Translations under genes and position numbers: made by a program
Notes under the pieces: model-generated
What the model was told of the DNA's origin: nothing
Seen by the model: only the letters and a program-made list of their open reading frames with translations
Database searches by the model: none
DNA from: Candidatus Yanofskyibacteriota bacterium
Lineage (GTDB): Bacteria > Patescibacteriota > Minisyncoccia > 2-02-FULL-40-12 > GWA2-44-9
Direction: 5' to 3'
Length of the DNA stretch: 54,401 nucleotides
Assembly: GCA_020847715.1 (NCBI GenBank)
Contig: JADLBM010000013.1
Span: forward strand, 1 to 54,401
In this document: positions 1 to 54,401 of the stretch, one piece after another
Numbering within the stretch: position 1 is the first letter of the stretch
How the letters are laid out: each line of letters opens with the position of its first letter

Positions 1-1
1 C

Positions 2-142
2 ATGACCGGCGCTCAGGCCGTCGCAGAAGACCCCGCGTTCTTCGCCAAGGTCTTCTGCATCAACACCAACGAGTTCACCTGGTACACCATCTCTCCTGTG
101 CCCTACACCGCACTGGCACAGGTGCCGAGCTATCGGAGGTAG
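2..142 (+). CDS. C-terminal fragment of an unidentified protein (cut by window start)
   Basis: An open frame enters from the left edge and stops with TAG at 140-142, leaving 46 readable residues ending in VPSYRR. It is shorter than the ORF-track cutoff. The ATG at position 2 may be internal, because the upstream sequence is missing. The residues (AEDPAFFAKVF, EFTWYTISPVPY) do not let me name a family. The gene converges on the minus-strand lipoprotein, and the hairpin at 153-182 lies between the two stops. Confidence 0.45.
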   Translation: MTGAQAVAEDPAFFAKVFCINTNEFTWYTISPVPYTALAQVPSYRR

Positions 143-146
143 GCAA

Positions 147-182
147 GAAAAAACGGCAGTAGCGTATACGCGCTACTGCCGT
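147..182 (-). terminator. Intrinsic terminator of the lipoprotein gene
   Basis: A perfect 12-bp stem (ACGGCAGTAGCG) with a six-base loop is followed, on the minus strand, by a run of six T. It lies 11 bases past the lipoprotein stop. On the plus strand no T run follows, so it is a good terminator only for the minus transcript. Confidence 0.9.
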
Positions 183-193
183 CACGGAATGAA

Positions 194-2221
194 CTAGCGA
201 TTCGTGCCGATGGGACAGCCGCACAGCTCGACGTGCGACAGGTTCTTGTACTGGCCAGTGGCCTCGCACAAGAAGTCGACGTGGAGTCCGGCGGCAATCC
301 ACTTGGTACTCGGGTTGGGCGTCACCTTCTTTGCGAAGTACCGATTGCCATCGGTACCGCAGGTGCCGTCCTTCACGATGACCATGGATGCGTCACGGTC
401 CGTGTCCCACGAGTTCGGGTCGGGGAAGCTCTCCTGCTTGTGGAGCTTCTGCAGACCGAAGTCCGAGCACTTGGGGTTGTTGCCGAACTGGCTTTCCAGC
501 AGGTTGGTCCAGGTGACGTTGCTCGTGGTCTGGTTGGGCGGGCAACTGGGTCCGCCCTCGACCGTGAACGTGTCCTGATCAGTGCACGAGGCGTCACCAT
601 CCTCGACCCGCAGAGTTGCCACGTAGGAACCAGGGTTCAGATTGGGGTACTGTTTTGTCGCACCATTGGGGACGGGCTCGAACGGCCCATTGTTGAGCTT
701 GATGGCGCCAGTGCCGGGGTTGATCCATCCGACCAGGCAGCTCGCGTTGCTGCCAGAGACCGAACAGGAAACCTTCGGCTTGATGACTTCGCAGTCACGC
801 GGCGGAGGCGGAGGCTCGATGGTGAACGACTTGCTCGCCGTGCACGTCTCCGTCCCGTTGAGCACGTCGAGCTTACACGAATGCGTTCCGGCAGACAGGT
901 CGGGGTAGGTCGTCCCCGCACCACTGGCAACGGTTCGCGGCGTACCCCCATCGAGGAACATCGTTCCCGATGACGGCGGCGCATTCCATGTGCCAGTACA
1001 GGTGACCGACGTACCGTTCACCTGCGGGTTCTGCAGGACGACATGGATGTCGTTGCAGGTCCGCGGTGGCGGAGGCGGCTCCTGAATGGTGAACGGCACG
1101 GACTTGTCACAGTTCACGCCAGCCTGCGCGTAGTGCAGGAGCGCGGTGTGGCTTCCAGACGTCAGCCCGGGATACGTCACACCAGGAGGCCCATTGCTGA
1201 TGGGCTGCGCAGTGCCGTTGTCCAGTTTCACGGTGGTCGAACCGCTCCCGTTCCACGTTGCCGTGATGGTTGCCGCCGTACCGCTCACGCTCGCCGAGCC
1301 GTCCAAGTTGATGACGGCACACGTCGGCGGGGGTGGCGGAGGAGGCGGAGACAGCGGCGTGATGCTCACGCTGGCCGAGTTGGACGCGCAGAGCTCACCG
1401 CTCTTGCGCACTTCCCACGATCCGGTGACGGCCAGCGGTTGCTGTCCGGCAGCGGGACGGTTGTACGTCGAGATGTTCGGCGCGCCCGAGGCCACCGCGC
1501 CGCCCGGAAACCCGGAAACGGGTGCCGGAGCCAGCGCGACGGAACCGGTGAAGCCCGACGGGAACGTCAGGATTGACTTCACGTCGGCAGTCGTCTCACC
1601 CTCGTTCTTGTCGAACGAGAAGGTCGGCGTCCCGACACCGGAACAGACCGGCGGCGGAGGCGGCGGAGGTGTCGGCGGATCCTTCGGGGTGCCGCCACAC
1701 ACCGAGTTGCTCCCGAAGTTTCCTCCGAAGGCGTCGGTGTCGACCAGATGTCCCCCTAGCCTCGGAAATGTCCCGTCGACCTTTTCGGCTCCTGTGAGAC
1801 CTGCGAGCAGGTCCAGTTGGTACCGACAGACCTCATCGGGAATCTTCACCGCAAATCGCGCAGTCGCACCCGCGGGGACTTCCTTGAACTCCTCCGTGAC
1901 GAAGTACTGCTTCATGATGCCATCTCGCAGGTCGTACAGCGCGAGGCCTGCCCAATGGGGACAGGTCCCGTTGTTCTTCACTCTCGCGGTTCCACCGGAG
2001 AGGTTGAACTCGAGCACCGAGACGAAGTCGAGTGCGCGCTCGCCGGAGCATTCCGGCTCCGGACTGGGAGATGGAGTATTCACGGGGGCGTTGATCGACT
2101 GCCCCTCAGAGGTTACCGTCTCCACGGCGGGAGACGGCTCCATCGGGGAGTTCTGCGTGCATGCCACAACTCCAGCGACCACCAGAGCGGCCGTCAGGAG
2201 TCCGAGCCCACGGATTCGCAT
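194..2221 (-). CDS. Secreted repeat lipoprotein with poly-proline hinges
   Basis: 675 residues. I start at the internal ATG (MRIRGLGLL) rather than the track's first M because AAGGAG sits six bases before it and a lipoprotein signal follows: hydrophobic stretch, then lipobox VVAC at about residue 21. The mature protein has an N-terminal Cys-containing domain, then four modules separated by hinges of 5-8 prolines. The last three modules are clearly homologous (pattern LDNG/LNNG, YP-L, G-S/T-H/Y, Cys, FTI/FTV), each about 85 residues with paired cysteines and an Ig-like or PKD-like look. The C-terminal domain of about 110 residues is also Cys-rich. Probably a surface-anchored stalk or adhesin; the ligand is unknown. 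Confidence 0.8.
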   Translation of the reverse strand: MRIRGLGLLTAALVVAGVVACTQNSPMEPSPAVETVTSEGQSINAPVNTPSPSPEPECSGERALDFVSVLEFNLSGGTARVKNNGTCPHWAGLALYDLRDGIMKQYFVTEEFKEVPAGATARFAVKIPDEVCRYQLDLLAGLTGAEKVDGTFPRLGGHLVDTDAFGGNFGSNSVCGGTPKDPPTPPPPPPPVCSGVGTPTFSFDKNEGETTADVKSILTFPSGFTGSVALAPAPVSGFPGGAVASGAPNISTYNRPAAGQQPLAVTGSWEVRKSGELCASNSASVSITPLSPPPPPPPPTCAVINLDGSASVSGTAATITATWNGSGSTTVKLDNGTAQPISNGPPGVTYPGLTSGSHTALLHYAQAGVNCDKSVPFTIQEPPPPPRTCNDIHVVLQNPQVNGTSVTCTGTWNAPPSSGTMFLDGGTPRTVASGAGTTYPDLSAGTHSCKLDVLNGTETCTASKSFTIEPPPPPRDCEVIKPKVSCSVSGSNASCLVGWINPGTGAIKLNNGPFEPVPNGATKQYPNLNPGSYVATLRVEDGDASCTDQDTFTVEGGPSCPPNQTTSNVTWTNLLESQFGNNPKCSDFGLQKLHKQESFPDPNSWDTDRDASMVIVKDGTCGTDGNRYFAKKVTPNPSTKWIAAGLHVDFLCEATGQYKNLSHVELCGCPIGTNR

Positions 2222-2304
2222 ATCTTCTCCTTGTTGTGCCGTTGCGGTTTTCCCGCCACGGCTCATTGACAACGATCCATTCCCTCGCTATTGAAGGGTG
2301 AATG

Positions 2305-2333
2305 TTTATAACATTTTATGCCGTTTTAGTCAA
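2305..2333 (-). promoter_or_regulatory. Promoter of the lipoprotein gene
   Basis: TTGACT, a 17-base spacer, then TATAAA on the minus strand. The predicted start gives a leader of about 75 bases ending in the AAGGAG ribosome site used by the lipoprotein. Confidence 0.75.
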
Positions 2334-2365
2334 TATTCTTGACACTCTCCCCCGAAGGGCCCTCG

Positions 2366-2374
2366 TGGTATACT
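2366..2374 (+). promoter_or_regulatory. Extended -10 (TGgTATACT), leaderless start of the permease
   Basis: TATACT ends exactly six bases before the ATG at 2381, and the TG of an extended -10 precedes it. No Shine-Dalgarno fits between them. A TTGACA occurs at 2339, but its 24-base spacing is too long. Confidence 0.7.
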
Positions 2375-2380
2375 AGCGAC

Positions 2381-3409
2381 ATGGAACGGCGGTACATCGA
2401 ATCATTCTTCTTCCTCGCACTCCTCCTGGGAACAATGGTGCTTGTCGCGCTTCTCGTGCTCCCCTACCTCAACACGTTCATCCTCGGTGCAATCCTTTCG
2501 TTCCTCTTCTCCGGAGCCTACGCACGCCTCCTGCGCATCATTCCGAACCGCTCACTCGCCGCGCTAGTCCTCACCCTTCTCGTACTGGTCACTATCCTCG
2601 TCCCGCTCTCGCTTGCCGGATACCGCATCGCGCAAGAGGCGGCAGGATTGTACGGCTACATTCGCAACCACACATCCGGCGACACCGTCGCCCAGCTCAT
2701 CGCTCAACTTCCGGCATCGGTACGCACACTCATCCCCGCCTCAGCGCTCAACACGCAAGCCATCGGTGCGTGGCTTCAGCAGGCGCTCGGGTGGATTGCC
2801 GGCTCGCTTGGTCCGCTCTTCTCCGGCATCGCCCGCACCATTCTCCATTTCTTCTTCCTGCTTCTGTTCTTCTACTACCTGACGCGCGATGGCGAACGAC
2901 TCAAGCGCCGCCTCATGGATCTCTCCCCGCTGTCGGATTCTCATGAGCAGGAAATCCTCGGGAAGATTGGCCGCGCCATCACAGCGACCGTGCGCGGACA
3001 GCTCGTACTCGCACTCCTTCAGTCACTTGTCGCCGGCATCGGATTTGCGCTCTTCGGCGTTCCGAATCCAGCGCTGTGGGGAAGCGTTATTCTGGTCGCC
3101 GCATTCATCCCAACAATCGGCACCGCACTCGTGCAGGTGCCGGCAATCGCCTACCTTGCCGCAACCGCCGGAACCGGCCCCGCCCTTGGGCTTGCGCTCT
3201 GGGCGCTCATCGCGGTCGGCATGCTCGACAACTTCCTCGGTCCTCGCCTTATGGCACGCGGTGCACGCATCCATCCGCTCGTCATGATGCTCGCTGTTCT
3301 CGGTGGTATTGGCATGTTCGGTCCTATCGGCATCCTGCTGGGCCCCATTCTCTTCAGTCTCCTGTACGCACTTCTGGACATCTACCTCGCGCTCGTCCGT
3401 CCAGCGTAG
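2381..3409 (+). CDS. AI-2E/PerM-family permease
   Basis: 342 residues. The start MERRYIESFFF is set by the -10 box six bases upstream; the track's earlier M overlaps the promoter. It shows the family layout: two or three N-terminal helices, a soluble stretch (about 85-145) with amphipathic sequence, then a C-terminal helical bundle with the glycine-rich ending (GMFGPIGILLGP at about 310-322). The family (PF01594) includes putative autoinducer-2 exporters and Na+/H+ antiporters, so the substrate cannot be read from sequence. Stand-alone gene converging on the epimerase. Family call is firm, substrate unknown. Confidence 0.85.
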   Translation: MERRYIESFFFLALLLGTMVLVALLVLPYLNTFILGAILSFLFSGAYARLLRIIPNRSLAALVLTLLVLVTILVPLSLAGYRIAQEAAGLYGYIRNHTSGDTVAQLIAQLPASVRTLIPASALNTQAIGAWLQQALGWIAGSLGPLFSGIARTILHFFFLLLFFYYLTRDGERLKRRLMDLSPLSDSHEQEILGKIGRAITATVRGQLVLALLQSLVAGIGFALFGVPNPALWGSVILVAAFIPTIGTALVQVPAIAYLAATAGTGPALGLALWALIAVGMLDNFLGPRLMARGARIHPLVMMLAVLGGIGMFGPIGILLGPILFSLLYALLDIYLALVRPA

Positions 3410-3420
3410 CGCCTACGATA

Positions 3421-3456
3421 CAAAAACGCCTGCTCTTCGCGTGAAGAGCAGGCGTT
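3421..3456 (-). terminator. Intrinsic terminator of the epimerase gene
   Basis: A 14-bp perfect stem (AACGCCTGCTCTTC) with a 4-base loop and a minus-strand T run, three bases past the epimerase stop. It may also slow plus-strand transcripts from the permease, but no plus T tail is present. Confidence 0.9.
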
Positions 3457-3459
3457 GCA

Positions 3460-4374
3460 CTACCCGCAGAGCCCCATGTCCTGCTTGAGCATGCGGATAC
3501 CGGTTTCGATGGAGACGAGCGGCTTCCAGTCGAGAAGCTCCGCAGCGCGGCGGATGGCGGCAAACGAGTTGCGAGGCTCGCCGGTGCGCGCCGGCTCATG
3601 AACGACCGGACCACCGATGAGTTCCGCAAGGTATGCGACCTTCGTCGGATTTCCGGCGCCGATGTTGATGATGTTCGCCTTCCCCGGAAGCTTCGCGTTG
3701 ATTGCCCTCGCGCATGCGTTGACGACATCCGACACATGCGTGAAGTCACGCGCCTGCTGGCCGTCACCCCAGATGGTCAGGGGCGTGCCGGCGAGGCGCT
3801 GCATGATGAACTTCCCGATGACCAGCGCGTACTGCCCCGACGGATCGAATCCGGGACCGTACACGTTGAAGAACCGTAGGCAGACGGTCTCAAGGCCGTA
3901 GATGTCCGACCATGTGCCGCAGCTCGATTCCCCCAGCTTCTTGTGGTTCGCGTAGGGGCTCAGCGGATTGAGCTCGGTAGTCTCCGGTGTCGGAAGAACC
4001 GGCGGATTCCCGTAGACCGAGCTCGAGCTGGCGAACACGAATCGCCGGACCCTGGCGACCTGCGCGGCAACCAATGCGTTGATGGTGCCAAACACATTCA
4101 CCGCGGCCGTTCCGACGGGGTCCGCGATGGACAGCTGGACCCGCGGAAGTGCGGCAAGGTGGAAGACGGCGTCAGCGCCCTCGAATGCCCCAACAAGCGC
4201 TCCGGGCTCGCGGACATCCGCCTTGATGAACCTGACCCTGTCGTCCAGCCGGTCGCGCCGACCAGACACAAGATTGTCGAGCGCCACGACCGCGTATCCG
4301 TCCCTACAGAGCGTGTTCACCAGATTCGAACCGATGAACCCAGCCCCGCCCGTTACGACGATCTTTTTCTGCAC
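3460..4374 (-). CDS. NAD-dependent epimerase/dehydratase (UDP-glucose 4-epimerase-like)
   Basis: 304 residues from a GTG start (M-QKKIVVTGGAGFIG). The 78 residues before it in the track are out of character, and GGGGAGG lies four bases before the GTG. An extended short-chain dehydrogenase fold is visible: Rossmann GGAGFIG at about 9-15, NAD-binding Asp in ALDNLVSG, the serine motif FASSSSVYG, and the catalytic YxxxK as YANHK. GalE/WbpP-type enzymes act on UDP-hexoses for cell-surface sugars. Nearest functional neighbours are the PMT glycosyltransferases far away at 41-45 kb. Exact substrate uncertain. Confidence 0.85.
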   Translation of the reverse strand: MQKKIVVTGGAGFIGSNLVNTLCRDGYAVVALDNLVSGRRDRLDDRVRFIKADVREPGALVGAFEGADAVFHLAALPRVQLSIADPVGTAAVNVFGTINALVAAQVARVRRFVFASSSSVYGNPPVLPTPETTELNPLSPYANHKKLGESSCGTWSDIYGLETVCLRFFNVYGPGFDPSGQYALVIGKFIMQRLAGTPLTIWGDGQQARDFTHVSDVVNACARAINAKLPGKANIINIGAGNPTKVAYLAELIGGPVVHEPARTGEPRNSFAAIRRAAELLDWKPLVSIETGIRMLKQDMGLCG

Positions 4375-4403
4375 AAAACCTCCCCATGAAAAGAACACCG
4401 CGG

Positions 4404-4412
4404 AGCATACCA
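4404..4412 (-). promoter_or_regulatory. Extended -10 (TGgTATGCT) of the epimerase gene
   Basis: TGgTATGCT lies about 29 bases before the GTG start. A short leader carrying GGGGAGG follows, so this gene combines the extended -10 with a Shine-Dalgarno. Confidence 0.5.
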
Positions 4413-4420
4413 CGGCGAAC

Positions 4421-4452
4421 AAAAGGCACCAAGCGGTCCTCAGACCGTGGTG
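4421..4452 (-). terminator. Terminator overlapping the end of ndh
   Basis: Nested stem CACC/GGTG plus GGTC-TGAG-GACC followed by CCTTTTG on the minus strand. The hairpin includes the ndh stop codon. Confidence 0.6.
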
Positions 4453-5678
4453 ATATCGCGCGGCGAGAAGAGGCCAACGGTCCAATCGGCCGCGATGCGT
4501 AGCCGTTTCCCCCACGATGCGAAGTTGAAGAGGTAGATGGTGCGCCACAACCACCACGCGAACGGCCCTGACCAGTGCGTCCCGCCAATCCGACCGACGG
4601 CGCTCCATCGTCCGAGCGAGACAAAGTCTCCCTTGCTACGATAGCGGAGCGCAGTAAGCGGTCGCTCATGGATGCTTGCAACGATATTCGCAGCAAGATA
4701 CGCGCTCTCGGCAACCGCCGCCTGCGCACGCATGGGAATAAGCTCCCCGTGCTGGTCGTGCGCGGCAGCGGCATCGCCGAGAGCCCACACATTCTTGAAT
4801 CCACGAACGCGGAGATGCTCATCCACTGCGATGCGGCCGCTCTCATGGAGGGGAAGCGCCGGAACGGCGAGAGGGACTCGTGCTTTCACACCTGCCGCCC
4901 AGATCACCGTATGCGCCTCAAGGAGCGTCCCGTCGGCAAGACGCGCGCCATCTGCCTGTACGCGGGTCACCCGCGCCTTCAGAAGGACCCGAATGCCTTT
5001 CCGGCGAAGCGTTGTGAGCGCGACTTCGGAGAGCTGCTCATCGAATTGCGGGAGCAGGCGATCGCCCCCATGCACGAGCGTGATTTCAATGCTCCCCGCG
5101 GGAATGCGTCGCCGGTAAAGCCGTAGGAATGTGGTCGTAAGCAGGTCGGTCATCTCGGCGGCAAGTTCAACGCCGGTCGGTCCGCCACCCACGATCACGA
5201 ACCGGAGCGCTCCGCGCGACGGCTCGCCCGCACCGGTACGCTCGAACTGTCCGATGAACTGCTCCCGGAGACGCTGTGCGTCCCGCAGATCCTTCAACGC
5301 GAATGCGAATTCCTCGACGCCAGGAACATTCATTGCGTCGGTCTCCGCCCCCGTTGCAATAACGAGGTGGTCGTACGCGATGAGGCCATGATCAGTACGG
5401 ACGAACCGTCGCTCGACATCAACGGATTCAACCGTCGCCTGAGCGAGATCAGCGCAGTCTCCGTCGATGATCTCGCGCACGCCCTGCACGACATTGTGGA
5501 GCCCCACGCCGCCGGTAGCCGCCTCGTGGAGGAGCGGCGAGAAGAGAAAGTGGTTCGTATTGTTCACGATCACGATGCGCGTCGTGCGTCGGTCGATGCG
5601 CTTACGAAGCCGGAGGTAGGCGTAGACACCTCCGAACCCCGCGCCAAGAATAACGATCGTGCGACGAACATCGGTCAT
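4440..5678 (-). CDS. ndh: Type II NADH dehydrogenase
   Basis: 412 residues, close to the usual 400-430. It has two dinucleotide-binding folds: FAD site ILGAGFGGVYAYLRL at the N terminus, and NADH site FVIVGGGPTGVELAAEM at about 160-176. The second FAD contact is the WALGDAAA motif at about 295. A C-terminal amphipathic and aromatic tail (FAWWLWRTIYLFNF) fits peripheral membrane binding. It would oxidise NADH and reduce a quinone without proton pumping. It sits 18 bases downstream of copA and has its own -10 box. A quinone-linked enzyme is notable in a CPR-like genome and pairs with the HybA/NrfD module at 16-18 kb. Confidence 0.85.
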   Translation of the reverse strand: MTDVRRTIVILGAGFGGVYAYLRLRKRIDRRTTRIVIVNNTNHFLFSPLLHEAATGGVGLHNVVQGVREIIDGDCADLAQATVESVDVERRFVRTDHGLIAYDHLVIATGAETDAMNVPGVEEFAFALKDLRDAQRLREQFIGQFERTGAGEPSRGALRFVIVGGGPTGVELAAEMTDLLTTTFLRLYRRRIPAGSIEITLVHGGDRLLPQFDEQLSEVALTTLRRKGIRVLLKARVTRVQADGARLADGTLLEAHTVIWAAGVKARVPLAVPALPLHESGRIAVDEHLRVRGFKNVWALGDAAAAHDQHGELIPMRAQAAVAESAYLAANIVASIHERPLTALRYRSKGDFVSLGRWSAVGRIGGTHWSGPFAWWLWRTIYLFNFASWGKRLRIAADWTVGLFSPRDITTV

Positions 5679-5684
5679 GCCCCG

Positions 5685-5693
5685 AGTATAGCA
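5685..5693 (-). promoter_or_regulatory. Extended -10 (TGcTATACT), leaderless start of ndh
   Basis: TATACT ends six bases before the ndh ATG with TG in the extended position. It overlaps the end of copA, so ndh could be transcribed both on its own and by readthrough. Confidence 0.65.
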
Positions 5694-5696
5694 CTC

Positions 5697-7934
5697 CTAT
5701 CCGACGACACGCCACCGCTTGAGCAGGAGAGAGTTGAGCACTACCGAGATGGAACTGAATGCCATCGCGCCGGATGCGAGCACCGGATTCAGCAGAATCC
5801 CCCACACCGGATAGAGCGCTCCCATCGCGACCGGAATCAGAATGATGTTGTACCCGAACGCCCACACGAGATTCATACGGATAGTACGAAGCGTACGACG
5901 CGAGAGAAGGAGCGCCGTTACGACCGCTCCAAGGTCCTTGTTCACGAGCGTAATATCGGCCGCCTCGATAGCCACATCCGTTCCGCTCGCCATAGCAATG
6001 CCAATATCAGCCGCCGCAAGCGCGGGAGCATCGTTGATGCCATCCCCGACCATGGCGACCTTCTTCCCCTCCTTCTGGAGCGCGATGACATGCGATGCTT
6101 TTTGGTCAGGTAGTACTTGCGCCTCGAATCGGGTAATACCGAGCGCATGTGCGACCGTCCGCGCAACACGCTCGTGGTCACCCGTAATCATTACGACCTC
6201 AATGCCGCGTCGCAGCAGCTGGGTAACCGCACGCTTCGCGGACGGCTTCACCGCATCTGCGACACCGATTGCTCCAATCATGCGGCCCTCGACGGCAACG
6301 ATAGTCACCGCGCTCCCGCTCTCAAGGAGTCCGTCGATGGCATCCCGCATCGGGGCGACATCAACGCCACGCTCCTGCATGAGACGCTCAGTTCCAGCAA
6401 ACACCCGCTTCCCATGGAGGACGCCCTGCACTCCGAAACCGGGCACCGCTTCGAACGATTCCGGCTCAGCGGGGGTCGCGAGTCCCCGTCGTTGCGCCTC
6501 GGCAACGATGGCAGCGGCCACCGGATGACTCGACGATCGTTCAAGTGCATACTCTACGGCAAGCACATCAGCCTCGGTGTGCCCCTCTCGTGCAATAACG
6601 CGCGTCACCTGCGGCTTTCCTTCGGTGAGAGTACCCGTCTTGTCGAACATCACCGCACTCACGGTGTGCGCAATCTCAAGCGCTTCGGCATCCTTGATGA
6701 GGACCCCATGCTGTGCGCCAAGTCCGGTGCCGACCATGATTGCCGTCGGTGTCGCGAGTCCCATCGCACAAGGGCAGGCGATAATGAGGACGGCAACGGC
6801 ATTTAGGATGGCGAACGGAAGCGAGGGCTCCGGACCGACGATATACCACACCGCGAATGTTGCGATTGCCAACATCAGCACGACCGGAACGAAATACGAT
6901 GAGACCGTATCAGCGAGCCGCTGGATCGGCGCCTTGCTTCCCTGCGCTTCCTGCACAAGCTTCACGATCTGCGCCAGCATCGTTTCCGAACCGACTTTCG
7001 TCGCACGGAATGTGAACGAACCGTTCGTGTTGACCGTAGCGCCAATGACCGTATCTCCCTTCCCTTTTTCAGCGGGAATACTCTCCCCCGTCACCATGGA
7101 TTCGTCGATGGCCGATGAGCCTTCGAGGATGACGCCGTCAACAGGCACCTTCTCGCCCGGCCGAACCCGCACCGTGTCGCCAATGACGACCGCCTCGAGC
7201 GGCACATCCACTTCATTCCCGTCGCGCACAACCCGAGCCGTCTTCGCCTGGAGCCCGAGGAGTGTCCGTATTGCCTCGGAGGTACCGGCCTTCGCTCGCG
7301 CCTCGAAGTAGCGCCCCAGCAGGATGAGACCGATGATGACGGTCGAGACATCGAAGTACGGCTCCGGCATAATGCCGAGCCGCTCCACAACGCTCGGCGC
7401 CGCGGTCATGACGACGGAATAGATGAACGCGACGCTCGTCCCGATGGTGACGAGCGTGTCCATGTTGGCGCTTCGATGCCGGAGCGACGACCATGTCGCG
7501 CGATAGAACTGCCAACCCGCCCAGAATTGCACCGGAACGGCGAGCGCGAACTGGAACCAGAAGTTTTGGAGGATGCGCGGGGCGGTGTTCATGAGCCACG
7601 GGAAGCTCCCCCACACAATACCAGCACCCAGCACGAGACTCACGATTGCGCGAAGGCGCAGACCCGCCAGCTCACGCTTCTTCCGCGCCCGCTCGGCGTC
7701 CTCATGCCCAAGCTCGTCGGTAATCATCGCCTGATACCCAACACTCGCCACCGCAGACTGCAGGGTCGCGTCGGAGACGCGTGCGGGGTCATATGCAACC
7801 GTCGCCTTCTCGGTGGCCAGATTGACGGTCACGGTATCGACACCCGGCACGTCACGGAGCGCTCCTTCAAGGAGCGTCACACATGAAGCGCAGTGCATTC
7901 CCTTGATGGGGAATGTCTTCTTCGTAGTCGTCAT
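5697..7934 (-). CDS. copA: Copper-translocating P1B-type ATPase
   Basis: 745 residues starting at [12 protein letters not shown]; the track's 13 extra residues overlap the upstream gene. One N-terminal HMA domain with GMHCASC, eight predicted helices, the actuator loop VTGES, ion-binding [15 protein letters not shown], the phosphorylation site DKTGTLTEG, the SSSHPVAAA histidine-proline motif of the N domain, and the hinge VGDGINDAP. The CPC motif marks a Cu+-type (P1B-1) pump for export across the cytoplasmic membrane. It overlaps the upstream small cupredoxin by ATGA, so it belongs to the copper operon. Confidence 0.93.
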
Positions 7935-8290
7935 GATGCAATGATAGCCCCGTGGAACATGCCCATACCGCACGAAAAGCGGTACGTGCCAGCACGCGGC
8001 GGCGTAATAACGATTTCAGTGACCGCATCCAATGGAAGCGAGCGCCGGATCTTAAGATCGGCGATAACAACCTCTTCGAGACACTCGGAAGGATCCTTCC
8101 GGAAGAACCGTATCGTCGTTGGAACACCGACGGGAACCCTGAGCGTATCAGGGGTGTACCCACCGTCGACAACAATATCGACGACGGCGCCGGCGGCAAC
8201 CACGCGCCCCCGTTTCCCGAAGAAGAACCATGCGACACCGACAACGCTGGCGAGCGCTAACGCTCCGACAATATATTCATCTATGTTCAT
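7931..8290 (-). CDS. Membrane-anchored small cupredoxin-like protein
   Basis: 119 residues: an N-terminal helix (about 7-24, [19 protein letters not shown]) followed by a beta-rich domain with the EfeO/cupredoxin-type pattern ([37 protein letters not shown]). The metal-ligand region has Cys, two Met and a His ([10 protein letters not shown]) and closely resembles the tail of the neighbouring fusion protein. Probably an outward-facing copper carrier delivering to or from CopA. It lies 9 bases after the fusion gene's stop and overlaps copA by four bases (ATGA), so translation is likely coupled. Confidence 0.75.
7941..7946 (-). promoter_or_regulatory. Possible internal -10 (TATCAT) before copA
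   Basis: TATCAT is six bases before the copA ATG, matching the leaderless spacing seen elsewhere. It lies inside the upstream coding sequence and lacks the TG extension, so it may be chance. Confidence 0.3.
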
Positions 8291-8299
8291 AGGAGAGTA

Positions 8300-9640
8300 C
8301 TATTCAACAACCTCAATGATGCCGCGGTACATGCCCATTGAGCACGAGAACCGCATCAGACCGGTCTTGGTCGGCGTGAATTCGATAATGTTCTGGCCGG
8401 GTTGCAGATCAACCGCGATATTCATCGCGGGAAGGTTCAGCGAGCTCGCGCAGGTATAGGAGTTTGTCGACTCAACCCTCCACGCCACCGGAATTCCGCG
8501 CTTCACCACAATGCGGTCCGCACTGTACCCGAACACGCTTTGCTCCATATCGACGTACTGCTTCCCGTCGCGCACCTCGGCAACGAGAACACGCTCACCC
8601 TCGCGAGCCGGTACTGCCGTCGTCGGGCGCCCAAGAACGATACCGGTTAGCGTCCAGCCATTGCTCATGTTCCACAGGCCGAGCGCCACGGCGGCAATGC
8701 CAGCCGCGGCAAAGAAGACGCGACCGCCCGAGCCGCGCACCGCAGACGAGAGCCAGCCAACCCCCAAGAGGCCGGGAGCGGTTCCCACAGCAAACGCCGC
8801 CATGAGAAGCGCGCCTCCCCAGAGACTTCCGGTCGCAAGCGCAGCGAGCTGAGCCGCTTGCGTAAATCCGCATGGCACGAAGAAGGTGAGCGCTCCCGTG
8901 AGCATTGCGCCTCGATGACTGTACTCCCGCACATCACTCGCAAGGCCAAGTCGACGGGCAATACCCGTCGGAAGCGAAAGCGTGGTGAGCCTCGGAAACA
9001 GTCCCGTCAACGAGAGGCCGACCAACAGCATGGACGCGCCAGCAAGCAGAATGAGCCAGCCGGTCATGCTTGGCGTCGGGCGAGCGAGCGCTCCGAGCGC
9101 ACCAACCGCACCACCCAGAACAGCGAATCCAAGGATGCGCCCCGCGTTGAAGAACAGGTGTGGTCGGAATTTCTGTGCGGTCGTCGCCTCCGGATGTTTT
9201 TGGGCGTGTCGCGCCGCATACGCGAGCACGAGACCACCAACCAGCGCCATACAGGTGGATACCCCCGCTGTGAGTCCGGCAATGAGGGCACCAGTCACTC
9301 CAACGCCGGTGCCGGCTTGCGCGGCAAGCGCATCAAGTCCCGATAGTTTTAGTGCGATCCACCCGACAAAGACGATGCAGGACGCGACCAGTGCGGTGCT
9401 CCATGCACTGCTATCGGTGGATATCCATGCACGGGACCGTTGCCCCATGGAGTACCCCGCACGACGCACTGCCGCAGTGAGCGCTGAGGTATCGGGAGCG
9501 CCTCGCCAGTGCACACGGGTGCGGCCGGTATTCGGATCGACGCGCACACGGGCGACATTTGGAATCGCCCCAATCGCTTTCTCTAAGATGATCTGACAGG
9601 AACTGCAGTGCGTTCCCGCAATACGATATTCTTGTTCCAT
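8300..9640 (-). CDS. HMA - TauE/SafE-like membrane domain - cupredoxin fusion
   Basis: 446 residues in three parts. Residues 1-66 are a heavy-metal-associated domain with the metal site THCSSC. Residues about 80-330 are six or more helices of the sulfite exporter TauE/SafE (UreH_2/DsbD-like) type, including the conserved FFVPCGFTQAAQLA. Residues about 350-446 are a cupredoxin-like domain ending FSCSMGMYRGIIEV. Similar fusions occur next to copper ATPases, and a role in moving copper (or electrons) across the membrane is an inference. First gene of the copper block. A weak -10 (TAACAC) lies six bases before the ATG. Confidence 0.82.
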   Translation of the reverse strand: MEQEYRIAGTHCSSCQIILEKAIGAIPNVARVRVDPNTGRTRVHWRGAPDTSALTAAVRRAGYSMGQRSRAWISTDSSAWSTALVASCIVFVGWIALKLSGLDALAAQAGTGVGVTGALIAGLTAGVSTCMALVGGLVLAYAARHAQKHPEATTAQKFRPHLFFNAGRILGFAVLGGAVGALGALARPTPSMTGWLILLAGASMLLVGLSLTGLFPRLTTLSLPTGIARRLGLASDVREYSHRGAMLTGALTFFVPCGFTQAAQLAALATGSLWGGALLMAAFAVGTAPGLLGVGWLSSAVRGSGGRVFFAAAGIAAVALGLWNMSNGWTLTGIVLGRPTTAVPAREGERVLVAEVRDGKQYVDMEQSVFGYSADRIVVKRGIPVAWRVESTNSYTCASSLNLPAMNIAVDLQPGQNIIEFTPTKTGLMRFSCSMGMYRGIIEVVE

Positions 9641-9674
9641 ACAGTAGTGTTACACCGCCTCTCTTCCACTCATC

Positions 9675-10049
9675 CTATCCGTGGGCGGCGAACACTTTTG
9701 GCTGAAGGATGCCTCGCGCAAGAGCATACCGAATACCCGTGAGCGGCGTTGCGATGCGACGATATTCGTAAAAAAGTGAGACGCTGGAATGTCCCAAGTG
9801 CACGGGAGTGGAAATCAGGAGCGCACCGAACACTGCCAGCACGAGTACCAGCATCTCGAATGCCACGCCGTGGACGCTCGCCCGCGTCACCGTAGATTCG
9901 CAGAGCATGGCGGCGAGCCCCGCGCCGGCGCATTGCACATCGTGGACACTCATCGCATCAGCACTCATCGCGCACAATCCAAACACCACCGACGCAAAGA
10001 GCGCGATACCCGTAAACACAGCAAGTACTCGATAGTGAGAAGATGTCAT
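9675..10049 (-). CDS. Two-helix membrane protein downstream of msrB
   Basis: 124 residues, starting at MTSSHYRV, whose ATG overlaps the msrB stop (ATGA). Helix one is about 7-27. An outward loop with Cys, Met and His (CAMSADAMSVHDVQC, MLCESTV) precedes helix two at about 62-82. I recognise no family. The soft-metal residues and the copper block next door suggest a metal- or redox-stress role, but this is inference. No terminator is visible before the next minus-strand gene. Confidence 0.6.
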   Translation of the reverse strand: MTSSHYRVLAVFTGIALFASVVFGLCAMSADAMSVHDVQCAGAGLAAMLCESTVTRASVHGVAFEMLVLVLAVFGALLISTPVHLGHSSVSLFYEYRRIATPLTGIRYALARGILQPKVFAAHG

Positions 10050-10456
10050 AGTGTCGTGTCGGGCTTTTTCTGAAGACACACGGAGTTAATGCAGTAGCGC
10101 TTTCCGCCCTTCTCGGCCGGTCCATCATCAAATACATGCCCCAGATGAGAGCCACATCGACGGCACCGAACCTCAGTGCGAATCATGCCATGACTTTCGT
10201 CGCGGACCAGCTCGATATGTTCAAGGTTCACAGGATCCGTAAAGCTCGGCCATCCGGTCCCCGAATCGAACTTTGTGTCGCTCGAAAATAACTCCTGTCC
10301 GCACGCGGCACACACATAGGTCCCCGCAGAGTGGTCGGTCGTGTAGGTGCCGGAAAACGGCGCCTCGGTTCCCCCTTTTCGGAGGATGTCATACTGCTCA
10401 GGCGTGAGCCTTTTCCGCCATTCTTCATCGGTCTGCGGCATCGTGTCGGCGTCCAC
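10046..10456 (-). CDS. msrB: Peptide methionine-R-sulfoxide reductase
   Basis: 136 residues from a GTG start. MsrB signatures are complete: zinc cysteines in CAAC (49, 52) and CRRC (98, 101), the substrate loop FDSGTGWPSF at about 63-72, HLGHVFDDGP, and the catalytic Cys122 in RYCINS. It repairs methionine-R-sulfoxide using thioredoxin as reductant. The GTG is chosen because an extended -10 box ends six bases before it. Placement upstream of the copper block fits protection from copper-driven oxidation. Confidence 0.93.
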   Translation of the reverse strand: MDADTMPQTDEEWRKRLTPEQYDILRKGGTEAPFSGTYTTDHSAGTYVCAACGQELFSSDTKFDSGTGWPSFTDPVNLEHIELVRDESHGMIRTEVRCRRCGSHLGHVFDDGPAEKGGKRYCINSVCLQKKPDTTL

Positions 10457-10462
10457 ACACCG

Positions 10463-10471
10463 AGTATAGCA
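10463..10471 (-). promoter_or_regulatory. Extended -10 (TGcTATACT), leaderless GTG start of msrB
   Basis: TATACT is separated from the GTG start by exactly six bases, and TG precedes it with one base between. No ribosome site is possible in the gap. Confidence 0.7.
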
Positions 10472-10479
10472 AAATGGTC

Positions 10480-10508
10480 AAAAACAGCACCCCCGTGAGG
10501 GGGTGCTG
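10480..10508 (-). terminator. Terminator of the proline/glutamine-tail membrane protein
   Basis: 10-bp stem CAGCACCCCC with GTGA loop and GTTTTTG on the minus strand, seven bases past the stop at 10516. The T run lies immediately upstream of the msrB promoter. Confidence 0.9.
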
Positions 10509-10515
10509 GGCCTAC

Positions 10516-10677
10516 TTACATCTGCGGCTGGCCGGGCTGCTGAGGAGGCTGCTGCGGAGGGGTCGGCTGCATGGGCTGCTGAGGAGGCATCGGAGCGCTA
10601 CCGGAGCTGCCTTTCTTCCGACCGAGAAGCCACCACGCAAGCGCGATCAGGACCACTGCGCCAATGAGGTACCACAT
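10516..10677 (-). CDS. Small membrane protein with Pro/Gln-rich tail
   Basis: 53 residues starting at MWYLIGAVVLIALAWWLLG. One helix, a basic GRKK stop-transfer, then a low-complexity tail of P and Q (PPQQPMQPTPP). The track's earlier GTG start would place the -10 box inside the gene, so I prefer the ATG, although no clear Shine-Dalgarno precedes it (TTCTCCT only). Function unknown. Confidence 0.6.
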   Translation of the reverse strand: MWYLIGAVVLIALAWWLLGRKKGSSGSAPMPPQQPMQPTPPQQPPQQPGQPQM

Positions 10678-10711
10678 AGGAGAACAGTAAAATTGATACG
10701 AGTACTCCCCA

Positions 10712-10720
10712 AGTATAGCA
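10712..10720 (-). promoter_or_regulatory. Extended -10 (TGcTATACT)
   Basis: Same sequence as at ndh and msrB, but about 34 bases before the ATG, so a short leader would be made. TTGACG lies 15 bases upstream of the box. Confidence 0.55.
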
Positions 10721-10765
10721 CTCGTGGACACGCGTCAATCCTGACCCTTGATAACCCTCAGCACG

Positions 10766-10930
10766 CTATCCGAGGAGCTCGAAAAGCTTGTAGACCATCA
10801 GCGCCGGCCACACCATCGCCTTGAGGAACCCGAGCACGCCGGAGCCGAACGAATCCGCCTGCTGGATGAAATACACCACGGCTCCAATGAACCCCATCCC
10901 ATAGACCGCACCCGAAGATGATTTGTTCAT
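10766..10930 (-). CDS. Small glycine-rich membrane protein
   Basis: 54 residues from MNKSSSGAVYGMGFIG. One long hydrophobic segment with glycines, then FGSGVLGFLKAMVWPALMVYKLFELLG, which could form a second membrane helix. The family is unknown to me. A TATGAT box lies seven bases before the ATG, and the gene sits 13 bases downstream of the next gene's stop. Function cannot be inferred. Confidence 0.6.
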   Translation of the reverse strand: MNKSSSGAVYGMGFIGAVVYFIQQADSFGSGVLGFLKAMVWPALMVYKLFELLG

Positions 10931-10937
10931 ACACGGA

Positions 10938-10943
10938 ATCATA
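10938..10943 (-). promoter_or_regulatory. -10 box (TATGAT) seven bases before the ATG
   Basis: Leaderless-type spacing to the start at 10930. No TG extension. Confidence 0.45.
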
Positions 10944-11537
10944 TTAGTTGCACTGCAACGCCGCACGGCACTGCGTTCGCTCATCACCCGACAGCGTATC
11001 GCAGGCTCCGCACGCCGACTGAGCGCCATTTCCTGCTCCCGGAATCGCCTTCTGTACGTCCTGCATCATGGTCGAGAAATCCGAAAACTTGATTCCCGTC
11101 GGGAGTTTGAATTGACCTTCATCCACACTCCAGCCAGAGCACCGGTAGGCTGTATCCGCATCGAGATCGACTGCCTGCTGAGCCGCAGGAACTCCTGCGC
11201 CATCATTCTCAGCGGTGGTCTTCATGGTAAAGCCCTGCGTCTCTCCATCGGTCCAGAACGAGGTGGTGTCGCCAACCACGATCATATGTCCACCCGTCGT
11301 GGTGCCACCCTGCGTCGTGGTGAAATCACCACGCATACGATCCTTCACGATGTAGACGGTCCCTGAGCTGGTCGCACCACCAGCGGACACGGAGTAGGTG
11401 CACTTCTGCGCACGCCCTGCCGCCATGAGCGAACGGAGTGAACCGGATCCCTCGCCACCGCTCTGGCCCTTGTAATACCATGCCCCACCCACCACCACGA
11501 GGATGGCAACCGCACCGAGAATGAGTTTCTTATTCAT
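10944..11537 (-). CDS. Anchored extracytoplasmic protein of unknown function
   Basis: 197 residues: an N-terminal signal anchor (MNKKLILGAVAILVVVGG), a Gly/Ser linker, then a domain rich in beta-strand alternation (CTYSVSAGGATSSGTVYIVKDRMRGDF, MIVVGDTTSFWTDG) that reads like a LolA/LolB or DUF4412-like fold. The C-terminal 30 residues hold six cysteines (CGACDTL, CRAALQC) likely to form disulfides. Function unknown; a lipid- or ligand-binding periplasmic protein is only a suggestion. TATGCT lies six bases before the ATG. Confidence 0.65.
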   Translation of the reverse strand: MNKKLILGAVAILVVVGGAWYYKGQSGGEGSGSLRSLMAAGRAQKCTYSVSAGGATSSGTVYIVKDRMRGDFTTTQGGTTTGGHMIVVGDTTSFWTDGETQGFTMKTTAENDGAGVPAAQQAVDLDADTAYRCSGWSVDEGQFKLPTGIKFSDFSTMMQDVQKAIPGAGNGAQSACGACDTLSGDERTQCRAALQCN

Positions 11538-11543
11538 ACCTCA

Positions 11544-11549
11544 AGCATA
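11544..11549 (-). promoter_or_regulatory. -10 box (TATGCT) six bases before the ATG
   Basis: Leaderless spacing; no Shine-Dalgarno in the gap. Confidence 0.55.
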
Positions 11550-11589
11550 CACCGCGACCATGAGGAGGCAAGGAGAATGAGAGAAGAAG

Positions 11590-11617
11590 TTGACTTTTCT
11601 TACAATTTATATATAAT
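11590..11617 (+). promoter_or_regulatory. -35/-10 promoter TTGACT-16-TATAAT
   Basis: Strong promoter with a 16-base spacer and perfect -10, upstream of the zinc-ribbon membrane protein. The leader of about 30 bases carries AAAGGA. Confidence 0.8.
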
Positions 11618-11652
11618 AATGCCATCGTTCGTTCACAGGAAAGGAACAAGCC

Positions 11653-12873
11653 ATGGCAGAGGAACCCGAGGACTCCGAAATCCTCGTCGGGAAATGGGAC
11701 TGCCCCTACGGGCACCCCGGACAGGACGGCGAGGCGATGAAGTGCGCCGGTTGCGGCGCTCCGCGCCCCGATAATGTCGAGTTCTACCTCCCCTCCGATG
11801 CCCGGGTCGTCACTGACCCGAAGGCCACCGCCGCGGCAAAGGCCGGATCCGACCTCATCTGCGACAGCTGTGGGAGTAGTGTCGCCGCCGGACAAACCGC
11901 GTGCCCACAGTGCTCCGCGCCGCTGGACGAGAGCCGACGACAGAAGGTCACCGAATACACACGCCGCGAAGACGCGCCGAGCGAGAGCCCGCGTGCTCTG
12001 CGCCAGCGCGAAGAAGAGGCACCGAGGCGGCCGGCCGTGCGCGCCACCAATGACGCCGAGCTGAACCGCATCGGTCGAGCAATGACCACTCACACGATCC
12101 TGCTCGCACTCCTCGTCATCGGAGCCATGGCCGGCATCTGGTGGCTCATGACACCACACCAGGTAACGCTCACGGTTGCGAACGTCTCCTGGGAACGCAC
12201 CGTCTCCATCGAGGAAGAGCGCACGGTCAAGGAGGAGGGCTGGGTCGTCCCCGCGGGTGGTCGCGAGACCGGTTCATACTCGGCCATCCACCACTACAAC
12301 TCCCGTAAGGTCGGCGAACGGTCCGTTCGCTGCCACTCCCAGGGAGACCGCGAGAAGGTGGGCGTACGGCACTTCCGATGCCACTCCGGACACCGCATAC
12401 AGACCGGCACGCGTCGGTATGCGTGCGGTACAACGAACCTCGGCAACGGGCGATTCAGGCAGAACTACTGCTCTGAGCCGACATACTCGACGCTGCCCTG
12501 CACACACGACTGCCAGGAAGACCAGTACGGGTACGTGGCGTGCAAACACCACTGCACAGAGGACATCATGGAGCCGTACCCCGTGTACGCCGAGAAGCAC
12601 AAGTACGACATCGAGCGATGGTTCGATCTGCGCGTGGATCGGGCCGGCGCCTTCGATACGGACCCGAAGTGGCCCGTCCCCGATCTGTCACCCCGACAAC
12701 GCGTAAAAGCGCGGAGCGAAACTCGAAAGGTCACGTTCACCGATTCGAAGGGGAACGCCTACCAACTCGTCGACCCGCCGCCTGACTACTGGTCGGCGCT
12801 CCGAAAAGGCATGTCGTGCAACGCCCTACGCCGGCGTATCGGGACACTCGTCGACAACCCCGTGTGCCACTAG
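11653..12873 (+). CDS. Zinc-ribbon membrane protein with Cys/His-rich outer domain
   Basis: 406 residues. The start is supported by AAAGGA. The N-terminal cytoplasmic part has a RanBP2-like finger (WDCPYGH then CAGC, about 16-35) and a second CxxC/CxxC ribbon (CDSC, CPQC, about 74-95), followed by a charged linker. One helix at about 148-170 (ILLALLVIGAMAGIWWLM). The outer domain of about 230 residues contains some 14 cysteines and many histidines (CHSQGD, CHSGH, CTHDC, CKHHCTED), then a YxxP-type C-terminal region. I know no family. It could transmit a metal or redox signal, but this is inference. Own promoter and terminator. Confidence 0.75.
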   Translation: MAEEPEDSEILVGKWDCPYGHPGQDGEAMKCAGCGAPRPDNVEFYLPSDARVVTDPKATAAAKAGSDLICDSCGSSVAAGQTACPQCSAPLDESRRQKVTEYTRREDAPSESPRALRQREEEAPRRPAVRATNDAELNRIGRAMTTHTILLALLVIGAMAGIWWLMTPHQVTLTVANVSWERTVSIEEERTVKEEGWVVPAGGRETGSYSAIHHYNSRKVGERSVRCHSQGDREKVGVRHFRCHSGHRIQTGTRRYACGTTNLGNGRFRQNYCSEPTYSTLPCTHDCQEDQYGYVACKHHCTEDIMEPYPVYAEKHKYDIERWFDLRVDRAGAFDTDPKWPVPDLSPRQRVKARSETRKVTFTDSKGNAYQLVDPPPDYWSALRKGMSCNALRRRIGTLVDNPVCH

Positions 12874-12882
12874 ACCGGCAAC

Positions 12883-12911
12883 AGCCGCGAAGATATCTTC
12901 GCGGCTTTTTT
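12883..12911 (+). terminator. Terminator of the zinc-ribbon membrane protein gene
   Basis: Perfect palindrome (AGCCGCGAAG with ATAT centre) followed by TTTTTTA on the plus strand. The T run overlaps the stop of the converging gene. Confidence 0.9.
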
Positions 12912-13416
12912 ATTGCGTCTGCACTAACGAGTCGTTACGGATACGGAAAAATTTTGAGATGCCCACGGACGGGCGAGCCGAGAACGGCTCACCGCTCTTC
13001 CGGTCAGCATAGTTCACCGTAAGAACGCCGTCCTGAATCCGAGTCGTCTGAGGAGCAATACGGTCGCCGAGCAGCATCGCGTTCGTTCCTCGATATCCTC
13101 CTTGTACCGCGAGTGCGACCGCGACGTAGTAGAACGAGCCGCTCCCACCCGGCTGAGCAACAAAAAGAAATGCAATATCATCCTTCCCGTCGCCATTCAG
13201 GTCGCCAACGGCTTCGTTGCCAAAGTATGAGTACGCTCCACCGAGCGCGACCCGCTTCCCCTCAACGATATAGGTTGCATGCTTCTGGTCCGGAGCTACT
13301 TCTACTCGATCGCCGCGCACAAGAACAACGCCGACGGCAATAAGGAGCGCACTCAAGAACGCGAGCGCTGTCCTCTTCCACGAATACCGATACCCGAATA
13401 GTGAGAACATGAGCAT
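12910..13416 (-). CDS. Anchored protein with an FG-GAP/VCBS-like calcium motif
   Basis: 168 residues. One N-terminal helix (about 14-33) and then an extracytoplasmic domain containing VGDLNGDGKDDIAF, the DxDGxxD-type calcium loop of VCBS/FG-GAP repeats, present only once. The rest is beta-like (YIVEGKRVALGG, YYVAVALAVQGGY). Similar short proteins are common in CPR genomes, but I cannot give a function. It begins 12 bases past dut's stop and has a TATCGT box six bases before the ATG. Confidence 0.65.
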   Translation of the reverse strand: MLMFSLFGYRYSWKRTALAFLSALLIAVGVVLVRGDRVEVAPDQKHATYIVEGKRVALGGAYSYFGNEAVGDLNGDGKDDIAFLFVAQPGGSGSFYYVAVALAVQGGYRGTNAMLLGDRIAPQTTRIQDGVLTVNYADRKSGEPFSARPSVGISKFFRIRNDSLVQTQ

Positions 13417-13422
13417 ACGTGA

Positions 13423-13431
13423 ACGATATCA
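13423..13431 (-). promoter_or_regulatory. Extended -10 (TGaTATCGT), leaderless start
   Basis: The box overlaps the dut stop codon and ends six bases before the ATG at 13416. Confidence 0.5.
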
Positions 13432-13854
13432 TTTCGCACCGCTCGAACCAAACCCCTTTGCGCCGCGACGAGTGGCGGTGAGCGTGGCAACCTCGCGCAC
13501 CTTCACCCGATGCACCTTCTGCACGAGCATCTGCGCGACCTTGTGGCCAGATTCGAGTACGAGCCGCCGTGCGCCCAGATTGCGGAGACCCACGCGTATC
13601 TCGCCACGGTAGCCTTCATCAATAACACCGCCCATCACCTTCAGACCATGCTTGGTAGCGAGTCCGCTCTTGTCCCAAATGAGGCCGACGCACCCGCGCG
13701 GCAGCGCGACCGCGATGCCGGTCGCGACAAGCGCCGAAGCCCCCGGTCGGAGCACGACTCGCTCCATGGTATGGAGGTCTAGTCCTGCGTCGCTCGGGTT
13801 CGCATAGCTTGGCACCGTTGCCTTCGGGTGGAGTCGCTGAAGTTTCAGTTGCAT
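13429..13854 (-). CDS. dut: dUTP diphosphatase
   Basis: 141 residues, typical of trimeric dUTPase. The five motifs are visible: SDAGLDLH (about 21-28), KSGLATKHGL, GGVIDEGYRGEI (the catalytic Asp region, about 75-86), GHKVAQMLVQ, and the C-terminal GAKGFGSSG arm. It hydrolyses dUTP to dUMP and keeps uracil out of DNA. A TAGAAT box preceded by TG lies six bases before the ATG, so it is probably leaderless. Confidence 0.95.
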   Translation of the reverse strand: MQLKLQRLHPKATVPSYANPSDAGLDLHTMERVVLRPGASALVATGIAVALPRGCVGLIWDKSGLATKHGLKVMGGVIDEGYRGEIRVGLRNLGARRLVLESGHKVAQMLVQKVHRVKVREVATLTATRRGAKGFGSSGAK

Positions 13855-13860
13855 TCGGTG

Positions 13861-13869
13861 ATTCTATCA
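13861..13869 (-). promoter_or_regulatory. Extended -10 (TGaTAGAAT), leaderless start of dut
   Basis: Six bases separate the box from the dut ATG. Confidence 0.6.
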
Positions 13870-13877
13870 CATGCGCA

Positions 13878-13907
13878 CACAAAAGACCCCGTGGGGGGTC
13901 TTTTGTG
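13878..13907 (-). terminator. Terminator of the CxxC-x17-CxxC gene
   Basis: 13-bp stem (CACAAAAGACCCC) with a four-base loop; the T-rich right arm can serve as the tail. It separates the upstream gene from the dut promoter. Confidence 0.75.
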
Positions 13908-13914
13908 AGAACAA

Positions 13915-14409
13915 TTATTTCTTTTTCGCGGCAACCTTCTTCTTTTTCGGAGCCGCCTCGACCGCTGGAGGCATGCCTGCCTGCGCGCGAGTGACGGCCA
14001 TTTCGAGAAGAATCTTGTCGAGCTTGAGGTTCATCTTCTCAAGGTCGCGCTGGATGAGGTCGATGCGTGGATCCGGCTTCTGCGGTTGGGCTTGCACCGG
14101 AGCGGACTTCGCAAACGACTGCTTTGCGGAGAATTCGCGAGCGGATGCAGCTGCCGCGGCGGGACCGCCGTAGCAATCGCGGCAGTAGATAGGCCGCTGG
14201 CCATCCGGACGGAACGGCACCTCACACGGCTTGCTGCATTCCGCACACACTGCCGGATACAGTTGCCCCTGCGGGCGACCGCCGAACCCGCCACCGGAAC
14301 GCTGGAAGCTCGGCTTGCCACCGAACGACGGGCGACCGAACGGCTTCTTCCCGAATCCTCCGCCACTGCGCTTGCCACCGAATCGGTCGTTGCGTTTGAA
14401 GTCGTTCAT
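13915..14409 (-). CDS. RGG/FGG-rich CxxC-x17-CxxC zinc-binding protein
   Basis: 164 residues. The first 48 are basic with FGG, GGGFG and RPSF repeats, like RNA-binding RGG tails. Then comes one zinc module, CAEC, exactly 17 residues, CRDC (about 55-79), matching the CxxC-x17-CxxC domain described for many CPR and Chloroflexi proteins. A helical segment (DLIQRDLEKMNLKLDKILLEM) follows, and the tail is Ala/Lys-rich (KKKKVAAKKK). Probably nucleic-acid binding. It has its own -35/-10 promoter and terminator, so it may be strongly expressed. Confidence 0.75.
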   Translation of the reverse strand: MNDFKRNDRFGGKRSGGGFGKKPFGRPSFGGKPSFQRSGGGFGGRPQGQLYPAVCAECSKPCEVPFRPDGQRPIYCRDCYGGPAAAAASAREFSAKQSFAKSAPVQAQPQKPDPRIDLIQRDLEKMNLKLDKILLEMAVTRAQAGMPPAVEAAPKKKKVAAKKK

Positions 14410-14430
14410 TGAGATCAGTTAGCTGGATTC

Positions 14431-14459
14431 AATATACCAAAAATCAGCAGTTTTGTCAA
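14431..14459 (-). promoter_or_regulatory. Promoter TTGACA-17-TATATT
   Basis: Near-consensus promoter with 17-base spacer upstream of the CxxC-x17-CxxC gene; leader of about 17 bases without a clear Shine-Dalgarno. Confidence 0.85.
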
Positions 14460-14478
14460 ACTTCCCCAGAGTCTTCCG

Positions 14479-15711
14479 CTATACATGGCTCCCCGCAACG
14501 AAGCCCGTGGTCCAGCACAGCTGGAGAGAGTAACCGCCGGAAGGACGGCTGATGTGGAGGAGGTCGCCCGTAATGGAGAGATTCTCATACCTCACCGAGC
14601 GCATCGTGCGGGTATCCACCTCGTCGAGCGCTACTCCTCCATCGGCGACCACCGCACGGTCCTCGCCCATGAGGCCCGTAATCGTGACCGGCAGCGCCTT
14701 GAGAAGCTCGGCAATCTGTCGCCGTTGTTCTCGGGTGACACTATGCACCTTGATATCGGGATCAATGCCGCTGAGCAACGGGAGCAGCGCAGAACCAGTA
14801 CCCACCGGCGCGATGTCATTCCACACATTCTTGAGCGTCTTATTCTTGTTGGCATCAAACACCGCGGTGATGCGTCTATCGAGCGCACCGATATCTTCCG
14901 TGGGCGCACTGTCGATATGGAGGGCGACCGAGCCTGCATGGAGAAGGTCCGCAACTGCTCCAGCAGAATTCAGGATGAGTGGGCCGGAGAGTCCAAAATG
15001 CGTGCAGAGCACATCGCCCCGTTTCGTGAACGCCCGCACACCGTCAAGAAATACGCTGATGCGCACTCCGAACAGCGTCATGCCGGCAAGCGCTTTCACC
15101 CACTCGTCTGCGACCGCAAGCGGCACGATGGTCGGCGTCGGCTCTTTCACCGTGTGACCAAGTTCGGCCAGCCAACGAAACCCGTCACCCGTCGAACCCG
15201 TTTCGGGGTGCGAAGTACCGCCGGTCGCGAGGATGAACGACGACGCAGGATATGACTCCCCATCGGCAACGACCGCACCAATGCGACTCCCCTTCACCTC
15301 AATACGCTCAACACTCACCCGTGTACGCACCTCGACAGTTCCCTCACGGAGATACTGCGCCAGCACCGCGAACACATCCGCCGCCCGCTCCGACTTCGGA
15401 AACACCCGCCGATGCGCCTGTTCCACCAACGGAAGACCGCGGCGCTCGAAAAATGCAAAGGTCTCCTCAACGCCAAATTGGGAGAATGGCGAATGCAGAA
15501 ACGGCTTCGCGGCACCGTAGTGTTCCAACAGCGTGTGCTCGTCCCGCTCGGCGTTTGTGATGTTGCACCGCCCGCCGCCCGTGATCTTCAGCTTTGCGCC
15601 CAGTTCGGCGTTCTTTTCCAGCAACAACACGCGTCGGCCGCGCTCCGCCGCACGCCCTGCGGCCATCATGCCGGACGCGCCACCACCAATAACGATCACA
15701 TCGTACTGCAT
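14479..15711 (-). CDS. BaiN/HI0933-family FAD-dependent oxidoreductase
   Basis: 410 residues from MQYDVIVIGGGASGMMAAG. The family hallmarks are present: N-terminal FAD fold GGGASG, the ELGAKLKITGGGRCNITNA segment at about 34-52, FILATGGTSHPETGSTGDG at about 180-198, THFGLSGPLIL, and the C-terminal FAD contact NLSITGDLLHISRPSGGYSLQ. Members are flavoproteins of uncertain substrate; BaiN reduces bile-acid intermediates and others act in RNA or anaerobic metabolism. I start at the internal ATG because a TACGAT box lies six bases before it. Confidence 0.88.
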   Translation of the reverse strand: MQYDVIVIGGGASGMMAAGRAAERGRRVLLLEKNAELGAKLKITGGGRCNITNAERDEHTLLEHYGAAKPFLHSPFSQFGVEETFAFFERRGLPLVEQAHRRVFPKSERAADVFAVLAQYLREGTVEVRTRVSVERIEVKGSRIGAVVADGESYPASSFILATGGTSHPETGSTGDGFRWLAELGHTVKEPTPTIVPLAVADEWVKALAGMTLFGVRISVFLDGVRAFTKRGDVLCTHFGLSGPLILNSAGAVADLLHAGSVALHIDSAPTEDIGALDRRITAVFDANKNKTLKNVWNDIAPVGTGSALLPLLSGIDPDIKVHSVTREQRRQIAELLKALPVTITGLMGEDRAVVADGGVALDEVDTRTMRSVRYENLSITGDLLHISRPSGGYSLQLCWTTGFVAGSHV

Positions 15712-15717
15712 GCACCC

Positions 15718-15726
15718 ATCGTAGCA
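15718..15726 (-). promoter_or_regulatory. Extended -10 (TGcTACGAT), leaderless start
   Basis: Six bases before the flavoprotein ATG with TG in the extended position. Confidence 0.6.
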
Positions 15727-15744
15727 CTCTTTTCCCCGCTCGAA

Positions 15745-15770
15745 TAAAACGACCACCCCGAAGGGTGGTC
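15745..15770 (-). terminator. Terminator overlapping the end of the 83-residue membrane protein
   Basis: GACCACCC-CGAA-GGGTGGTC stem followed by GTTTTATTC on the minus strand; the stem reaches the stop codon. Confidence 0.85.
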
Positions 15771-16020
15771 AGCGAATGAAGTAGGCAGCCGTCGCGACGA
15801 TCGCAAGAAGCAGAGCGAACATGACCGAGCGCTTGAAGAGCATGAGGTGGCTCTCGCAGGCCATCCGGCAGGATTCGCACATGAGGGACATGAGGAGCTT
15901 CGCGATGCCGTTCTCGGTGTCCTTGTACTTCCGCTTGAGGTAGCAGGAAACGTGCATGGCGACGTAGGTGATCACCCAAAACACGCAAAACGTGACCGAC
16001 AGGACGATGAGAGGTCCCAT
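15769..16020 (-). CDS. Small two-helix membrane protein
   Basis: 83 residues from MGPLIVLSVTFCVFWVITY. Two hydrophobic segments (about 3-24 and 64-82) flank a polar Cys-containing stretch (CYLKRKYKD, CESCRMACESH). The start is set by AAGGGG about seven bases upstream; the longer track ORF covers the promoter. Unknown family. The four clustered cysteines might bind metal. Confidence 0.65.
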   Translation of the reverse strand: MGPLIVLSVTFCVFWVITYVAMHVSCYLKRKYKDTENGIAKLLMSLMCESCRMACESHLMLFKRSVMFALLLAIVATAAYFIR

Positions 16021-16051
16021 GACACCACCCCTTCTCAATGTGCCACTCCCG

Positions 16052-16079
16052 AACATACCACTTCGGCAAGACTCGTCAA
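16052..16079 (-). promoter_or_regulatory. Promoter TTGACG-16-TATGTT
   Basis: Promoter for the 83-residue membrane protein, lying between its gene and the upstream terminator. Confidence 0.7.
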
Positions 16080-16082
16080 CAA

Positions 16083-16110
16083 CAAAAAGCCGAGGACAGA
16101 GCCCTCGGCT
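16083..16110 (-). terminator. Terminator of the HybA/NrfD-cytochrome operon
   Basis: AGCCGAGG/CCTCGGCT stem with TTTTTGTT tail on the minus strand, 17 bases past the stop at 16127. Confidence 0.88.
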
Positions 16111-16126
16111 GCGGGTTTCCCCGCCG

Positions 16127-17665
16127 TCACGGAACGGCATGGCACGCCGCGCATTCGTTGCTCACGGCGTTGCCATCATGACACATGCCACAGCGCTCAG
16201 GCGCATGCATGTCGCGCCCAATCCCGCTGTGTGATGTTCGCGGCAGGATACTGAACCGTCCTGCATGACAGTCAGCGCAGGCTCCGAATGCGGAGTGCAT
16301 CTCGTGACTGAAAACGACAGGGCCAGGGCTGCCAGCCGATGGCGTAAACGCGAACGCCTTCGGAAGTGCAGGGTATGACGCGGGGACACCGCTTCCCACT
16401 TCAGAGCGCGTCGCTGAAGGCTGGTATGCGGAGAAGTCTCGTACCGCATTTACCATGAGCATGCCCGCTGCAACCCACACCGCGAGGATCCACAGCTTCG
16501 CCGGCGTCACGAGACAGCAGCTCGGCTTATCCTTACACGTCTGCCCTTCCTCCAAGCATGGCTTGGCATCCGGAAAGATGCGCAGGGTACGCGCCGCAAC
16601 GGCAAAAAGCCCGACCGCCACCACGACAAGCGTCAGTGTCACGGAGAGCTCCATCCAGCTGGGAACGTACTTCGTCCCCGAAGCGCGGACGAGACCCGTC
16701 ATGCTGACATTGAAGCGGTTCAGAATGAATCCGACGACTGTCATGAGGCCGGCCATGAAGAGTCCGAGGCGGTTCTTCCGCGCATTCGGCATCATCATGA
16801 GCACCATCGCACCGATAGGAGCGAGAATGACCTCGGCAAGGAACATGCATCGTTCAAAGCCGGGAACCGCAACCAAATACCAGACGCCCCGATCGGTCAG
16901 GTCAATGACCCGTGCAATACCGTACACGCCGAGCACAACGACGAGCACCCGCCCCAGACTGGAGAGGATGTCAACCTCCAGCTCCATGTTGAACGCCTTG
17001 GAGCTGAGGAACGATTCGACAATGACCATGCCACACCCAATCGCAAGCGCCGAGGCGAAGAAGAACATCGGAAGCCATGGTGAGTACCAGAGCGGATGCA
17101 GCTTCGATGGCACGATGAGGAACAGCGATCCCAGCGACGACTGGTGGAGGGTAGAGAGAATGATGCCCAGAATCACCAGGGGAACGGTGATGGTCAACGC
17201 CGCCCGCGCGGCGAGCGTCATCCGCAACCGCTCGAACACGAATGCGCTGAATTCTACCGCGAGCACCGTCGTGTAGAGGGTGACGCACCACGAAATCTCG
17301 AACATCACCGAGTGCGGATTCCACATGATGAGCGGATGCCAGATGCGGTACGGATGCCCGAGGTCGAACAGGAGGCCAACGATGGCCGCGAGGTACCCGA
17401 TGAATCCGGTCATGATTGCCGCTCGGACGAGCGGCTTGTAGCGATCCAGATGCAGGATGTAGACCGCACCACTGAGCGTGAACGCGCCAGCGGCAAGCGC
17501 CACCCCACATAGGACGTCAAAACTGATCCACAACCCCCACGGGAACTGGTCGCTGAGATGCGTGCTCGCACCCAGCCCCTTGAACACGCGGATGGTCATG
17601 CTGTACAGGCCCGCCGTCAGGACGGCAAGCAGGAACAGCCATCCGATGTGCAGTCTGCGTTTCAT
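16127..17665 (-). CDS. HybB/NrfD-type quinone-interacting protein fused to triheme cytochrome c
   Basis: 512 residues; start MKRRLHIGWLF has AAGGAG five bases upstream, and its ATG overlaps the ferredoxin stop (ATGA). Residues about 5-425 form some ten membrane helices with NrfD/HybB features (QFPWGLWISFDVLCG, DLGHPYRIWHPLIMWNPHSVMFE). A Cys-rich loop (CLEEGQTCKDKPSCC) precedes the last helix. The tail carries three CxxCH heme sites (CADCH at about 463, CGMCH at 492, CAACH at 505) plus FSHEMH as a probable ligand, like a c7/c3-type cytochrome. Likely passes electrons between quinones and the heme domain outside the membrane. The fusion is unusual. Confidence 0.85.
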   Translation of the reverse strand: MKRRLHIGWLFLLAVLTAGLYSMTIRVFKGLGASTHLSDQFPWGLWISFDVLCGVALAAGAFTLSGAVYILHLDRYKPLVRAAIMTGFIGYLAAIVGLLFDLGHPYRIWHPLIMWNPHSVMFEISWCVTLYTTVLAVEFSAFVFERLRMTLAARAALTITVPLVILGIILSTLHQSSLGSLFLIVPSKLHPLWYSPWLPMFFFASALAIGCGMVIVESFLSSKAFNMELEVDILSSLGRVLVVVLGVYGIARVIDLTDRGVWYLVAVPGFERCMFLAEVILAPIGAMVLMMMPNARKNRLGLFMAGLMTVVGFILNRFNVSMTGLVRASGTKYVPSWMELSVTLTLVVVAVGLFAVAARTLRIFPDAKPCLEEGQTCKDKPSCCLVTPAKLWILAVWVAAGMLMVNAVRDFSAYQPSATRSEVGSGVPASYPALPKAFAFTPSAGSPGPVVFSHEMHSAFGACADCHAGRFSILPRTSHSGIGRDMHAPERCGMCHDGNAVSNECAACHAVP

Positions 17666-18411
17666 TGCTGCTCCTTCCGAGCCGCACGCACTTCTTCGCG
17701 GCGCTTCGTGAGCCACCACAGTCCGGTCAGCATCGCTCCACCCAGCAGAACGACGCGCGGGACATTGACGAGTGCCTCCCACGTCAGGGATGGCATTGGG
17801 TTGCTCGAGAGGTTCGTGGGATATCCCAGCTCCTCGAGCGAGATGTCCGTCAGGATGAGGAGCGATGTCCCACCAACTTCGTGCTCCCCGTACACACGGT
17901 CGAGGTATGCCCCCTTGCCCGCAGCGATACGCTCGTGCGCAACATGCAGAAGCGCACTCCGCTCACCGTAGAGGAGCGCACCCGTCGGGCACGCCGCCGC
18001 ACACGCTGGGGACTCCCCCGCAGCGATGCGGCTATGACAGAGATCACACTTCCGGACATACGGAAGCTGCTTGCTCCACTCGTACTTCGGAACGCAGAAC
18101 GGGCACGCGATCACACAGTACCGGCACCCAATACAGCGTTCTTGGTGATACACCACCGCGCCAACCGGAGTTTTCTCCAGCGCGGCAACCGGACACACCG
18201 ATGCGCAAGTCGGCTGCACACAGTGCATGCACGAATGTCGAACCCCGCGGCCCTGCCGACGCTCCATCGCAAGGAACGCCGTGTCAGACAGCGCATCCTG
18301 TGTGAAGTCGCCTTCGGGTATCGGAAGCTTGTTGCGTTCTTTGTCAGCCAACCAGCACGCTCCACAGAGCGCGCAGGCGGTGACATCGAACAAAAGGCCC
18401 ATTGCGGTCAT
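17662..18411 (-). CDS. HybA/NrfC-like ferredoxin with four 4Fe-4S clusters and a C-terminal anchor
   Basis: 249 residues. Sixteen cysteines fall in the four-cluster order of the DmsB/HybA/NrfC family: CALCGAC (12-18), CMHCVQPTCASVCP (about 62-75), CIGCRYCVIACP (about 93-104), and CDLCH with CAAACP (about 121-140). There is no N-terminal Tat or Sec signal, unlike HybA, but a C-terminal helix (VVLLGGAMLTGLWWLTKRR) can anchor it. It would wire the clusters to the NrfD partner encoded four bases later. AAGGAG sits eight bases before the ATG. No catalytic molybdenum or hydrogenase subunit lies in the window, so the electron source is unknown. Confidence 0.85.
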   Translation of the reverse strand: MTAMGLLFDVTACALCGACWLADKERNKLPIPEGDFTQDALSDTAFLAMERRQGRGVRHSCMHCVQPTCASVCPVAALEKTPVGAVVYHQERCIGCRYCVIACPFCVPKYEWSKQLPYVRKCDLCHSRIAAGESPACAAACPTGALLYGERSALLHVAHERIAAGKGAYLDRVYGEHEVGGTSLLILTDISLEELGYPTNLSSNPMPSLTWEALVNVPRVVLLGGAMLTGLWWLTKRREEVRAARKEQQ

Positions 18412-18465
18412 GACGCCTTCTCCTTGTTGAATTGTGAACGATCAACGCACTCACGATACTCCCAA

Positions 18466-18492
18466 CAAAAAACGCCCACAAGGGACGCGCGT
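18466..18492 (-). terminator. Probable terminator of the 105-residue membrane protein gene
   Basis: An imperfect GC stem (GCGTCCC-TTGT-GGGCG) followed by TTTTTTG on the minus strand, 17 bases past the stop. Confidence 0.6.
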
Positions 18493-18509
18493 CGAACATG
18501 CACCGCGCG

Positions 18510-18827
18510 CTACGCGTTCATCATCGCAAGGACGACACCGGTGAGGACGGCAAGGACAAGAAGGATGCCAATCGTTGAGCCCAGCAGGGAAAGCGCGTCG
18601 CTCTTTCGCCCGTCGAGATACCACAGTATCGGGCGACCAAGCACCAAGAACCCCGTGATGGCCGCGGACGACACGAACAGGAGTAGCATCATGACGGGAA
18701 TGAGTGGTGACTTTCCGTCCGGTCCGAACATCTGGGACGCATAGAAAAAGAACAGCGCGATTCCGACGATGTAGAGCGCGGTAAGCGCCGCGTTCAGGAG
18801 AGCCTGCGTGAATACCGCTTTCTTCAT
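18510..18827 (-). CDS. Three-helix membrane protein (CPR-type hypothetical)
   Basis: 105 residues from MKKAVFTQALLNAALTALYIVG. Three helices: about 14-30, 45-63 and 82-103. A conserved-looking loop (GRPILWYLDGRKSDAL) separates helices two and three. Proteins of this appearance recur in Parcubacteria, but without a function. The start is fixed by the extended -10 box six bases upstream. Confidence 0.7.
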   Translation of the reverse strand: MKKAVFTQALLNAALTALYIVGIALFFFYASQMFGPDGKSPLIPVMMLLLFVSSAAITGFLVLGRPILWYLDGRKSDALSLLGSTIGILLVLAVLTGVVLAMMNA

Positions 18828-18833
18828 GCCCAC

Positions 18834-18842
18834 AGTATACCA
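18834..18842 (-). promoter_or_regulatory. Extended -10 (TGgTATACT), leaderless start
   Basis: Exactly six bases before the ATG at 18827. The T run of the preceding terminator sits just upstream, where a -35 would be. Confidence 0.7.
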
Positions 18843-18857
18843 CACGAGCGCCCCAAC

Positions 18858-18879
18858 AAAAACCGCCCACAAGGGGCGG
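18858..18879 (-). terminator. Terminator of the EamA-like operon
   Basis: CCGCCC/GGGCGG stem with TTTTTGTTG tail on the minus strand; it abuts the next promoter. Confidence 0.85.
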
Positions 18880-18913
18880 CGTGCTCACTTCGCGCGTCGG
18901 AGATTCGTACCGA

Positions 18914-19339
18914 CTATTTCGAAGAGAGTCCGAGACCTGAAACACCAATGACCGCCATCAGGAAGAACACGGTTTCTCGGAGCGTAAACCGCTGACCCAT
19001 CGACACGGTGATGGCGGCGCTCACCAGTGGATACGCCGCCGTGATTGCCGCCGCGATGGGCAGGTTTGCGTTCGGATGTGCGAAGGCGTAGTTGCAGCAC
19101 AGGAGAGCGCCCACATACATGAGCGCCATCACCACGCCAATCGTCGCAACCCTCCCAGTAAGCTGCGACGAGAACCCGGACATCCGATACAGGATGATGC
19201 CAGTCGCGAGGTAGGTAGCACCCACGAACAGGAACATCCCCGACTGTCCCAGTGTTACGACCGTCGACTTCCACGGGAAAACGACGATTCCGAAGAGCAG
19301 GGCCGCACCAAGCGCGGCAAGGTTCGGGTGAATGTTCAT
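18914..19339 (-). CDS. Single-EamA-domain small transporter
   Basis: 141 residues from MNIHPNLAALGAALLFG. Five hydrophobic segments, and the second half reads as an EamA/DMT repeat (YVGALLCCNYAFAHPNANLPIAAAITAAYPLVSAAI, ETVFFLMAVIGVSGLGL). Single-repeat members probably work as dimers to export small metabolites. AGGGG lies eight bases before the ATG, which overlaps the stop of the upstream gene by four bases. Last gene of a three-gene operon. Confidence 0.75.
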   Translation of the reverse strand: MNIHPNLAALGAALLFGIVVFPWKSTVVTLGQSGMFLFVGATYLATGIILYRMSGFSSQLTGRVATIGVVMALMYVGALLCCNYAFAHPNANLPIAAAITAAYPLVSAAITVSMGQRFTLRETVFFLMAVIGVSGLGLSSK

Positions 19340-19551
19340 CGCCGATTCCCCTCCTGCGCACGACGGGCAACTCGCACCCACTCATATCTTGTAAAGAACC
19401 ACGAGTGCGTAAACGGCTGCCCCATGCAGTCGAACGTCGAAGCAGCAACCCTGAACCCCGAAGGCGTCTGATCGATTGCTGTAATCGTCGACTGCATGTT
19501 ACGCATCCAGATCACATCTCCTACCCGGAGATCCTTTGCTCGCACCCTCAC
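19336..19551 (-). CDS. Small SH3-like hypothetical protein
   Basis: 71 residues from a GTG start with GGAGG five to six bases upstream. The start (MRVRAKDLRVGDVIWM) resembles hint-like or KOW/SH3-like beta proteins that begin with a DLRVGDVI strand. The gene overlaps both neighbours by four bases (GTGA and ATGA), so the three form one translationally coupled operon. Function unknown. Confidence 0.6.
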   Translation of the reverse strand: MRVRAKDLRVGDVIWMRNMQSTITAIDQTPSGFRVAASTFDCMGQPFTHSWFFTRYEWVRVARRAQEGNRR

Positions 19552-19769
19552 TTCGCCCTCCTCGTGCTATCCACGGGAAGCACCATCGGCGGCGGAGTGC
19601 GCCCCGTCGTCGTGGTTCCCGCAATGATGCCGTTGGAAAACGCTGCGGTTGCCGGTCCGAATTCGGACTTCGAGCGAAAACCCGCGGTTCGCTCGGCCCT
19701 GATGTACCGCTCCCGAGAAACCTCGCGCCAGGGAAGTCCCGGCCGTCGCAACCAGTACCGCTTCTGCAT
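19548..19769 (-). CDS. Small basic hypothetical protein
   Basis: 73 residues from ATG (MQKRYWLRRPGLPWREV) with GGAGG five bases upstream, preferred over the track's GTG two codons earlier. Basic N terminus with WREVSRERYIRAERT, and a Thr/Pro-rich tail. No family recognised. First gene of the operon leading to the EamA-like transporter. Confidence 0.55.
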   Translation of the reverse strand: MQKRYWLRRPGLPWREVSRERYIRAERTAGFRSKSEFGPATAAFSNGIIAGTTTTGRTPPPMVLPVDSTRRAK

Positions 19770-19814
19770 CTCCACCTCCGGCCCGAGTATGCCACGCTTC
19801 CTCAGTCCTGTGAA

Positions 19815-19843
19815 TTGACAAATGCATAAATATGGTATATATT
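19815..19843 (+). promoter_or_regulatory. Promoter TTGACA-17-TATATT
   Basis: Near-consensus promoter of the 121-residue gene, followed by GGAGGTGAGGC as ribosome site. Confidence 0.85.
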
Positions 19844-19874
19844 GAAGTCAGCATCCATTCCTCGGAGGTGAGGC

Positions 19875-20240
19875 ATGCGAGAGATGGCAGAAGTGACCGG
19901 CTACGCGCCGGCCGAACTCCTCCAGGCCCTGTGTAGCGCTCCCTGGGAGCCCATCCAGGACGATGAAGGCGGGAAGGTCTTCACCGGCGTCACCTTCGCC
20001 GGCCACCAGCTCGTCAAGGACGGTGGGAGCGAGGACTTCCCCGTCACGGTCGTCGTCGTGGACGAGAGCACCAGCGAATGCTTCATGGTGAAGGGGCGGA
20101 CGTTCGAGAGCGTCCTCCCGCAGGTCGCCCAAAGCTCGGAGAACTGGATCCTCAACTATCCGCTCTTCCGAGAGCCGCGAGACGGCTTCGTCCGGTACTC
20201 GCTGGGTATCATCCCGCAGATCCTGAAGAAGAGCGCCTGA
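19875..20240 (+). CDS. Small cytoplasmic hypothetical protein
   Basis: 121 residues, soluble, acidic, without signal or helices. GGAGGTGAGGC precedes the ATG. Features: FTGVTFAGHQLVKDGG, VTVVVVDESTSECFMVKG (a likely central beta strand) and a C-terminal FVRYSLGIIPQILKK. No family recognised. A single-gene cassette with its own promoter and terminator. Confidence 0.65.
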   Translation: MREMAEVTGYAPAELLQALCSAPWEPIQDDEGGKVFTGVTFAGHQLVKDGGSEDFPVTVVVVDESTSECFMVKGRTFESVLPQVAQSSENWILNYPLFREPRDGFVRYSLGIIPQILKKSA

Positions 20241-20252
20241 GCACCCTACCCC

Positions 20253-20280
20253 GCCGCGCAGTACCCCTGCGCGGCTTTTT
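20253..20280 (+). terminator. Terminator of the 121-residue gene
   Basis: GCCGCGCA/TGCGCGGC stem followed by TTTTTA. Confidence 0.88.
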
Positions 20281-20284
20281 ATTA

Positions 20285-20313
20285 CAACAAAAAAGCGGCC
20301 ACTGCTGGCCGCT
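20285..20313 (-). terminator. Terminator of the hydrolase gene
   Basis: AGCGGCCA-CTGC-TGGCCGCT with TTTTTTGTTG on the minus strand; back to back with the plus terminator. Confidence 0.88.
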
Positions 20314-20318
20314 GGCAT

Positions 20319-20927
20319 CTAGAGTGCGCGGATTTCTCGAACTAACTCGGGAAATGTCGGTTGGTTGAAATGCCCCAAACCTGAGCAGACACGAAATACC
20401 ACGGGGTGAAGGGCGCCCCAGTATTCCCCCGCATGCCATAGCGGCACAACAGGATCGTCCGGGCTGTGGTAGATGATGATGCGCCCGCCTTGTCGCTTAA
20501 ACCGCTTCAGCGAGGATGGGAGCGTGAAGTCACCCAATGACTCATGCAAGCCTTCTGCCGTGAACGGCGTGGCAATGAGGATGGTCGCCTTAATCCGCTT
20601 GGGAAACCGGTGCATCGAGAGGTACTTCGCAAGGAAGAGGCCTCCCAGCGAATGCCCGACCAGCACGACGCCGTCCTTGAGAAACGGGATGATCTTCCGA
20701 AACCAGATGGCCCACTCCGTGTACTTCGCGTTGTCTGGAGTGGGCATTTTCGGCTGAACCACCTGAAACTTCGGGCCCAACCTCTGTGCGAACGAGTCCT
20801 TCCAGCCTCTCTTCATGAGCCGCCCAAAGTCGAGCTTCACACGTTTTAGATTCTTCAGGTAAGCCTCGTATGAGTCGTAGGTACTGCCGCCACCTATGAC
20901 TACGACCTGCCGCACACGCTGCGCCAT
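20319..20927 (-). CDS. RBBP9/YdeN-like alpha/beta hydrolase
   Basis: 202 residues. The nucleophile elbow GHSLGG is at about 97-102, the acid in HSPDDPVVP at about 153-161, and the histidine in GLGHFNQPTFPEL at about 185, in the right order for a serine hydrolase. The N terminus (VVVIGGGSTYDSYEAYL) and the short length fit the RBBP9 family (PF06821), whose substrates are mostly unknown. GGAGG lies seven bases before the ATG. Monocistronic. Confidence 0.8.
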   Translation of the reverse strand: MAQRVRQVVVIGGGSTYDSYEAYLKNLKRVKLDFGRLMKRGWKDSFAQRLGPKFQVVQPKMPTPDNAKYTEWAIWFRKIIPFLKDGVVLVGHSLGGLFLAKYLSMHRFPKRIKATILIATPFTAEGLHESLGDFTLPSSLKRFKRQGGRIIIYHSPDDPVVPLWHAGEYWGALHPVVFRVCSGLGHFNQPTFPELVREIRAL

Positions 20928-21029
20928 CAGTCACCTCCGGTCAGTATTCTGCCACACTATTTAGTGTTTGTCGATACTTCGCGGCATTGGATTTATTGCA
21001 AGAAAAATAGCCGCTCGGAACAGCCCCGC

Positions 21030-21587
21030 TCAGAGCGCACGCGCGAGATATCCAACGAGGAAGATGCCGACCGTATTGAATACGAACGAAAGCGGAATGA
21101 AAAGAGAAAGGCGCATACGCGTGAAACCGAGAAGACTCACCCCCAATTCATCGGGAAGCGGTGACGCAATAATGAGGCCGCCGAGGAAGAACGTGAACCA
21201 TCGAACGTACCGAAACCGGAGCAACGCGCGAGCTCGCCGCCACACTCCCTGATGTCGAAGTAGCTCAAACAGATGCTCGGAAAGCCGGTCACGAACGAAT
21301 CGAAAGATAATAAGGTCGCCGACGACAGCGCCCATACCACCGAATACCGCCACCACTGCAAGTGAGTTCTCGTGCGCCATCTCACCAAGCACCACCACTG
21401 CTGGGGCAACCGTGAACACCGACGTGAAGAACATCCCAGCAACAAAACTGCCAACCGCTTCGATCTGCTTCGTCGCCGTAAGTACATCTGCCAGTGCGTG
21501 GGTTCGCACCAAGAGGATCGCGATCAAAACGCTCAATACGACCGTCGCGAAATCCCGTACCAGTGGCGCATGCGACCATTTCACCAT
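21030..21587 (-). CDS. DedA/VTT-like membrane protein
   Basis: 185 residues from MVKWSHAPLV. About five hydrophobic segments. The middle, VVGDLIIFRFVRDRLSEHLFELLR, resembles the GD-x-x-x-Y/F-x-x-G/D-R part of DedA proteins, and ASPLPDELGVSLLGFTRM resembles their second motif. It is shorter than typical DedA (about 200-220), so the family call is tentative. A TATACT box lies five bases before the ATG. Confidence 0.6.
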   Translation of the reverse strand: MVKWSHAPLVRDFATVVLSVLIAILLVRTHALADVLTATKQIEAVGSFVAGMFFTSVFTVAPAVVVLGEMAHENSLAVVAVFGGMGAVVGDLIIFRFVRDRLSEHLFELLRHQGVWRRARALLRFRYVRWFTFFLGGLIIASPLPDELGVSLLGFTRMRLSLFIPLSFVFNTVGIFLVGYLARAL

Positions 21588-21592
21588 ACCGC

Positions 21593-21601
21593 AGTATACC
21601 A
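21593..21601 (-). promoter_or_regulatory. Extended -10 (TGgTATACT)
   Basis: Five bases before the ATG at 21587; leaderless or nearly so. Confidence 0.6.
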
Positions 21602-21631
21602 CATGATCCATCGTGAACGGGGTGCCGATTA

Positions 21632-21660
21632 TTGACTAAGCATGGTATTTTTTGTATACA
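21632..21660 (+). promoter_or_regulatory. Promoter TTGACT-17-TATACA
   Basis: Drives the 93-residue Cys-containing gene; the leader carries AAAGGAG. Confidence 0.75.
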
Positions 21661-21687
21661 AATCCTAGCACATCGAAAGGAGCTGCC

Positions 21688-21969
21688 GTGGCGAAACTGA
21701 AAGCGCCGAAGAACTGCATGGACTGCCCTCACCACGAGGTCGTCCGCGATCCCGACCCTGACGACTGGTTCTGCGATGACGATAAGGCCATCGTCTGCAC
21801 GCTCACTCCCAACCCGAAGAAGAAGCCGCAGTCCCGCTTCCTGTCCGAGCGCTCCCCGCACCGCGCCGTGATGTGCGCGATTCGGCCCTACAACCTCCGC
21901 AAAGAGGGCGCCTCCCCCGCGTGGTGTCCCATCAAGCAGCAGGAAGAAGCGCAAGCGGTGAAAGACTGA
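21688..21969 (+). CDS. Small Cys-rich hypothetical protein
   Basis: 93 residues from a GTG with AAAGGAG five bases upstream. Six cysteines: CMDCPHHEVV, WFCDDDKAIVC, VMCAIRPYNL and WCPI. The arrangement suggests one or two metal sites. A basic Pro/Lys patch (PNPKKKPQSRFL) lies in the middle. No family recognised. Single-gene cassette. Confidence 0.65.
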   Translation: MAKLKAPKNCMDCPHHEVVRDPDPDDWFCDDDKAIVCTLTPNPKKKPQSRFLSERSPHRAVMCAIRPYNLRKEGASPAWCPIKQQEEAQAVKD

Positions 21970-21974
21970 CCCTC

Positions 21975-21999
21975 CGGCGATCCTCATGATCGCCGTTTT
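21975..21999 (+). terminator. Terminator of the small Cys-rich gene
   Basis: CGGCGATC-CTCAT-GATCGCCG followed by TTTT. Confidence 0.85.
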
Positions 22000-22003
22000 C
22001 ATA

Positions 22004-22029
22004 CAAAAAACACCCGCGAATGCGGGTGT
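22004..22029 (-). terminator. Terminator of the two-gene cassette 22541-22036
   Basis: ACACCCGC-GAAT-GCGGGTGT with a minus-strand T run. Confidence 0.88.
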
Positions 22030-22035
22030 GCAGAG

Positions 22036-22299
22036 CTAGCCAAGCTCGATGCCGTTGTACTTGCCGATCTTTTTGCCCCGAAGCGTAACGGTCCACCCGG
22101 CACGCTCGTACCGCCGCTTGAGTTCCGTCCACACCTTCACATGGAGACGAGGGCACCGCTGCTCGGAAAAATCGATGATGATGGGCGCGTTGTAGTACTG
22201 CTCGAAGAGGAGAGCATCAATCTCACTCTCGACACGCTTCAGCTGCTCTCGCTGAAAGCGATCGAGCTTCAGGAGAGCGTCGTCCTTTTGAATCGCCAT
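22036..22299 (-). CDS. Small basic hypothetical protein
   Basis: 87 residues from ATG (MAIQKDDALLKLDRFQ) with AGGAG five bases upstream. N-terminal helix with heptad-like leucines (about 8-33), then a beta/alpha part (APIIIDFSEQRCPRLHVKVWTELKRRYERAGW) that resembles small phage-type proteins. It follows the next gene by eight bases. Function unknown. Confidence 0.6.
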   Translation of the reverse strand: MAIQKDDALLKLDRFQREQLKRVESEIDALLFEQYYNAPIIIDFSEQRCPRLHVKVWTELKRRYERAGWTVTLRGKKIGKYNGIELG

Positions 22300-22307
22300 C
22301 ACTTCTC

Positions 22308-22541
22308 CTATTCCACCGGTGCAAACAGGTGCGCGCTCAGGGGTGCGTGGGAAGGGATGCCTTCACCGCGCACACTGACGAACATCTCGCCGTAAATCAG
22401 CTGAGCACGAACGACGGTGAATACGGTCTTCCGCTGTAGGGCCAACTGCGCCCAGGCAAGATGCCCGATGGTCCGTCGTAGGAACGGCGAATCCAGTAGA
22501 CGAACCTCCTGCCCGACTGTGAACCGCGGACAATCGCTCAT
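22308..22541 (-). CDS. Small beta-rich hypothetical protein
   Basis: 77 residues. The start carries GGAGGTGAGGC, identical to the site at 19875. FTVGQEVRLLDSPFLRR at the N terminus looks like an SH3/KOW-type strand; the rest alternates beta strands (KTVFTVVRAQLIYGEMFVSV). No family recognised. First gene of a two-gene cassette. Confidence 0.6.
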   Translation of the reverse strand: MSDCPRFTVGQEVRLLDSPFLRRTIGHLAWAQLALQRKTVFTVVRAQLIYGEMFVSVRGEGIPSHAPLSAHLFAPVE

Positions 22542-22559
22542 GCCTCACCTCCGCAGAAA

Positions 22560-22598
22560 ATCGTATAAAAAAATCGGGAAATGTCAATTTCCCGATTT
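22560..22598 (-). promoter_or_regulatory. Combined terminator and promoter
   Basis: A 12-bp stem (AAATCGGGAAAT) with T tail ends the upstream gene. TTGACA of the next promoter spans the hairpin loop and the last base of the left arm plus first of the right, and TACGAT lies 16 bases on, so the terminator's T run is the promoter spacer. Both signals are strong. Confidence 0.8.
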
Positions 22599-22603
22599 CC
22601 GCA

Positions 22604-22933
22604 CTACCGCAGCAACTCTTTGACACGCGCGGAGACCACGGTGTTCGATTTCGGTCGCGGGCTCGGGTCGACGAACGCGAATCCGTACATTGCGAGCGTG
22701 TTGGCGAGCTCGGGGGCCGGAATTCGCTGGAACCCAAGCCATGGCCCGACGACATCGCAGATGTTGAAGTACCCCTTCGTGGGACGCCCCTCGAGACGCG
22801 CCTGGACATACTTCGTCATCAGCTCAGCAGCTTTCTCCTGAGAATCTGCAACGGTAAACATCCGCATGAGCGTATGCCTGACGGGGCACCAATCGTGCTC
22901 GTACACGATGAATCCCAACCACAGTGCCTTCAT
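22604..22933 (-). CDS. Small hypothetical protein
   Basis: 109 residues from MKALWLGFIVYEHDWC with GGAGG seven bases upstream. The first 136 residues of the track ORF are noncoding in style, so I discard them. The N-terminal FIVYEHDWCPV, a helix AADSQEKAAELMTKYVQARLEG-like region (about 31-51), and GYFNICDVVGPWLGF suggest a small alpha/beta protein. No family recognised. Confidence 0.65.
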   Translation of the reverse strand: MKALWLGFIVYEHDWCPVRHTLMRMFTVADSQEKAAELMTKYVQARLEGRPTKGYFNICDVVGPWLGFQRIPAPELANTLAMYGFAFVDPSPRPKSNTVVSARVKELLR

Positions 22934-22952
22934 ACTTCCACCTCCGGCGAGC

Positions 22953-22980
22953 ATCCTAGCAGACCAGTTCGTCGATGCAA
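22953..22980 (-). promoter_or_regulatory. Probable promoter TTGCAT-16-TAGGAT
   Basis: Upstream of the 109-residue gene, leader of about 15 bases with GGAGG. Confidence 0.5.
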
Positions 22981-23051
22981 CCCCGCCCCATCGAACGATA
23001 TTCACGGTAATCCCTCGCCGGCTGGCTCGGGACGCTTTTGGACGGATACCA

Positions 23052-23079
23052 AAAGCGAAAGGCGCCCATGTAGGGCGCC
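23052..23079 (-). terminator. Terminator of the 126-residue gene
   Basis: GGCGCCC-ATGTA-GGGCGCC stem; the tail TTTCGCTTTT is interrupted. Seven bases past the stop. Confidence 0.7.
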
Positions 23080-23085
23080 GTACGA

Positions 23086-23466
23086 CTACTTTCCGAGAGC
23101 CGGCGCGATGAGCGCGTGCAACTTCTGCAGCCGCTCGCGCATGAAGTCGTTCCACGCCAGCGTCCCCGGCTGGGGATCCTCGAGCAGAGCGAGAAGCTTC
23201 TTGGTCTCGTCCTTGAGCTCGCCGAGGTCGACGCTCTTCTTCTGCCCATCTTCGACGACCGTCGCCTTCTCGGTCTCCTCGGGAAACTTCTGCCAGCTGA
23301 TGGGAGTGACCCCGCCCGTGATTCCCTCGACGCGAGCGCACTGATCCATGGCGGCCATCAGAATATCCCAGCCGTCGATCTCGCGGTCGAGCACGACCTC
23401 CCCGGCCCCGAATCCGATCCCTCGGCGATCCGGGAAAAAGTACGAAACGAAATACCGATGCTTCAC
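23086..23466 (-). CDS. Hypothetical protein
   Basis: 126 residues from a GTG with GGAGG six bases upstream (the track's TTG leaves no spacing). N-terminal beta sequence (KHRYFVSYFFPDRRGIGFGAGEVVL), then an acidic helical middle (SVDLGELKDETKKLLALLED) and a helical end. N-terminal resemblance to small phage-related proteins is only an impression. Strong promoter and own terminator. Confidence 0.65.
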   Translation of the reverse strand: MKHRYFVSYFFPDRRGIGFGAGEVVLDREIDGWDILMAAMDQCARVEGITGGVTPISWQKFPEETEKATVVEDGQKKSVDLGELKDETKKLLALLEDPQPGTLAWNDFMRERLQKLHALIAPALGK

Positions 23467-23503
23467 CTTCAACCTCCCTCCCGCGTCACAGCGAGATAAT
23501 CGT

Positions 23504-23532
23504 ATTATACGCCCATATTAGAGAGAAGTCAA
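23504..23532 (-). promoter_or_regulatory. Promoter TTGACT-17-TATAAT
   Basis: Strong promoter of the 126-residue gene. Its -35 overlaps the stop of the 23-residue upstream ORF. Confidence 0.85.
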
Positions 23533-23600
23533 TCCCGCCAGAAAAACTTCATGGCGGCGATGACGAGAATGATGATAACGACGAGTGCGAGGAGTATCAT
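23529..23600 (-). CDS. 23-residue hydrophobic peptide
   Basis: Too short for the track. It reads MILLALVVIIILVIAAMKFF then WRD: one membrane helix with a charged end. Its ATG overlaps the upstream stop (ATGA), the arrangement used by real coupled genes here. Could be a small membrane subunit or regulator of its 56-residue neighbour. Existence is plausible, not proven. Confidence 0.4.
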   Translation of the reverse strand: MILLALVVIIILVIAAMKFFWRD

Positions 23601-23767
23601 AGCTTGCTGGCACGATAGCTCCGCCAGAAGCGCACGACACCGTAGGCGGCGATAAGAAGGCCGAGCCCTTGCGCGCCAGGGCTATCGTCGTACCCGCCAT
23701 ACACAAACAGGAACACCCCCGCCGCGAGGAGGAGAATCGAGAGGAGAGTTCGAAATGTTGAGTTCAT
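23597..23767 (-). CDS. Small two-helix membrane protein
   Basis: 56 residues from MNSTFRTLLSILLLAAG (or 61 from the ATG at 23782). Two helices (about 7-25 and 34-48) joined by a YGGYDDSPG loop, ending in basic residues (WRSYRASKL). No Shine-Dalgarno is clear for either start. Followed by the coupled 23-residue ORF. Unknown function. Confidence 0.55.
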   Translation of the reverse strand: MNSTFRTLLSILLLAAGVFLFVYGGYDDSPGAQGLGLLIAAYGVVRFWRSYRASKL

Positions 23768-23810
23768 AGAAGATACTCGCATTCACGTTTTCCCGCGCAG
23801 AGCTGGGAGT

Positions 23811-24380
23811 CTATCTCTTTGTAAGAACGAGCAGGAAGTCCTCTTCCTTTTCTTTGATATCAAATGCGATATCCGTTCGCTTGCCAAGGATTCCCCGAAT
23901 CAGGTCCACCTGCTCCTCAAGAATCGGGTATGCACGGAACACGCCCTCGGGCCGGAGGACTCGAAGCACCTCGCGAATAGTCGCTTCGATTTCTTCGGGA
24001 TGTGAGAGGTAATACGGCACCGAATACAGCGCGTAGATGCGCTCGAAGGTTTCGTCGCGGAACGGGAGCGCCTCTGCTGTAGCCGCAAGGGATCTCGGCG
24101 CAGGACTCTTTCTCCCAGCCATCCGCATATCCCGCTCGGTTGAAGGCAGCGCAAGGTCTTCCTCCTCGCGCAGTCCGAGTCGCGGATCCACGGAAATGAT
24201 TTTGCTTTTGAGATGAAGAGCGCCGGCCTCTTTTGCCAAGCGTTGCTGGATGCCCGCTCCTAAATCCAAAATGAGCGCATTGGGATTATTGAAATCCGCC
24301 TCGGGAATCTCGAGGTCCTCAAGGTATTCAAAGAGTCCGCGGTTCGTCAATATTGTTTCTCGAAAATCAGATTTTTCCAT
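23811..24380 (-). CDS. SAM-dependent methyltransferase (class I fold)
   Basis: 189 residues. Motif I is LILDLGAGIQQRLAKEA at about 36-52, followed by ISVDP (acidic end of strand two, about 63), AEALPFRDETFERIYALYSVPYYL (about 101-124) and VLRVLRPEGVFRAYPI, which matches the Methyltransf_11 pattern. Substrate unknown. Start context is weak: AAGG about nine bases upstream. Confidence 0.75.
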   Translation of the reverse strand: MEKSDFRETILTNRGLFEYLEDLEIPEADFNNPNALILDLGAGIQQRLAKEAGALHLKSKIISVDPRLGLREEEDLALPSTERDMRMAGRKSPAPRSLAATAEALPFRDETFERIYALYSVPYYLSHPEEIEATIREVLRVLRPEGVFRAYPILEEQVDLIRGILGKRTDIAFDIKEKEEDFLLVLTKR

Positions 24381-24430
24381 ACCACAGTTACCTTACGCCC
24401 TCGGATGTGGTGGTGCAAGCGCTTTTTCAT

Positions 24431-24458
24431 ACAAAAAGCGGCGTTGCTAGGCGCCGCT
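24431..24458 (-). terminator. Orphan minus-strand hairpin terminator
   Basis: AGCGGCG/CGCCGCT stem with TTTTTGT on the minus strand, 50 bases upstream of the methyltransferase start. No minus-strand gene ends just before it, so it may guard against readthrough or end an unseen RNA. Confidence 0.5.
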
Positions 24459-24471
24459 TAAGAGACTGATG

Positions 24472-24500
24472 TTGACCAAACTAGAATTGCATGGTAAATA
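24472..24500 (+). promoter_or_regulatory. Promoter TTGACC-17-TAAATA
   Basis: Upstream of the 97-residue gene; leader with GAGGTG. Confidence 0.65.
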
Positions 24501-24517
24501 ATGCGCAGAGGTGATAC

Positions 24518-24811
24518 ATGCCACGCAAGCAAGGGTCGTCACGAGCATCCACGAAGCCCGTCGTGGTACGAACATCGGAAATAACCGCACGCGTGCGGCC
24601 CGACATCGTTAAGTTCATCGAGAGCCTCGGCTATGCCAAGAAGAAGGCAGAGGCGTTCGCGGACGGCTACCTAGCCGCGGTCGCGAAGCTCCCCCTCCTC
24701 GGGAAGCTCCGGGCACTCACGCAGCAGGATGATCACTGCATGGCCGCCGGCTTCAAGGCTGCCGGAATCAGCGAGGAGGAAGCGTTGAAGCGCAGGGACA
24801 ACAAGATGTAG
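24518..24811 (+). CDS. Small basic hypothetical protein
   Basis: 97 residues. GAGGTG lies six bases before the ATG. Basic disordered start (MPRKQGSSRASTKPVVV), then RVRPDIVKFIESLGYAKKKAEAFADGYLA, a helical region with a likely DNA- or protein-binding look, and a helical end (FKAAGISEEEALKRRDNKM). No family recognised. Single-gene cassette. Confidence 0.6.
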   Translation: MPRKQGSSRASTKPVVVRTSEITARVRPDIVKFIESLGYAKKKAEAFADGYLAAVAKLPLLGKLRALTQQDDHCMAAGFKAAGISEEEALKRRDNKM

Positions 24812-24817
24812 TCCGCC

Positions 24818-24851
24818 AAGACCGGAAGCTCATGTAGCTCCGGTCTTTTTT
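24818..24851 (+). terminator. Terminator of the 97-residue gene
   Basis: AGACCGGA/TCCGGTCT stem with TTTTTT tail. Confidence 0.9.
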
Positions 24852-24907
24852 ATGCACCTCAGCCACTCGAACTCGGATGTGGCGGTGCAGCAGGCTGCTC
24901 CTCGCAA

Positions 24908-24935
24908 CAAAAAGCCCGCCGAGTAAGCGGCGGGC
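24908..24935 (-). terminator. Terminator of the 64-residue membrane protein
   Basis: GCCCGCCG-AGTAAG-CGGCGGGC with TTTTTGTTG on the minus strand. Confidence 0.9.
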
Positions 24936-24949
24936 ACAAGACGGCGCTC

Positions 24950-25144
24950 CTAGTAGCCGAGATAGCGGGCGGTAGCGGCGGCAAGGAACACGAGTGCTCC
25001 TGCGGCGATGTTCGTGAGATCGAACTCAACCTCGGCTCCTGTACCGCGAAGGCGGAAGCTCATGTAGGTCATCACTGCGAACTGACCCACAACGCTGACA
25101 ACGCCCAACCAGAACAGGAAATTGGAAACGATGTGCTCAGGCAT
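24950..25144 (-). CDS. Small two-helix membrane protein
   Basis: 64 residues. GAGGAG lies five bases before the ATG. Helices at about 8-28 and 45-60, joined by RLRGTGAEVEFDLTN. No family recognised. Own promoter and terminator. Confidence 0.6.
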   Translation of the reverse strand: MPEHIVSNFLFWLGVVSVVGQFAVMTYMSFRLRGTGAEVEFDLTNIAAGALVFLAAATARYLGY

Positions 25145-25161
25145 AAGCCCTCCTCCTCGTC

Positions 25162-25189
25162 TTTATACAGACGCCCCCCAGAAAAACAA
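25162..25189 (-). promoter_or_regulatory. Promoter TTGTTT-16-TATAAA
   Basis: Upstream of the 64-residue gene. Confidence 0.6.
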
Positions 25190-25230
25190 GAGTCTGAGCT
25201 TCAAATCCAGGCCTCTCGCAACACGTGAAA

Positions 25231-25260
25231 GAAAACGAGTGCCATGTGGCGCTCGTTTTC
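25231..25260. terminator. Symmetric hairpin at the left edge of the island
   Basis: GAAAACGAG with inner TGCC-ATGT-GGCG and CTCGTTTTC. A/T-rich flanks allow termination on either strand, but no gene ends next to it. It marks the point where base composition falls. Confidence 0.5.
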
Positions 25261-25500
25261 TTCATGCTGCGATGTGTGGTTCAGTACCAAGTTATGTCCC
25301 AGTTTTAAAGGCTTTTTGGGCGCTTTTTATTCCCGAAGTGTGACCCGTCTAGGTCTATCTTTTTTCCGAGAGTTTCGAAAGTTTTGTCCCTAAAGTGCCA
25401 ATTTATAGAATACTCGGGAAATTAAATTTAACTATATGAAATAAGGCTTTTATTGAAAATATGGGCCCACTTTCAAAAGGTACAAAACTTTTGTTATTCC
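25261..25500. other. AT-rich intergenic region, no gene seen
   Basis: About 240 bases between the hairpin and the promoter of the HTH gene. I see short ORFs only and no convincing direct repeat with the right end of the island. Confidence 0.5.
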
Positions 25501-25509
25501 TGGTACGAT
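25501..25509 (+). promoter_or_regulatory. Extended -10 (TGgTACGAT), leaderless start
   Basis: Six bases before the ATG at 25516, so the island gene uses the host's leaderless format. Confidence 0.55.
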
Positions 25510-25515
25510 GGACTC

Positions 25516-26094
25516 ATGGATCAAGGGCAAGAACCTAAAAAACGACGGTGGAGACGGAAGGAAAAGCCCTCTACCGTTTACAGTATAGCATTACCATTCG
25601 GCTTAGTCCTCCACGTGAAGAAGAGCACTGCTGCTTGGTGGATGGACCAACAGAAGGTCCACATGCTCATTGCCGCCTTCTCTATAGGGTCAACGATCCC
25701 GGAGGCTTGTAGTTACGCGGAGATTAGCGTAAGGCAGTATAAATATTTTGTGCAAGAGTACCCCGTCTTTGCGGAGGCAAGAAAGGGCTACGTCTCTAAG
25801 CTGAGTATCATGGCAAAGATGGCTATAGTGAAAGCCATCAAAGCCGGAGATCTAAAAACCGCATGGAAATGGCTTGAGAAGAAAGACCCGGAATTTGCTC
25901 GTCCATCGCGCAGAAAGAAAGGTGTAAGAGAGGAGCGAATCGAGCAAAGAAGAAAAGAAAATGAGGAGTGGAATCGCCAACATGGGATCAAGCCCGCAGA
26001 AATATCAGACGAGGAGCTCCAAGCACTTGAACAGCTGCGCGCCGCCAGAAGAAAAAGAATCCAAGAGGAGGCCAGGAAGCGCTCTGGTCTGTAG
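25516..26094 (+). CDS. HTH-containing, terminase-small-subunit-like protein
   Basis: 192 residues from MDQGQEPKKRRWRRKEK, chosen because a TACGAT box is six bases upstream. Residues about 48-85 (MLIAAFSIGSTIPEACSYAEISVRQYKYFVQEY) read as a homeodomain-like HTH of the phBC6A51 or terminase-small-subunit kind. A helical arm (AGDLKTAWKWLEKKDPEFA) and a long charged coiled C terminus follow. Probably DNA binding. It converges on the restriction gene with 11 bases between stops. A phage or integrative-element origin is likely. Confidence 0.65.
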   Translation: MDQGQEPKKRRWRRKEKPSTVYSIALPFGLVLHVKKSTAAWWMDQQKVHMLIAAFSIGSTIPEACSYAEISVRQYKYFVQEYPVFAEARKGYVSKLSIMAKMAIVKAIKAGDLKTAWKWLEKKDPEFARPSRRKKGVREERIEQRRKENEEWNRQHGIKPAEISDEELQALEQLRAARRKRIQEEARKRSGL

Positions 26095-26105
26095 CAGTAT
26101 AGAAA

Positions 26106-27899
26106 TTAAGCCCAGGCCTCAATCAATCCCGGAAACGCAGTAATCCAATCGGATGGATTGTTAAAGTCGGCGATCTTATCTGCAAAATTCTGTAGCAAGG
26201 AAAGTAATTCTGTATGAGACAGCCCTCCTGAAGCAATCTTATCTCTCGCAATCTTTAGAACGGCAACAAATTGTTCGAGACTCAACGGTATTATTATCTG
26301 CCGCTTCCCCTCGTAGCCAGCTGTATTACTTCCCCAAAAAGTGTTGAGTGTATCCCTGTGAACGAAGGGGGCGACAAAAATACAGAATGTCTTTTCAAAG
26401 CCAGATCTCTCTTCAAAATCTCTATGGTGCCGCATTACGGGCTGACCCTCTGCATACCATTGATCGCGACCAAGAAGTAAGGTTGTCTCTACGGTCATTC
26501 CGAAGCTTTCGTAGTAACATTCAATATCTGAGATATTTGAACGAAAACCAATCGGAATACCGTCATCGCCTATGGTATAGCTTGGTGCGATATCTGTTGC
26601 ATCGTTGAGAACCATAAGGGCTCGAGATGTATACCACTCAAAATCAAGTGACGGACGAGCGGTCAAAGTCTCATATCCTCGGCTCATAATAGTTTCGAGT
26701 CTTCCTATGCATTCATTCAAAGCATCAATGTTATAGCGTAGGTCTTTTAATTTCTTAATGCGCACCTCATTAAGCTTCGCCTCGAGACTTTCCACTTTTC
26801 CGCTTGATGTCAGTGACTGAATCTTTGAGAGATATTCGGCAACATTCTCTTCGCCCGCCTCCTGTTTTAGTACTTCAGACAAATTCTCAGTAATTTGAAC
26901 CAGGTCTCCCTCATTCTGCCAAGGCAACGGTACAGCCTCTGTATTATTGAGATAATCAAAATATTCTTCATACGAAGCGAAGCCCCTGGCAGTCGCAGGT
27001 ATATTTTCAATAATTGCTCTCACTTCGACCTCCTTATCCTTGGCAATATCGATATGAGTATCGCCACCCCGCAAAGCAATGAGACCAGAGACGCGAAAAT
27101 AACGCAGCGAAGAGTCGGTGTAATCTTTTAAATCGCCCAAAGCGGTCTCAATCTTTTTCCCAGCCCCAAATATTTCTTGGGCGCGAGCAATGGAGTATTC
27201 GTTTATAAAATCAGTTTTATCCTTTCCGGATTTAGATTCTTTTTCTGTTCTAAAAGCAATAATACGATTCGCATAGTCTTCAATTTGGTCTTCCTTGATC
27301 AAGGCAGGAGCAAATAGTTGGAATTCCAATTTCGATAATCCCACCGGAGTTTTCCCTCGTTCCGCCCATTTCTTATTTACTAAAGAAATTAATTTTAACG
27401 TCCCAACAAACGGCCTAATATTATAATCCCCGTATCCCGCTTCAATTTCGTTTGGATACTGCCACTTAAGGAAAAACTTTGTAAATAACTCCTCGTCACT
27501 TATTTCATGCTTTAGCCATTTTTTTGCAAGATCGGTTATTACGACAGCTCCCTTCGATTGGAGGGCGGCGCAAAGACCAAAACGGTTCAACACGCCAGCA
27601 GCTGTTCTACCCCTACCGGCAGCGTCGACATCTCCACGATATTTATCCAAAATCCTTTGAACTATTCCGTCTTCAAGGTCATCCGCAGTATCTTCTGCAT
27701 AAACAGCATCTATTAAGTCCTGTTCTCCCAAAGTTCTTCTTTCAGGCTTATAAAGACGCTTTTTTATTTGTAGCCCAAAGAAAGCTTCTTGTCCGTCCTG
27801 ATCAAAATTCCGACCCTCTAGTTCGGCAAGCGCCCTAAGCATGTTTTCCATGCGTTCCGGATTCCTTATGGTTGTGTTGAAACTCCACGTTTTTACCAT
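26106..27899 (-). CDS. AlwI-family type IIS restriction endonuclease
   Basis: 597 residues, the usual size for AlwI-like enzymes (RE_AlwI). The N terminus (KTWSFNTTIRNPERM) and C-terminal nuclease part (DIECYYESFGMTVETTLLLGRDQWYAEGQPVMRHHRDFE) carry the family's conserved look, with VETTL as the probable metal-binding strand. AlwI relatives cut a few bases outside GGATC; that specificity is inferred from family and partner only. The gene has its own -10 box inside the gap after the methyltransferase stop, so it could be expressed after methylation begins. Confidence 0.82.
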   Translation of the reverse strand: MVKTWSFNTTIRNPERMENMLRALAELEGRNFDQDGQEAFFGLQIKKRLYKPERRTLGEQDLIDAVYAEDTADDLEDGIVQRILDKYRGDVDAAGRGRTAAGVLNRFGLCAALQSKGAVVITDLAKKWLKHEISDEELFTKFFLKWQYPNEIEAGYGDYNIRPFVGTLKLISLVNKKWAERGKTPVGLSKLEFQLFAPALIKEDQIEDYANRIIAFRTEKESKSGKDKTDFINEYSIARAQEIFGAGKKIETALGDLKDYTDSSLRYFRVSGLIALRGGDTHIDIAKDKEVEVRAIIENIPATARGFASYEEYFDYLNNTEAVPLPWQNEGDLVQITENLSEVLKQEAGEENVAEYLSKIQSLTSSGKVESLEAKLNEVRIKKLKDLRYNIDALNECIGRLETIMSRGYETLTARPSLDFEWYTSRALMVLNDATDIAPSYTIGDDGIPIGFRSNISDIECYYESFGMTVETTLLLGRDQWYAEGQPVMRHHRDFEERSGFEKTFCIFVAPFVHRDTLNTFWGSNTAGYEGKRQIIIPLSLEQFVAVLKIARDKIASGGLSHTELLSLLQNFADKIADFNNPSDWITAFPGLIEAWA

Positions 27900-27906
27900 A
27901 TCTCTA

Positions 27907-27912
27907 AGTATA
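27907..27912 (-). promoter_or_regulatory. -10 box (TATACT) of the restriction gene
   Basis: Seven bases before the ATG; separate from the methyltransferase promoter. Confidence 0.5.
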
Positions 27913-27923
27913 CGTTAAATTCT

Positions 27924-29909
27924 CTAGATGTAGTTAGTTACTAAAACTTCCTTGGTGTCAGAATTTTTTGCAGATGTCTGATAGTTTGAATTTCTATAAT
28001 CATGATCAATTCGATGCACCTTGAAATTATTTTCCTTCGCCCATTTTGCTAGCAGGTCATTTTTCCTCCCCTTATGTTCAAGAACGTTGGAAAGGGCGAA
28101 GCGAACACCTCTCTTGTCGAGCTTGGTAAGGGTTGAATGAAGATCTATTTCGTCCTTTTCTGACCATCCGCCCATTTCGTTATAGGAAGCAAGCCCCAAT
28201 AGGTAAGGTGGATCAAGGTAGATGAAATCTTCCTTTCGAAAATTAATTTTATCAATTTCTCTAAAATCTCCTGAGAGAAAAGATATATTCTTTCTACTAG
28301 CTAATGCATTAAAGTTTGCCAGATTCCTCCGCGAGCTGCCGTTATAATCGCGCTTGCCTACAGGCAAGTTAAATTTGCCTTGAGAGTTAAATCTAATCTG
28401 GTTATTAAACGAGTAAAGCACTAGAACTAACAAGTAATAAATCTGGAACTCGCTCTCATCGCTGTTGTATACAGCACGAAGTCTCAAAAAGGACTCCTTA
28501 TTGAACATTCCCAGCCCTCCAGAGCTCTCGCATTTATAGCGATCATACCCATAGATAAAGCTCTGACTCAGTCCATACTTTTTTACAATCTCTACCAGAG
28601 TTTGATTAAGTTCTTCAAAGTTAGTTTTTTGTATAAGATTTAGAATCTCAATTACCTTCGGATTGTTATCAATACAAACTATCTTCTCAGCAGCCGCATT
28701 TATACCAACATTGGCTCCTCCGCAAAACATGTCATAAAACGTCCCAATCTTCTTTGGGAACAGATTAAAGAGTTGGGGAAGAAGCTTATGCTTCCCGCCG
28801 GTGTAGTTTAGGGGTGACTTAACGTAGTCCGGCAAGTGAGTATTGGTTGGCATATCAATCTTGATCGGCGCAATACTCTTTTTCTGACTCACCGCACAAA
28901 AGAAAACTCGTTCTTTCAAATTATCTTTTGATGATCTCCCTGTGGTGAATTGGTTAAACGGTTGATCATAAATCTTGACCGAACCCTTTCTCTCCAATGC
29001 AGATAAAATCTCATGATCACTTATACGCGACTGCGACCGAGCGTCTCCACTAGTTCCCATGTCGTTATATGACACGAGAATAAACTTCGCATCGATGTCG
29101 TTGATTAATTCACTAAAAGCACTACCGGCAGATTTGAGACTATAGCGGCTTTTAATATGGTCTCTATTAATTTTCTTAGCAACCCCGTAGACTTTTTCTT
29201 TCTTCCATTCGGCAATATTTTCCAGTAAGTGGTATGCGTCAGAATATTGCCGAGAATTGTATGGAGGATCTATATAAACAACGTCAGCCCTGATCTTTTT
29301 AACAAGCGCATTTGCATCCATTTTGAAAATTTTGGCTTTGGTTTTACGATTTTTGATTTCGAGAGGTTTCAGCTCGAGACGTTTTTGAACGATTTTAACC
29401 TTTCGATAGGCATCGTAGTGGCCCACCGTATTTGCAATTCGATCCAATGCATACATTAGTGAGGTTACTAAGTAAGCCCTTTCCCGCTCGTTAATCTTGC
29501 TTGCTCTATATAAACTTTCGATATCCTCCCGGATATACCCTATACGTTTTGAATTCTCTAGGTCGAAATATGTATTCGCGAAATTCTTTGAAAAGTAGTT
29601 ATGTCCGATTTTACCAAGATTGTTATAACCGACGATGAGATCAGTTAATAAACTAGCCCTGAGCTTGCCATTGCCAAAAAAGGCTAAGAAAGCAAGGTAA
29701 TTTGATTCAAGAATATCGTTAACAACAATATCGGCTTCATTGTGGAAATGATCAGCTACTACCCCGGTTCCAGCAAAAATATCAGCGAATGAGGCATATT
29801 TGACTCGTTCTTTGCCTAAGATATCTCTTATTAAAGGCAATAATTTAGTCTTACTGCCTAGATACCTACGTTGGCCTATAGAAATATTTCCAAAACCTGC
29901 ATCTTTCAT
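27924..29909 (-). CDS. Fused double Dam-family adenine methyltransferase
   Basis: 661 residues with two D12-class N6-adenine methyltransferase domains. Domain 1 (1-350): SAM site FADIFAGTGVVADHF at about 37-51 and catalytic DPPYNSRQYSDAY near 215. Domain 2 (about 360-661): YTGGKHKLLPQLFNLFPKK, FYDMFCGGANVG and DPPYLLGLASY. A fused pair suits an asymmetric site such as GGATC, where each strand needs its own enzyme, as in M.AlwI. It would protect host DNA from the endonuclease encoded downstream. TAAAAT lies six bases before the ATG. Confidence 0.85.
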   Translation of the reverse strand: MKDAGFGNISIGQRRYLGSKTKLLPLIRDILGKERVKYASFADIFAGTGVVADHFHNEADIVVNDILESNYLAFLAFFGNGKLRASLLTDLIVGYNNLGKIGHNYFSKNFANTYFDLENSKRIGYIREDIESLYRASKINERERAYLVTSLMYALDRIANTVGHYDAYRKVKIVQKRLELKPLEIKNRKTKAKIFKMDANALVKKIRADVVYIDPPYNSRQYSDAYHLLENIAEWKKEKVYGVAKKINRDHIKSRYSLKSAGSAFSELINDIDAKFILVSYNDMGTSGDARSQSRISDHEILSALERKGSVKIYDQPFNQFTTGRSSKDNLKERVFFCAVSQKKSIAPIKIDMPTNTHLPDYVKSPLNYTGGKHKLLPQLFNLFPKKIGTFYDMFCGGANVGINAAAEKIVCIDNNPKVIEILNLIQKTNFEELNQTLVEIVKKYGLSQSFIYGYDRYKCESSGGLGMFNKESFLRLRAVYNSDESEFQIYYLLVLVLYSFNNQIRFNSQGKFNLPVGKRDYNGSSRRNLANFNALASRKNISFLSGDFREIDKINFRKEDFIYLDPPYLLGLASYNEMGGWSEKDEIDLHSTLTKLDKRGVRFALSNVLEHKGRKNDLLAKWAKENNFKVHRIDHDYRNSNYQTSAKNSDTKEVLVTNYI

Positions 29910-29915
29910 ATCTAA

Positions 29916-29921
29916 ATTTTA
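29916..29921 (-). promoter_or_regulatory. -10 box (TAAAAT) six bases before the methyltransferase ATG
   Basis: Leaderless spacing; no TG extension. Confidence 0.5.
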
Positions 29922-30006
29922 GCTTATTCCCCATTAGATAAAAGGCCGAGTTATCCACTTTTCGGCATATGGACTTATTCGCCCGGGTCCGGCATTTGTT
30001 GTGTTG

Positions 30007-31284
30007 ATGGATAATACTGAACCAGAACCAATACGTTATTGCCTTTACGCCCGGAAATCCACCGAGGCCGAAGAAAGACAGGCCCTTTCGATAGACTCGC
30101 AGATCAAGGAGATGCTCATCGTTGCGCAGCGCGATGATTTGAACATCGTGGACATTTATCGCGAAGCACATTCAGCGAAAGACTGCGGCCAGAGGCCGGT
30201 ATTTAATAAATTGCTCACCGAACTGCGCGAAGGAAAGTTCAACGGCATACTTGTTTGGCACCCGGATCGGCTAAGTAGAAATGCCGGAGATCTTGGCGCC
30301 GTGGTGGACCTATTCGATCAGAAAAAGCTTGTCGAGATCCGCACCTACAGCCAGCGCTTCACGAATAATCCGAACGAGAAGTTCCTTCTGATGATTTTGA
30401 TATCGCAGGCGAAACTGGAGAATGACAACAAGAGCGTTAACGTGAAGCGCGGCCTCAAAACAAAATGTGAGATGGGGCTCTGGCCTTCGGTCGCACCCAC
30501 CGGATATCTCAATTCAAAGAATCGAGACCAGAAAGGAGTCATCTTCATTGACCCTCAGCGCGCGCCGGTTATAAAGGAAATGTTTGAGAAGGTGGCATCG
30601 GGCTGGAGCGGCCGGAAAATTTATAATTGGCTTAAAGAGATTAAATTCCTCACGAGAACCGGAAAGCCCCTCACCTTCAGCAATATCTACGTCATTCTCA
30701 ACAACAACTTTTATCATGGGACATTTGAGTACCCGAAAAATAGCGGCCGATGGTTCCAGGGAAAACACGTGCCACTTATAAGTAAAGACTTATTCGACAA
30801 AGTTCAACGACAATTACAGCTACATAGGAAAGTTCGAATCGGCGGCAAAGAGTTTGCATTTACGCGGCTTATGTCCTGTGGACTCTGTGGGTCAGGAATT
30901 AGCGCCGAGGAGAAATTCAAAAACTTGAGCGACGGGACCGTGGCCAAATATATCTACTACGGGTGCACGAGGGGAAGAGATCGTAACTGTAAAGGAGGAT
31001 ATATCGAGGAAAGACAGCTTGTAGCTCAACTTCTAGAGATGATGGATAAAATAGACCTTGATCGATCGGGCGTTCGTCGCAAGCTTGAGTCAGAAATCGA
31101 GCGCCATAAAAGATTTCACTCGAACATTATGGGAAAGCCGGAAGAGGAATATCGCGCAAAAGATGTAGATATCCGGAACTATGCTAAGTACGTTCTGACT
31201 GATGGTTCCGTCTTCGAAAAACGCGATCTGCTCGGAAGTCTAAAAAGCAAGATAACAGTAACGAATAAAAACATACACATATAA
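30007..31284 (+). CDS. Serine recombinase (resolvase/invertase type with zinc ribbon)
   Basis: 425 residues from MDNTEPEPIRYCLYARKS (a GTG six bases earlier is also possible; no ribosome site favours either). The catalytic serine is in YARKSTEAEE, and the DRLSRNAGDL and Q-x-R motifs follow. A recombinase domain (about 160-270) and a zinc ribbon (CGLCGSGIS then CTRGRDRNCKGGYI, about 293-335) end the protein. It is shorter than phage large serine integrases (450-700). Probably mobilises the island. Divergent from the methyltransferase. Confidence 0.85.
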   Translation: MDNTEPEPIRYCLYARKSTEAEERQALSIDSQIKEMLIVAQRDDLNIVDIYREAHSAKDCGQRPVFNKLLTELREGKFNGILVWHPDRLSRNAGDLGAVVDLFDQKKLVEIRTYSQRFTNNPNEKFLLMILISQAKLENDNKSVNVKRGLKTKCEMGLWPSVAPTGYLNSKNRDQKGVIFIDPQRAPVIKEMFEKVASGWSGRKIYNWLKEIKFLTRTGKPLTFSNIYVILNNNFYHGTFEYPKNSGRWFQGKHVPLISKDLFDKVQRQLQLHRKVRIGGKEFAFTRLMSCGLCGSGISAEEKFKNLSDGTVAKYIYYGCTRGRDRNCKGGYIEERQLVAQLLEMMDKIDLDRSGVRRKLESEIERHKRFHSNIMGKPEEEYRAKDVDIRNYAKYVLTDGSVFEKRDLLGSLKSKITVTNKNIHI

Positions 31285-31363
31285 GCAGAGGCGGCGTGGG
31301 CAATTTGACTTATTTTTGTTTAGGAGCCAAACTGTCTTTAACAATACTAGTCAAACATAAACT

Positions 31364-31981
31364 ATGGCACTCACAAACTCCTATCTTGTCACAACAAAAA
31401 ACCTCGAAGCTTTCTTTAACGCTTTGGTTACAGCACAAGCTCCAGAGCGCTTTACCCAAAAGTTCTTGGAGTCTTTGGAATTCAAAAGTTCCAACGATCG
31501 TTTGTACATTGGCCTGATGAAGGGCTTGGGATTTGTTGACGAAGCTGGAATACCGCAAGACAGATACTATAGATTTCTAGACCAAACACAGTCAAAGAAG
31601 GTCTTGGCCGAAGGCATCAAGGAAGCTTATGGTGACTTATTTGCTGTGCAGACTAAGGCAAATGAGCTGACCGCACAGGATGTCAAAAATAAATTGAGAA
31701 CCCTTACGCAAGGCAAGAAAACGGATAACGTTCTTCAATTAATGGCCAATACGTTTAGGGCGCTTTGTGATTATGCTGACTGGTCAAGTGGACCTAAGCT
31801 AAAAATTGAAGAACAAAAACCGAAGCAAGAGGTGGGCTCGCTCAGCAAAGAGCAACCCAAACCAACTAACGCACAATTGGCTGGTGAGTTTCACTACAAT
31901 ATCCAAATCCATCTACCAGAGTCTAGGGATCAGGCTGTTTACGATGCCATATTCAAGAGCCTTAAAGACCACCTGTTTTAA
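31364..31981 (+). CDS. DUF5343-like protein
   Basis: 205 residues. The N-terminal 130 are helical with the pattern of DUF5343 (LEAFFNALVTAQAPERFTQKFLESLEF, LMKGLGFVDEAGIPQDRYYRFLDQTQSKKVLAEGIKEAYGDLF), which looks like a winged-helix or SAM-like reader. A Lys/Gln/Pro-rich linker leads to a short beta end (EFHYNIQIHLPESRDQAVYDAIFKSL). Four bases before the HEPN gene. The family often occurs beside HEPN-type genes in accessory DNA; function uncharacterised. Start context has no clear Shine-Dalgarno. Confidence 0.65.
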   Translation: MALTNSYLVTTKNLEAFFNALVTAQAPERFTQKFLESLEFKSSNDRLYIGLMKGLGFVDEAGIPQDRYYRFLDQTQSKKVLAEGIKEAYGDLFAVQTKANELTAQDVKNKLRTLTQGKKTDNVLQLMANTFRALCDYADWSSGPKLKIEEQKPKQEVGSLSKEQPKPTNAQLAGEFHYNIQIHLPESRDQAVYDAIFKSLKDHLF

Positions 31982-31985
31982 GTAT

Positions 31986-32567
31986 ATGGACAAGATTCGC
32001 GATTATTATTCTTTTGTCTTCCGAGGACTTTTAACAGAGCAATCTTTAGATAAGGCCGGTCGCCACAACAGAAACACATTCTCTGAAGAGGCGGGTCGGG
32101 AATTGTCCGAGAGACTTGGCCTATCCTTACTCGAGGATGAGCTCGTTAATAAGGCAAAACGGATGGCAATGGTATATACCGCCATCTGTGCCTTTGAAAA
32201 CTACGTCAGGGATTTTGTTTCAAAGAAACTGATGGAAGTTCAGGGAGAAAACTGGTGGACAGAATGCGTTTCAGAAAAGATTCGTTCGAAGGCCGAATCA
32301 AGAAAAAAAGAAGAGAGTAACACCCGGTGGCACACCCCTCGAGGAGATGCTCTTATAAGCTATACTGAATTTGGGGATCTCGCCTCCATTATGCAGCAAA
32401 ACTGGGAGCAATTTGAACCGCACATTGACTCACTGGACTGGGCAAGGCATATAATCGAATCTCTTGAAAAATCTCGTAACGTAATTATGCATAGTGGCGA
32501 ACTAGCTCCTCAAGATATTGAAAGGGTGGGAATGAATATCCGCGATTGGATCCGGCAAGTCGGCTAG
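31986..32567 (+). CDS. Swt1-type HEPN domain protein
   Basis: 193 residues from MDKIRDYYSFVFRG; the track's earlier start overlaps the preceding gene. The C-terminal region matches the Swt1-like HEPN pattern: YTEFGDLASIMQQNWEQFEPHI, WARHIIESLEKSRN, then the R-x4-H active-site motif RNVIMH at about 163-168, followed by LAPQDIERVGMNIRDWIRQ. HEPN domains are commonly RNases in toxin and defence systems. Partner of the DUF5343-like protein. Toxicity is inference. Confidence 0.75.
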   Translation: MDKIRDYYSFVFRGLLTEQSLDKAGRHNRNTFSEEAGRELSERLGLSLLEDELVNKAKRMAMVYTAICAFENYVRDFVSKKLMEVQGENWWTECVSEKIRSKAESRKKEESNTRWHTPRGDALISYTEFGDLASIMQQNWEQFEPHIDSLDWARHIIESLEKSRNVIMHSGELAPQDIERVGMNIRDWIRQVG

Positions 32568-32585
32568 CTCCTCTCTTAGCTTACA

Positions 32586-32620
32586 AACATAAAACCACCG
32601 ATAATCGGTGGTTTTATGTT
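32586..32620. terminator. Bidirectional terminator at the right end of the island
   Basis: A 17-bp perfect stem (AACATAAAACCACCGAT) with a near-zero loop. A- and T-rich arms allow termination in both directions; it closes the HEPN operon and faces the tRNA. Confidence 0.85.
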
Positions 32621-32709
32621 CTGGATACGGCGCTCAGCCGGTATGACGTGAACGGGACGGAGAATCTGTTTAGTGACGGCTTTAGGTCGTCCGATACTAA
32701 ACTAGACTG
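32621..32709. other. Short spacer between island terminator and tRNA
   Basis: About 90 bases with no gene; GC-richer than the island, so the border probably lies at or just after the terminator. Confidence 0.4.
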
Positions 32710-32780
32710 CTGGGGGGCCTGGATTCGAACCAAGATTCACGGCTTCAAAGGCCGCTGTCCTACCATTAGACGACCCCCCA
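32710..32780 (-). tRNA. tRNA-Gln (anticodon UUG)
   Basis: 71 bases. Acceptor stem TGGGGGG pairs with CCCCCCA plus discriminator G. D arm GTC-GTCTAATGGTAG-GAC, anticodon stem GCGGC/GCCGT around loop CTTTGAA (anticodon TTG), and T loop TTCGAAT. The starting T and G-rich acceptor are typical of glutamine tRNAs. CCA is not encoded. Confidence 0.95.
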
Positions 32781-32799
32781 ATCTGCACACGACAGCGCG

Positions 32800-32828
32800 A
32801 TTATACAAGAAAAACGGAGAAGGTTCAA
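32800..32828 (-). promoter_or_regulatory. Promoter of tRNA-Gln, TTGAAC-17-TATAAT
   Basis: Near-consensus promoter about 20 bases before the mature tRNA end; its -35 is only five bases from the -35 of the divergent gene. Confidence 0.85.
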
Positions 32829-32833
32829 ATTCA

Positions 32834-32862
32834 TTGACACGAGTAGTTTTTTCAGGTATGAA
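32834..32862 (+). promoter_or_regulatory. Promoter TTGACA-17-TATGAA
   Basis: Divergent from the tRNA promoter; serves the first of three tandem cassette genes. Confidence 0.75.
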
Positions 32863-32890
32863 TGAATCCTGCTCTTTCAAGGAGGCCCCC

Positions 32891-33352
32891 ATGGAACGCA
32901 CGAAGGCGGAGGAGGCGCGATTCAGTAAGCGCCTCCTGCCCACACTCAAAAGGCTTGCGCAGCAACGCACCGAAGCCGAGGACCACACAATCGAGATCGA
33001 GGAAACGCGCGACGAACTCGTGCGCTTGGCGACCGTCGACCTCGTTCGGGAGATTCCCCTCGTCTGCGGGCACTGCGAGAACAAAAGCTCGCTTCACCGA
33101 TGGCGCTTCATCTTCACCACGCGCGCAATTTTCCCGTCCACGAATGAGAACGTCCGCTACGCTCCGGCCAGTCTCGGGGAGTGCCTCCTCGGCTGCCCCC
33201 TGTGCGGCGCACTGACTACCGTCAGCGAGCATGAGTTCGGGAAGGAATTGGTGGCACTCTTCTCCAAGTTCCAGACCACCCGCCCCGCCCTGTTCGAACT
33301 GCCAACGAGGTACCACATCGGCACCACCTTCGTCGAAGACTGCCCATGGTAG
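32891..33352 (+). CDS. Tandem zinc-binding cassette protein 1
   Basis: 153 residues from MERTKAEEARFSKRLLP with AAGGAGG five bases upstream. An N-terminal charged helix of about 50 residues, then a domain with CGHCENKSSLHRWRF and CLLGCPLCGALTTVSEHEF, two CxxC-type knuckles likely holding one zinc. The C terminus (LFSKFQTTRPALFELPTRYHIG) recurs in the two following genes. Related to them by layout: knuckle 1, LHRW/LRDW, knuckle 2, L-LFSKFQ-like helix, then LFELP or VFDAP. Function unknown. Confidence 0.7.
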   Translation: MERTKAEEARFSKRLLPTLKRLAQQRTEAEDHTIEIEETRDELVRLATVDLVREIPLVCGHCENKSSLHRWRFIFTTRAIFPSTNENVRYAPASLGECLLGCPLCGALTTVSEHEFGKELVALFSKFQTTRPALFELPTRYHIGTTFVEDCPW

Positions 33353-33356
33353 TTCG

Positions 33357-33384
33357 CGACCCGGCTTCACTGCCGGGTCGTTTT
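33357..33384 (+). terminator. Terminator of cassette gene 1
   Basis: CGACCCGGC-TTCACT-GCCGGGTCG followed by TTTT; nearly the same sequence recurs after gene 2. Confidence 0.88.
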
Positions 33385-33385
33385 C

Positions 33386-33413
33386 TTGCCATCGGCAAAA
33401 AACATGGTATGAT
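33386..33413 (+). promoter_or_regulatory. Promoter TTGCCA-16-TATGAT
   Basis: Starts one base after the terminator's tail. Nearly identical to the promoter of gene 3 (33867). Confidence 0.75.
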
Positions 33414-33438
33414 AGGGCGTTCTTTCAAAGGAGTACCT

Positions 33439-33840
33439 ATGCGTTCTCGAATTGGCGAACCGGCCGCCACGGTATCCCCCACCCTGCTCACACACCGATT
33501 CCTCGCCGCGAACATCGCTTCCGCTCGGGGATTCGAGCTCATGTGCGAGTCGTGCAAGCTAGTAGCGCCGTTGCGCGACTGGCGGCTGGTCATTCCCACG
33601 GTCAGGATTTACGCCAAAAGCACCTGCCAAGTGCGCACGATGGGGTGCCCCGTCGAACAGTGGCGCCTCCAATGCCGTCATTGCCGCGCCTACTTCACGA
33701 TCTCCGAATACCCGAGCAGCGCCGCACTTGCCGCACTCCTCAAGCTTTTCGCGAGCAGGGACCTCACGTTCCCCGAGTTGTTCGACGCCCCCATCATGTA
33801 TGAGGTGGGCCGCGACCTCACCGTCCTGCGCCCCTTCTGA
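33439..33840 (+). CDS. Tandem zinc-binding cassette protein 2
   Basis: 133 residues with AAAGGAG five bases before the ATG. Knuckles CESCKLVAPLRDW (about 44-56) and CRHCRAYFTIS (about 81-91), an extra CPVEQW between them, and an ending LFDAPIMYEVGRDL that parallels genes 1 and 3. It lacks the long N-terminal helix of the other two. Zinc binding inferred from CxxC spacing. Function unknown. Confidence 0.7.
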   Translation: MRSRIGEPAATVSPTLLTHRFLAANIASARGFELMCESCKLVAPLRDWRLVIPTVRIYAKSTCQVRTMGCPVEQWRLQCRHCRAYFTISEYPSSAALAALLKLFASRDLTFPELFDAPIMYEVGRDLTVLRPF

Positions 33841-33865
33841 CCCGGCCTCACCGCCGGGTCGTTTT
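33839..33865 (+). terminator. Terminator of cassette gene 2
   Basis: GACCCGGC-CTCACC-GCCGGGTC followed by GTTTTC; the stem begins inside the stop codon. Confidence 0.88.
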
Positions 33866-33866
33866 C

Positions 33867-33894
33867 TTGCCATTGCCGAAAAACATGGTATGCT
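33867..33894 (+). promoter_or_regulatory. Promoter TTGCCA-16-TATGCT
   Basis: Same layout and nearly the same bases as the promoter of gene 2. Confidence 0.75.
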
Positions 33895-33921
33895 CAGTCG
33901 TTCTTTCCGAAGAGGTGAGCC

Positions 33922-34419
33922 ATGGAAGAAGCACTCGAAAGCGCAGAACCCGAACAGCTCCGCATGTTCGAACAGGTCCCCACCGCGTACCGCGACCCTG
34001 CCAGCTGCACCGAGGCAGCCAGGATGCTCGGCGAGCTCGAGAAGGAGAAAAAGCGACTCGAAGAGCGCCTGAAGCGCATCGCCGAAGAGCGCGGCATGGT
34101 CATCAACGCCGTCACGGTGCAGATGGTCCGCGAGTACCCGTTCGCGTGCAGGAAGTGCAGGAACTCGGCCCCCCTTCATCGCTGGGCGCTGAGCCGACTC
34201 CGGTACCATGTTCCGCCTCGCGGATGCTACGAGGGCGACTACTGGGTCACGGAAAAAGTCGGCTCGGGGAAGCTCTGCTGTCCCGCATGCGGATACTGGA
34301 ATAGCCTGTTCGCCAGCATCAGTCGGCCGCATGAGCACGCGGTGCTGTTCCTTACGCGTCTCCAGTACCGCCTCTCCGAGGTCTTCGACGCTCCCGTCAC
34401 AGAACATGAGGATTGTTGA
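33922..34419 (+). CDS. Tandem zinc-binding cassette protein 3
   Basis: 165 residues; GAGGTG lies five bases before the ATG. An N-terminal coiled-coil segment (LGELEKEKKRLEERLKRIAEERG, about 34-56) precedes the domain with CRKCRNSAPLHRWAL and CCPACGYWNSL. The ending VLFLTRLQYRLSEVFDAP matches the paralogues. The 'VREYPFACRKC' lead-in parallels 'VREIPLVCGHC' in gene 1, which supports duplication. Confidence 0.7.
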   Translation: MEEALESAEPEQLRMFEQVPTAYRDPASCTEAARMLGELEKEKKRLEERLKRIAEERGMVINAVTVQMVREYPFACRKCRNSAPLHRWALSRLRYHVPPRGCYEGDYWVTEKVGSGKLCCPACGYWNSLFASISRPHEHAVLFLTRLQYRLSEVFDAPVTEHEDC

Positions 34420-34425
34420 CGCACG

Positions 34426-34447
34426 CCCGGCCACTGGCCGGGTTTTT
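34426..34447 (+). terminator. Terminator of cassette gene 3
   Basis: CCCGGCC-ACT-GGCCGGG followed by TTTTT. Confidence 0.9.
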
Positions 34448-34453
34448 CTTACA

Positions 34454-34480
34454 CAAAAACGCCACGCAGATGCGTGGCGT
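34454..34480 (-). terminator. Terminator of the dnaX-MFS-thioredoxin operon
   Basis: ACGCCACGCA-GA-TGCGTGGCGT with a minus-strand TTTTTGTG tail, touching the last stop codon. Confidence 0.9.
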
Positions 34481-35055
34481 CAGGGCGGACAGGGAGCATC
34501 GTACTCGCCTGGGGTGTCATTTCGGATTTGAATCGGTTCACCCTCCTTCACCTTCTCAATCACCCGCTCACCGTACCGCCCCCAGTCAATGCCGACGAAC
34601 GAGCACCGGCGTTGGCCGTCGAGGTAGGTGAATGGGAGCACCAGCCCTTCGGCATTGACCAGCACCATGGTCCCGAACGAGCGCACTCCGTAGCGCTTCC
34701 ATGCACTGTGCTCGGTGCGCTTGAACTCCGGCTCGTCGAACAGCACCGCGAACGGAAGATCGGTGACATCCACGCCGACATCAGCAAGCGCCCGCGGCAG
34801 ATACGCCGAATCATCGTCACCGATGGTACCAATAATGGTAACCACGGAAACGTCCGGATGCTTTCGCGCAAGCGCAACCAGCTCCGGAATGTGCTTCAGG
34901 CACGGCGCGCACGCCGTATGCCAGAAGTACAACACCACCGGCTTCCCCGCATACGGCTCCTTCTGGACGTCTACCGTCACTAACCCGCCGAAACGGTCGG
35001 ATGCGGTAAACGCAGGCGCCGCATGCAGGGCGACTGCAAGCAGAAACTCAATCAC
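34480..35055 (-). CDS. Secreted TlpA-like thioredoxin-fold protein
   Basis: 191 residues from a GTG (IEFLLAVALHAAPAFTAS follows) with GGAGAGG five bases upstream. N-terminal signal-like stretch of about 17 residues, then the redoxin fold with the active site FWHTACAPCLKHIPEL at about 45-60 (CAPC). TTVMVLVNAEG-like strand and Gly pattern follow. Probably a periplasmic disulfide reductase or protector. Third gene of the dnaX operon, 15 bases after the MFS gene. Confidence 0.78.
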   Translation of the reverse strand: MIEFLLAVALHAAPAFTASDRFGGLVTVDVQKEPYAGKPVVLYFWHTACAPCLKHIPELVALARKHPDVSVVTIIGTIGDDDSAYLPRALADVGVDVTDLPFAVLFDEPEFKRTEHSAWKRYGVRSFGTMVLVNAEGLVLPFTYLDGQRRCSFVGIDWGRYGERVIEKVKEGEPIQIRNDTPGEYDAPCPP

Positions 35056-35070
35056 AGGCACCTCTCCGCG

Positions 35071-36243
35071 CTAGTCGTCGGTCTTCATGGCCCACACCAG
35101 CATGAGCGCTGCGAATGCAGCGACGGCCATACCATACAAGAATGGAAGAGTGTCGTCAATGTTCCACAGCGCACCGGCGATGAGACCTGCGGGAATAGCG
35201 GCGAGTCCGGTGAGTGTTTCAAATGTGCCCAGCGCGGTCCCTCGGATCTCCTCCGGCGACATATCGGCAATGAACGCCCGCTGGGTCGCGTCCATGAATG
35301 CACGGGCGATACCGATGAGCGCAAAGAGCAGTGCGAGCACGAGAAACGCGTTGCCCGCGGAGAGTGTGATGCTATTGAAGAACCAGAACGCACCGCAGAC
35401 AACCGCAAAGAGCAGGTAGCCGAAGATGATGGTGCGACGGCGCCCGATGCGATCCGAGAGCGTGCCTGCCGGTGTCGAGGCGAGCGCGTCAACAAGGTGC
35501 AGGATAATGTAGGCGACCAGCGTCAGGCCAAGTGCACGCGTTCCGGAAAGATTCGGGAACGAGGATTGTCCGGCAAGCACGAAGAACGCCACCGAGATGT
35601 TTGCGAATGCGAAGAGCGTTGCGACCGCGATGAAGCGGCGCACCTTCGGGGTCAACTTTGCAAAGGACACCGAGCGCTGGGCAAGGCGCAGCCGCTCCGG
35701 CACCCGCACGAACACCAAGGGAACGACCGCCGCGAGACCAACGACCGCGGAGCCGATGAAGATAGCGCGAAACGGCACCTCAAGGAGCACGAACAGCACC
35801 AGCACAACACCCGCCCCCAAGAGCGCACCGGCGGCATCCATCGCACGCTGAACGCCGAATGCCCGGCCACGCTGGGCGACCGGCACCGATTCGCTGATGA
35901 TGGCGTCACGGGGCGCATCGCGGAGCCCCTTGCCGACGCGCTCAGCTGGACGCACCCACGCGATTTGTGTCCACGACGCCGCGGTGACATACCCGAACTT
36001 CAGGAGCGCAGACACCCCGTACCCTGCAACCACGACAGCTTTGTACGCCTTCGTGCGATCGGCAATGTAGCCCGAGAACACCCGCAGGAGCGCGGCGACC
36101 GCATCGCCTACGCCGAAGATGAGTCCGATGGCGACGCCTCCCCCGCCGAGCGTTTGGATAAAGAACGGGAGAACCGGAACTACCATCTCACTCGAGAGGT
36201 CGGCCAGAAGGCTCGTGATACCGAGCAGGAACACATTGATCAT
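35071..36243 (-). CDS. MFS transporter
   Basis: 390 residues, twelve predicted helices. The loop between helices two and three is GYIADRTKAYK, and the TM4-TM5 region is GKGLRDAPRDAIISES, a signature of a group of MFS exporters often seen in CPR and deltaproteobacteria. Substrate unknown. Its ATG overlaps the dnaX stop (ATGA), so it is co-translated with dnaX. Confidence 0.85.
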   Translation of the reverse strand: MINVFLLGITSLLADLSSEMVVPVLPFFIQTLGGGGVAIGLIFGVGDAVAALLRVFSGYIADRTKAYKAVVVAGYGVSALLKFGYVTAASWTQIAWVRPAERVGKGLRDAPRDAIISESVPVAQRGRAFGVQRAMDAAGALLGAGVVLVLFVLLEVPFRAIFIGSAVVGLAAVVPLVFVRVPERLRLAQRSVSFAKLTPKVRRFIAVATLFAFANISVAFFVLAGQSSFPNLSGTRALGLTLVAYIILHLVDALASTPAGTLSDRIGRRRTIIFGYLLFAVVCGAFWFFNSITLSAGNAFLVLALLFALIGIARAFMDATQRAFIADMSPEEIRGTALGTFETLTGLAAIPAGLIAGALWNIDDTLPFLYGMAVAAFAALMLVWAMKTDD

Positions 36244-37319
36244 GCGGTAGCGAGCTCGAGCGCGGCAAGCTCGAGCGGGAAGAATGCGATGGGCGAGGTG
36301 CGAATCTTCGCGCGCGCCTCGGTAAACACCTGAATCGCCTTCACGAGCTGAGCCCCTTCCATGGTCGCGGCAAACTCGAGCAGTTGCGCCGCTTGTGTAT
36401 CGGCCATGGCGAGTCCTGCCTGTTCAAGAATAGTTTTGTCTATCTTCGCCACCATCACCTGCCGGAGATACTCCAAGAATCCTTTTGCAAAATGGTCGGC
36501 GTCTGCTCCCTGCGTCTGTACTTCCTGCAGGAACCGAAGTGCACCGGCACGGTCGCGGGCAACGAGAGCGGCGAGGAGTCGCGGATACCACGAGAGCGGC
36601 ACGAGCCCAAGCACCGACTGCACGGCCGCCTCGTCGATGGCGGCTTTCCCCGCGTGGCTTGCCAGTTTCGTGAGCATCACCTCGGCGTCACGGAATGCGC
36701 CGTCGGCTGCCGACGCAAGTGCGGCAAGTGCGCCGTCGGACACCTTCAGTTTCTCCTGTCCGATGATGGTGGTGAGCTTCGCGATAATCTGCTGTTGGGT
36801 CGGCTTCTTGAAATCGAACCGCTGAACTCGCGACAGCACGGTCGGGATGATTTTCGATGCCTCGGTCGTCGCCAAAATGAACACCACATGCGCGGGTGGC
36901 TCTTCAAGTACCTTCAGGAACGCGTTGAACGCGTCTTTGGTAATCATGTGCGCCTCGTCGATGAGGTACACCTTGAACTTCGAACTCGTCGGCGACGCGC
37001 CGACCGATTCCTTCAACGCGCGCATATCCTCGATGGTGCGGTTTGACGCGGCGTCAATCTCGATAAGGTCCATCGAGCGGCCTTCGTCGATGGCAACACA
37101 TGAATCACACTTTCCGCACGGCTTCCCGCTCTTCGCAGTGCAGTTGATGGCCTTCGCGAAGAGGCGCCCCATCGTGGTCTTGCCGGTTCCTCGAGGGCCA
37201 GCAAAGAGGTAGGCGTGCGCGATGCGATCAACCGCGAGCGCGCCCTGCAGTGTGCGCACGACATGTTCTTGGCCCACCACCTCGCTCCACGTTGTCGGGC
37301 GGTATGTTCGATACAACAT
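36240..37319 (-). CDS. dnaX: DNA polymerase III subunit gamma (short form)
   Basis: 359 residues, so domains I-III only and no tau extension. Walker A GPRGTGKT at 41-48, zinc module CTAKSGKPCGKCDSC at about 60-74, Walker B and sensor LIDEAHMITKDAFNAFLKVLEEPP from 119, and the SRC-like SRVQRF at 163-168. It is the clamp-loader ATPase. A TACACT box six bases before the ATG and no Shine-Dalgarno point to a leaderless mRNA even for this core gene. Confidence 0.95.
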   Translation of the reverse strand: MLYRTYRPTTWSEVVGQEHVVRTLQGALAVDRIAHAYLFAGPRGTGKTTMGRLFAKAINCTAKSGKPCGKCDSCVAIDEGRSMDLIEIDAASNRTIEDMRALKESVGASPTSSKFKVYLIDEAHMITKDAFNAFLKVLEEPPAHVVFILATTEASKIIPTVLSRVQRFDFKKPTQQQIIAKLTTIIGQEKLKVSDGALAALASAADGAFRDAEVMLTKLASHAGKAAIDEAAVQSVLGLVPLSWYPRLLAALVARDRAGALRFLQEVQTQGADADHFAKGFLEYLRQVMVAKIDKTILEQAGLAMADTQAAQLLEFAATMEGAQLVKAIQVFTEARAKIRTSPIAFFPLELAALELATA

Positions 37320-37325
37320 AGAAAA

Positions 37326-37331
37326 AGTGTA
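37326..37331 (-). promoter_or_regulatory. -10 box (TACACT), leaderless start of dnaX
   Basis: Six bases before the dnaX ATG. AGAGGT upstream of the box is too far to act as a ribosome site. Confidence 0.55.
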
Positions 37332-37379
37332 CCTCTTTTTATATCACTTTCCAGCCCGCGACACTCACGTTGAGCCTAT

Positions 37380-37842
37380 GCCCACAGCTCCGCTCCCCAC
37401 CCCCATGCCCCGACTCGCCGGTGAGCATTGGAGCGGCATCCTGCTCGTATCAGGGGAAGCATCCGAATCTCCGCAGTCGCCGGTGCACGGCTTCGTGCTC
37501 CGCGTCATGCGGATGCTCCCCGATACTCGCAACGGATGCCATCGGTATCTGTGCTCACCCGCATGCTGCGGCTCGCTGGGGCACGGGGGCGGGGAAGCTC
37601 CACTACCCGAGGCGCGTCAGCACAGCGGCTCCCTCCCCGCGAGATGGTCCGAGTGAACGCTCAGCGAGCAGGGTGCGCCGATGCCCGTGCGGAATGACAG
37701 CGACGGGAGGTGTCTGCACCGGGTTCCCCGTCGCTGTCCCGCACGGGCAGGCGGACCCGTCGGGAGCGCAGAGAACGAGGCACGAGTGGGGAGGGAGCGC
37801 GGAGCGGCTACGCACTACGGTGGGGAGCGGGGGGGGAGCGAG
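37380..37842 (-). ncRNA. Large structured non-coding element between gtrA and dnaX
   Basis: About 460 GC-rich bases without plausible protein. Nested helices (plus coordinates): 37395-37411 with 37578-37594; 37420-37426 with 37553-37559; 37435-37441 with 37534-37540; 37447-37465 with 37510-37526; and a second arm 37628-37638 with 37788-37798, 37682-37692 with 37739-37749, 37697-37707 with 37727-37737. The first helix has two A-C mismatches on the plus strand that become G-U pairs on the minus strand, so the minus RNA is favoured. No SRP, RNase P, tmRNA or 6S core motif is seen. No clear separate promoter or terminator; may be processed from the gtrA-dnaX transcript. Confidence 0.6.
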
Positions 37843-38451
37843 CTAGCGGCGCTTGAAGACAAAGAGGCGGAAGCCGGTGAAACTGAAGATGAGGGCGGCG
37901 GCGGAGCCAACGACTGCGCCGATGCCAGCCCATGAGGCGACCGCGAACGTTTCGGGGCGGAGCGCGACGACTGCGGAAGCGGCGCCGACATTCACGAGAA
38001 GACTGGTAACCGCAACGCTGAGGAACGCCGCGATTTCTCGCTGGCCTCCTCGACTTCCCGCCGCATCGAACGCCCAGTATTTATTCCAGAGGTAGCTGTG
38101 CACGGTCGCGACACTAAATGAGACGGCCTTGAACGCAGTGTAGGCGCCGCCAGAGGCGTCCCCCGTCGCGGCGATGAACGCGTAGAGCACACCGAAATCA
38201 ACCGCCGCATTCGCGAACCCGATGGCCGCGAATCGCCCAAACTGAACGAACGGGCGGAACACGGCTCCGAGGATATAGCCCAGCTTCACTCCTGCCAGCC
38301 AGAGCACGGGCACCAGCGGCACCAGAAGCCCCGGCGGAAGATTGAACGGCAGCGGATGACCGAGGAACAATAAAATGCGCCAGCCGATAATGCCAGTCGT
38401 GAATCCGGTGACGAGTGAGGAGGAAATATCGCGGGCGGAAAGAGTCTTCAT
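37843..38451 (-). CDS. GtrA-like membrane protein
   Basis: 202 residues. The second part is a four-helix GtrA domain (FGRFAAIGFANAAVDFGVLYAF, about 73-94; HSYLWNKYWAFD at about 118-129; final FSFTGFRLFVFKRR). The first 65 residues add two more helices. GtrA proteins help flip lipid-linked sugars or anchor wall polymers. It follows the VirB4-like gene by 14 bases and probably shares its transcript. Confidence 0.85.
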   Translation of the reverse strand: MKTLSARDISSSLVTGFTTGIIGWRILLFLGHPLPFNLPPGLLVPLVPVLWLAGVKLGYILGAVFRPFVQFGRFAAIGFANAAVDFGVLYAFIAATGDASGGAYTAFKAVSFSVATVHSYLWNKYWAFDAAGSRGGQREIAAFLSVAVTSLLVNVGAASAVVALRPETFAVASWAGIGAVVGSAAALIFSFTGFRLFVFKRR

Positions 38452-38465
38452 AGAAGTGTGTGGGG

Positions 38466-40886
38466 TTATGCGGAAAAACGAGACTGGATTTCGGCCTCGA
38501 CTTCTGCGCGCGGACGACTGTAGCGCAGACGGCTGACCTCAATGAGTGTATCACGGACCGCGTCATTTCCTTTTCCAAAGACCAGCTCCGTGAGCGCACG
38601 CATGTTGGTAGGTCGCGCTACCTGTCCGCCGACCAGCATGCTCACATACGCATTAAAGTTGTCGATGTTCGCAACATCCGCTGGTGAGAAGACAGGATCG
38701 AACTTCGTCTTCAGGAGCGGGCTCTCCGCGTCTTCCGGACTCACACGGAAGACAACCATTGTTCCGACATTCCCGAACACCGAATCGCGGATCTGCTCGT
38801 CGAGCTGCTTGATGAACTGGTGCGCCATGATGAGGCAGAGGCGATACTTGCGAGCCTCCGCGAGGATGACCGAAATGCTCTGCGTGGTGATGTTCTGAAA
38901 CTCATCCATGTAGACATAGTGGTCCGGAAGGTCAGAACGGTTGGTGTCGCGCGCAAGCGCTGCGCGACGCAGCTTTCCGACGATAACCATCCCCAGCAGG
39001 TTCGCGTTCAGGTCACCGATCTTTCCCTTCGCGAGATTCACGACAAGAATCTTCTTCCCCTCAATGACCTCCTTGAAATCAATCGCGCTCCGCGGCTGGT
39101 TGATGATGGGACGGAGGAAGTCGTTGCTCGTGAATGCGTCGATTTTACTGGTCACATATCCGGCAAAGTTCGAGAGCGACTGCTCACCCGTCGTTTTGGT
39201 GGCTTCCAGCTCCCAGAACTGCTTCACGATTTGATTGGTCTCGTGCGCGAGGAGGTCGTTGCGGAACGCCTCATCAATGAAGACGCGCGACATATCCGCC
39301 AGCGTCGCCACGCGCCGATCGGTGTTATCGAGGAGCAAGAACATCGCATTCTTGAAGTACCGCTCGAACTGCGGCCCGCCCGTTTCCTTCAGGTCGTAGA
39401 GCTTGGACATAATCTCAAACATCTCGTCGATGATGAGTGTTTTGTCCTGCGGATTCTTGGGATCGTACTCGAGCATGTTGAGCCCCATCGGGTGCTCGGT
39501 GTCGGATGGATCAAAGAAGATCACATCTTCCGCCCGTTCTTTGGGGACATTCGCCAACACCCACTGCGCCAGTGACCCGTGCGGATCGATGACCGTGAGT
39601 CCAGCACCCGCCTGCATATCTTGCACAATCATGGACTGCATCGTGACCGATTTACCGGTGCCGGTCTGTCCGATGATGTACATGTGGCGACGCCGATCTT
39701 CCGCCCCGAGCCGGAGCGTCGTCTGCTGGCCATGGTAGTCGTTAAGCCCGAATGCGACACCGGACGCCGGAATTCCCGACGGCGGCTCGGCGGTTTTGAA
39801 CGATGCGAATTTCACCTTCGGAAGCACCGCGGAGCTGACCGGAAAATGCCACACGCTCGTGAGTTCCTCGCTCGAGAGCGGAATGCTCTGCCCACTCTCG
39901 AATAACCGAAATGCATAGTTGAACGAAAGTCGCTCAAGCGCACGCCCCTCCGCGCGTTTGAACGAGAAGGTGTTCATGTCAGGGGTCGCGAACTGCGCGA
40001 ACGCCCCAACAACATCGTCGAGAATCTGCCGCGCTCGCTCGGGCGTTTGGGCCGAGGTGAGCACTCGCATATTGCAATCAAACAGCGGCCGCGAGGCTTT
40101 GCTCTGGAGCGCGCGGATGAGTTTACTCTCGAACTCGGTCGCGACCTTTGGCGGCTCAATGACCGCGTTGGCTTCCTTTTCTTGCTCCTTCTTGGGCGGG
40201 TTCTTCGCAAGTTTCAGCGCTTTCTCAAAATCGTTCCCCGCTTGCATCTGGCGGGCGGTGTCCTGCGCAAGCTTTCGGATGCGCCCCTCACTGGACGGCC
40301 GCACAATGACTTGAAACGCTGCGCCCTCCCCTTCCTGCTCGAGGCGCGACAACGAACCCGCGATGGGCCCGAGTGGGTCTGAGGGGAGGTCGGTGTAGGT
40401 GCCGATGGGAAGGATGGACTCTTTCTGAAGCTCGAAGAAACCTCCCGCGGCGGCGCCTGCGGGGTTGAAGACATTGTAGTCAGGAGCGCGCTGGATCTGC
40501 GCCGCCGGAAATACGCCGTGCACCTGCTTTTCAAAATTGTCCGCGAACTTCGCGGGCACCGCGACATAGAAATGGATCTGCTCCCCCACATGGTGTACCG
40601 CCATTTCGAGGGCGATGTAGGGGTCGCCGTACAGGAATTTGTTCCAGCCCTTTGTATTCAGGGTGGCGATGGACGCATACAACTGCTCCATCACTGCGAT
40701 GAGCTTTTTATCGTCGGTTGCGGCCTGCCCCTGCGGCGCGAACCGCGGCAACTGGAACGAGAGAAGCGTGAGGTCCAGCGAACGGGCAATGGCGCCCTTC
40801 GTCCGGACGGAGTTCAGCATGATGAGCGCCGCCACCCCGAGGATGAGGAGGACGAACGCGAGCGCGATGAGCAGTGGTACGGACAT
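38466..40886 (-). CDS. VirB4/HerA-like ATPase (type IV secretion or pilus)
   Basis: 806 residues: N-terminal helix (about 5-25), a long extracatalytic region (about 60-370), then the motor. Walker A is IIGQTGTGKSVTMQ, followed by GLTVIDPHGSLAQWVL, Walker B VYMDEFQNI, and the arginine-type VSPEDAESPLLKTKF region. The NTPase half resembles TraC/TraG-type conjugative DNA-transfer ATPases common in CPR genomes, where they may serve DNA uptake or pili. The 133-residue gene is seven bases upstream, so they form a pair. No other mating-pair genes lie in the window. Confidence 0.82.
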   Translation of the reverse strand: MSVPLLIALAFVLLILGVAALIMLNSVRTKGAIARSLDLTLLSFQLPRFAPQGQAATDDKKLIAVMEQLYASIATLNTKGWNKFLYGDPYIALEMAVHHVGEQIHFYVAVPAKFADNFEKQVHGVFPAAQIQRAPDYNVFNPAGAAAGGFFELQKESILPIGTYTDLPSDPLGPIAGSLSRLEQEGEGAAFQVIVRPSSEGRIRKLAQDTARQMQAGNDFEKALKLAKNPPKKEQEKEANAVIEPPKVATEFESKLIRALQSKASRPLFDCNMRVLTSAQTPERARQILDDVVGAFAQFATPDMNTFSFKRAEGRALERLSFNYAFRLFESGQSIPLSSEELTSVWHFPVSSAVLPKVKFASFKTAEPPSGIPASGVAFGLNDYHGQQTTLRLGAEDRRRHMYIIGQTGTGKSVTMQSMIVQDMQAGAGLTVIDPHGSLAQWVLANVPKERAEDVIFFDPSDTEHPMGLNMLEYDPKNPQDKTLIIDEMFEIMSKLYDLKETGGPQFERYFKNAMFLLLDNTDRRVATLADMSRVFIDEAFRNDLLAHETNQIVKQFWELEATKTTGEQSLSNFAGYVTSKIDAFTSNDFLRPIINQPRSAIDFKEVIEGKKILVVNLAKGKIGDLNANLLGMVIVGKLRRAALARDTNRSDLPDHYVYMDEFQNITTQSISVILAEARKYRLCLIMAHQFIKQLDEQIRDSVFGNVGTMVVFRVSPEDAESPLLKTKFDPVFSPADVANIDNFNAYVSMLVGGQVARPTNMRALTELVFGKGNDAVRDTLIEVSRLRYSRPRAEVEAEIQSRFSA

Positions 40887-40892
40887 GAATAA

Positions 40893-41294
40893 CTACGGAG
40901 CGACTTCCACCTTCTTGCGGTTGAGCAGCTCCTGATGCAGTTGATCTGCCAAAAGATCGTGGAACGCATCCACGAGAGCGGGGTTTTCGGTCTTGATAGC
41001 CTGATCGAGCGCGGCCTGAAGCCCTTGGGTAAATGCTACATTCACCAACTCCTGCACCTGCGCGGCAAGCGCCGGATCCTGCCAGCTGGGCACCTCTGTG
41101 GCGGGAGTGTTCACGGATGGCGCGGGTTGGTACCCCGGCACCGCTTCCGCAATCTGCTCACCGACCGCCGCATGCACTTCGTTGCGCTCATAGGGCGCAG
41201 CGGTGTCCGCTCCCGATTCTGCTCGCTTCGCCGCAATCTGCTGCTCAAGCGCAGCAATCTGGCTCTGGAGTGCCTCAATATTCGTTTCGGTCAT
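40893..41294 (-). CDS. Small acidic coiled-coil partner of the VirB4-like ATPase
   Basis: 133 residues. N-terminal coiled coil (ALQSQIAALEQQIAAKRAE, about 8-27), Pro-rich linker, and a helical end with repeated Leu/Ala (QVQELVNVAFTQGLQAALDQAIK; DAFHDLLADQLHQELL). No signal. Its place immediately upstream of the ATPase suggests an adaptor or partner. A TATACT box lies seven bases before the ATG. Confidence 0.7.
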   Translation of the reverse strand: MTETNIEALQSQIAALEQQIAAKRAESGADTAAPYERNEVHAAVGEQIAEAVPGYQPAPSVNTPATEVPSWQDPALAAQVQELVNVAFTQGLQAALDQAIKTENPALVDAFHDLLADQLHQELLNRKKVEVAP

Positions 41295-41301
41295 ATAGAG
41301 T

Positions 41302-41310
41302 AGTATACCA
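41302..41310 (-). promoter_or_regulatory. Extended -10 (TGgTATACT) of the VirB4 operon
   Basis: Seven bases before the ATG at 41294; faces away from the glycosyltransferase promoter 36 bases off. Confidence 0.6.
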
Positions 41311-41345
41311 CAGCGCCTTCTGTGGACAGAGATATGCGCCCACAG

Positions 41346-41354
41346 TGGTACACT
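41346..41354 (+). promoter_or_regulatory. Extended -10 (TGgTACACT), leaderless GTG start
   Basis: Six bases before the GTG at 41361. Together with 41302-41310 it makes two divergent leaderless promoters in 67 bases. Confidence 0.65.
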
Positions 41355-41360
41355 AGAGAG

Positions 41361-42929
41361 GTGAAACGAACCGAGATCGTCGTTCTTCTCCTCATTCTCG
41401 CCACAGCGATAGGATTTCGCTTCGTCGGACTCGCCACCACGCCGCCCGGGCTCTACCCCGATGAGGCGATGAACGGCAACAACGCGCTCAACGCGATACG
41501 CACCGGCGACTACAAGATTTTCTACCCCGAAAATAACGGGCGCGAGGGCCTCTTCATCAACCTTCAGTCGATTGCCATACGCATCTTTGGAAACACCCCC
41601 TTCGCGCTTCGCTCGGTATCAGCGCTCATCGGTGTCCTCACGGTGCTCGGCGTCTACCTCTTGGCCCGCCGCATGTTCGATGACTGGCGCCTCGCCGCGA
41701 TGGCGGCGTTCCTCATGGCGACCGGTTTCTGGCATGTAAACTTTTCGCGCATCGGATTCCGCGCCATCCTCTCGGCATGCACCGCGGTCTGGGGTTTCTA
41801 CTACCTCTACAAGGGCATTGAAACTCATCGCCTGTGGCACTGGGGTCTCGCGGGGCTCTGGTTTGGCCTCGGCTTCCACACCTACATCGCGTTCCGTATT
41901 CTGCCGGTCGCAGTCATCCTCACCCTCGGCGCATACTGGCTTTCTCTCCGCGCCGTGTTCAGCCACGGGAAATACGCACACGCCCGCCACCAGATGCTCG
42001 GCGGCGCGGCGCTCATGGTCGGCGTTCTGATTCTCGTTCTGCTACCAATGGCAGCGCATTTCTACGCGAATCCGCAGGACCTCATCGGCCGCACCGCGAA
42101 AGTATCGGTGTGGGCAAGTGAGAACCCGTGGACCACGCTCGGCATCACAGCCGCTAAGACGCTCGGCATGTTCTTCGTGTATGGCGACACCAATTGGCGC
42201 CACAACATTGCCGGACAGCCGATCCTCTTCTGGCCCGTCGCGGCCCTGTTCGCAGTTGGACTCCTCCACACGCTCTGGCGCTTCGTGCATTCATGGCGAA
42301 CCCGCGGCTACCCAAGCACCGTGCAGACGCTCCTGCTCTCATGGTTCGTTGTCGGACTCGCACCCGCCATCCTCTCCCCTGAAGGCGCGCCACATGCCCT
42401 CAGAGCCCTCCTCGTGGCCCCTGCGGTGTACATGATGGCAGGTGTGGGCCTCCACTGGCTTGCGCTCTCGCTTGAGCGCTGGTACGGCGCCAACGACCAC
42501 CGCCAGATCTGCCTCCCCATGCGCCATCTTCCCGGCAGCTCCGGCCACCGCATGTGCGCCGACCGAAGCACGGTTGTTGTCACCTTTGCCGTAGTCGTCT
42601 TCCTCATCGCCGTCGGATTCTCCGATGCACGGCGCTACTTTGTCGAATGGGGTAATAACCCTGCTGTCGCAAGCGAGTTCACGGCGCACTATCTGCCCAT
42701 CGCCGCCCGCCTCCGGGCGGCTCCACCGGCAACGCTCAAGTATGTAGTCGTGACCCGCGGCGATGTGCTCGTCAACGGCGTACCGATGTCGGCACAGACA
42801 GTTATGTACCTCACTGATTCCTGGCAACCAGCGCAGCAGCGCGAGCACAACATCTACTACCTCTCCGCAGAACAGTTCAAACAGCACGCCTACCCGCGTG
42901 GGGCGATGGTCATTCAACTCGACCCATGA
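41361..42929 (+). CDS. PMT/ArnT-type membrane glycosyltransferase 1
   Basis: 522 residues from GTG (KRTEIVVLLLILATAIGFRF). GT-C fold: about 11 helices, with the catalytic acidic motif in the first outer loop, PPGLYPDEAMNGNNA (about 32-46), and NNGREGLFINLQSI. The C-terminal soluble part has VVVTRGDVLVNGVPMSAQT. Such enzymes move sugars from lipid-phosphate donors to proteins or lipids outside the membrane. Overlaps the next gene by four bases (ATGA). Confidence 0.85.
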   Translation: MKRTEIVVLLLILATAIGFRFVGLATTPPGLYPDEAMNGNNALNAIRTGDYKIFYPENNGREGLFINLQSIAIRIFGNTPFALRSVSALIGVLTVLGVYLLARRMFDDWRLAAMAAFLMATGFWHVNFSRIGFRAILSACTAVWGFYYLYKGIETHRLWHWGLAGLWFGLGFHTYIAFRILPVAVILTLGAYWLSLRAVFSHGKYAHARHQMLGGAALMVGVLILVLLPMAAHFYANPQDLIGRTAKVSVWASENPWTTLGITAAKTLGMFFVYGDTNWRHNIAGQPILFWPVAALFAVGLLHTLWRFVHSWRTRGYPSTVQTLLLSWFVVGLAPAILSPEGAPHALRALLVAPAVYMMAGVGLHWLALSLERWYGANDHRQICLPMRHLPGSSGHRMCADRSTVVVTFAVVVFLIAVGFSDARRYFVEWGNNPAVASEFTAHYLPIAARLRAAPPATLKYVVVTRGDVLVNGVPMSAQTVMYLTDSWQPAQQREHNIYYLSAEQFKQHAYPRGAMVIQLDP

Positions 42930-44722
42930 ACTTCCGCCGACTCCACCTTCAGGCCTCTTGGGTCGCCGTTGCGGTCGTGGTTATCGCGCTCGCATTCATG
43001 GCCGCCAGCTCGTGGAACGATTCCCTTATCGTCGATGAAGTTCCCCACATCGGCGCGGGATACTCATACGCTCGAAAGCTCGACATGCGCCTCAATCCGG
43101 AGCACCCACCACTGGTGAAAGATCTCGCCGGTCTCGCGCTCCTTGCCCTACCTCTCAATGAGCGGGCATTCACACTCCCACAGTGGACCGATCAGGTGAA
43201 CGGCCAGTGGACCTTCGGCCGCGCCCTCATCTTCGATTCCGGCAACAACGCCAACCTCATCACCCAAGTCGCCCGCCTCCCTATGCTCGGCGTATTCCTG
43301 CTTGGCGCATGGCTTATGTGGACATGGGCGCGCAAACGCTCCGGAGAAACCAGCGCACTCATCGCGACTGCGCTCTATGCATTCTCGCCAACCATCATGG
43401 CGCATGCGCGATTTGTGACCACCGATACGGCTGCCGCGGTTGGCGTGCTTGCCGCGACCTACTTTTTCCTGCAATTCCTCCGCGCACCCACCCGCTACTC
43501 GTTCGCGTGGTCTGCGCTCTCGCTCGGCCTCGCGCTCCTCGCAAAGTTCAACACGGTTCTCCTCGGTCCGTTCTTTGTCATCATTGCGCTCTTGTACGGA
43601 CTCGATGGGAAGCTCGGCTCCCACGCTGCATGGCGGCGCGCGGTGCGCCTGTTCGGCCTTACTGCCGCGGTCGGGGCAACCGCCTTCGCAGCGGTCGTGT
43701 GGCCGTTCTACATCGTCCACACATGGAACTATCCTCCTACTCGCCAGCTGGCCGACACGCAAGCAATCCTCAGGGGTCACTCCGATTCCCTTCTTAAGGA
43801 TGCGATTCTCTGGGCCGCCGACAAGCCGCTCATCCGAGGCGCTGGACACTGGGCGTTGGGGCTTGCGATGGTGCAGCAGCGCAGTGCGGGCGGAAACACC
43901 ATCTACTGGATGGGACGCGTTGTAACGAAAGGCGGTCCGGGATATTTCCCTACCGTCTACTTCCTGAAGGAGCCTCTCGCGTGGTGGCTTCTGGCATCGA
44001 TTGCACTCACCGCACTCATCTTCCATCACCGGCGGCGCCGTGGCGAGTATGTGCGCGGGCACTGGTGGTCCAACAACTTCGACGAATGGGTCTGGCTCCT
44101 GTGGCTCGCCATCTACTGGACCATTAGCATCCGGAGCACGCTCAACATCGGCGTACGCCACCTCCTGCCCGTGTATCCGTTCGCCATACTGTTGGTATCG
44201 GGGCGTCTCGCGGTACTCATTGAGTGGCTCCGCGCAAATGACCGAAGGCGCTGGCACATCGCCTCGGGTGTCATCGCCCTCCTGCTAGGCTGGTACAGCT
44301 TCGAGGCTATCAATGCATGGCCCGCATCGCTGAGCTACTTCAATCAAATCGCCGGAGGTCCGTCGGGCGGCTACCGGTTCGTTGCTGACAGCAACCTCGA
44401 CTGGGGACAGGACCTCAAGCGTCTTGGACAGTGGGCGCAGGCAAACAATGTACCGGCAATCTCGCTCGACTACTTCGGCTGGGCGGACCCCACTTACTAC
44501 CTGAAAGAACGGTATGTATGGACGACCGGCAACATCTGGAAGGACGCAAAGGACTTTGCCCGCCGGAATACTACCGACGGATGGATCGCCATCTCGGCGA
44601 CATTCTTCCAAGAGGCAACGAACCGTCCAAAGCCAAGCGATAGCACCTACCGCTGGCTTCTGGACTACCCGACAGAAACCGTTATCGGAAACTCGATCTT
44701 CGTGTGGCATATCACGAGATAG
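42926..44722 (+). CDS. PMT/ArnT-type membrane glycosyltransferase 2
   Basis: 598 residues. GT-C features: DSLIVDEVPHIGAGYSYA in the first loop (Asp-Glu at about 38-39), NPEHPPLVKDLAGLALL, about 11 helices, and a soluble end with FVADSNLDWGQDLKRL, typical of phospholipid carrier-dependent glycosyltransferases. Coupled to glycosyltransferase 1, so the pair probably decorates the same surface molecule (for example the repeat lipoprotein or pilin; inference). Confidence 0.87.
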   Translation: MNFRRLHLQASWVAVAVVVIALAFMAASSWNDSLIVDEVPHIGAGYSYARKLDMRLNPEHPPLVKDLAGLALLALPLNERAFTLPQWTDQVNGQWTFGRALIFDSGNNANLITQVARLPMLGVFLLGAWLMWTWARKRSGETSALIATALYAFSPTIMAHARFVTTDTAAAVGVLAATYFFLQFLRAPTRYSFAWSALSLGLALLAKFNTVLLGPFFVIIALLYGLDGKLGSHAAWRRAVRLFGLTAAVGATAFAAVVWPFYIVHTWNYPPTRQLADTQAILRGHSDSLLKDAILWAADKPLIRGAGHWALGLAMVQQRSAGGNTIYWMGRVVTKGGPGYFPTVYFLKEPLAWWLLASIALTALIFHHRRRRGEYVRGHWWSNNFDEWVWLLWLAIYWTISIRSTLNIGVRHLLPVYPFAILLVSGRLAVLIEWLRANDRRRWHIASGVIALLLGWYSFEAINAWPASLSYFNQIAGGPSGGYRFVADSNLDWGQDLKRLGQWAQANNVPAISLDYFGWADPTYYLKERYVWTTGNIWKDAKDFARRNTTDGWIAISATFFQEATNRPKPSDSTYRWLLDYPTETVIGNSIFVWHITR

Positions 44723-44744
44723 AAAGGACGGAAGAAAAGAAGAT

Positions 44745-44775
44745 AAAAAGAAAGACCCTCCGTTCGGAGGGTCTT
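44745..44775 (-). terminator. Terminator of the structured RNA gene
   Basis: AAGACCCTCC-GAAC-GGAGGGTCTT followed by TCTTTTTA on the minus strand. No plus T tail. Confidence 0.9.
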
Positions 44776-45274
44776 GGGTATGTACCGGCATGAGCCGGCG
44801 ATGAGGCAGGTCCGTGGCGCCTGCGCCGCCACGGAGTACGACCGACAAGCTTTTCGTCGCAACTTCCCTGTCCGCCACTCGGCCCTTCCGCAGGAGGAGG
44901 GCCCGACTTGTATCGCGACGGTTTGACGGGACCCAGTCGGCGCGCTGGCGTGCGCCCGAGTGCGCCGCCTGAGCGCGCCGACTGGGGTACGGCGGATGTT
45001 TTTGCTGCCAGGTACAAAAACCGGATCGTCGGTACGGGCGGAGTACTCTGCTCCATTATCCCCACGAGACCCGGAAAAAGCCAATAATCGGAGAAACTGT
45101 CGCGAACGAGTTCTACCCTGTCTTCTTCTACCGGCACGGAATCGTAATTTCACTGCCTGAATGCTGACTGGTTGTTTCCCGCCCAAAGCGGAAAACGAGG
45201 CGATTATTGGCTTTTTCCGGGGCTCGGAGGTGCTGAGCCCGGAGTATGGAATGTGCTCAAGACCGAAGTCTTGT
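44747..45274 (-). ncRNA. Free-standing structured RNA of unknown class (about 525 nt)
   Basis: A near-perfect promoter (TTGACA-17-TATACT) and a strong terminator bracket a stretch without credible protein. It folds into: a 5' CAAGAC-UUCG-GUCUUG hairpin (45258-45273); GGGCTC/GAGCCC (45220-45240); a perfect 21-bp helix joining 45070-45090 and 45201-45221 around 110 bases; a perfect 15-bp helix 44932-44946 with 44972-44986; CGTCGCGA with TTGCGACG (44913-44920 with 44855-44862, including a G-U only on the minus RNA); CCGTGGCG/CGCCACGG (44812-44834); and CCGGC/GCCGG (44785-44798). No tmRNA, RNase P, SRP or 6S core motif found. Confidence 0.8.
45070..45221. repeat. Perfect 21-bp inverted repeat within the structured RNA
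   Basis: Arms 45070-45090 and 45201-45221 are exact complements containing CCAATAATCG and CGATTATTGG, separated by 110 bases. They stand out as AT-rich arms in a GC-rich region. Confidence 0.9.
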
Positions 45275-45280
45275 ACTGAC

Positions 45281-45309
45281 AGTATATCAGATGGCATCAA
45301 AACTGTCAA
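45281..45309 (-). promoter_or_regulatory. Promoter TTGACA-17-TATACT of the structured RNA gene
   Basis: Consensus -35, exact 17-base spacer and TATACT; predicted first base near 45274. Confidence 0.9.
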
Positions 45310-45351
45310 TGCCTTCGCTCAGTAGCCGCTCCGCGCTCCTCCTCTTCTGCC

Positions 45352-46146
45352 CTATTTGTAGTACACCCTCCCAGCGGTGCGGAGGTCGATGTAGCGAGGC
45401 GCCCATGCGGCGTCGGTCGCCCGTTCGGATAGGAGGACTCCGAGTGTCGAGAGTTGGTCTGCAATGTCGCCGCTCGCGTCCATGTATAGCTCGAACGAAC
45501 GGTCGGTCGCGATACGCATATCGCCGGGAGCGGAATCAGGGAGTGTCGCCCAGCGCGGCCGAATACCGAGAGCGATAAGGCCGTCGGTTGCGGCAAGCAA
45601 GCGTTGGGTCACCTCCTGCGCATCATCAGCACTCGACCGCTCATCGTTCACGAGAAGCAGAAGAGGGCCGCGCGAGGGCACTGCTTCACCCCACTGTGCG
45701 CCTGAGCGGTCATAGTATCGACAAGCATCCCCACGGCACCAGATACCCACCGGTTCCCGTTCGACGACTGAAACCCGCAGGCCATGCGGGTAGACCTTCT
45801 CCACTGCGACCCGCTCGATATTCCCGTAGTGCTCGCGGAGCGCATCACCGACCGCCGTCGTATTGAGAAACAGGATATTCCGCGCGGGCTGAAATATCTG
45901 GAGGGTCCGCTGATCGAGGAGTCCGCCAACCGTGGCTGTCACCGCTTCGTTCCCGATCGCCTGCGCGCCATCGACCGCAATATTGGTGATAGCGAACAGC
46001 GACGAGACAAAAAACACCCAGACGAACGCGCCGCCCACAATAAGAAGCGCGACGCTCCACACGCCGATGCGCAACAGAACGGTGCGCCGATGCGCCTGCG
46101 CGATGGGGTCGCGCGTCGTCGTACGGGTACGGATAGGAACCGCCAT
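45352..46146 (-). CDS. ftsQ: FtsQ/DivIB-like cell-division protein
   Basis: 264 residues from MAVPIRTRTTTRD, eight bases past the serS stop. A short basic cytoplasmic tail, one helix (about 25-48, IGVWSVALLIVGGAFVWVFF), then a POTRA domain (LFAITNIAVDGAQAIGNEAV) and the beta domain of FtsQ (VEKVYPHGLRVSVVEREPVG at about 115-134, WGEAVP). Links septal proteins to the membrane. It ends the lysS-serS-ftsQ run rather than sitting beside mur genes. Confidence 0.8.
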   Translation of the reverse strand: MAVPIRTRTTTRDPIAQAHRRTVLLRIGVWSVALLIVGGAFVWVFFVSSLFAITNIAVDGAQAIGNEAVTATVGGLLDQRTLQIFQPARNILFLNTTAVGDALREHYGNIERVAVEKVYPHGLRVSVVEREPVGIWCRGDACRYYDRSGAQWGEAVPSRGPLLLLVNDERSSADDAQEVTQRLLAATDGLIALGIRPRWATLPDSAPGDMRIATDRSFELYMDASGDIADQLSTLGVLLSERATDAAWAPRYIDLRTAGRVYYK

Positions 46147-46153
46147 AGGAGAA

Positions 46154-47401
46154 TTACGCGGCCCGGATGACCTCGACCCCGCCCATGTAGGGCCGGAGCA
46201 CGTCGGGAACCGTGATGCTGCCGTCAGCGTTCTGGTAGTTCTCGACGATAGCAAGCGGGAAGCGGCTTGAATTCACTGCGGTGCCGTTGAGCGTGTGGAC
46301 CAGTGCGGTCGCACCCTCGGGTGTTCGGTAGCGGATGTTTAGGCGGCGTGATTGGTAGTCGGTGCAGTTGCTCGTACTCGTCACTTCGCCATATCCGTCC
46401 TTCATGACCATCCATGCTTCAATATCATACTTCCGGTACGCCGGACCACCGAGATCCCCCGCGGCGGTATCAATGACCTGATAGGGAAGCTTCAGCCCGT
46501 CACAGATTTCACGCTCGATGCTCACCAACTCTTCGTGGAGCTGCTCGCTCTGTTCGGGCGTGCAATAGATGAACATTTCCAGCTTGGTAAACTGGTGGAC
46601 ACGGTAGAGCCCCTTGGACACGCGCCCGTATGCGCCCGCTTCAGTGCGGAAACAATGCGACAAGGCAACATACTTCTTCGGGCCGGCGGACAAATCGAGA
46701 ATCTCGTCGGCGTGGTATCCGCCCATGGTGATTTCTGCAGTACCGATAAGCGAGAGATCGCTCTGCTCGATGGAATAGACCTGCGTTTCGGGACCACGCG
46801 GATTGAATCCGATGCCCGACAGGATGGAATCCTTGGCCATGTCAGGCGTCTCCATGAGCCGATAGCCATGCTTTGTGACAACATCGATGCCGTAGCTGAT
46901 GAGCGCACGGTTCAGGCGCACCAATGCATCGCTGCTGAAGTATGATTTTGAACCGGCAACCTTGGCGCCACGTTCGAAGTCAACGAGTCCGAGGTCGAGG
47001 AGAAGCGCTTCATGGTCGCGCGCCGGAAAATCGAACACCGGCGGCGTCCCCACGGTGGCAAGCACGCGGTAGTCGCCTTCACCGCCCTGCGGAACATCGG
47101 GATGGGTGAGGTTCGGCACACGGAGCAGAAGGAACCGGTACTCTTCGGTCACATTTGCCAAATCGGACTCAAGCACCTGAAGCTGCTCCCCAACTTCGCG
47201 CATGCGCACGATCTCCTCATCGGTCGGCTTTGTCTTCGAGCCCCGATTGCGGACCGCGCGAAGCTCGTCTGCCTTCGCAACGAGGGCGCGGCGCCGTTCA
47301 TCGATCTCGAGAAGCTTCGTAATGTCGATAGCAACTCCCCTGCGGGTGCAATTCTCCTGCACCTCCGCCGCGTGTTCCCGAATGTAGTTAATGTCGAGCA
47401 T
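46154..47401 (-). CDS. serS: Seryl-tRNA synthetase
   Basis: 415 residues. N-terminal antiparallel coiled coil (about 28-100) for tRNA-Ser, then class II motifs: GTAEITMGGYHADEI, motif 2 FRTEAGAYGRVSKGLYRVHQF, TSNCTDYQSRRLNIRYR, and motif 3 NGTAVNSSRFPLAIVENYQ. Charges tRNA-Ser. The ATG is four bases from the lysS stop, so it is coupled to lysS. Confidence 0.96.
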   Translation of the reverse strand: MLDINYIREHAAEVQENCTRRGVAIDITKLLEIDERRRALVAKADELRAVRNRGSKTKPTDEEIVRMREVGEQLQVLESDLANVTEEYRFLLLRVPNLTHPDVPQGGEGDYRVLATVGTPPVFDFPARDHEALLLDLGLVDFERGAKVAGSKSYFSSDALVRLNRALISYGIDVVTKHGYRLMETPDMAKDSILSGIGFNPRGPETQVYSIEQSDLSLIGTAEITMGGYHADEILDLSAGPKKYVALSHCFRTEAGAYGRVSKGLYRVHQFTKLEMFIYCTPEQSEQLHEELVSIEREICDGLKLPYQVIDTAAGDLGGPAYRKYDIEAWMVMKDGYGEVTSTSNCTDYQSRRLNIRYRTPEGATALVHTLNGTAVNSSRFPLAIVENYQNADGSITVPDVLRPYMGGVEVIRAA

Positions 47402-47404
47402 AGA

Positions 47405-48865
47405 TTATTCGCGTGGTTTCATCGTCGGGAACAGAATAACATCGCGGATGGAGTGACTTCCGGTCAGGAGCATGGTGAAACGATCCAGTCCAAGCCCCCA
47501 TCCTGCCGTCGGCGGCATTCCGTATTCCAATGCCTCAACAAAATCTTCGTCCATACGCTGCGCCTCCTCATCGCCTTTCGCGCGATTCGCCTCCTGCGCA
47601 GAAAACCGTTCGCGCTGATCGATGGGGTCGTTCAGCTCGCCGAACGCCTTGATGAGCTCGAATCCCGCCGCAAAGAACTGGAACGCCCAGACAAGTTCCG
47701 GCTGCTCGGTGCGCTTCGCCAACGGCAATAGTTGTGCGGGCCAGTCGGTGACGAAAGTTGGTTCAATGAGTGTCTTTCGGATGACCTTCTTGAAGAGTTC
47801 GTCGGCCAAGCCCTCACGGCTTACGATTTTCTCGACACGAACGCCGAGCCGCTGAGTGGCGGCATCGAGATCTTCGTAGGTTGCCGAAAGGAAGTCTACG
47901 CCAATGTGCTCCGTGAAGAGCTCGCGGAATGTGACGCGGCGGTACGGCCCTGCGAATTCAACGCGCTGACCTTCGTAGGAAAGCGCCGAAGAGCCGGTCA
48001 CTGCCTCCACTGCGTGCGCGAGGACGCGCTCCGTGAAGCTCATCGCCCATTCTAAATCGCGGTATGCAGCATAGAATTCGAGCGCGGAAAATTCGGGGTT
48101 GTGATCACGATCCATACCCTCGTTCCGGAAGTTCGTCGTGAACTCATAGACACTCTGCATGCCGCCGACCACAAGCCGCTTGAGGTAGAGCTCTGGTGCG
48201 ATGCGCAGGAAGAGGTCGATATCGAGGGCGTTCATGTGCGTCTTGAACGGGCGCGCGGATGCTCCGCCGTAGAGGGGCTGGAGCGTCGGGGTCGTAACTT
48301 CGAGGAATCCTTCACCATCGAAGAACTCACGGAGCGCGCGAGTCAATTTCGAGCGCTTCACGAACGCAGCGCGCACATCGTCGCTCATGATGAGATCGAG
48401 GTAGCGCTTGCGGTACCGCTCATCGGTGTCGGTCAGACCGTGCCATTTCTCGGGGAGCGGCAGGAGCGACTTTGTGAGCATCGCCCACCCAGACGCCTCA
48501 ATGCTCCGCTCGCCACGCTTGGTCGTTCCGAGCGTGCCGGACACCTCAATAATGTCGCCGATATCGACGACCGACAAGAAAAACTCGTATGCCTCTTGGC
48601 CAATGCGGTCGGCACCAATGAGCGCCTGCAGGGTACCGGACCCGTCGTTGATATCGAGGAACGTGAGGCCACCGTGCCCGCGCTGGGCCATGACGCGACC
48701 CGCGAGTGTAATCGGTTCGTGGGAAGTAGCGAGCGCATCGAACTGCGCGATAGCGTCGCCAAGCGTGTGCGTACGAGCAGTTGTTGCAGGGTACGGATCA
48801 ATACCCGCGTCACGCAGGCGGGCAAGCTTCTTGAGCCGCTCGTTCCGAAAGTCGTCCAGTGCCAT
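47405..48865 (-). CDS. lysS: Lysyl-tRNA synthetase, class II
   Basis: 486 residues from MALDDFRNERLKKLARLRDAG. OB-fold anticodon domain (GRVMAQRGHGGLTFLDINDGSG, about 60-81), then class II motifs: KRYLDLIM, FLEVTTPTLQPLYGGASARPF, RNEGMDRDHNPEFSALEFY (motif 2), and the C-terminal GWGLGLDRFTMLLTGSHSIRDVILFP (motif 3). The track's eight extra residues lie over a TATTAT box nine bases from this ATG. First gene of the lysS-serS-ftsQ operon. Confidence 0.96.
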   Translation of the reverse strand: MALDDFRNERLKKLARLRDAGIDPYPATTARTHTLGDAIAQFDALATSHEPITLAGRVMAQRGHGGLTFLDINDGSGTLQALIGADRIGQEAYEFFLSVVDIGDIIEVSGTLGTTKRGERSIEASGWAMLTKSLLPLPEKWHGLTDTDERYRKRYLDLIMSDDVRAAFVKRSKLTRALREFFDGEGFLEVTTPTLQPLYGGASARPFKTHMNALDIDLFLRIAPELYLKRLVVGGMQSVYEFTTNFRNEGMDRDHNPEFSALEFYAAYRDLEWAMSFTERVLAHAVEAVTGSSALSYEGQRVEFAGPYRRVTFRELFTEHIGVDFLSATYEDLDAATQRLGVRVEKIVSREGLADELFKKVIRKTLIEPTFVTDWPAQLLPLAKRTEQPELVWAFQFFAAGFELIKAFGELNDPIDQRERFSAQEANRAKGDEEAQRMDEDFVEALEYGMPPTAGWGLGLDRFTMLLTGSHSIRDVILFPTMKPRE

Positions 48866-48892
48866 GTGTGAGAAATAATAGCAAATCAACGC

Positions 48893-48926
48893 AAAAAGAA
48901 AACATCCCGCAAAGCGGGATGTTTTC
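48893..48926 (-). terminator. Terminator of greA
   Basis: GAAAACATCCCGC-TTT-GCGGGATGTTTTC with CTTTTTG tail on the minus strand, 11 bases past the stop. Confidence 0.92.
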
Positions 48927-48937
48927 TCGGGGAGAAG

Positions 48938-49396
48938 CTACTTAATCTCGAGAACCTTGTATTCGACCTCGCCCTTCGGTGTGCGGACGGAGACCTTGTC
49001 GCCCTTCTTGGTGCCCAAGAGGGCGGTACCGAGCGGGGATTCATTGCTGATTTTCCCATTCGCGGGGTCCGCCTCGGCCGCTCCCACGATGACGAACTCA
49101 CGGGAATCTTTTCCTGCTTGGACCTTCAGGTGTGAACCGACACGCGCAACGCCACTCGATGCTCGAGCCTCGATGAGGACGGCGTTGTCGAGGATGGCTT
49201 TGAGCTCCTCAACGCGGCCCTCGTTCAGGGACTGCGCCTCTTTTGCCTCTGCAAATTCAGCGTTTTCGGTCAGGTCGCCCTGCTCTTTCGCCTCTTTGAT
49301 GCGTGCGGCAATTTCCGTGCGTAATTGCCCGGTCCGGTGCGCATACTCTGCCTTTAGTTTTTCGAGCCCTTCTTTGCTGAAGTATTGCTGGTCCAT
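48938..49396 (-). CDS. greA: Transcription elongation factor GreA
   Basis: 152 residues from MDQQYFSKEGLEKLKAEY. The N-terminal coiled coil carries the acidic tip GDLTENAEFAEAKEAQ (about 40-55) that enters the RNA polymerase channel, and the C-terminal FKBP-like domain has NESPLGTALLGTKKGDKVSV. It rescues backtracked polymerase. The track start nine codons earlier falls in the leader. Confidence 0.95.
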   Translation of the reverse strand: MDQQYFSKEGLEKLKAEYAHRTGQLRTEIAARIKEAKEQGDLTENAEFAEAKEAQSLNEGRVEELKAILDNAVLIEARASSGVARVGSHLKVQAGKDSREFVIVGAAEADPANGKISNESPLGTALLGTKKGDKVSVRTPKGEVEYKVLEIK

Positions 49397-49421
49397 GCGT
49401 AATGACAGAATAATGTGGGAC

Positions 49422-49450
49422 ACTCTACCATAGTCCTATCCACAGGGCAA
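49422..49450 (-). promoter_or_regulatory. Promoter TTGCCC-17-TAGAGT (TGg extended) of greA
   Basis: Lies in the gap after mrdA's stop; leader of about 20 bases, no clear Shine-Dalgarno. Confidence 0.5.
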
Positions 49451-49451
49451 C

Positions 49452-51383
49452 CTACGGCGAGGGGGATAGAGACGCCGAGGGGGCGGGAGTGCCTCGTCCA
49501 GCTCCGAAATACCACTGGAGGAACCGGTGCGCCACCCGCAAGGCATACCCTTGGTTTGATGCAGAACCCTCGATGAGGACCGTCAGCGCGATCTCGGGAT
49601 GTTCTGCGGGAGCGTACACGGTCAACAGGGAGTTAATACGCTGGCCCTTCACGACCTCCGCGGTCCCCGTCTTTGCCGCCGCTGTAACTGGAAGGTCGGA
49701 AAGCAGTCGCGCAGTACCGTGTACAACGGTCCCGCGCATAGCCTTCTGCATAGCGGTAATAACATCGGGTGAGAACGGCAACGTCCCAACCTGCTCAGAC
49801 TCCACGATTCGGACGGTTGCACGCTGGTCGTCGACAACTCGCCGAACAACCTTGGGCTGCCACAGGGTGCCGCCGTTCGCGATGGCCGATACCATGGTAT
49901 TAAGCCAGAGTGGTGTTACCAGAAGGTCGCCCTGCCCGATGGAAATGTTGTAGGTATCGCCTTGGTACCACGGCTCTTTCGTCGTGATGTGCTTCCACTC
50001 TGGACTCGGAATAAATCCGGTCTCTTCTCCCGGCAAATCAATACCGAGCACATGGTCCGCAAACGCTGCGGCAAGATATTTAATGATGCGCGTCACCCCA
50101 AGCCCGTCCACCGAACCATACCCGCCGCCCACCGTGTAGAAGTACACGTTGCACGAGTCGGCAATGGCTCGATTCAAATCGAACGCTCCGGTATCTGGAC
50201 GCCAGTTTTTGAATACATACGGATCGGATGGGTTACTGGGGTTCGGCATACTGATGCTGATGCAGTCATAGTTCACCACCTGATCTGCTCGAACGATGCG
50301 CTCCTGCAGAGCGGTCATGCCAATGAACGGCTTGATGGTCGAACCCGGATTGTATCGACCGCTAATCGCCCGGTTGAACAGCGGCCGCGCCCGACTGTTG
50401 AACAAACGCTCGAAATCCTCCTGTGAGAGTCGCGCTCCGTTGAACACGTTGTTATCGTACGAGGGGAAGCTGACCATTCCAAGAACGGAGCCATCCCGCG
50501 GATCCTGCGCGATAGCGGCCGCTTCGCTTAAACCGCTCTCGCGGAGAATGTCCCACACAGAATTCCATAGCACCTTCTGTGCGTCCGCATCTAATGCCAG
50601 CACTACATTCTCCCCCGCTTCTGCCGGCGTACTCTCGGTTCCCTGCGCTGGCTGGAATTGCAACTGCCCGTGCGTCCCCCGCAGAACATCCTCATACTGC
50701 GCCTCCACCCCAAGGCGTCCGATAGTATCCGATGGAAGGTAGTATTCATCGGCGACCATATCGGTGCGACTCACCTTCCCGACATACCCGATGACATGCG
50801 AGAACTGTGCGCTATCGAGATAGTTCCGCTTGGTACTCGTAATAATGGAGAACCCCGGCGGCAACCGGTCTTTGAGCGCAAGCACCTGTGCGCGCGAGAG
50901 GTCGGTCGCCGCAAAAAATACCGCGTTCTTCCGAAGCGCATCTTCAAGCTCAAGCGAAAGCTCCTCAGGCGAGCGCTCGAGCGTCGCGGCAAGCTCCCGC
51001 ATCCCGCGGAGGGCGCCACTCTCCCGTATGACCTGCCGGCTGATGACCAAGAGATCGAAACTCGGCACATTCTGTACCAGCGGCTTTCCGGTCCGGTCCA
51101 TGATAATGCCACGAGGGGGCGGAACGGATACATTCACGGTGCGATTCCGTGCGCTCAGCGTTCCGTAGTGCCCGTGCTGGATGACGCCAAGCCACAACAC
51201 CGTGCCCGTAAGGAGCGCACAGAGCATACCGGCAACTGCGTAGGCCGTCCGGAACACTCCGTCGCCGACGGGAACCTCAATGGCAGAAAGGTGGCTCCCT
51301 GCATCGATGAGCGTCTCCTCGGGGGCGACCCACTCGTCTCGATCAGGGGCAACCTGGTACCGTCGTCGTTGAAATATACTCAT
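49452..51383 (-). CDS. mrdA: Penicillin-binding protein 2 (elongasome transpeptidase)
   Basis: 643 residues. N-terminal helix (about 45-65), dimerisation domain with RGIIMDRTGKPLVQN (about 86-100), and transpeptidase domain with SxxK in NPGSTIKPFIGM, SxN as DSCNVYFY, and KTG in AAKTGTAEV. It cross-links wall peptidoglycan with RodA, under MreBCD control. Its ATG overlaps the mreD stop (ATGA). TATCTT six bases before the ATG may be a coincidental internal box. No rodA lies in the window. Confidence 0.93.
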   Translation of the reverse strand: MSIFQRRRYQVAPDRDEWVAPEETLIDAGSHLSAIEVPVGDGVFRTAYAVAGMLCALLTGTVLWLGVIQHGHYGTLSARNRTVNVSVPPPRGIIMDRTGKPLVQNVPSFDLLVISRQVIRESGALRGMRELAATLERSPEELSLELEDALRKNAVFFAATDLSRAQVLALKDRLPPGFSIITSTKRNYLDSAQFSHVIGYVGKVSRTDMVADEYYLPSDTIGRLGVEAQYEDVLRGTHGQLQFQPAQGTESTPAEAGENVVLALDADAQKVLWNSVWDILRESGLSEAAAIAQDPRDGSVLGMVSFPSYDNNVFNGARLSQEDFERLFNSRARPLFNRAISGRYNPGSTIKPFIGMTALQERIVRADQVVNYDCISISMPNPSNPSDPYVFKNWRPDTGAFDLNRAIADSCNVYFYTVGGGYGSVDGLGVTRIIKYLAAAFADHVLGIDLPGEETGFIPSPEWKHITTKEPWYQGDTYNISIGQGDLLVTPLWLNTMVSAIANGGTLWQPKVVRRVVDDQRATVRIVESEQVGTLPFSPDVITAMQKAMRGTVVHGTARLLSDLPVTAAAKTGTAEVVKGQRINSLLTVYAPAEHPEIALTVLIEGSASNQGYALRVAHRFLQWYFGAGRGTPAPSASLSPSP

Positions 51384-51916
51384 ACACCAAAGATAACCCT
51401 CCGCCGGAATGGCTCGTCAGCACGCCGAAGGAGCACGAGTACCGCGACGCACACTCCGATAAGCCATGCCGGCGGCGGCAGCGGCAGCGTTCGAAGACGA
51501 AGTATGAATGCTCCGCTTCCATAGATGAGAACGCTCACCCCCACACCACCGACCGCCATGATTGAAAATACACCGAGCGCACATACAAAGGTCCGCACAA
51601 CATCCCCGACCCGCCATCCGTCTTGCGATACCCACGGCGTGAGCGAGACAAACCGACTGACGAGTACAACGCACACAACGGCAATCGCGTAGGCGAGGGA
51701 CAGAACACCCAATGGAATACCATAGACCAGCTCGACTCCGCACAAGAGCGCAAGCGTTCCGTAGACTACGGAGTCTGTTGGTCCATCGTACGCGAGTACT
51801 GTCGCGACAAGCACGACGAGTATCCACGATGCGCCTGGACCTGCCAGCGGTGCGAGTATAGCAACACTAAACAGAAGCCCGCGAACTATATGTGAACGGA
51901 ACGAATGGGTGGTCAT
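51380..51916 (-). CDS. mreD: Rod shape-determining protein MreD
   Basis: 178 residues, five predicted helices, very little polar sequence. The placement between mreC and mrdA with ATGA overlaps at both ends decides the identity, since MreD sequences are poorly conserved. Membrane partner of MreC. Confidence 0.8.
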   Translation of the reverse strand: MTTHSFRSHIVRGLLFSVAILAPLAGPGASWILVVLVATVLAYDGPTDSVVYGTLALLCGVELVYGIPLGVLSLAYAIAVVCVVLVSRFVSLTPWVSQDGWRVGDVVRTFVCALGVFSIMAVGGVGVSVLIYGSGAFILRLRTLPLPPPAWLIGVCVAVLVLLRRADEPFRRRVIFGV

Positions 51917-52701
51917 GGTCGGATAACGAACACGGATCCTGATATCCCAGCCGATACTGCCGGAGCGATGCGCACGGTGAGAAAGAGTGTTGCCGCTTCG
52001 GTATCCACCGACCTCACCGTGCCGATGACCAGCCCCACTGGATACCGATCGTCGCCACTCGTCACAACCTGCTGACCCTCTTGCACCGATTCGCCCTTCT
52101 GCACGAGGTCCAAGGTGATTTCCCCATCGCTACCAGTTCGGACCAATCCGGATACCTCCGTCCCGACGATACGGGCGGTTGCCTCGAACTGAGCATCCCC
52201 GACGGCGCGCACGACGGCGTGCCGATCCGCAACCTCCTGCACGATTCCCACCAACGCCCCCTGTCCGGTCACGACCGCATCACCACGAGCAACTCCGCTC
52301 TCGGTTCCGCGATTCACAACAACCTGTCGCACCCCACCCTCTCGCGGATAGGCGAATACACCCGCCTCAACGGGTGATTCTGTGAGACGCTCCTTGATAC
52401 CGAGCGCATCACGAAGGGTTGCAATCTCCCGCCGGAGCGCCTCTTCCCGCGCACCGCTCGCGCGCAAGGCATCGGCCTGCTCGCGTGCTCGAAGCTCATC
52501 AGAGCCCTCGGGGACATGCCCCGCCAGCGTCGTCAGGAGCGCCCGTCCACGGGAGAATCCTTGCGCAATCGGCGCCAGGACCTGTCCGGTCATATCGGCG
52601 GCCCATCCGGTCAGACGCGAACCAAAGAGCCATGCGTTCCCCAGAACGACTACTGCCAGACTAACTACAAGAAGAAGGCGCGATGTGGCAGAACGCTGCA
52701 T
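51913..52701 (-). CDS. mreC: Rod shape-determining protein MreC
   Basis: 262 residues: N-terminal helix (about 8-27), coiled coil (about 65-100), then the beta domain with VEAGVFAYPREGGVRQVVVNRGTESGV and DAVVTGQGALVGIVQEV, where GLVGxV-type motifs recur. Extracytoplasmic scaffold that couples MreB to PBP2. Begins 12 bases after mreB. Confidence 0.92.
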   Translation of the reverse strand: MQRSATSRLLLVVSLAVVVLGNAWLFGSRLTGWAADMTGQVLAPIAQGFSRGRALLTTLAGHVPEGSDELRAREQADALRASGAREEALRREIATLRDALGIKERLTESPVEAGVFAYPREGGVRQVVVNRGTESGVARGDAVVTGQGALVGIVQEVADRHAVVRAVGDAQFEATARIVGTEVSGLVRTGSDGEITLDLVQKGESVQEGQQVVTSGDDRYPVGLVIGTVRSVDTEAATLFLTVRIAPAVSAGISGSVFVIRP

Positions 52702-52713
52702 GGAGCGAAATCG

Positions 52714-53763
52714 TTAACGATACTCTTCCTCCTGATGGGTCAGGAGAACTGGGCGAAGGCGCTCGAGGTCCTCCAAGACCATGCCACACCCACGCACCAC
52801 AGCGGTAAGCGGATCGGCGACCGGTTGTACCAGTAGTTTCGTCTCTTTTGCGATGAGTGCGTCGAGGCCGCGCAGCATGGCGCCGCCACCAGCGAGTGCG
52901 ATTGGGCGATTCAACAGGTCAGCGGTCAGCTCCGGCGGCGTCTCCTCGATGGTGTTCTTCACCGCTCGAACGATGCTCTTAACGGAACGGCTGATGGCAG
53001 TACGAATCTCCTGCGAGGTCACCGCAATCTCGCGGGGAAGTCCGCTGAGCAGGTCCCGCCCGCGCACCGGCTGTTCGAGCTCTTCTTCGAGATCCCACGC
53101 CGATGCGAGCGCGATTTTCACATTCTCTCCGGTCGCCTCTCCGATAAGCAGGTTTCGCTCCTCACGGAGGTACCGGATAATGTCGTCGGTGATTTTGTCG
53201 CCGGCAATACGCAGTGAGCGGGATGAGATAAGGCCGCCCATGGAGATAACGGCGACCTCGGTGGTTCCGCCGCCAATGTCGACGATGACATTCGGAACGG
53301 CATCTTGAATCGGAAGGCGCGCACCCAATGCGGCGGCCATCGGCTCCTCAATGAGGTACACCTCGCGAGCGCCGGCGTTATAGGTCGCGTCCTGCACGGC
53401 CCGCCGCTCGACCTCGGTGACACCCGAGGGGATGCCGACGACCACGCGCGGTCGCGGCATGATAGACCAGGTGCCCGCATGCACTTTATCAATGAAGTAC
53501 TTGAGCATCTGCTCGGTCACTTCAAAGTCGGAGACAACACCGCTCACGAGCGGGCGCGTGACGGTGATATGCCCTGGCGTGCGGCCGATCATACGGCGCG
53601 CATCGCTTCCGATGGCGAGGATTTTGCCCGTCTTCTGGTTGAGCGCCACAATGCTCGGCTCATTGATGACAATGCCTTTATCGCGCACATAGACGAGGGT
53701 GTTGGCAGTCCCCAGATCGATGCCGATATCTTTTGACCAGACCCCCAGAAGCTTGTTCAACAT
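52714..53763 (-). CDS. mreB: Rod shape-determining actin MreB
   Basis: 349 residues. Actin-family phosphate loops: DIGIDLGTANTLVYV at 12-26 and VIVDIGGGTTEVAVIS at about 159-174; adenosine loop ALAGGGAMLRGLDALI at about 289-304. KDIGID start and amphipathic N terminus fit membrane-bound MreB. First gene of mreB-mreC-mreD-mrdA. Rod or elongated growth is implied. Confidence 0.97.
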   Translation of the reverse strand: MLNKLLGVWSKDIGIDLGTANTLVYVRDKGIVINEPSIVALNQKTGKILAIGSDARRMIGRTPGHITVTRPLVSGVVSDFEVTEQMLKYFIDKVHAGTWSIMPRPRVVVGIPSGVTEVERRAVQDATYNAGAREVYLIEEPMAAALGARLPIQDAVPNVIVDIGGGTTEVAVISMGGLISSRSLRIAGDKITDDIIRYLREERNLLIGEATGENVKIALASAWDLEEELEQPVRGRDLLSGLPREIAVTSQEIRTAISRSVKSIVRAVKNTIEETPPELTADLLNRPIALAGGGAMLRGLDALIAKETKLLVQPVADPLTAVVRGCGMVLEDLERLRPVLLTHQEEEYR

Positions 53764-53774
53764 ATCGTGTAGTG

Positions 53775-53803
53775 ACAGTACACTCTACCAAAGGAATCTT
53801 CAA
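53775..53803 (-). promoter_or_regulatory. Promoter TTGAAG-17-TACTGT of the mreBCD operon
   Basis: 17-base spacer; about five bases of leader, no Shine-Dalgarno. Confidence 0.55.
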
Positions 53804-53834
53804 CCCGCAAAAAGCGCCGACCCGCACGCAAAAA

Positions 53835-53863
53835 TTGACAAACGTAAAAATAAAGCGCAATAT
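53835..53863 (+). promoter_or_regulatory. Promoter TTGACA-17-CAATAT
   Basis: Consensus -35, weak -10; upstream of the truncated membrane gene, which has GGAGGT as ribosome site. Confidence 0.55.
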
Positions 53864-53885
53864 ATGCCAGCACTGGAGGTGGTGT

Positions 53886-54401
53886 ATGGGAACTCGTCAG
53901 TTCACGCATTCGCTGTTCCGCTGGAGCATCGTGGCAGGCCTCGCGATGGGCCTCTTCTGGTGGGTCTGGGCGTGGTTCGGCCCCCTCCCTCCATACCGCA
54001 CGCCTGACCTGAAAGGGGTCATCGGCCCACGTGTCTGGTGGTTCGATGTCATTTTGGTCATCCTACTTGTGAATCTGATGGGGTGGCTCATGAGAGCCAT
54101 AGAGGACAGCGAGTTCAGTCTCAGCGGGTTCGCAGGCGGCCTCGTCGGCGCAGGATGCGGCATGTTATCCGGTGACATGTTTGCGCCATCCACGGGTTGG
54201 CTCATCGGCCTCGTCTTCGGGGGCTACATCGGCGCAGGCGCCGGCACGCTCCTATGGATCGCCTTCCGCGAGTTCGCACGGTTCGCGTGGCTGAACGCCA
54301 AGGGCATCTTCGGCATTCTGGCGGCACTGGTCACCGGCGGCGTGCCTCTGATGTGGAAGCGCCTCGTCGCGTTCCTCTCGGCGGCGGAGCTTGAGACCAA
54401 A
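53886..54401 (+). CDS. Polytopic membrane protein (3' end beyond window)
   Basis: The frame stays open to the last base, so the track omits it. The visible 172 residues start MGTRQFTHSLFRWSIVAGL with GGAGGT five bases upstream. Helices at about 13-31, 53-68, 80-96 (Gly-rich: GFAGGLVGAGCG), 105-125 and 143-157. No family recognised. Same cassette style as the small genes at 19-25 kb. Confidence 0.65.
   Translation, partial: MGTRQFTHSLFRWSIVAGLAMGLFWWVWAWFGPLPPYRTPDLKGVIGPRVWWFDVILVILLVNLMGWLMRAIEDSEFSLSGFAGGLVGAGCGMLSGDMFAPSTGWLIGLVFGGYIGAGAGTLLWIAFREFARFAWLNAKGIFGILAALVTGGVPLMWKRLVAFLSAAELETK

What the first reader, a model, noticed from the sequence alone, without database searches (positions are those of the whole stretch)
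37380..37842. Second large GC-rich structured element between gtrA and dnaX
Two adjacent rods with seven or more nested helices fill the gap. In the outer 17-pair helix (37395-37411 with 37578-37594), both plus-strand A-C mismatches become G-U pairs on the minus strand, which argues for a functional minus-strand RNA. In Bacillus the SRP RNA gene sits upstream of dnaX, but no SRP core is seen here. Function unknown: stable RNA, or very long leader.
Basis: partly seen in the sequence, partly recalled or inferred. Interest (0 to 1): 0.75.

Follow-up and report, generated by a model that had tools for sequence, protein, structure and literature searches.

The report
Dispersed hairpin repeats between two genes
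The gap between gtrA and dnaX is filled by two long hairpin modules that also occur elsewhere in this bacterium or its sister species, so it is not an RNA specific to this spot; one module keeps its shape through matching base changes, and following it led to a large uncatalogued family of multi-copy structured RNAs in the same bacterial class.

Summary
In detail: the gap folds far better than shuffles (z -8.6 minus strand, -5.6 plus), and in the 17-pair helix both plus-strand A-C mismatches are G-U on the minus strand. The interpretation mostly does not hold. The gap is an insert: at most 18 nt in a congener, 9-74 nt in most relatives. It holds two adjacent dispersed modules. Rod A (37611-37807) recurs at 97% identity after uvrB in the same genome. 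Rod B (37393-37596) recurs in the sister species Ca. Yanofskybacteria SJ643, in the same gap but inverted relative to the genes, so it is not a dnaX leader. Rod B's outer helix survives two double-sided changes, and its minus-sense strand is the more stable in all seven B-type copies; rod A shows no strand preference. Neither matches Rfam. Best reading: non-autonomous dispersed hairpin repeats, rod B probably RNA-forming; mobility and transcription are inferred. In the sister's gap, B's neighbour belongs to a third family ("C"): about 140 nt, Y-shaped, conserved loops, strongly covarying stems, up to 23 copies per genome, in 18 families of the class, not in Rfam, absent from the window's genome. 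That is the more important discovery.

The parts
37393..37596 (-). Rod B: hairpin module, member of a small multi-copy family of the genus; probable RNA sense is the minus strand
   Evidence: 84-86% copies in G002 at C5 and C20; model R2 hit 37390-37593 minus (window copy is in the model); sense strand more stable in all 7 B-type copies
37395..37411 (-). Outer 17-pair helix of rod B, one arm
   Evidence: 15 Watson-Crick pairs plus 2 G-U on minus (A-C on plus)
37578..37594 (-). Outer 17-pair helix of rod B, other arm
37611..37807 (.). Rod A: 197-nt dispersed hairpin module; strand of any RNA undetermined
   Evidence: 97% copy at G000 C25:28512-28708 after uvrB; similarity stops at these borders; folds equally well on both strands
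37684..37749 (.). Apical hairpin of rod A (perfect 12-bp arms GACAGCGACGGG / CCCGTCGCTGTC inside)
37390..37401 (+). Left arm of the 12-bp perfect inverted repeat that encloses both rods
   Evidence: the same ends enclose a short-loop derivative at G000 C15
37819..37830 (+). Right arm of the enclosing inverted repeat
37320..37370 (-). A+T-rich stretch just upstream of dnaX, similar in G002, outside the rods
   Evidence: direct comparison
36240..37319 (-). dnaX (clamp loader gamma/tau), downstream flank
   Evidence: Pfam DNA_pol3_delta2 and DNA_pol3_gamma3
37843..38451 (-). GtrA-family membrane protein gene, upstream flank
   Evidence: Pfam PF04138

Best explanation
The gap is a landing place for dispersed non-coding hairpin modules, and two of them, rod B and rod A, sit side by side in it. 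Shown: both are repeats found elsewhere in the same or the sister genome; the gap is nearly empty in a congener; rod B lies inverted in the sister's same gap; rod B keeps its outer helix through double-sided changes, and its minus-sense strand is the more stable one in every copy. Inferred: the modules are non-autonomous mobile elements moved by an enzyme supplied in trans, and rod B acts as a folded RNA whose sequence-fixed apical part is read by a protein or RNA partner while the long stem only has to pair. Rod A is taken to be the same kind of object, but only its repetition and folding are shown.
For: Rod A repeated at 97% over exactly 197 nt, and its end again at C15. Rod B repeated in G002 at 84-86%. 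Gap at most 18 nt in G001 and 9-74 nt in most relatives. Rod B inverted relative to the genes in G002. Different rods at orthologous sites of different species: after uvrB, rod A in G000 and B-type rods in G002; upstream of the KIINVLKDD gene, a C element in G002 and an E element in G000. Folding z -8.55 and -5.64. Sense strand of B more stable in 7 of 7 copies. B outer helix: G-C to A-U and C-G to U-A double changes plus two G-U to A-U single changes between G000 and G002 (by hand). B-type outer arms pair with their own partner (score 14-20) better than with another copy's (6-13). A sister family in the same G002 gap (C) shows the same design with strong covariation.
Against: No transcript data. 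No mobilising enzyme identified: Y1 transposase absent, reverse transcriptase does not track copy number. No target-site duplication seen. Only two good full copies of rod A and few of rod B; the window copy is part of model R2, and R2's opposite-strand palindrome hits score as well as the diverged B members. The G002 C20 copy looks chimeric and lies at a contig end.
Confidence: 0.62

Rival explanations
1. Purely DNA-level palindromic repeats (REP- or MITE-like debris) with no RNA role. Arms stay complementary because mutations are copied from one arm to the other by template switching in the cruciform.
For: Dispersed copies in both orientations relative to genes. Rod A folds equally well on both strands. 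Family E copies in G000 disagree on the better strand. No sigma-70-like promoter or intrinsic-terminator-like site in the gap.
Against: Rod B copies all favour one strand (7 of 7), and family C copies do so in 6 of 6 and 36 of 38. Arm-to-arm copying does not predict G-U rather than A-C on one strand, nor the conserved loops of family C.
Confidence: 0.27
2. A host-beneficial multi-copy small RNA family (trans-acting regulator or RNA-stability element) rather than a mobile element.
For: Structure kept by compensatory change in B and C; conserved apical sequence.
Against: Patchy copy number even within a genus (family C: 6 in G002, 0 in G000 and G001; 19 in G006, 0 in G023). No constant gene neighbour or orientation. 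The gap is nearly empty in a congener.
Confidence: 0.15
3. A locus-specific RNA: a stable RNA gene or a very long leader of dnaX.
For: Position upstream of dnaX; strong fold; minus-strand G-U pairs.
Against: No Rfam match. Gap at most 18 nt in a congener. Rod B inverted in the sister's gap. Both rods repeated next to unrelated genes.
Confidence: 0.04

Closest known systems
REP/BIME repeats (REP superfamilies, PMC3733652; RAYT-linked)
   Same: Short intergenic palindromes, dispersed, both orientations, no coding capacity
   Different: REPs are 20-40 bp (PMC3733652); rods are about 200 nt. No Y1 transposase in G000-G003. Rod B has a strand preference
MITEs and ERIC-like long palindromic repeats
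   Same: About 100-200 nt, non-coding, inverted-repeat ends, dispersed, empty sites in relatives
   Different: No target-site duplication and no parent transposon found; arm sequence differs between B-type and C-type copies while pairing is kept
Repetitive or double hairpin elements of mitochondrial genomes (PMC2800124)
   Same: Hairpin modules inserted in intergenic regions of small genomes, patchy between close relatives; movement through RNA has been suggested for Allomyces
   Different: Organelle elements with no known homology; in the sponge elements the stems are conserved and the loops vary, the reverse of families B and C here
Family C RNA (found here)
   Same: Apex conserved, stem covarying, one preferred strand, dispersed intergenic copies; occupies the same gtrA-dnaX gap in G002
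   Different: Branched, with loops GGCTTGGTTCT and CCGCTGGAG; models R1 and R3 find no member in the window or its genome

Membership tests
Known RNA family of Rfam 15 (SRP RNA, RNase P, tmRNA and others) | Covariance-model score at or above the family's gathering score | tested here: not met
   Only a tRNA elsewhere in the window; relaxed scan of the gap gives chance hairpin matches
REP/BIME with RAYT | Y1 (REP-associated) transposase in the genome | tested here: not met
   PF01797: none in G000-G003, controls ring
REP/BIME with RAYT | Unit of 20-40 bp | tested here: not met
   Rod A unit is 197 nt, rod B about 200 nt
MITE | Terminal inverted repeats | tested here: inconclusive
   Rods are inverted-repeat bounded, but the arms differ between B-type copies
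MITE | Target-site duplication | tested here: inconclusive
   None seen by eye at the two rod A copies or in C flanks; few copies and diverged flanks
MITE | Parent transposon or matching transposase in the genome | not tested
   Only Y1 transposase and RVT_1 were searched
Family B (this report) | GGCATCCGYTGGC ... GCCnGGATGCC around a variable inner stem | tested here: met
   Present in G002 C1, C3, C16 and C17; the window copy is a near match with GGCATCCGTTGC. R2 E-values are weak evidence because opposite-strand palindromes score alike
Family C (this report) | Match to model R1 or R3 | tested here: not met
   No match in G000; nothing at rods A or B up to E 5
dnaX leader | Same sense as dnaX and conserved upstream of dnaX in relatives | tested here: not met
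   Gap at most 18 nt in G001; rod B inverted in G002
Any RNA | Transcription | not testable with these tools
   No expression data on hand

The most novel reading that the evidence does not exclude
Rods B and C represent a new kind of element in Patescibacteria: short non-coding modules that spread as dispersed copies yet are under selection as folded RNA, with a sequence-fixed apex and a freely changing but always pairing stem, possibly moving by way of the RNA itself.
Probability: 0.25. Interest if true: 0.85.

Novelty: new variant of a known kind. Interest (0 to 1): 0.6.

Why it matters
Patescibacteria have small, tightly packed genomes in which long dispersed non-coding repeats are unexpected. 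Rod B carries a strand-specific RNA signature that ordinary palindromic repeats should not show. Following it also exposed an uncatalogued RNA family (C) that recurs up to 23 times in a 0.8-Mb genome and spans 18 families of the class; its function is open and directly testable with existing metatranscriptomes.

Tried and rejected
(1) Known RNA: Rfam gathering and relaxed scans, no match. (2) dnaX leader: rejected by the short gap in G001 and the inverted copy. (3) First thought that cores insert into loops of pre-existing hairpins, because family C copies have near-identical cores and seemingly unrelated arms. Dropped when the arms proved homologous (same-side arms 32-91% alike) and covarying. 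(4) REP/RAYT: no Y1 transposase. (5) Mobilisation by reverse transcriptase: RT genes in G002, G006, G011 and G020 but none in G017 (14 C copies) or G000, so no clean link. (6) Carriage by phages or plasmids: no match for the gap; a family C pattern finds nothing in viral contigs; other pattern hits were chance matches of 18-22 bases. (7) A fixed target motif or shared flank for family C: none seen. (8) A hairpin census by BLAST timed out; a direct scan worked and showed that long-loop rods are few and that most strong hairpins are terminator-like. (9) MAFFT alignment of diverged B-type members was poor in the inner stems, so B covariation is given by hand for two copies and as an arm-matching matrix, not as a formal score.

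Full report
WHAT WAS CHECKED. The gap between the GtrA-family gene and dnaX (identities by Pfam) is strongly structured on both strands (z -8.55 minus, -5.64 plus). The named 17-pair helix exists, with 2 A-C mismatches on plus that are G-U on minus. No Rfam family matches the gap.

THE GAP IS AN INSERT. The gtrA-dnaX order is conserved across the order. The gap is at most 18 nt in congener G001 and 9-74 nt in eleven other relatives; three of the fifteen gaps printed are 312-384 nt and show no resemblance by eye. It is about 520 nt in G000 and 490 nt in G002. The last 50 nt or so before dnaX are alike in G000 and G002, so the two gaps are homologous and the rods lie inside them.

THE RODS ARE DISPERSED. 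Rod A, a 197-nt unit, recurs at 97% identity 3' of uvrB in the same genome. Its end, with the same enclosing inverted repeat, recurs at C15 with only a short loop. Rod B recurs at 84-86% in G002 at C5 and C20; G002 is Candidatus Yanofskybacteria isolate SJ643. The C5 copy lies in the orthologous gap, but there the strand equal to the window plus strand is the gene strand, so rod B is inverted relative to gtrA and dnaX. Other orthologous sites also differ between species. After uvrB there is rod A in G000 and B-type rods in G002, with no such rod evident in G001. Upstream of the KIINVLKDD gene there is a C element in G002, an E element in G000 and none evident in G001.

ROD B LOOKS LIKE AN RNA. 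Between G000 and G002 the outer helix shows one G-C to A-U and one C-G to U-A double change plus two G-U to A-U single changes (by hand). The window-minus sense is the more stable strand in all B-type copies: window, C5, C20, C1, C3, C17, C16. Diverged members share GGCATCCGYTGGC and GCCnGGATGCC (or close variants) around inner stems of different sequence, and outer arms pair with their own partner (score 14-20) better than with another copy's (6-13). Caveats: model R2 includes the window copy; its opposite-strand palindrome hits score as well as the diverged members; and the C20 copy is an apparent chimera at a contig end. Rod A has no strand preference.

FAMILY C. The second rod in G002's gap has six copies in G002. 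Their first 58 core bases are invariant but for one base in one copy, while same-side arms are only 32-91% alike. Fourteen of the 27 pairs of the closing helix change on both sides; the covariation score is 0.301 against 0.153 shuffled and at most 0.095 slid. Model R1 found relatives in other genera with loops GGCTTGGTTCT and CCGCTGGAG. A 25-sequence alignment gives 24 of 29 pairs changed on both sides, score 0.724 against 0.213 shuffled and at most 0.141 slid. Model R3 finds it in 25 of 45 genomes of the order, up to 23 copies in one, and in 25 of 142 genomes drawn from the class, in 18 families. The sense strand is more stable in 6 of 6 G002 copies and 36 of 38 further copies. In G011 the conserved module is about 138 nt and its flanks are not conserved. 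Ten loci have no Rfam match to the element. It is absent from G000 and G001, and rods A and B are not members.

HOW IT MOST LIKELY WORKS. Shown: repetition, near-empty site, inversion, structural conservation of B and C, strand preference. Inferred: that these are non-autonomous mobile modules, that B and C are transcribed, and that a fixed apex is recognised by a partner while the stem only needs to pair. The mobilising enzyme is unknown: Y1 transposase is absent and reverse transcriptase does not track copy number cleanly.

COMPARISON. It works like dispersed hairpin repeats: REP elements (PMC3733652) and the mitochondrial hairpin elements described in PMC2800124. It is not a REP by size or enzyme. 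MITE membership is open because no target duplication or parent transposon was found.

LIMITS. All evidence is sequence-based and largely from draft genomes in many contigs; contigs break at some of these repeats, so copy numbers are lower bounds. Copies within a genome are related, so covariation counts are not independent events, and the predicted structures guided the alignments.

Noticed in passing
L008:1778-1921 (G002 C5); also L034, L042, L046, L050, L054, L162, L163, L165, L172, L200: Family C: uncatalogued multi-copy Y-shaped RNA of about 140 nt across the class, up to 23 copies per genome, strongly covarying stems, no Rfam match; absent from the window's genome.
   Followed up: yes
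window 44900-45330 (3' of ftsQ, minus strand): Structured element with a 26-bp stem (45065-45090 / 45201-45226) whose stem and several interior motifs (AGCCAATAATC, GGCGGGAAAC, AGAAGAAGACA, GTCAGTTTCTC) recur 3' of ftsQ in congener G001; no Rfam match. Looks like a locus-conserved RNA, unlike rods A and B.
   Followed up: partly
L145:5821-5929 and L147:12473-12575 (G000 C15): Family E: two hairpins in the window's genome share a 63-nt core at about 94% identity while their outer arms differ in sequence and each still pairs.
   Followed up: partly
L003:1501-1565 (G000 C15): Short-loop derivative of the window element: the same enclosing CGCTCCCCACC / GGTGGGGAGCG ends and start of rod A, but the roughly 370 nt holding the rest of rod A and rod B missing. 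Deletion product or precursor, not decided.
   Followed up: no
L006:1495-1756 / L192, L104, L122 (ends of G002 contigs): Several G002 contigs end inside nested B/D-type rods; the C20 copy has a D-type 5' arm and a B-type 3' arm that do not pair, so recombination or an assembly chimera.
   Followed up: partly
L178, L173, L182 (G017): Family C copies in G017 carry extra hairpins inserted in loop 1, between GGCTT and GGATCT.
   Followed up: no
L229-L232: Reverse transcriptase genes (PF00078): 4 in G002, 4 in G006, 1 each in G011 and G020, none in G000, G001 or G017; type not determined.
   Followed up: no
L148:1-112 and L151:1-124 (starts of G000 contigs C17 and C25): Identical 60-bp tandem repeats in opposite orientation at two contig starts, probably one locus split by assembly.
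   Followed up: no
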